22,380 nucleotides of DNA, from positions 1 to 22,380 of IMG/VR virus record IMGVR_UViG_3300032087_001599; one strand, given 5' to 3'. The notes under the pieces are model-generated. The model was not told the DNA's origin. It ran no database searches and was given only the letters and a program-made list of their open reading frames with translations. Each line of letters begins with the position of its first letter. The first letter of the stretch is position 1. The DNA comes from a virus. Of the stretch, positions 1 through 22,380 are shown in pieces. Both the position numbers and the translations under genes were made by a program.

Positions 1-369
1 TACTTTGAAGCTAGAGGTGAACCAGACGCTGGGCAGATTGCAGTCGCTCACGTAGTCCGAAACAGAATTGAAGACCCACGTTATCCAGACAATGCGTGTG
101 ATGTAGTTAAACAAGGTTACTACTGGAATGGTAACCCGATACGCAACATGTGCCAGTTCAGCTTCTACTGTGACGGTAAACCGGAAGACCCTCACGATGA
201 GCAAGCTTGGCGCGATGCGTTATACATAGTGCACTTGAGTGGTTTGATTCCTGATATTACAGGAGGTGCAACGCACTACCACAGCATCAAAGTATTCCCT
301 GAGTGGGCGTACACAGGACAGGTTACAGCAAACATACACAAGCATGTGTTTTATACAGGTATAAAGTAA
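1..369 (+). CDS. SleB/CwlJ-type cell wall hydrolase, 3' part (partial at left edge)
   Basis: The reading frame is open from base 1, so the N-terminus lies outside the window; 122 residues remain. The fragment starts YFEARGEPDAGQIAVAHVV, which matches the EARGE signature of the SleB/CwlJ hydrolase family (Hydrolase_2). Glu 3 of the fragment corresponds to the Glu proposed as catalytic in that family. Further family-like features are the VxNR segment, QFSFYCDG and the late HYH...P.W segment. These enzymes cut peptidoglycan, in the family as lytic transglycosylases or amidase-like enzymes. In a phage the likely role is host lysis (endolysin) or wall remodelling. It stops one base before the ATG of the next gene, so it belongs to the same transcript. 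A virion-associated role cannot be excluded because the N-terminus, which might hold a signal or anchor, is missing. Confidence 0.85.
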   Translation, partial: YFEARGEPDAGQIAVAHVVRNRIEDPRYPDNACDVVKQGYYWNGNPIRNMCQFSFYCDGKPEDPHDEQAWRDALYIVHLSGLIPDITGGATHYHSIKVFPEWAYTGQVTANIHKHVFYTGIK

Positions 370-774
370 ATGTACGAATACAAATCAGTAATAGTCAAAG
401 TCGTGGATGGAGATACCGTAGATGTGGATATTGATCTTGGGTTTGATGTTTGGTTGCGTAATCAGCGCATTCGTCTTTTCGGGATTGATTGCCCCGAATC
501 TCGCACTAGAAATAAACAGGAGAAAGCTCATGGACTCCTCGCAAAAGCCTACGTTCAAAAAGCTCTCATCGTGGGAAGAACATATGCGCTCACAACAAAA
601 GAGAAAGGAAAGTTTGGAAGATTTCTGGGCGAGTTCAAAACGGGAAAAGGATTTATTACGAAACTCCTTATCAAAGAACGATTGGCGGTTCCGTACACTG
701 GGCAAAATAAAAAGGAAATAGCTGCTGCACAGGAAGCTAACCGAATAGCATTGATAAAAGAAGGAAAGCTATGA
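370..774 (+). CDS. Staphylococcal nuclease-like (thermonuclease, SNase fold) protein
   Basis: A 134-aa protein with a complete SNase-like OB-fold core. Visible family motifs are VVDGDTVDVDIDLG (residues 11-24), RLFGIDCPE (35-43) and KFGRFLGEF (81-89). The S. aureus nuclease residues Asp21, Arg35, Asp40, Glu43 and Arg87 appear to have counterparts at about Asp15, Arg35, Asp40, Glu43 and Arg84, so the catalytic set looks intact. The family is Ca2+-dependent and cuts DNA and RNA with low specificity. No clear signal peptide is present, so it probably acts in the infected cell, for example in host DNA degradation or nucleotide salvage. The ATG immediately follows the upstream TAA, and the stop overlaps the next gene's start as ATGA, indicating translational coupling. 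Family assignment is strong; biological role is inference. Confidence 0.88.
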   Translation: MYEYKSVIVKVVDGDTVDVDIDLGFDVWLRNQRIRLFGIDCPESRTRNKQEKAHGLLAKAYVQKALIVGRTYALTTKEKGKFGRFLGEFKTGKGFITKLLIKERLAVPYTGQNKKEIAAAQEANRIALIKEGKL

Positions 775-1433
775 CAGCGTGGTCTTACAGTAAGGTTAAT
801 ACCTTTAAGCAGTGCCCCAAAAAGTATTACCACTTGTACGTTAAGAAAGATGTGCAAGATCGGGGTAATGCCGCGACTGCATACGGTAGCAAAGTACACA
901 GTGCTGCCGAGAAATACATAAGAGACGGTAAGCCCCTACCTAAAGAGTATGGCTTTATTCAATCTACACTCGATGCTTTTAACCGAATAAAGGGAGAGAA
1001 GCATTGTGAAATTAGACTAGGTGTAGCTAAGGAAGGCGATGAGTATGCACCGACAAAGTTTATGGCACCTGATGTTTGGTACCGTGGAATAGCGGACTTA
1101 CTAATAGTAAACAAAGACAAAGCTTACTTGATTGACTATAAGACCAGTAAGACCGCGAACTATGCGGACACTAAACAGTTGGACTTACTTGCCGGGGCCG
1201 TGTTTATAAACTTCCCCGAAGTTAAGAAGATTAAATCTGCATTGTCATTTGTAGTGTGCGATGGCTTTGTAACTAAAGAGCATACCGCAGACATGTATAA
1301 GTCCTATATCGGTGTGTTTGATGAGGCACTTGAACGTATTGAAGTAGCTGGTAACGAGGGCGTGTGGAACCCGATAGATGGCCCGTTGTGTGGGTTCTGT
1401 CCGGTTACTAGCTGCGAACATAATAGGAAGTAA
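771..1433 (+). CDS. Cas4/RecB-like PD-(D/E)XK exonuclease, putative iron-sulfur
   Basis: A 220-aa protein. The N-terminus WSYSKVNTFKQCPKKYY is typical of RecB-family nucleases. It is followed by a GSKVHSAAE helix (motif I His), then GIADLLIV with Asp109 and LIDYKTSK with Asp122 and Lys124, giving the D...DxK metal site. Cys15 near the N-terminus and Cys207, Cys210 and Cys215 at the C-terminus form the one-plus-three arrangement that holds a 4Fe-4S cluster in Cas4 and AddB. Known members degrade DNA ends with 5'-3' polarity. Here it probably serves phage recombination or replication together with the SNF2 helicase and SSB downstream. The start is supported by AAGGAA just upstream and the ATGA overlap with the SNase gene. 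No cas1 or cas2 is nearby, so a CRISPR role is not indicated. Confidence 0.85.
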   Translation: MTAWSYSKVNTFKQCPKKYYHLYVKKDVQDRGNAATAYGSKVHSAAEKYIRDGKPLPKEYGFIQSTLDAFNRIKGEKHCEIRLGVAKEGDEYAPTKFMAPDVWYRGIADLLIVNKDKAYLIDYKTSKTANYADTKQLDLLAGAVFINFPEVKKIKSALSFVVCDGFVTKEHTADMYKSYIGVFDEALERIEVAGNEGVWNPIDGPLCGFCPVTSCEHNRK

Positions 1434-1435
1434 GA

Positions 1436-2425
1436 ATGAAAGAGCACTGGCAGATATACAAAAGCCTAGCATCAGACCTGCGTAAAAGGGCTAAGTGGGG
1501 AAGCGTTGAGGAGGCTCGGCAAAAACGCTTTTTGGAGATGGCTGAGTTTATAGAAACAAAACCTAAATTCTATGTGCCTGATATGACTTTCGCTGCTTCG
1601 AAGGAAATAGCAGACCTTGGTAAAGATAAAAATAACCTAATCCGACTTCCTTATCCTAAGACAGTTATATTGATGGATACAATAATGAGAGGCTCCACTG
1701 GTGCGTCTGAGACTATGGAAGAAATTAGAAGCTATACTGACGATGAAAATGTTTTAAACTACTTAGAGAAAAATTTAGCTGCACAGAAAAATGCTAGCCA
1801 TATACCTACTGTTGTATTAGCCGAGCAACACGAAGGTATGGACGACATTGAGTTTATGGCTGGAACTTGGAACCCCCACTTAAAAGAATGGAATCCTTGG
1901 GCAGTTAAAGCATTAATGGATCCTGACGGTGGCACCTATAAATTAGGATTTAATGTTATGGATACTGCAAGTCAACAACACGTAGAAAGACTAGGAGACA
2001 TGGTAGGAGATTTAGCACTCGAAGTAGTTAGGGAACAGTATAACACCGTTAGTCTAGCGATAATGTTTTTACATGTGTTGTTATCTTTAGAGAATGTAAA
2101 AGTACAAAAAAGAGGTGCGCCAAAGTTATCTGTAGTAGGGACGCGAAACCAAAAGAAAAAACGTAAAGCACGCAAGTCTTTTGATTACCATGTGTTATCA
2201 ATAAACGGTGAAGCTTGGGATAGTCCTTACGAAACCGCCAGCGGGCATGGGGGCAAAAGAAGTCATCTACGGAGAGGACATATTCGCAGGCTTGCGAACG
2301 ACAAGACAACATGGGTTAAAGCTACCTATGTTAAAGGTAGTAAAGAAGGGTTTGTTAAGAAAGACTATGAAGTATTAGGAGGCAATGATGCCAACCAAGA
2401 AACGCAACTACAAAAAAGAATATGA
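1436..2425 (+). CDS. Phage protein of unknown function with RSHLRRGHIRRL module
   Basis: A 329-aa protein for which I recognise no enzymatic family. The N-terminal part is mixed and mostly helical (MKEHWQIYKSLASDLRKRAK...). A central segment at about residues 165-200 is weakly hydrophobic (VSLAIMFLHVLLSLENV). A strongly basic stretch (NQKKKRKARKS) precedes a C-terminal module, KRSHLRRGHIRRL (His277, His282) followed by WVKATYV and KKDYEV. This His/Arg-rich ending recurs, as I recall, in uncharacterised phage proteins and looks nucleic-acid binding; that is inference. AGGAAG lies five bases before the ATG, supporting the start. The next gene begins about 40 bases before this one ends, which suggests coupled expression within the DNA-metabolism operon. 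Confidence 0.8.
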   Translation: MKEHWQIYKSLASDLRKRAKWGSVEEARQKRFLEMAEFIETKPKFYVPDMTFAASKEIADLGKDKNNLIRLPYPKTVILMDTIMRGSTGASETMEEIRSYTDDENVLNYLEKNLAAQKNASHIPTVVLAEQHEGMDDIEFMAGTWNPHLKEWNPWAVKALMDPDGGTYKLGFNVMDTASQQHVERLGDMVGDLALEVVREQYNTVSLAIMFLHVLLSLENVKVQKRGAPKLSVVGTRNQKKKRKARKSFDYHVLSINGEAWDSPYETASGHGGKRSHLRRGHIRRLANDKTTWVKATYVKGSKEGFVKKDYEVLGGNDANQETQLQKRI

Positions 2426-2681
2426 GAACTACCAAGGCACTGAAGAACAAAAGAAGAAACGTGCCAAGCGCAATGCTGCTCGACGCAAAGCAATGAAAGA
2501 GGGCAAGGTTAAGAAAGGTGACGGCAAGGATGTAGCCCACAAGAAAGCTTTGGACAAAGGCGGTAAGAACTCTGATGGTACTAGAGTAGAAAGTAAATCA
2601 CGGAACCGATCCTTTAAACGGGACTCTAAGGGTAATCTAGTATCTGAAACGAGCAAGCGTGAGCGTAAATCTAAAAAGTGA
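2388..2681 (+). CDS. Small, highly basic phage protein, possibly a degenerate HNH-like domain
   Basis: A 97-98-aa protein dominated by Lys and Arg. The N-terminus is helical and basic (KKEYENYQGTEEQKKKRAK). The later segment GDGKDVAHKKALDKGG, then TRVESKSRNRSFKRD, recalls the DVDHK...GG...NLR..SKS.NR pattern of HNH endonucleases and related phage proteins. The typical first catalytic Asp/His is replaced by DVAH, so activity is doubtful. It may simply bind nucleic acid. AGGAGG lies five bases before the second ATG (2388) and only two before the first (2385), so I prefer the second. The start lies inside the previous gene and the stop overlaps the next GTG start (GTGA). Function is not established. 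Confidence 0.72.
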   Translation: MPTKKRNYKKEYENYQGTEEQKKKRAKRNAARRKAMKEGKVKKGDGKDVAHKKALDKGGKNSDGTRVESKSRNRSFKRDSKGNLVSETSKRERKSKK

Positions 2682-4228
2682 AAATAGTTAACGACAGAGC
2701 CATCGTGCTCAAAACAAAACGCCCCCATCTTGTTACCGAAAGAGTAAAGAACTACAAGATACTCAAGGAAGAGAAGGGCGTTTATAAACTCGCGGTGCCG
2801 TGGAAATTAAAAGAAGCTCAGGTTCTTGCTGATCTTAAAGTAGATGTACCATCACCCATGCAGCGTGACTACGAGTGGGTGGGGCGTTATCAACCTTTTG
2901 AGCACCAGAAGAAGACCGCATCCTTTCTGACACTGCACCCCCGAGGCTTTTGTTTTAACGAACAAGGCACCGGAAAGACCGCATCTGTTATATGGGCTGC
3001 TGACTACTTAATGCAGCAGGGCAAGGTAAACCGGGTGCTAGTCATCTGCCCTCTGTCTATTATGAAATCTGCATGGCAAGAGGACTTGTTTAAGTTTGCT
3101 ATGCACCGCAGTTGTTCTGTAGCCCACGGCACTTCAACCCAACGCAGGAAGATAATTAACGCTGGCTCTGAGTTTGTCATCATAAACTTCGACGGCGTGG
3201 CTGTGGTGAAAGATGAGATTATGAACGGTGGCTTTGACATGGTTGTCGTGGATGAAGCCAATGCCTATAAGAACGCACAGACAAACCGCTGGAAGACACT
3301 ACGAGACATCGTTGCAGATGTTCCGTGGCTTTGGATGCTTACTGGTACGCCCGCAGCACAATCGCCTGTTGACGCGTTTGGGTTAGCCAAGTTAGTCAAC
3401 CCAGCCAAAGCCCCTAAATACTTCGGACAGTTTAGAGACAGTGTAATGTACAAGGTGTCGCAGTTTACGTGGCGACCCAAACCAGACGCAGATAAGACAG
3501 TGCACAATGTATTGCAGCCTGCGATCCGGTTTGAGAAAGATCAGTGTCTCGACCTACCTCCTGTTACACATGTAGAGCGAGAAGCGCCTCTAACCAAACA
3601 GCAAGCTGCCTACTACAAGCTCCTTAAAGATCGTATGGTCATGGAGGCTGACGGAGAGCAAGTTACTTCAGTCAACGCAGCGACTAACCTCAACAAGCTG
3701 CTACAAATCTCTGGGGGTGCTGTATATACAGACGACGGAGAAGTCATTGAGTTCGATGTGAGTAGTCGGTTGAAGATTGTGAAGGAGGCCATAGACGAGT
3801 CATCAAACAAAGTGCTCGTGTTTGTACCTTTTACTCATACCATAGAATTACTAAATGATTTCCTCAAAAAGAATAAGATAAGTTGCGACATAATATCCGG
3901 TAAGGTATCGGTAAATAAGCGCCACCAGATAATCAAAGACTTCCAAGAAAAAGATGATCCTCATGTGCTCATCATCCAGCCGCAGGCAGCTTCACACGGT
4001 CTGACCCTTACTGCTGCTAACACAGTCATATGGTATGCCCCCGTCACCAGTGTTGAAACGTACTTGCAGGCTAACGCACGTATCGATAGACCGGGACAAC
4101 ACAACCCAATGACCGTGGTTCACATACGTGGTAGTGAAGTAGAGACGCGCCTATACAATATGTTGCGGTCTAACATAGATCACCACCACAAGATAATCGA
4201 TTTATACAAACAAGAATTAAATACTTGA
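2678..4228 (+). CDS. SNF2-family (superfamily 2) DNA helicase/ATPase
   Basis: A 516-aa protein with a two-lobed SF2 helicase core. The first lobe has FEHQKKTASFL (Q-like region), Walker A NEQGTGKT (Lys100), VLVICPLSI (motif Ia), VVVDEANAYKN (motif II, Asp192-Glu193) and MLTGTPAAQS (motif III, residue 222 on). The second lobe has VLVFVPFTHT, VLIIQPQAASHGLTL and motif VI QANARIDRPGQ (Arg468, Arg471). The arrangement and the RxDRPGQ ending are typical of SNF2-like translocases found in phages. It probably remodels or unwinds DNA during replication or recombination with the upstream nuclease and downstream SSB. Motif II reads DEAN, not DEAH or DEGH. The start is GTG in a GTGA overlap with the previous stop; I see no better upstream start. 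A promoter-like sequence overlaps its 3' end. Confidence 0.92.
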   Translation: MKIVNDRAIVLKTKRPHLVTERVKNYKILKEEKGVYKLAVPWKLKEAQVLADLKVDVPSPMQRDYEWVGRYQPFEHQKKTASFLTLHPRGFCFNEQGTGKTASVIWAADYLMQQGKVNRVLVICPLSIMKSAWQEDLFKFAMHRSCSVAHGTSTQRRKIINAGSEFVIINFDGVAVVKDEIMNGGFDMVVVDEANAYKNAQTNRWKTLRDIVADVPWLWMLTGTPAAQSPVDAFGLAKLVNPAKAPKYFGQFRDSVMYKVSQFTWRPKPDADKTVHNVLQPAIRFEKDQCLDLPPVTHVEREAPLTKQQAAYYKLLKDRMVMEADGEQVTSVNAATNLNKLLQISGGAVYTDDGEVIEFDVSSRLKIVKEAIDESSNKVLVFVPFTHTIELLNDFLKKNKISCDIISGKVSVNKRHQIIKDFQEKDDPHVLIIQPQAASHGLTLTAANTVIWYAPVTSVETYLQANARIDRPGQHNPMTVVHIRGSEVETRLYNMLRSNIDHHHKIIDLYKQELNT

Positions 4229-4252
4229 CAGTGTAAAACGAGCTGTTAAACT
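4225..4252 (+). promoter_or_regulatory. Putative sigma70-type promoter
   Basis: A consensus -35 box TTGACA (4225-4230) is followed after 16 bases by TAAACT (4247-4252), which matches four of six positions of TATAAT. The -35 box overlaps the stop codon region of the SNF2 gene, and transcription would begin near 4259, just upstream of the Shine-Dalgarno of the next gene. This is the only sizeable gap in the plus-strand gene block, which supports a regulatory role. It could provide extra transcription of the SSB, HTH and primase genes. It has not been tested and a chance match is possible. Confidence 0.5.
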
Positions 4253-4269
4253 GCTTTTCCCCTTAACAG
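4243..4269. repeat. 7-bp inverted repeat overlapping the putative -10 box (operator or hairpin)
   Basis: CTGTTAA (4243-4249) and TTAACAG (4263-4269) are perfect inverted repeats with a 13-base spacer. The left arm covers the start of the proposed -10 box and the right arm ends just before the GGAAG ribosome binding site at 4271-4275. It could be a repressor operator, or in read-through transcripts a weak hairpin next to the ribosome binding site. There is no T-run that would make it an intrinsic terminator in the usual form. Confidence 0.4.
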
Positions 4270-4279
4270 AGGAAGAGTG

Positions 4280-4666
4280 ATGAACGAGACACCCGATAAA
4301 TTAGCCAGCATCTACATCAAGATGCGAGAAGTGATTAGAGAGAAAGAAGAAGAAATCAAGACGATCAAGGCTCAACAAGAGAAGATCGTAGTAAAAATGT
4401 TAGCTCTATGCGAAGAGCAAAACATCGATAGCTTAAGAACCCCAGCCGGTACCATCTCACGCAGAGTGCATACTAGCTATTGGCCCAGCGATTGGGACAA
4501 GATGCACCAGTTCATTAAGGAGAATGATGCAATACACCTCCTTGAAAAGCGCGTGCATGGTTCCAATATGAAAGAGTTCCTAGAAGCTAATCCTGATGTA
4601 GCACCACCGGGGCTACAAGTAAATCGCAAGTACACAGTATCTGTACGTAAGCCAGCGAAAAAATGA
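4280..4666 (+). CDS. Conserved-type phage protein of unknown function, coiled-coil N-terminus
   Basis: A 128-aa protein. Residues about 8-50 form a charged heptad-like helix (REKEEEIKTIKAQQEKIV). A compact domain follows, with TPAGTISRRVHTSYWPSDW, then KEFLEANPDVAPPGLQVN and a final strand KYTVSVRKPAKK. The PPGLxVxxxYxVxVR ending is one I recall in small phage proteins encoded next to SSB or replication genes, but no function is known to me. The ATG at 4280 sits four bases after GGAAG (4271-4275); a GTG at 4277 is too close to it. The stop overlaps the next start as ATGA. It may partner the SSB-domain protein it is coupled to; that is inference only. Confidence 0.75.
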   Translation: MNETPDKLASIYIKMREVIREKEEEIKTIKAQQEKIVVKMLALCEEQNIDSLRTPAGTISRRVHTSYWPSDWDKMHQFIKENDAIHLLEKRVHGSNMKEFLEANPDVAPPGLQVNRKYTVSVRKPAKK

Positions 4667-5994
4667 AAAGACTTAGAGTGAAGGACGGGTGTTTCGTACA
4701 CCCGAATACTTTCGAGCCTCTGCACTCTGTGGAAGTTGTAATAACTAACAGAGGCTCGCTATCAAGAAGCTACTACGATGAGGAAGGTGCACTTAACTGT
4801 TGGTCTTATGACTGCGACTTTCCTGATCCTAACGTACCCGCAAACAAAAGGCAGGCTAGTAGATGTATTGACTGCGTGCAAAGCATACAGCGTGGGGGGT
4901 TTGGAAAAGGAACACCCTGTAGGTTTTTTACAGTTATCCACGTAGCTTTCTTAGGTATGGAGCAAGTGTTTGAACTTAGAGTTAACGCGCTAAGTTTATT
5001 TGCCAAGGATGGCACAGACCTGAACTTGTATAAATACATTGAGTATTTAGAAGATAACCAAGAACAGGTTGAAGACGTTATAACCGAAATATATTTGGGT
5101 GACTCTTATGGTACCCACAAGATGTATTTCAAACCCGTTCGGCCTCTTAGGGAGGAAGAACTTGCAAATATACAACAGCTCGTGAGGGCTGCACCAAAAG
5201 AAAGTAACCCTTTTGAAACCATTAAGGAGCAAGAAATGGCTTATTCAACTTACATCATCAAGAACGTAGAAGCACTCTACCCGCACCTCGACCAGCCTTA
5301 CAAATTCGATAGTAAAGCAGGTAAGCGAGGTCAGAGCGTGCCATGCGATGCAGCGGATGATGGCGCTGGTTATGAGTTAAATTTCAACATGAATAAGGAT
5401 CAAGCAAAGGCTTTATATAAAGTCATGCAAGATGCTTATGTAAACCACAAAGGACGCGACAAAAGCTGGCCTGACAAACTTGACATGCCATTTGAGAAGT
5501 CAAAGAACGATACAGATTTGTTCGTCGGTAAGGCACGACTAAAGGCGATGTATGGCACACAAGCCACCAAGCCACCCGCACAATACGACGCTAAGAACCA
5601 GCCTCTCGAAAGCGGTTTTAAACTCACTACAGGTAGCACAGTAAATATAGCTGTAGAGCTTGTACCGTACAAGATGGCCGCTACCGGCGTATCACTTAGG
5701 CTGCGGGGCGTGCAGGTACTGAAGTATTTGCCTTACAAGCCACCATCACCGTTCGATGCGGAAGAAGGTTTTTCTGCGGATGAGAACTCAGGTAGTCCTT
5801 TTGAGTCTAACGATGACGACGATATGTTTGAATCCGGAGATACCCCAAAGCCTGCGGCTGACCCCGATCCTTTTGATGACGACGAAGAAGAAGTCAAAGA
5901 GCCGGTCAAGCGTAAGAAGAAAAAAGACGAGACTCCTGACGACGATGACGACATTGCAGACATCATTGATGTTTGGGGAGACGATGACGACTAA
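4663..5994 (+). CDS. Two-part protein: four-Cys N-terminal domain joined to gp2.5-like ssDNA-binding domain with acidic tail
   Basis: A 443-aa ORF with two clear parts. Residues 1 to about 185 carry HPNTFEPLHSVEVVI, NRGSLSRSYY and four cysteines (Cys46, Cys68, Cys71, Cys86) that could bind a metal. I do not recognise its function. From Met192 the sequence MAYSTYIIKNVEALYPHLD opens a second domain resembling the T7 gp2.5-type ssDNA-binding proteins: a beta-rich OB-like core (FKLTTGSTVNIAVELVPY, VSLRLRGVQVLKYLP) followed by a long Asp/Glu-rich C-terminal tail, interrupted by KRKKKK and ending VWGDDDD. Such tails recruit replication partners and compete with DNA. A strong ribosome binding site sits before Met192, so two products are likely. 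The start shares ATGA with the upstream stop; the end shares TAATG with the HTH gene. Confidence 0.82.
   Translation: MKRLRVKDGCFVHPNTFEPLHSVEVVITNRGSLSRSYYDEEGALNCWSYDCDFPDPNVPANKRQASRCIDCVQSIQRGGFGKGTPCRFFTVIHVAFLGMEQVFELRVNALSLFAKDGTDLNLYKYIEYLEDNQEQVEDVITEIYLGDSYGTHKMYFKPVRPLREEELANIQQLVRAAPKESNPFETIKEQEMAYSTYIIKNVEALYPHLDQPYKFDSKAGKRGQSVPCDAADDGAGYELNFNMNKDQAKALYKVMQDAYVNHKGRDKSWPDKLDMPFEKSKNDTDLFVGKARLKAMYGTQATKPPAQYDAKNQPLESGFKLTTGSTVNIAVELVPYKMAATGVSLRLRGVQVLKYLPYKPPSPFDAEEGFSADENSGSPFESNDDDDMFESGDTPKPAADPDPFDDDEEEVKEPVKRKKKKDETPDDDDDIADIIDVWGDDDD
5223..5229 (+). promoter_or_regulatory. Strong internal ribosome binding site
   Basis: TAAGGAG is complementary to the anti-Shine-Dalgarno of 16S rRNA and lies six bases before the in-frame ATG at 5236. 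It sits inside the 443-codon ORF at the boundary between its two domains, where it decides whether a free SSB is made. Confidence 0.6.
5236..5994 (+). CDS. Possible separately translated gp2.5-like single-stranded DNA-binding protein (internal in-frame start)
   Basis: This is the same frame as the larger ORF, starting at codon 192. TAAGGAG (5223-5229) is followed by six bases and then ATG, a near-ideal ribosome binding site. The product would be 252 aa and would begin exactly where the SSB-like domain begins (MAYSTYIIKNVEAL). The size is close to the roughly 230-aa T7 gp2.5. It contains the whole OB-like core and acidic tail. This supports either a nested gene in a fused ORF, or a formerly separate SSB gene whose upstream neighbour lost its stop. 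It is an alternative or additional product, not a second locus. Confidence 0.6.
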   Translation: MAYSTYIIKNVEALYPHLDQPYKFDSKAGKRGQSVPCDAADDGAGYELNFNMNKDQAKALYKVMQDAYVNHKGRDKSWPDKLDMPFEKSKNDTDLFVGKARLKAMYGTQATKPPAQYDAKNQPLESGFKLTTGSTVNIAVELVPYKMAATGVSLRLRGVQVLKYLPYKPPSPFDAEEGFSADENSGSPFESNDDDDMFESGDTPKPAADPDPFDDDEEEVKEPVKRKKKKDETPDDDDDIADIIDVWGDDDD

Positions 5995-6224
5995 TGAGTT
6001 ACGGCTATACGAGACGCCTCGATAGTCTTAATAAGCAGGCTGACGGTTCCTTGCTGGGAGTCAAACTAGGTCGCGTGTGCATCAAACGAGAAGTACCCGC
6101 CGCTCAAGTTGCTTCCCAGCTAGGCGTCAGTAGGCAGACTGTCTACAACTGGTTCATGGGACTGCATGAGCCAAATGAAGAACTCATCCCATTAATTAAA
6201 AAGATAATAGCAAAGTATAAATAA
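5994..6224 (+). CDS. Small helix-turn-helix DNA-binding protein (Cro/XRE-like)
   Basis: A 76-aa protein. The segment VPAAQVASQLGVSRQTVYNW (residues about 34-53) is a classic helix-turn-helix with the small-residue turn LGVS and the recognition helix RQTVYNWF. A short helical C-terminus (EELIPLIKKIIAKYK) completes a minimal XRE/Cro-like domain. The length fits a single DNA-binding domain with no effector domain. Both ends are coupled by TAATG overlaps, to the SSB ORF and to the primase ORF. A regulatory role over this operon, perhaps at the inverted repeat at 4243-4269, is plausible but unproven; a role as a replication accessory or origin-binding protein is also possible. Confidence 0.82.
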   Translation: MSYGYTRRLDSLNKQADGSLLGVKLGRVCIKREVPAAQVASQLGVSRQTVYNWFMGLHEPNEELIPLIKKIIAKYK

Positions 6225-9031
6225 TGACTGACTTCGACCTCATAGATTATGTCGTCCCGAGAGGCGGCATCTACAATGTGGTCGGCATGGACAACGGTAC
6301 ACCTAAGCCAAGGTTTACCGATAGCTTAGAAGAGGCACACGAAATAGCAAATGATCTTTGTGACCAAGGATTAGATGTTTATTTTGCCCTGAGTAAACTC
6401 AAGAAAAAGGGTAACAGACGGGTAGAAAACGTAGACTCTCTCAGAGCTGTATGGTTAGACATAGATTGCGGGGGTAGCAAGGCAGATGAAATAGAGCCTT
6501 CTACTGGACTACCCAAGGGCTATGCTAACCAGAACGAAGGTGCTCAAGCTTTAAAAAAGTTTTGCGATACTGTCGATCTACCTGAGCCTGTCATAGTCAA
6601 CTCAGGTTACGGTCTGCACGTTTATTGGGGTTTCACAGAAGACATTCCCAAGGACAAATGGATACCTATTGCTAAGCGTTTTAAAGAAGTATGTATAGCG
6701 CAAAAGTTCCGTGCTGATCCCGTATGCTTTGAACCTGCTCGTATACTACGTGTACCGGGCACATACAATCTTAAGAAGGAGATTCCCAAAGAAGTAAAAG
6801 TAATCAATGCCCATCGAGCTAAGCGTTACGATCCTAATGAGATACGTGAACTGCTAGGTGTAGACCCTGATGCTATTGAAATTAGCAAACCCCAGCGTGT
6901 CATGGGTGCATTGGAAAAGCTGCTTGCCCAGAATGTTAATAACAACTTTGGGCGTATTCTTAAACGCAAAGACAGTTGTCTACAGCTTAGAGATAGCTTG
7001 TTAAACAGAGAGACTCTATCTGAGCCACGCTGGTTTAATGCTTTATCTATCGCTAAGTTTTGTGAAGACGGCAACAAAGCTATACATAAACTGTCTGAAG
7101 GGCACCCTGACTACGACTACTACGCAGTTGAAAATAAAATAGTAGGGATAAAAGGGCCGCACTCGTGTGCAGAGTTTGAGAAGAATAACCCCAGTGGATG
7201 CGAGGGTTGTCCTCACAAGGGCAAGATCAAGAGTCCCATAGTATTGGGCAAGATTATAAAGGCGGCTGCACAAAGTCCCATCAGCTACCCTAAGCCATAC
7301 TTTCGTGGGGAGAATGGCGGTATCTACATGACGAACGATGAAGGCGAACCGGTCTTTGTCTATGAGCACGACTTTTATTTAGAGAAACGTATGACCGATT
7401 CAGAAGTGGGCGATGTCTGCGTATTTAAAGTACACACCCCGCTTGACGGTATTAAAGAATTTATTATCCCAAATACTAAAGTAGTAGAGAAAAGAGATTT
7501 ACTCAGAGAGTTAGCAAAGAATGGTGTGGTCGCTAGCCAACGTAATGGAGTGAGACTGCACAACTATGTAACCGATTCTTTACAGCTTTTACAGACTAAA
7601 AGGAAAGCAGACATTATGCGCGTTCAATTTGGATGGGCTGACAATGACACTAAGTTTATTGTAGGAGAACGAGAGATAACTGTAGACGGCGTTTACCATA
7701 CGCCTGCATCGCACGCCACAGAGTCATATGTGCGCTTCTTTGAACCACGGGGCACGTTTGAGAAATGGCAAGAGGTGTTTAATTTGTACAACCGAGAGGG
7801 TTTAGAGGTACAGGCATTTGGAGCACTTTCCGGGTTCGGTTCACCTCTACTCAAGCTTACTGGGCAGAAGGGAGCGATAATCAATATCCTGCACAAGAAT
7901 GCTGGCACAGGTAAAACTACTGTGCTTCGTATGGCTAACAGCATATATGGTGATCCTGAAAACTTATTAGGAAACCCTGATGATAGTGCTCCGGGTAGGA
8001 TAAACAAGCTCGGTATATTTAATAACATTGTGTATGCAATGGACGAGCTGACTAACATGCCAAACAAAGAAGTCAGTGCGCTCGCCTATGCTTGTTCACA
8101 AGGTAAGGGCAGAGAGAAGGCGTCTATACATGCGAACGTAAACAGAAAGAACAATATTACTTGGCGCACGATTACGCTTACCACGTCAAATGCTTCTTTC
8201 TACCAAAAGCTGCTCAGCCTCAAGACGCTACCTGACGGCGAGATGATGCGTATCCTTGAGTTTGTTGTGGAGTATCAAGACCCCAAAGTAGTCGGCGTTG
8301 AAGAAGGGAGAGAGATGTTTGATTTGCAGTTAGATGCAAATTACGGGCACGCTATTGTCCCTTTCATACAACATGTAATTGCAAACAAGGAAGCAGTTGA
8401 ACAGCGCCTGACAGCCTTAAGAGGGATAATAGATAAAGAGCTAAACCTCACTCAGAGAGAGCGTAATTGGTCTGCAATACTCGCGGCAAACATAATGGGA
8501 GGCATCCTTGCTACTGAGTTAGGCATTATCAAGTTTGATATGAAGCGCATTTACAAGGCGGTGTCTCCGGTAATATTAGACATGCGCCAAGAGACGACCG
8601 CGCCGGTTGATGTGTCTACTGCTGTTATTGCCGACTTCTTAACTAGGCATCTAAGTAATACGTTAGTAATAGATGGCAGCGTAGATCAACGCACCCAACG
8701 GCAGAAACGTCCCGCGTTGGTACCGCATGGGCCGCTCTATATCAGGTACGAGCCAGATACAAAGAAGCTGTTTATCAAGGTGAAGACGTTACGCGAGGAC
8801 TTGGCAGACAGTCAGACGGACTTTAACTCTGTTATGAAAGACCTGAAAGCCTGCGGTATGTACATAGACACAAAGAACTGTAGGCTCGGTACAGGTTACC
8901 CCATTGCCTCTGGTGCTGAGCGTTGCCTGATACTGAATGCAGGGCACGAGGACTTTATAGACGCAGAGGCTTACTACCAAGAAAACGCAGAAGAGAAAGA
9001 TGAAGATAGAGAAGGTGGAGTATCAGATTAA
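6224..9031 (+). CDS. Primase-polymerase (AEP-like) fused to a helicase ATPase domain
   Basis: A 935-aa protein. The N-terminal third shows archaeo-eukaryotic primase motifs: WLDIDCGG (Asp79, Asp81), NSGYGLHVYW (His132) and ARILRVPGTYN (Arg173-Asn182). A linker carries Cys280, Cys315, Cys326 and Cys329 (SGCEGCPHKG), a possible zinc or iron-sulfur site. The C-terminal half resembles phage and plasmid DUF927-type helicase domains, with Walker A NAGTGKTT (Lys564), Walker B YAMDELTN (Asp607-Glu608) and a sensor-like TLTTSNASF. The last 120 residues look like a DNA-binding tail. It should synthesise primers and unwind DNA at the phage fork. It is coupled by TAATG to the HTH gene and overlaps the next small gene by 32 bases. 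No separate DNA polymerase is in this window, so one may lie outside, or this enzyme may extend primers itself. Confidence 0.88.
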   Translation: MTDFDLIDYVVPRGGIYNVVGMDNGTPKPRFTDSLEEAHEIANDLCDQGLDVYFALSKLKKKGNRRVENVDSLRAVWLDIDCGGSKADEIEPSTGLPKGYANQNEGAQALKKFCDTVDLPEPVIVNSGYGLHVYWGFTEDIPKDKWIPIAKRFKEVCIAQKFRADPVCFEPARILRVPGTYNLKKEIPKEVKVINAHRAKRYDPNEIRELLGVDPDAIEISKPQRVMGALEKLLAQNVNNNFGRILKRKDSCLQLRDSLLNRETLSEPRWFNALSIAKFCEDGNKAIHKLSEGHPDYDYYAVENKIVGIKGPHSCAEFEKNNPSGCEGCPHKGKIKSPIVLGKIIKAAAQSPISYPKPYFRGENGGIYMTNDEGEPVFVYEHDFYLEKRMTDSEVGDVCVFKVHTPLDGIKEFIIPNTKVVEKRDLLRELAKNGVVASQRNGVRLHNYVTDSLQLLQTKRKADIMRVQFGWADNDTKFIVGEREITVDGVYHTPASHATESYVRFFEPRGTFEKWQEVFNLYNREGLEVQAFGALSGFGSPLLKLTGQKGAIINILHKNAGTGKTTVLRMANSIYGDPENLLGNPDDSAPGRINKLGIFNNIVYAMDELTNMPNKEVSALAYACSQGKGREKASIHANVNRKNNITWRTITLTTSNASFYQKLLSLKTLPDGEMMRILEFVVEYQDPKVVGVEEGREMFDLQLDANYGHAIVPFIQHVIANKEAVEQRLTALRGIIDKELNLTQRERNWSAILAANIMGGILATELGIIKFDMKRIYKAVSPVILDMRQETTAPVDVSTAVIADFLTRHLSNTLVIDGSVDQRTQRQKRPALVPHGPLYIRYEPDTKKLFIKVKTLREDLADSQTDFNSVMKDLKACGMYIDTKNCRLGTGYPIASGAERCLILNAGHEDFIDAEAYYQENAEEKDEDREGGVSD

Positions 9032-9194
9032 CTGGAAGAAGTTTAAGCCGGGATACTCCTTCTTTATTCCATGCCTGAACGCCAAAGACGCAACCAAAGA
9101 TATACGTGCAGAAGTAAAACGCTTTAAGTACAAAGTGATTACTAAAGTAACTATAGAGGATGGGGTGCGAGGCGTTCGGGTATGGAGAGTTTAA
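9000..9194 (+). CDS. Small phage protein of unknown function
   Basis: A 64-aa basic protein starting inside the primase gene. It has a WKKFKPGYSFFIPCLNAKDA segment, then a basic helix (IRAEVKRFKYKV) and a beta-like ending IEDGVRGVRVWRV. The pattern of a short strand pair, helix and strand, with IEDGxRGxRVWR at the end, is one I recall from small proteins in marine phage replication regions; no function is known to me. Purine-rich GAAGAGAAAG upstream could serve as the ribosome binding site. Its stop TAA shares two bases with the stop of the convergent giant gene, so this is the last gene of the left arm. Confidence 0.72.
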   Translation: MKIEKVEYQINWKKFKPGYSFFIPCLNAKDATKDIRAEVKRFKYKVITKVTIEDGVRGVRVWRV

Positions 9195-12100
9195 TTTCTT
9201 TTTGGCTGCAAGCTAGGATCGAGTAACGGGAAGATATACTCCTCAAGGTTTGGTGGCACATTATAACCTTGTACAGAACTACCACGCCTATCTGCTCTGG
9301 TGTCTATAGATTTATCTAAAGTCTCATCTGTTAATTCTATCCACGGATATTCAGTATTAAACTGCTGTATTTCTTTATAGACTTCATCTATCCGTTTATA
9401 GGCGTTATCAGAGTAATCTGACTCTTGTAGGTTTCTTACAGCCCTATCAAGGTCTTCTAACAGTTCCTGCCTACGCCTTGTTGCAGTTACTTCTGCATCT
9501 TTTATTAAAAAGTTTCGGTCTTGTATTTGTGCTACCTCTGTATTGCCAAACCCAAGAGCTTCACCTAACAACCTATTAGCAGTATAAAACTCAGCAGGTT
9601 TTACGGGGTTACCACCTCGTGTTATTAAACCTTCCCTGTTTAATCTTATAGCTTCTACAGGATTTCTAAAAAAGGCAGGTAATAAGTTTTCAAAGCCTCG
9701 CTGGTACTCTCCGTTTTGAAAATCTTCATAAGCTCGGGCGGCATTTCTTGCTAAACTACCAAACGGCCCCAGCGCGGTGTTGTAAGTAAAGTTAACAAAA
9801 GCCGATTCTAAATCATCCTCACGAGAATCATCTCTAAACCAAAGGCCATCTAGTTTAGTTGAAGCACCTACGTTGCCATTCGTAAGAGCTGATATAGGGC
9901 CAAGTTCTACACCTCTAGCAAGAACATTCGCAGCTTCCTCACTAAGTCCAAGAGCAGCAGCAAGGTCACTGTCAGGGCCAAATGTTCTAGGTATCCACAC
10001 AGCTCGGAACCACAGCTCTGTGTTCATGCTCGGGTGCAGAGGGCTAAGAGGATCACCGTACCAAAATTCTTTTTCGTCTTCATCCGCATCTTCATAATCC
10101 GGACGTAAGGCAGCAATAATTCCGTCTATGACACCCATCATCAAAGAAAAGTTTAGTATGCCAGTAGCTCCAGCAAACATAAAAGTCATGCCCATAGTGC
10201 CGGTAAACTGAACCATCCCCTCTCTTCGCTCCGCAATCAGTTCCTTACGTCTTTGCGTTGCTTCAGCTCTCAGTTCTGTTTCGCCTCTCTGGTCGTCTAA
10301 TTGCCGAGCAGCGTTTATATAACTTAGGGCATACTCTTGTTCACTTGGGATGCTTTTTATAAAACCCTCATACATATTTCTATATATGTAGGAAGTCATC
10401 ATTAAAGAAAAACTCATAAATTGAGTAGCAACTCGACCAGCCGCACTCGATTTCATAAAAGTAGGTTTGTTGTAGTTTGTATAGTTAAACAAACCCTCAT
10501 AAGTCAGTTCTACTGCTCTCTCTTGAGCTTCTCTTTGTGCTGCTTCATTAGACAAACCTTTTTTCTTGGCTTCGTTGTAGGCTAACTCAAAAGAAGACAT
10601 ATACATTATTTCACGGTTTATTCTTTCTGTGTGGTGAAATAAGCCACCCATCATCCCAGCTATGCCTCTAAATACTTTGGATGTAGGGCTTGCGTACCTT
10701 TTTGAAGACAGTTGACCTCTTGAAGTCATATCAGCAGCATAAGTAGACATAAATAAATCTCTTTCAGCCGCATAATTCCACGCTCTTTCCAAAGATGCTT
10801 TTTTCTCGGGGTCAGGTTCGTCTTGTATATAACTACTACTTAGTATGTTAGGCATAGCCCACTCTACTTGTATATTTCCATCTTCGTCTGTATACGTTCT
10901 TTTAATACCTAACTTTGGCCTACCAAGAACTCCAACCCCAAGAATACCCGTAGCGTACCTTGTTGCTACACCCATAGTAGCGCCTAAACCATACTTCGCC
11001 GCCAGTATAGGTAAACCCACAATGGGAAGTTGCGTGAGTTGTATAATTGCAGACTTAGGAGCTGATAAAAGCCAATAAAATACAAACTTGTTGCCTAAAC
11101 GTGCAAAGTTATCCCAATAGCCTGTTTGAGAATTTGGGTTCGATTCTTCTAAAGCTCTTCTACGTAACTCATCTAAGTATATTTTCGCATCATCTGCATC
11201 AGGTCTTCCGACTAATTCCGCATAGCTCGCTGCTACAGCATTTCGTAATTCACCCGAATATTTTAGTCTCGCAAGTTGGTTAGCACTGGTTGTTTGAGAA
11301 ACAATAAAGTTACGTAGCGCATCTGTATTAAAACCTGCTACACCCTTTCGGTGGGCAAACCGCTTTCGTATGTCTGATTCTGGCAACGTCATCAAGTACA
11401 TCTGATAAACTTGGTCTTTGATAACGTCTATGTCTGCCACGGCAGCGCCATCTAGCAAATCAAATACACCCTTTAAAAGTTGACTAGATTCAGTTATGTC
11501 CTTATTTACCAAGCCATCTTCAAGATTGTTTCCAATACTAATGTCTTGGTCTGCTTTTGCTTGATCCAAGCCTTTGTTAAGTTGCTCTCTAGCTATTTTT
11601 TCAGCAAAGGTGTCTCTAGCTAATTCTGATTCAAAAAGATAAAACTGCCTGTCTTGCCCGCTTCCTACACGTAGGTAGTAATGCCCGTACCGCATTAACG
11701 GAAAGTAAACTTCTAGCTTCTTAGCTTCTTGAAACCCTGAAACGATACTTGCTAGCAGTGTCTTTTTCTTATCTTCAGGTAATGTTGACGCCTCTATCTT
11801 TTCAAGTAAGAGATTTTGATGCTCTTGGAAAGTTTTTTGATAGGCTTCTTTTGCAGTTTTATATATCTCAACACCCTGCTGCCCACCGTTAGCCTCTTCC
11901 TGCAAACGACTCCATCCACCAAACAAAGTGCCGTCTATCTCAGTACCGTTCCATACTTCTTTAATTTCGTTTTCTCTCCTAGTGACGGCTGCTTTAGCAG
12001 CGTTAACTGCACCGGGAGTTAGATTTGGATTTTGTAGTGCTGCTTGCCTAGCTTTGCGGAGTTCTTTTATCTGAGCGTCGTTCTGTAAAGCGTCGTTTAA

Positions 12101-15100
12101 CGTAGCGTGCTTAGAAGGATCGAAGTTAAGTAGCGTAGCCATGTGCATGACATCTGCAAGGATAGCGGCGCCTTCTTGAAACTTATGATTGAATTTGTCC
12201 CAGAAAGGAATTTTTTGTGCTAAGTCTTTTATTCTGTTTGCACGCATAACGCCCATCTTAACAACCGCTTGGTTTACTTTCTTGACGTTACCTACGTACA
12301 TACTTTCCAGCAGACGTGAAAGCCCCGTTGTAGTAAATATCTGGGACATGATGCGTTTCTGCTTACGGCTTAACGTATTTTTCAACGCCTTCAGCAGATC
12401 AATAGCTTCTGTTTCTCCTCTAAAAGAAGCTGCTGCAAGTTCAGCCATATTCTGAGCAAAGTCAGACGCACTTCTGCTACGAGCTAGTTTTTTAGCAGTA
12501 CGTGTTACTTTCTTTTTTCTAGCTCTTGCTTGGTTTATAGAAGAAGTTGAGGGTCTCTTAGAAACTTCTAACTGAAGTAGCAATCTGTCCGTCAAGTCCA
12601 TCAAGGAGGTAAAGCCATTTAGTGCTTGTTCTCCTTTGAACCCAAACAGTTTAGCAATACTGTTTATAAATTTAGTTAAACCGTTTTCAATGAAGTTTTT
12701 CTTTGCAACATAGATGGCCTCTACCCCAGCAAGAAACTCCTGCATCTCGGGTTGAGTTATGCCATAAGCTAAAAATTCTTTAATATCTGTAAGGACATTT
12801 ACTTCTTCTACTAGGTATTCAATGTCTTCACTTACGCGCCCCAACGCCTTTTCTTCTGCATAGTGTTGTGCAGCCGCGTCCATTTGCGCTTGTAACTCAA
12901 GCATGAGTTCTTCGATCTGCTCTTCAGCCATGCCGGGGACATCACGGTCAGACAACCATGTGTCTACAATATCTACTGTAGCGGCGTGAACAGCTTCATG
13001 TAATAGCGTAGTGTTATCGGTGCCGTCTAGTGCTAGGTAAATAGTATTAAACTCACTAGCGTACACACCCCGTGGGTTAGTAAGAAACTCTCCTTGTATT
13101 TTAGCAGGCAGTGCACGGGTATCACGCACCACAACCAGATTGATGTTTTCAAGGAAAGGTCTAAGGCGGCGTATTAAAAGTTTTTCAAACGCATTACCAG
13201 TTTGCAGAATGGAATCCAACGCAGCTTTTAGTGTTATGCCTTCTTCTTGAAGAACTGGATTTGGCTCGGTGTTAGTAGAGTCCAGAAGAGGCATCGACTT
13301 GGCGACTGTGCCCTGCGTTTTCTCTCGCTCTAAAGCCTCTCTTGCTCTTGCCCGATCTGCATCAGTAACATCAGCCCTGTTTAAAAGTTTCTCTGCACGC
13401 TGCCATACTGCTTCTTTCTCTTTGCCAGTGGCAGGTTTTCTATCTTTATATCTGGGGTCTTCTAATATTTTAAGCGCGTTTACTAACGATTCTTGACGCG
13501 TTGCTTGGGAGTTTGTTTGTTCTGTTCGTAGAGCATCTTCTACTCTGTTTATTCTTTTAGTTTTTGCGTTAAATTGCTTAAGTTGAGCAGGAGTTATTAA
13601 TTCTGCTGTTTGTAATTCTTTTAAGTCAGCTACTTCTTTCTTTAAATTTAAATACTCTTCACGAGTGATTTTTGCTCTTTTGAAAGCAGCGTCTTCGTAG
13701 TTAGCGTCCCATGCTTTTTCACCACGATCCATAGCACGCTTGTTATTTACGCTAACTCTCTTAGTCTCTTTTCGCGCTTCTTCCGCAAATTTTATTTGCT
13801 CTTCGGTTTTGGCTATAGTTGGGCGACCACGTTTTCCCTTTGGCCCAAGGCCAGTTTCCGGGTTAGTTTGTACCTTTCCAGTGTTTTTTAACACCTCTGT
13901 AGATTCAGGCAAACCGTCTTCTGTTACTGCGGCCTCTAGTTCTGTGTTGTCACCTATAACTTCTTCTGTAGCAGTGCTAATCGCTTCACCGACTGACTGA
14001 CCTTTTTCTACTTTTACAGCAGCTTCATCTATAACTTGGCCTGCTGTTTCGGGAGAAAGGTCGTTTTGTATTTCTTTTACTATAGCCGAGTCTGTATCTT
14101 TTACTTCGCTTTCAACAGCGTCCGCTGCATCTTGCTTTGTCTCTACAATAACAGGTGCAGCGTTAAGTCTTTTTACTTCGATATCAAAAAGTTGACCTGC
14201 TGCTGGGCCATATGTTTCCTCAACGTAGCTCTTATATTGCGATACTTCGTTATCTCCTAGAGATTCTTTGACGACCATCTCTGCAACTTGCGTAACTTCC
14301 GTTTTTGTTTCTTCAGGAATTTCTAAAGTCTGTGCTTCATCAGGAGCTGGCTCTAACACATTTCCTGTTGCAACGTCGTCTATAGCCCTATCGAATGCCT
14401 CTTGCTCAGTAAGATTCGCATCTTCTGACATGTATTGAGCAACGCGTTCTTCAATTAGTTGTGCTGTATCTCCTGCGTTAGCTCTTGCTCTTTCTGCTAC
14501 AAGCTGCTTTGAAATCTCTTCCTCAGTTTTACGGATAGTCCTATTAGTAAGAGCTTGGCTTCCGGCGGCTGTTGCGGTATTTATAGCCGTACCTGAAATA
14601 CTTCCGACCGCTTCTGCCGCTGCTGCATCCAAGACACGGGTGATATTTTCTTTAGAAAGAACATCACCAACTTGCTCTCCAGTAGCACGTTGACCTGCTA
14701 TTTGTGCGATTTCTTGAGCACCACCTGTTAGACCTTCTTCCAGTATCTCTCTAGGTGCTTGTTGAAATGCTTCTTTAGCTGCTTCTCCGGCTGTTCTTTC
14801 TAATACTTCCCCACTAATTTCTTTCGTTAGCTGTCTTTTAAGGATTGAACCAACTGGGCCAGCTAAATCGAGCGCACCCGACACTATAGCTACCATAGTA
14901 TTGGTATCGTTTGTTTTGTATAGATACTCTGCTATGGCCGTAGCTTGGTCTTCAGGAGGGAGGTCTTGTACAACTTGTTGGATATAAGCAAGACGATTTT
15001 CTATGGTTTCAGCACCAGCCAAAGTAGTGCCCACAGTGAGCGCACCTGTTGGCCCAGCTACAGCGCCAGCCGCCATTACGGGTGCAAGCTGCACACCACC

Positions 15101-15787
15101 TGCTACTACGTTATACGCAAGCCAATCCCTAGCGTCTGCAAGCGTTTTGATTACACCTCGCTCTGGAAGACCTGTAACTGTCTCCACGATACTTCCTACG
15201 CGCGGTGCAAATTGCTCTGCTTCTTCGCTTCTGCGTTGTATTTCAGGTAATGTTTTTAAGAAGTCTTCCCGTGCTTCTTCTACAGCGCCCGTTGTCTGTT
15301 CTCTGATATTTGCACGCTTGGCCTGATCTGCTTTTTGGTAGTTTATGAATTGCCCAAGTTCTACTGGCCCAAAAGTTTTTTCTTTAGCGTTTGCAGCTTC
15401 GTAAAGCTCGCGGGGATCAGCACCTTCATCTATGGCTTTATAGATGTCTAGTATTTCGTTTTGTTTTTGTACAGTAAATGCATCGAACGCTAAATCAACA
15501 CGTTCTGGTGCACTAGCAAGAGAGGCAGTTGAGCCTTTGTATGCCTTGTAGCCTTCCGTAATTAAGCTACTTAATATTCCAGTGGTGCCTGACGTTTCAG
15601 GTGCAGGGGGTTCGGGTGTAGGCAGCTCTTCCTCTGGTACAGCCGCTTGTGCTAGCACAGGTATACCACCAAACTGAGACTGAGGTTGAGTCTCTTCTGC
15701 TAGCACAGGTACACCACCAAACTGAGACGCTGGTTGTGGCGGATTCGTCTCTTCTTCTACGGGTATACCGCCAAACTTAGAAGGCAT
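9191..15787 (-). CDS. Giant virion/ejection-type protein with zincin-like HEXXH motif and PLxRFG-like domain
   Basis: A 2198-aa protein. Visible parts in order: three S(K/Q)FGG(I/V)PV repeats and a Pro/Glu linker (residues 3-62); Ala/Gly-rich segments that may insert in membranes (about 225-400); an acidic then basic helical region with GKRGRP (653-656 RGRP); a zincin-like domain with LLHEAVHAAT (His930, Glu931, His934) and a downstream Glu1004 in KEFLAYG as likely third ligand; a basic Arg/Lys region (about 1095-1120); FPLMRYGHYYLRV (1362-1374), matching the PLxRFG-type phage domain; long helices; and hydrophobic stretches near 1568-1620 and 1862-1892. Such proteins are usually packaged in the virion and ejected with DNA, like T7 gp15/gp16 or polyvalent proteins. 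The ATG overlaps the upstream TAA (TAATG) and follows AGGAAG. Protease activity is predicted from motif only. Confidence 0.85.
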   Translation of the reverse strand: MPSKFGGIPVEEETNPPQPASQFGGVPVLAEETQPQSQFGGIPVLAQAAVPEEELPTPEPPAPETSGTTGILSSLITEGYKAYKGSTASLASAPERVDLAFDAFTVQKQNEILDIYKAIDEGADPRELYEAANAKEKTFGPVELGQFINYQKADQAKRANIREQTTGAVEEAREDFLKTLPEIQRRSEEAEQFAPRVGSIVETVTGLPERGVIKTLADARDWLAYNVVAGGVQLAPVMAAGAVAGPTGALTVGTTLAGAETIENRLAYIQQVVQDLPPEDQATAIAEYLYKTNDTNTMVAIVSGALDLAGPVGSILKRQLTKEISGEVLERTAGEAAKEAFQQAPREILEEGLTGGAQEIAQIAGQRATGEQVGDVLSKENITRVLDAAAAEAVGSISGTAINTATAAGSQALTNRTIRKTEEEISKQLVAERARANAGDTAQLIEERVAQYMSEDANLTEQEAFDRAIDDVATGNVLEPAPDEAQTLEIPEETKTEVTQVAEMVVKESLGDNEVSQYKSYVEETYGPAAGQLFDIEVKRLNAAPVIVETKQDAADAVESEVKDTDSAIVKEIQNDLSPETAGQVIDEAAVKVEKGQSVGEAISTATEEVIGDNTELEAAVTEDGLPESTEVLKNTGKVQTNPETGLGPKGKRGRPTIAKTEEQIKFAEEARKETKRVSVNNKRAMDRGEKAWDANYEDAAFKRAKITREEYLNLKKEVADLKELQTAELITPAQLKQFNAKTKRINRVEDALRTEQTNSQATRQESLVNALKILEDPRYKDRKPATGKEKEAVWQRAEKLLNRADVTDADRARAREALEREKTQGTVAKSMPLLDSTNTEPNPVLQEEGITLKAALDSILQTGNAFEKLLIRRLRPFLENINLVVVRDTRALPAKIQGEFLTNPRGVYASEFNTIYLALDGTDNTTLLHEAVHAATVDIVDTWLSDRDVPGMAEEQIEELMLELQAQMDAAAQHYAEEKALGRVSEDIEYLVEEVNVLTDIKEFLAYGITQPEMQEFLAGVEAIYVAKKNFIENGLTKFINSIAKLFGFKGEQALNGFTSLMDLTDRLLLQLEVSKRPSTSSINQARARKKKVTRTAKKLARSRSASDFAQNMAELAAASFRGETEAIDLLKALKNTLSRKQKRIMSQIFTTTGLSRLLESMYVGNVKKVNQAVVKMGVMRANRIKDLAQKIPFWDKFNHKFQEGAAILADVMHMATLLNFDPSKHATLNDALQNDAQIKELRKARQAALQNPNLTPGAVNAAKAAVTRRENEIKEVWNGTEIDGTLFGGWSRLQEEANGGQQGVEIYKTAKEAYQKTFQEHQNLLLEKIEASTLPEDKKKTLLASIVSGFQEAKKLEVYFPLMRYGHYYLRVGSGQDRQFYLFESELARDTFAEKIAREQLNKGLDQAKADQDISIGNNLEDGLVNKDITESSQLLKGVFDLLDGAAVADIDVIKDQVYQMYLMTLPESDIRKRFAHRKGVAGFNTDALRNFIVSQTTSANQLARLKYSGELRNAVAASYAELVGRPDADDAKIYLDELRRRALEESNPNSQTGYWDNFARLGNKFVFYWLLSAPKSAIIQLTQLPIVGLPILAAKYGLGATMGVATRYATGILGVGVLGRPKLGIKRTYTDEDGNIQVEWAMPNILSSSYIQDEPDPEKKASLERAWNYAAERDLFMSTYAADMTSRGQLSSKRYASPTSKVFRGIAGMMGGLFHHTERINREIMYMSSFELAYNEAKKKGLSNEAAQREAQERAVELTYEGLFNYTNYNKPTFMKSSAAGRVATQFMSFSLMMTSYIYRNMYEGFIKSIPSEQEYALSYINAARQLDDQRGETELRAEATQRRKELIAERREGMVQFTGTMGMTFMFAGATGILNFSLMMGVIDGIIAALRPDYEDADEDEKEFWYGDPLSPLHPSMNTELWFRAVWIPRTFGPDSDLAAALGLSEEAANVLARGVELGPISALTNGNVGASTKLDGLWFRDDSREDDLESAFVNFTYNTALGPFGSLARNAARAYEDFQNGEYQRGFENLLPAFFRNPVEAIRLNREGLITRGGNPVKPAEFYTANRLLGEALGFGNTEVAQIQDRNFLIKDAEVTATRRRQELLEDLDRAVRNLQESDYSDNAYKRIDEVYKEIQQFNTEYPWIELTDETLDKSIDTRADRRGSSVQGYNVPPNLEEYIFPLLDPSLQPKRN
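15651..15728 (-). repeat. Direct repeats coding for SQFGG(I/V)PVLA units
   Basis: Two 30-base copies (15651-15680 and 15699-15728) differ at one base and lie 48 bases apart. They encode the second and third SQFGG(I/V)PVLA units at the N-terminus of the giant protein. A third, diverged unit (SKFGGIPVEEE) is encoded at about 15755-15781, directly after the start codon. Confidence 0.85.
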
Positions 15788-17646
15788 TAGGGCTTCCTAT
15801 ACGTCACGCCGTCTTCTATGTATTCAGCTCCAGAAGGCAACGCATCAAACTGCTCTTGGGTAGTAATTATTGGTAAATTGTTATTACTACCGCCAGTTTG
15901 TTGCCCAACGTCGGGCGCCCCACGTTGATACATGTCAACTAAATTTTGCCTATATCTCAACTGCTGGTCGGGAGTCATCTCGGCATAAGCACGGCCTTCA
16001 GGTGAAAGTCTACCCATACCAGAAGTAAGCCTATCAATTTCTGCGGTAGCAAAATCTTGAGCACTATCGTATAGCGCCATTCTCGCCGTTAATTCTCGCC
16101 CGGAAAGACTATATTGTGAGGGAAAAGACTTGTAAGATTCCACAGCTTCTACTCTGATTTGTGCATCAGTGCGTGGATCACCAGCATCTCTCGCCGCTTG
16201 CAAATAGTCTTCTACGTATTCGCTTTCGTTTGTTGGCTGCCTGTTTCTCGCTGCGTATTTTTCAGCAACTGCTAGCTGTATGTCCTGACCTCTACGCGTT
16301 GTTTCAGACTGACGCAGTTGTTGAGTTATAGACTGTGCGGTGCTTAGACCCTGCCTTATGTCATTCTGTACTTGCGCTTGTACCGTTCTTTCAGCTTCAG
16401 CCCGACTCATGCCACGAGCTTCTAAGCTATCCACAACCTTCTGGTAGTCCGCTACGCTAGTCTGTGCAATGCCTACGCGCTCAGCTTGTATAGCTGCTTC
16501 TTCTTCTCCAATGCGTCTTGAGGCACCACCGAGACCTTCTGACATACCTCGGAAAGTAGCTCGTCTCATACGCCTTCTTTCTTGCTCAGGTGTCAAGCGT
16601 GCGCCCATAGCCTCACGGAGCGCATCCTGTGCTTGCTGGAGCTGTGCTCTCTCTTCTGTCAGTGCAGTAAGTTCTTCAACGCGCTCACCTGCTGCTCTGC
16701 CTTCTGCGCCTGCATCTCGACGTAACTGCTTCAATGCTTCGTCTAGCACGAGCTGTTCTACATCAGTAGCCCCTTCTTGGGGTCTGGGCGGCATAGCTTG
16801 ACCGGTATAAAAGGCTTCCATCTGCTCTGGAGTAGCATCAGCAGGAAGACTACTTACCATACTGCCATCTGGGCCAGCGAAACGCTTTATAGGCTTACCG
16901 TCCTTACCTTTGCCTCCGGGTTTATTAACTTTAGGTGTGAGATTTAATTCAACTTCTGGATCAAACCCAGCGTCTCTGGTCGCTTGCTGCATCGCTTCAG
17001 CTTTGAGATTAGGATTATTGGCCTCCATCAAGTCCATTTCACTTTTTACGTTTGCTGCTGAGACCATATCTCCTTCGGCTTTGTACTTCCTAAACTGCTC
17101 GTCTAGTTGTATATACTGCTCTATCTCCGGGTCTCCACCCGCTGCAAAGCCTACAACGCCGCCTTGTGCAGCCATCTGGGGGCGTGCCATGTTGGGTGCA
17201 GGTATACCGGCAATACCGCCCATAGGAGGTCTTTGCATCTGTTGTGGTGCAGGTCTTTGTGGCATTTGCCCTTGCATCTGAGGCATTACCTGTGCAGGAG
17301 GCATTCTTCCCGCCATAGCAGCTTGTCTGCCACGCTGCTGCATACCACCCCTAAGACTTCTCAACATATCTACAAGGCCGCCCTGCATTGGCTGAGGGCG
17401 TAACCGTTGCTCGACTTCTTGACGCATTCTAGGCACCACTTGAGGGGGCTGCTGTGGTTGTCCTTTTTGCATCGCTAGTTGGGCATCGGCTGCCGCAAGG
17501 ATGTTTTTGGCACGCTGTACTTCAGTCGCATACTCTGTTTCAGGAGGTAAATTAGCCCCTTCCAGCGACATACTGGCTATACCCATAGCAGCATCAGCGC
17601 GTTCTTGTTGCTGTCCTTGTGGCATTAAAGCTTGTAGACCGTTCAT
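15787..17646 (-). CDS. Probable structural/ejection protein, Q/P/M-rich N-terminus and coiled-coil body
   Basis: A 619-aa protein without a recognised enzymatic motif. Residues about 60-165 are low complexity, rich in Gln, Pro, Met and Arg (QMQRPPMGGIAGIPAPNMAR). Then comes AAQGGVVGFAAGGDPEIEQY, a glycine-rich motif of a kind I recall in marine phage virion proteins. Residues about 295-460 are strongly helical (ELTALTEERAQLQQAQDALR) and the C-terminus ends in EQFDALPSGAEYIEDGVTYR, a short beta-rich tail motif seen on many phage structural proteins. Its place between a 351-aa helical protein and the giant ejection-type protein suggests an internal virion or tail-assembly role. AAGGT lies upstream of the ATG; the stop shares TAATG with the next gene. 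Role is inference from context. Confidence 0.75.
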   Translation of the reverse strand: MNGLQALMPQGQQQERADAAMGIASMSLEGANLPPETEYATEVQRAKNILAAADAQLAMQKGQPQQPPQVVPRMRQEVEQRLRPQPMQGGLVDMLRSLRGGMQQRGRQAAMAGRMPPAQVMPQMQGQMPQRPAPQQMQRPPMGGIAGIPAPNMARPQMAAQGGVVGFAAGGDPEIEQYIQLDEQFRKYKAEGDMVSAANVKSEMDLMEANNPNLKAEAMQQATRDAGFDPEVELNLTPKVNKPGGKGKDGKPIKRFAGPDGSMVSSLPADATPEQMEAFYTGQAMPPRPQEGATDVEQLVLDEALKQLRRDAGAEGRAAGERVEELTALTEERAQLQQAQDALREAMGARLTPEQERRRMRRATFRGMSEGLGGASRRIGEEEAAIQAERVGIAQTSVADYQKVVDSLEARGMSRAEAERTVQAQVQNDIRQGLSTAQSITQQLRQSETTRRGQDIQLAVAEKYAARNRQPTNESEYVEDYLQAARDAGDPRTDAQIRVEAVESYKSFPSQYSLSGRELTARMALYDSAQDFATAEIDRLTSGMGRLSPEGRAYAEMTPDQQLRYRQNLVDMYQRGAPDVGQQTGGSNNNLPIITTQEQFDALPSGAEYIEDGVTYRKP

Positions 17647-17655
17647 AGTTTTACC

Positions 17656-18711
17656 TTACCCTTTAGGTAGCTGTCCTGTACGTAAATATTCTTTAAAGTC
17701 TTCTGGTGTTATATATCCAACAGCGTACAAATCATACATAGCGTTAATTGTTTCTGCGGTCATTCCCGCAGGCAATCCAGCGGTCGTTCCTTCAGGCAGT
17801 GCGCTACTAGGAGTTGCGGTGGTTCCACCCGTTCCACCTGTTATCAGGTCATAGATGTCCGTAATGTCACCCAACCCAGCACCAAGGAGACTCAGGCCAG
17901 AAGGCTCGAAGTAAGTATAAGTCTGAGTTTCCAGCGGCAATCCCTGTAATAAAGACTGCATATACTGTACTTGCTTATACGGGTAGTCTCGTTCTTCTCT
18001 AAACTGTGCTATATCCGCACCAATACCCGCCTGTTCTATAGCACGTTGTTCTGCACCGGCCTGTCGTTGTGCAGCTAGGGCTTCTAAACCGTATTGACGT
18101 TCTTGCCCAAACAAGTCAGCCGCTTGTTGATAAGCTTGTTGGTAACCTTGACCGGTTATGTCTGCCAGCCTGTCCAAAGTACCTCTAGCTAGTTCAGCTT
18201 CAGCTACAGCTTGCCTAGAACCGCCGTATGCTCCAGCCTTACCATACCGACTTTGTAGTTCTTGTTGTGCTATCTGTGCTTGGCGCATAGCTGCGTCGTA
18301 CTGAGGCTGTAAGGCAGCCTGTAGATACGGGTTCATATACGCTTGTACTGGACTAGCACCTGCCCCTGCAAAGGGCTGTGGTGTCTCACCAGCCGTGATC
18401 TGTTCGGGGGTAAGCGGCTGATAGGCGGCACCTGTAAAAGACCCTGCTGCGGTAGCACCCGGTAATGCGAGAGAGCCTAGACCACCAAAAGCCTGTTGCT
18501 GCAAAGCAGATGGGCCAGCAGTTAGCGGGCCTTGGTAGGCCGTATACGGCATAGAAGCAAGAGCTTGTCCTCTGCCTAGCATCTCCGTCACATAAGGGCC
18601 AGCCCACGAAGACAGCGCAGATTCTTCCCCACGCTGTAAATTTACGGGGGTAGTTGACGTAGTAGATGCAGTATCTGTAGTTGCTGTACCGCCGGTTTGA
18701 TAATAGTTCAT
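17656..18711 (-). CDS. Probable internal virion or tail-associated helical protein
   Basis: A 351-aa protein. The Ser/Thr-rich N-terminus (TASTTSTTPVNLQRG) leads into a Gly/Ala/Pro region, then AYMNPYLQAALQPQYDAAMR and QSRYGKAGAYGGSRQAVAEA, followed by repeated Gln/Ala-rich helices (GYQQAYQQAADLFGQERQYG). The RxGKAGAYGGSRQAxxEA pattern followed by QQA helices is one I recall in phage proteins annotated as internal virion, DNA-transfer or tail proteins. The C-terminus has GLSLLGAGLGDITDIYD and ends shortly after EDFKEYLRTGQLPKG. No enzyme motif is visible. GAGG lies about six bases before the ATG. The gene starts 7 bases after the previous stop. An ejection-protein role is inferred from the helical makeup and position next to other such proteins. 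Confidence 0.75.
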   Translation of the reverse strand: MNYYQTGGTATTDTASTTSTTPVNLQRGEESALSSWAGPYVTEMLGRGQALASMPYTAYQGPLTAGPSALQQQAFGGLGSLALPGATAAGSFTGAAYQPLTPEQITAGETPQPFAGAGASPVQAYMNPYLQAALQPQYDAAMRQAQIAQQELQSRYGKAGAYGGSRQAVAEAELARGTLDRLADITGQGYQQAYQQAADLFGQERQYGLEALAAQRQAGAEQRAIEQAGIGADIAQFREERDYPYKQVQYMQSLLQGLPLETQTYTYFEPSGLSLLGAGLGDITDIYDLITGGTGGTTATPSSALPEGTTAGLPAGMTAETINAMYDLYAVGYITPEDFKEYLRTGQLPKG

Positions 18712-18718
18712 GCTAACC

Positions 18719-20161
18719 TCACGCTGGCATCATGCGAGTAGGGTTGATTTCTGGGCCTTGCTTAGTAGTCCCGGTGCGTTCTCGGCGTACCCTATCCATC
18801 ATTGAATATAGTTGTTGTGCTCCTGCATCAGAGTTGCCATTGCCTAAATGACTTACTACATCAGCAGGTACTACAAATTCACCGTCGCTTAATGCTGCTG
18901 GTTGTACTCCGTCTATGGTTGCGGGAACCATGTCAGCCATCCCGTCAGTAGGGCCACCTAGGTAGTAACCCTTACCTAAAGAAGCTAAACCACCCGCAGC
19001 CATACCCTCACCGTCTCTAGCATTCATGACTCTACGTCTTGCTTCTTTCATAGCTTCTAAGTTAGGCAGGAAATCAGGATTTTCTTTGTTAAACTGTCGT
19101 CTTTCTAACGGAGAATCTGGAGCTTCACGTCGTGACGTAGCTAAATTAAGATAAAGTCTTTTAGCTTCATCCTCTGATATTTTTCCTGAGTCTATCTGGT
19201 TTTGGAGCATTCTTTCATACATAGCTAGAGCACGCATTGACTCGGAACTCATTGGCCCCGCATCAATCAAAGACCCTACTACGTATTTAGCATAGTCTTT
19301 AAAAAACTCACCGGCAGTTCTTGTACTTTTTTCACGTCTAGTTTTTTCTAGTCGTTCTATCTCACGTAGAAACTCATCGCTGGCAGGGCTTTCTGGCCCG
19401 GTAGGGTCAGACTGAGTTAATCTTCTAAAGTCCCCACCTCTATGGATACGTCCCATTTCATCAAATAGCGTGTAAGGATTAAGTGCTGACCCTTCTGGGT
19501 ACGACGCATCGGGTACATCATACGAAATGCTTTGCCCCGGTCTTGGCACAGAACCACCGGGCGAATACAAAGAAGCTAAACCGCCTCCGGCTAAACTGGG
19601 AAAACCCTCTGTGTAATCCTCACGCTCTGGGCTATTACCTACACCTGTGCCAAGCGTGCCAAATACACGGTTTATATAAGCTTGGTTACGAGCTTGGTTA
19701 TCCAAAGGCAGGTCTGAAGCAGTACCGCTGGGGCCATCATTATTTTGCGCTATTGGCGCAGCGCCTTCAGTTGTTGTTTTAGGCTGGTAAGCGCCTTGTG
19801 TGAAATAGTAACGTCCACCACTGCCCGGTCTGCGGGGCATTACAGTAGGTAAACCGCCTTCTTCTGTCGCAGGTCGTGTATAAGTTTGTGCAAACGCTTC
19901 AGGTAATACTTCACGCTTGTACTCATATTGAGGTATTCCACCTGTATATCCAGTAGGTTGAGGAGTGCTTGTGCCAAAGAAATCACTTAACGTAGAGGAA
20001 TCGTCAGCTCGGCTAATTCCATAAGCGCCCAGTGCAGTGATTATATTTTGGTAGTTTATTTCTCCGGTATCAGGGTTATAAAAAAGCCCCAATAGCCCAG
20101 AAGCTACATCACCTACTCCCCCTGCTATATTACCTGCTAAGTTTCTCAACCATTCTGGCAT
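18719..20161 (-). CDS. Phage structural-type protein with glycine-rich motifs and GEFVVPADVV C-terminal module
   Basis: A 480-aa protein. The N-terminus (MPEWLRNLAGNIAGGVGDVA) is followed by a linker rich in Gly, Tyr, Pro and Thr. Glycine patches LAGGGLASLYSPGG and MAAGGLASLGKGYYLGG flank a helical segment (about residues 235-370). The C-terminal 90 residues read GGPTDGMADMVPATIDG, then LSDGEFVVPADVVSHLGNGN and AQQLYSMMDRVRRERTG. I recall this module from virion proteins of many marine phages; the LSxGEFVV phrase also recalls the end of tape-measure proteins. Its function is not known to me. AGAGGG precedes the ATG, and the previous stop lies two bases away. It sits in the structural block, so a tail or neck role is the best guess. 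Confidence 0.75.
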   Translation of the reverse strand: MPEWLRNLAGNIAGGVGDVASGLLGLFYNPDTGEINYQNIITALGAYGISRADDSSTLSDFFGTSTPQPTGYTGGIPQYEYKREVLPEAFAQTYTRPATEEGGLPTVMPRRPGSGGRYYFTQGAYQPKTTTEGAAPIAQNNDGPSGTASDLPLDNQARNQAYINRVFGTLGTGVGNSPEREDYTEGFPSLAGGGLASLYSPGGSVPRPGQSISYDVPDASYPEGSALNPYTLFDEMGRIHRGGDFRRLTQSDPTGPESPASDEFLREIERLEKTRREKSTRTAGEFFKDYAKYVVGSLIDAGPMSSESMRALAMYERMLQNQIDSGKISEDEAKRLYLNLATSRREAPDSPLERRQFNKENPDFLPNLEAMKEARRRVMNARDGEGMAAGGLASLGKGYYLGGPTDGMADMVPATIDGVQPAALSDGEFVVPADVVSHLGNGNSDAGAQQLYSMMDRVRRERTGTTKQGPEINPTRMMPA

Positions 20162-20163
20162 TT

Positions 20164-22095
20164 TTAACGCCCTCTCAATAAATCTTCTACTTCACGTAGT
20201 AAATCATAATTGTCTATTTTACCGCCACTTGCAGCTTGAATAGTAGGGGCAAATATGCTTTCCCCACCAATATCGTAGAGGTATTCAATGTTAGCAAGCT
20301 CACCCGGCTCTACACGTACCATACGTCCACTTCCTGTAGGTAACGCTCCGCCTGTGGCCGGTGTGGGAGCGCATATTTCGGGGTTTAACAACGCATACGC
20401 TATGTTATTGCAAGGGTCAGTATCTACCCCACACTTCTCTGGGTTTGCTGCTGCATAGTCTGCATCTAAGCACGGGTCAGTTTTTGTACCGCACTCCACC
20501 GGATTCTCTGCTGCATATGCTGGATTTAAACAGGGGTCTTCGGGAGGTGGTGGTGCGCCTTCATAACAGAAACTCTGTACAGTTTGCCCCGTAGGCACTG
20601 CTCTGCCGGGCTTATCACTATTCGGCGGGCACTCGATAATACGGACTGTTCCGCATATTTCTGGGTTTTCAGCAGCATATGCTGGGTTTAGGCAAGGATC
20701 AGTGGGTGGAGTACCACCACAAAGCACTGGGTTTTCAGCAGCATACGCTGGATTTAGACAAGGATCAGTGGGTGGAGTACCACACTCTACCGGATTTTCA
20801 GCAGCATACGCTGGATTTAGACAAGGATCAGTGGGTGGAGTACCACACTCTACCGGATTTTCAGCAGCATACGCTGGATCGTCACAGGGGTCAGGTGGGG
20901 GTGGTGGTTGGCCTCCACACTGTGCAGGGTTTGCCGCTGCGTAATCGGGGTCATCGCAAGGATCAGGTTTTGGCCCCATATCGCCACATTGTATGGGGTT
21001 TGCAGCCTTATACTCGGGGTCAAGGCATGGGTCATCAACAGTGATTTCACCAGTGCCTGTTGTGTCCCCGCATATATCGGGGTTTGCAGCGGCGTATATT
21101 GCGTTATCACAAAGGTCATCTGTAGTAACGGTGCTCTTCTTGTCACCACATTCCTCAAGACTATCTACTTCAGCACCAGCGTTTTCGTATTCTGCTGGGC
21201 AAATTACTTTTTCCGCTTTTTTGGTACCAGTACCAGACTTAGGTATACAACTGAAAGTAGCGCGGTCGTAGGTTTCGTCATCTCCACAAGTTTGTGAGAG
21301 CACAAAATGTATTGCTTCAATACCTGTTACACCAACTTGCGTTTCTACAACATCAGCACCCGTACCACCAGTAAGCACTAAGTCTCCTTCTTCACTGCCT
21401 GTTGTGGGTGTTGCCGTGCTTCCACCGGGGATATTAGAAGTCCCCATCGGTGGCGATCCAGTTCTTTGGGTAGTGCTACTGCCTTTTGGTTCAAATGTAA
21501 TTGATGCCCCTTTTTCACCAAAAACAGCATCGCCTCTGTAGTCGCCCAGCCCTATATAGTCAAGCCCTTTGTCGATATATTCAGCGGCTTTGTTCATTGC
21601 CCCTTCAAGGACATCTCCTAGTATCGGGACATCTGTTACGCCGGGTATGCGTTGATTCAGCACTGGGGCTACTATTTCAGTAGGAGAGAGACCTAGCAGC
21701 ATTCCCTCGGCCATAGCGTCTTCCAGCGCCTCCGTAGCGCCTTCAGTGCCACCCTCTGTACCCATAGCTTCGACGACTTGCATCGCCTTAGTGTCTATCT
21801 TTTGGAGGGCATCTTGCTCGGGGGTGGTTTCTTCAGCGACCATGCCGCTGCCATCAAAAAAACCCAGTAGGTCTGCAACAGAGTAAGCTAATGCAAGCGG
21901 GCCGAGACCCTGCATTAAAGTCCCTAACCCGAATTTAGCGGCACCTGCTTTCGCTGCTTCTTCTGCTGCTTTTTGTGCTGCAATTTGAGCGGGGTGTTTA
22001 CCTACCAAAGAAGTCAACCCGCCACCGGGGCCAACAGCAACAGCCCCACCGTACGTTGGGTCTCTGCCTAATATCTCTGCTACGTAATCACTCAT
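20164..22095 (-). CDS. Structural-type protein with ten CX12C DPCxxPxYAAxNP repeats
   Basis: A 643-aa protein starting MSDYVAEILGRDPTYGG. A longer frame upstream begins at a TTG and would run into the previous gene, so I use the ATG at 22095, seven bases after the previous stop. Residues 25-75 are Ala/Gly-rich with a hydrophobic helix (GTLMQGLGPLALAYSVADLL). Residues about 326-577 hold ten units of the form DPCLNPAYAAENPVECG, each with two cysteines 12 residues apart, separated by short PPT or PPPPP linkers. One earlier pair (CGDDETYDRATFSC, also CX12C) precedes them. The C-terminus is SGRMVRVEPGELANIEYLYD. No signal peptide is seen. The repeats could form a disulfide-bonded or metal-binding stalk on the virion. 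I do not recognise a named family. Confidence 0.8.
   Translation of the reverse strand: MSDYVAEILGRDPTYGGAVAVGPGGGLTSLVGKHPAQIAAQKAAEEAAKAGAAKFGLGTLMQGLGPLALAYSVADLLGFFDGSGMVAEETTPEQDALQKIDTKAMQVVEAMGTEGGTEGATEALEDAMAEGMLLGLSPTEIVAPVLNQRIPGVTDVPILGDVLEGAMNKAAEYIDKGLDYIGLGDYRGDAVFGEKGASITFEPKGSSTTQRTGSPPMGTSNIPGGSTATPTTGSEEGDLVLTGGTGADVVETQVGVTGIEAIHFVLSQTCGDDETYDRATFSCIPKSGTGTKKAEKVICPAEYENAGAEVDSLEECGDKKSTVTTDDLCDNAIYAAANPDICGDTTGTGEITVDDPCLDPEYKAANPIQCGDMGPKPDPCDDPDYAAANPAQCGGQPPPPPDPCDDPAYAAENPVECGTPPTDPCLNPAYAAENPVECGTPPTDPCLNPAYAAENPVLCGGTPPTDPCLNPAYAAENPEICGTVRIIECPPNSDKPGRAVPTGQTVQSFCYEGAPPPPEDPCLNPAYAAENPVECGTKTDPCLDADYAAANPEKCGVDTDPCNNIAYALLNPEICAPTPATGGALPTGSGRMVRVEPGELANIEYLYDIGGESIFAPTIQAASGGKIDNYDLLREVEDLLRGR
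20661..20880 (-). repeat. 63-bp tandem repeats within the CX12C gene
   Basis: The 63-base units at 20732-20794 and 20795-20857 are identical over their full length, and a further 22 identical bases follow at 20858-20879. A diverged copy lies 66 bases to the left, from about 20666, with one extra codon. They encode consecutive DPCLNPAYAAENPVECGTPPT-like units. The identity at third positions points to recent duplication by slippage or unequal recombination. Confidence 0.9.
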
Positions 22096-22102
22096 CTCTA
22101 AC

Positions 22103-22380
22103 CTACGGAGGTGTCGGTAGTGTCTCAGGCAATGTTGAGACAAAAGTTGCTGTTAGAATAGCAGAGGGTTCGCCGGGGTGAGGTGCCGCCGCAGCCTCAG
22201 TATCCAGCCTTGTATTTATGTCGTCAGCTGACCACATCATCTCTATGTACTGCCCTGCCTGTAAGTCAATATTAAAAGCCCACGCAATATCATTACTGTC
22301 GTTGGAGCCTTGTAAAACCAAATGTCTGGCCGAATAGCCTATATCCGTGCCGTTTCGCCTGATCCATACATACACGTTCT
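22103..22380 (-). CDS. Probable virion/fibre protein, C-terminal part (partial at right edge)
   Basis: The frame stays open to the right edge, so the start lies outside; about 92 residues are visible. The sequence reads NVYVWIRRNGTDIGYSARHL, then QGSNDSNDIAWAFNIDLQAG, QYIEMMWSADD and SAILTATFVS before the stop. Alternating hydrophobic residues and W-x-R-x-NG ... GQYIEMMWS suggest a beta-sandwich, of a kind I recall at the C-terminus of marine phage fibre or decoration proteins and reminiscent of C1q/TNF-like folds. The next gene's ATG is seven bases downstream, consistent with one late transcript. A GTG near the edge (22375) is unlikely to be the true start because the domain begins upstream. 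Function is inferred. Confidence 0.7.
   Translation of the reverse strand, partial: NVYVWIRRNGTDIGYSARHLVLQGSNDSNDIAWAFNIDLQAGQYIEMMWSADDINTRLDTEAAAAPHPGEPSAILTATFVSTLPETLPTPP

Follow-up and report, generated by a model that had tools for sequence, protein, structure and literature searches.

The window, a 22,380-base viral fragment, encodes on its minus strand a 643-residue protein, here called the slot protein, in which ten C-x12-C units follow one another in tandem. The reading that we favour, with a probability of about 0.62, is that this is a protein of a podovirus tail/ejection module whose variable linker would act as a string of disulfide-stapled beads, oxidising after it has left the reducing cytoplasm. 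The slot protein, its parts and the neighbouring genes are located as follows.

22103..22378 (-): upstream 217-aa-type protein, end only; tail-needle-like, with a coiled coil and a weak BclA_C-like knob; no Cys within the window
20164..22095 (-): slot protein with C-x12-C array; ORF, 643 aa, 26 Cys
21301..22095 (-): N-terminal part, residues 1-265; Cys-free, variable, helix predicted at low confidence
21247..21288 (-): extra Cys pair 270/283, CGDDETYDRATFSC
21148..21201 (-): extra Cys pair 299/316
21070..21111 (-): unit 1, CDNAIYAAANPDIC
20986..21027 (-): unit 2, CLDPEYKAANPIQC
20917..20958 (-): unit 3, CDDPDYAAANPAQC
20845..20886 (-): unit 4, CDDPAYAAENPVEC
20782..20823 (-): unit 5, CLNPAYAAENPVEC
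20719..20760 (-): unit 6, CLNPAYAAENPVLC
20653..20694 (-): unit 7, CLNPAYAAENPEIC
20566..20631 (-): extra Cys pair 489/510, between units 7 and 8
20491..20532 (-): unit 8, CLNPAYAAENPVEC
20431..20472 (-): unit 9, CLDADYAAANPEKC
20371..20412 (-): unit 10, CNNIAYALLNPEIC
20167..20349 (-): conserved C-terminal module, PGELANIEYLYDIGGESIF...GGKI...LLRGR, common to Cys-free sister proteins
18719..20161 (-): protein with the GEFVIPADVV motif, 0 Cys; in L140, L141 and L149 it forms a single chain with the slot protein
17656..18711 (-): ejection-type protein (phrog_4287), 0 Cys
15787..17646 (-): 619-aa virion-module protein, 0 Cys
9191..15787 (-): 2198-aa polyvalent/internal protein (LPD39 and DarB-like profiles), 0 Cys

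The ORF opens with the ATG at 22095, 7 nt past the stop of the upstream gene, and closes with the stop at 20164. Exactly ten units with a cysteine spacing of 12 extend from Cys 329/342 through Cys 562/575 (nt 21111-20371), with a single break at residues 482-519. The C-x12-C pattern occurs 12 times in the protein, whereas 2000 shuffled versions contained it 1.0 times on average and never more than 5 times. The ten units reported by the first-pass annotation are borne out. The consensus given there, DPC-x2-P-x-YAA-x-NP-x2-CG, is exact in six of the ten units and fails in unit 1 (DLCDNAIYAAANPDICG), unit 2 (YKA), unit 9 (DA for xP) and unit 10 (DPCNNIAYALLNPEICA), and its total of 20 cysteines has to be corrected to 26, as three pairs lying outside the array (270/283, 299/316 and 489/510) had been overlooked. 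Between the units of the window pS is 0.79 and pN 0.21 (pN/pS 0.26), and the ratio is similar in the relatives L001, L042 and L044 (range 0.26-0.31). The codons have diverged mostly at silent sites, which places the unit residues under purifying selection; the units of the window are more than recent DNA duplicates. Units 4-7 are recent copies (TRF: period 63, 3.3 copies, 92%), recent tandem copies being present in L042 as well, and the number of units differs between phages, with 10 in the window, 12 in L001 (its slot protein is 78% identical to that of the window over the alignment) and 13 in L042.

The genomic surroundings point to a structural role. Relatives fall into two main contexts. 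In lineage 1, to which the window belongs, the gene order is nozzle, 217-aa needle-like protein, slot protein, GEFVIPADVV protein, ejection protein and large proteins; in lineage 2 the slot protein is followed by the tail protein phrog_10775 and the nozzle-type phrog_5107/3287, and on one contig (L059) it lies near portal and terminase-like genes. The upstream nozzle is recognised in L001 and its family by phrog_3287 and by PDB nozzle matches (8zkk and relatives). A podovirus tail/ejection module is indicated by this adjacent nozzle gene in L001 and, in the window, by the phrog_4287 ejection gene two positions downstream. Judging from its gene position, from the three fusions in which it forms one polypeptide with the GEFVIP protein, and from the profile matches of its neighbours, the slot protein is probably a virion component; the phage structural region assumed from the outset is supported by these virion-module neighbours. 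Not one cysteine is found among the 3739 residues of the flanking virion-module proteins (2198, 619, 351 and 480 aa, plus 91 aa of the needle-like protein). The 2198-aa Cys-free product of 9191-15787 is itself probably an ejected polyvalent protein, given its LPD39 and DarB-like profile matches. Separately, the motif xxGG[IVLR]xxL together with a LSDGEFVIPADVVS-type domain recurs in neighbouring virion-module proteins (window 18719-20161, L089-L094) and also in pelagiphages.

The most informative property of the family is the parity of its cysteines. All 52 complete motif-bearing relatives have an even number, the chance match L018 having been left out of this set. An independent set of lineage-2 slot proteins, picked by the nozzle gene alone in order to avoid motif bias, yielded even numbers in 34 of 35 members, the sole odd one being a 127-aa remnant ORF, and includes several Cys-rich proteins without any YAA unit. 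Taken together, the 63 complete Cys-rich relatives, which form 55 clusters at 90% and 38 at 50% identity, are even without exception (18-118 Cys), compared with 43 even and 46 odd clusters among control ORFs of the same contigs. At the level of the unit, 163 distinct YA..NP units were compared: in 159 the two cysteines are separated by 12 residues, and in the remaining four there are still two, one of them displaced, so that no half-unit with a single cysteine exists among them. The totals of the 63 proteins leave a remainder of 0 modulo 4 in 33 cases and of 2 in 30, and the cysteines therefore come in pairs, not tetrads. An even number of cysteines is a recognised hallmark of extracytoplasmic proteins that are exported and disulfide-bonded (PMC7678975). 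Read from the sequences, uniformly even totals and the lack of half-units are the predicted signature of disulfide pairs, though even counts could alternatively come from the copying of whole modules with another paired chemistry. In relatives, some neighbouring units are separated by only about 1 residue and others by extended poly-Pro or (PE)n stretches, and some units stand alone, which makes pairing within the unit the simplest reading.

Several further observations concern the variety of these proteins. The complete 1677-aa family protein of L132 holds 118 cysteines, again an even number. Other relatives mix modules of two to four cysteines (CPxGTVxxxxGxC, CGPCKxGYVxxxxxxRC, CNDCTCAEYAAANPEEC), and in L085, L061, L062 and L088 long (PE)n stretches between isolated C-x12-C units recall the TonB linker, a weak low-complexity match of (PE)n and poly-Pro spacers that implies no homology.

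According to a hydropathy heuristic, there is no hydrophobic N-terminal segment in the slot protein of the window, in agreement with the earlier remark that no signal peptide is visible, nor in any of the complete relatives. Since a signal peptide is lacking, export would proceed through lysis or ejection. A search of 30 contigs revealed no thioredoxin or DsbA encoded by the phages, and oxidation would consequently have to be spontaneous or host-made.

The array behaves as an exchangeable part. When lineage-1 sister phages were gathered with the nozzle as bait, their slot proteins proved to be mostly Cys-free and to keep the C-terminal module (PGELxxIDYLYDIGGESIF ... GGxI ... LLRG). A C-terminal profile derived from Cys-rich members recovered seven Cys-free or Cys-poor slot proteins at E-values of 1e-7 to 1e-20, reversed controls reaching 0.1 or higher. 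The 32-Cys protein of L042 aligns with the Cys-free protein of L144 at both ends (328 N-terminal residues, 48% identical; 71 C-terminal residues, 55% identical), and their middles differ. Because the slot protein of related phages has a Cys-free middle, the array looks like an exchangeable linker part, suited to a task beyond the host cell. In other sisters this place is taken by DRVSLPEAQVPV repeats (L139), RDIIGGSVGSDDYAIETKA repeats (L142), VVGDTVVDDT repeats (L149), GTGTT repeats (L145 and L175) or a second cysteine module, CPPGMVRNAEGVC (L148); that the short tandem repeats differ among L139, L142, L145, L149 and L175 suggests that the middle is a hotspot of repeat birth and exchange. In lineage 2, slot proteins contain either 0-2 or 18-80 cysteines, with none between, and the Cys-free and Cys-rich forms are homologous at both the N-terminus and the C-terminus.

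The C-x12-C module matches no described family. Searches of the array against Pfam, PHROGs, NCBIfam, PDB sequences, Foldseek PDB and BFVD gave no match, and the best Pfam line, thrombospondin type 1 (TSR, PF18487), scored 13.9 bits, below the cut-off of 25. Profile, PDB-sequence and fold searches were thus all negative for a known named repeat family, the kind of hit that the first-pass annotation had said would count against its proposal. The likeness to thrombospondin type 3 repeats that it mentioned is confined to the letters C...NP...: the cysteine spacing differs, the units lack the Asp-rich DxDxDG calcium loops, and there is no Pfam, PDB or fold match. A likeness to ShK toxins (C..NP.YM) was likewise dropped, as there was no profile match. 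Among isolate phages, tblastn returned nothing for the window protein, for two relatives or for an 80-aa tandem query, a result in which the low-complexity filter may hide matches, and the isolates that have the tail genes in common (DSL-LC04, CRP-901, MinM2, HTVC023P, HTVC027P and 023Pt) carry no Cys-rich protein at the slot position. A degenerate DNA pattern for C-x4-YAA-x-NP-x2-CG was used to scan viral contigs and bacterial and archaeal genomes. It matched 83 viral contig stretches, many of them multi-copy, and only four sites in 257 Gb of bacterial and archaeal genomes, all single-copy and none tandem, which ties the unit strongly to viruses. The L018 and L010 matches were set aside as chance; those of L096 and L098 are probably chance too, since each consists of one YAAANP C-x12-C unit, lying in a predicted lipoprotein that seems to come from an actinobacterium.

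Modelling of several units by AlphaFold, as the first-pass annotation had proposed, was carried out on four. With an alignment of the tandem stretches, AlphaFold2 gave all four units an identical short helix (pLDDT 75); the pTM of 0.32 means that no fixed arrangement or orientation between units is predicted. The model of the full-length slot protein was poor (pLDDT 42), too poor for a fold search.

The model that interconnects these features is that the slot protein would be a minor virion protein in the tail-tip/ejection module of a short-tailed phage, encoded between nozzle and needle-like genes and ejection proteins, with a conserved C-terminal module and a more variable N-terminal part joined by a hypervariable linker. 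Here the linker would consist of ten 14-residue C-x12-C beads on a string with Pro/Thr-rich spacers between them, each module forming a short helix (x-PAYAAE-NP) whose flanking cysteines could close one intra-unit disulfide. The protein would be made and packaged in the cytoplasm with reduced cysteines, and the disulfides would form in an oxidising place, either open water after lysis or the periplasm if the protein is ejected. Oxidation might then make the flexible chain compact, stable and resistant to proteases, so that it would serve as a spacer with a length set by the number of units.

Of the three options that the first-pass annotation had left for the cysteines, oxidation after lysis is the one best supported by the strict pairing seen throughout the family. 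A variant of the same chemistry, unlikely in our view, would place the event in the host: the protein would be stored reduced in the capsid, threaded unfolded through the tail and have its units closed by host DsbA, serving as a folding ratchet or as part of a trans-envelope channel. It draws on the location of the slot gene directly upstream of the genes for the phrog_4287 ejection-type protein and the polyvalent 2198-aa protein, on the GEFVIP fusion in sisters, on the ease with which small units on flexible spacers could thread, and on the fact that ejection proteins exit via a narrow channel and then refold (review PMC8954989). Set against it, sister proteins manage without cysteines, and an exposed position would be just as compatible with the (PE)n and poly-Pro linkers seen in relatives.

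The remaining alternatives fare worse. Short disulfide loops are good binding scaffolds, and a varying number of units (10 in the window, 12 and 13 in relatives) would suit an adhesin of the host surface or the particle that binds a receptor or environmental ligand with avidity through repeat number; such an adhesin is nevertheless improbable, and the host-ligand binding once suggested loses ground, as the units are conserved instead of diversified (pN/pS 0.26-0.31), sister phages replace the array with low-complexity Cys-free repeats, and tail-fibre-type genes are located elsewhere in related isolates. Metal binding, for instance of zinc or iron-sulfur, is very improbable: even counts are compatible with CxxC-type sites and a four-Cys variant, CxxCxC...C, is present in relatives, but each unit offers two cysteines and no conserved His, single isolated units exist, totals are as often 2 as 0 modulo 4, and no known metal-binding family is matched. 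Least credible of all is a neutral low-complexity filler that expands via replication slippage and whose cysteines have no function; the recent tandem copies in the window and L042 and the hypervariable middle would suit it, but strict cysteine pairing over 38 divergent clusters and a pN/pS of about 0.26 are not what it predicts.

The disulfide-stapled linker can be compared with known systems. The P22-type podovirus tail, with its nozzle gp10, needle gp26 and ejection proteins, resembles the present module in gene order (nozzle, needle-like, slot, ejection); a sequence match between the P22-type tail module and the slot protein was not found and, to our knowledge, no P22 protein matches it. 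In the Agrobacterium phages Milano and 7-7-1, virion proteins made in the cytoplasm have nearly all of their cysteines in disulfides, and reduction lowers the stability of Milano particles (PMC10491603, PMC12796354). In Milano, a myophage, these bonds tie capsid, neck, collar and sheath subunits together, whereas the cysteines of the window cluster within one linker protein, in its tandem 14-residue modules. In crAss001, disulfides are found in tail-hub and ring proteins (PMC10172136), which likewise places them in the tail region of a short-tailed phage; in the window they are predicted from sequence, and the crAss001 bonds differ in being isolated and inter-subunit, with no repeat module.

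The cytoplasm in which phage virions are assembled is reducing, and only a few descriptions of disulfide-rich virion proteins were found, namely those of the Milano group and crAss001. What differs here is a tandem module confined to one exchangeable linker beside virion-module proteins that are otherwise Cys-free. Tentatively, and at odds well short of even, a virus-restricted, shared kit of small disulfide modules may have been swapped into virion-protein linkers of at least two distinct tail backbones of environmental podoviruses, as a redox-armed part that would be soft in the cell and stay open until it has left the cytoplasm, closing in water or, as the genome is delivered, in the periplasm, that is, a redox-timed step of virion maturation or ejection. 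The C-x12-C module could serve as a small, linkable disulfide scaffold, and the parity and slot-swap tests are reusable for finding similar parts. In whole lineages of uncultivated podoviruses a single virion-module protein carries between 18 and 118 cysteines, without exception an even total, where close relatives have none or two; this contrast makes a case, open to testing, that oxidation following release or in the course of ejection is a step of the virus cycle.
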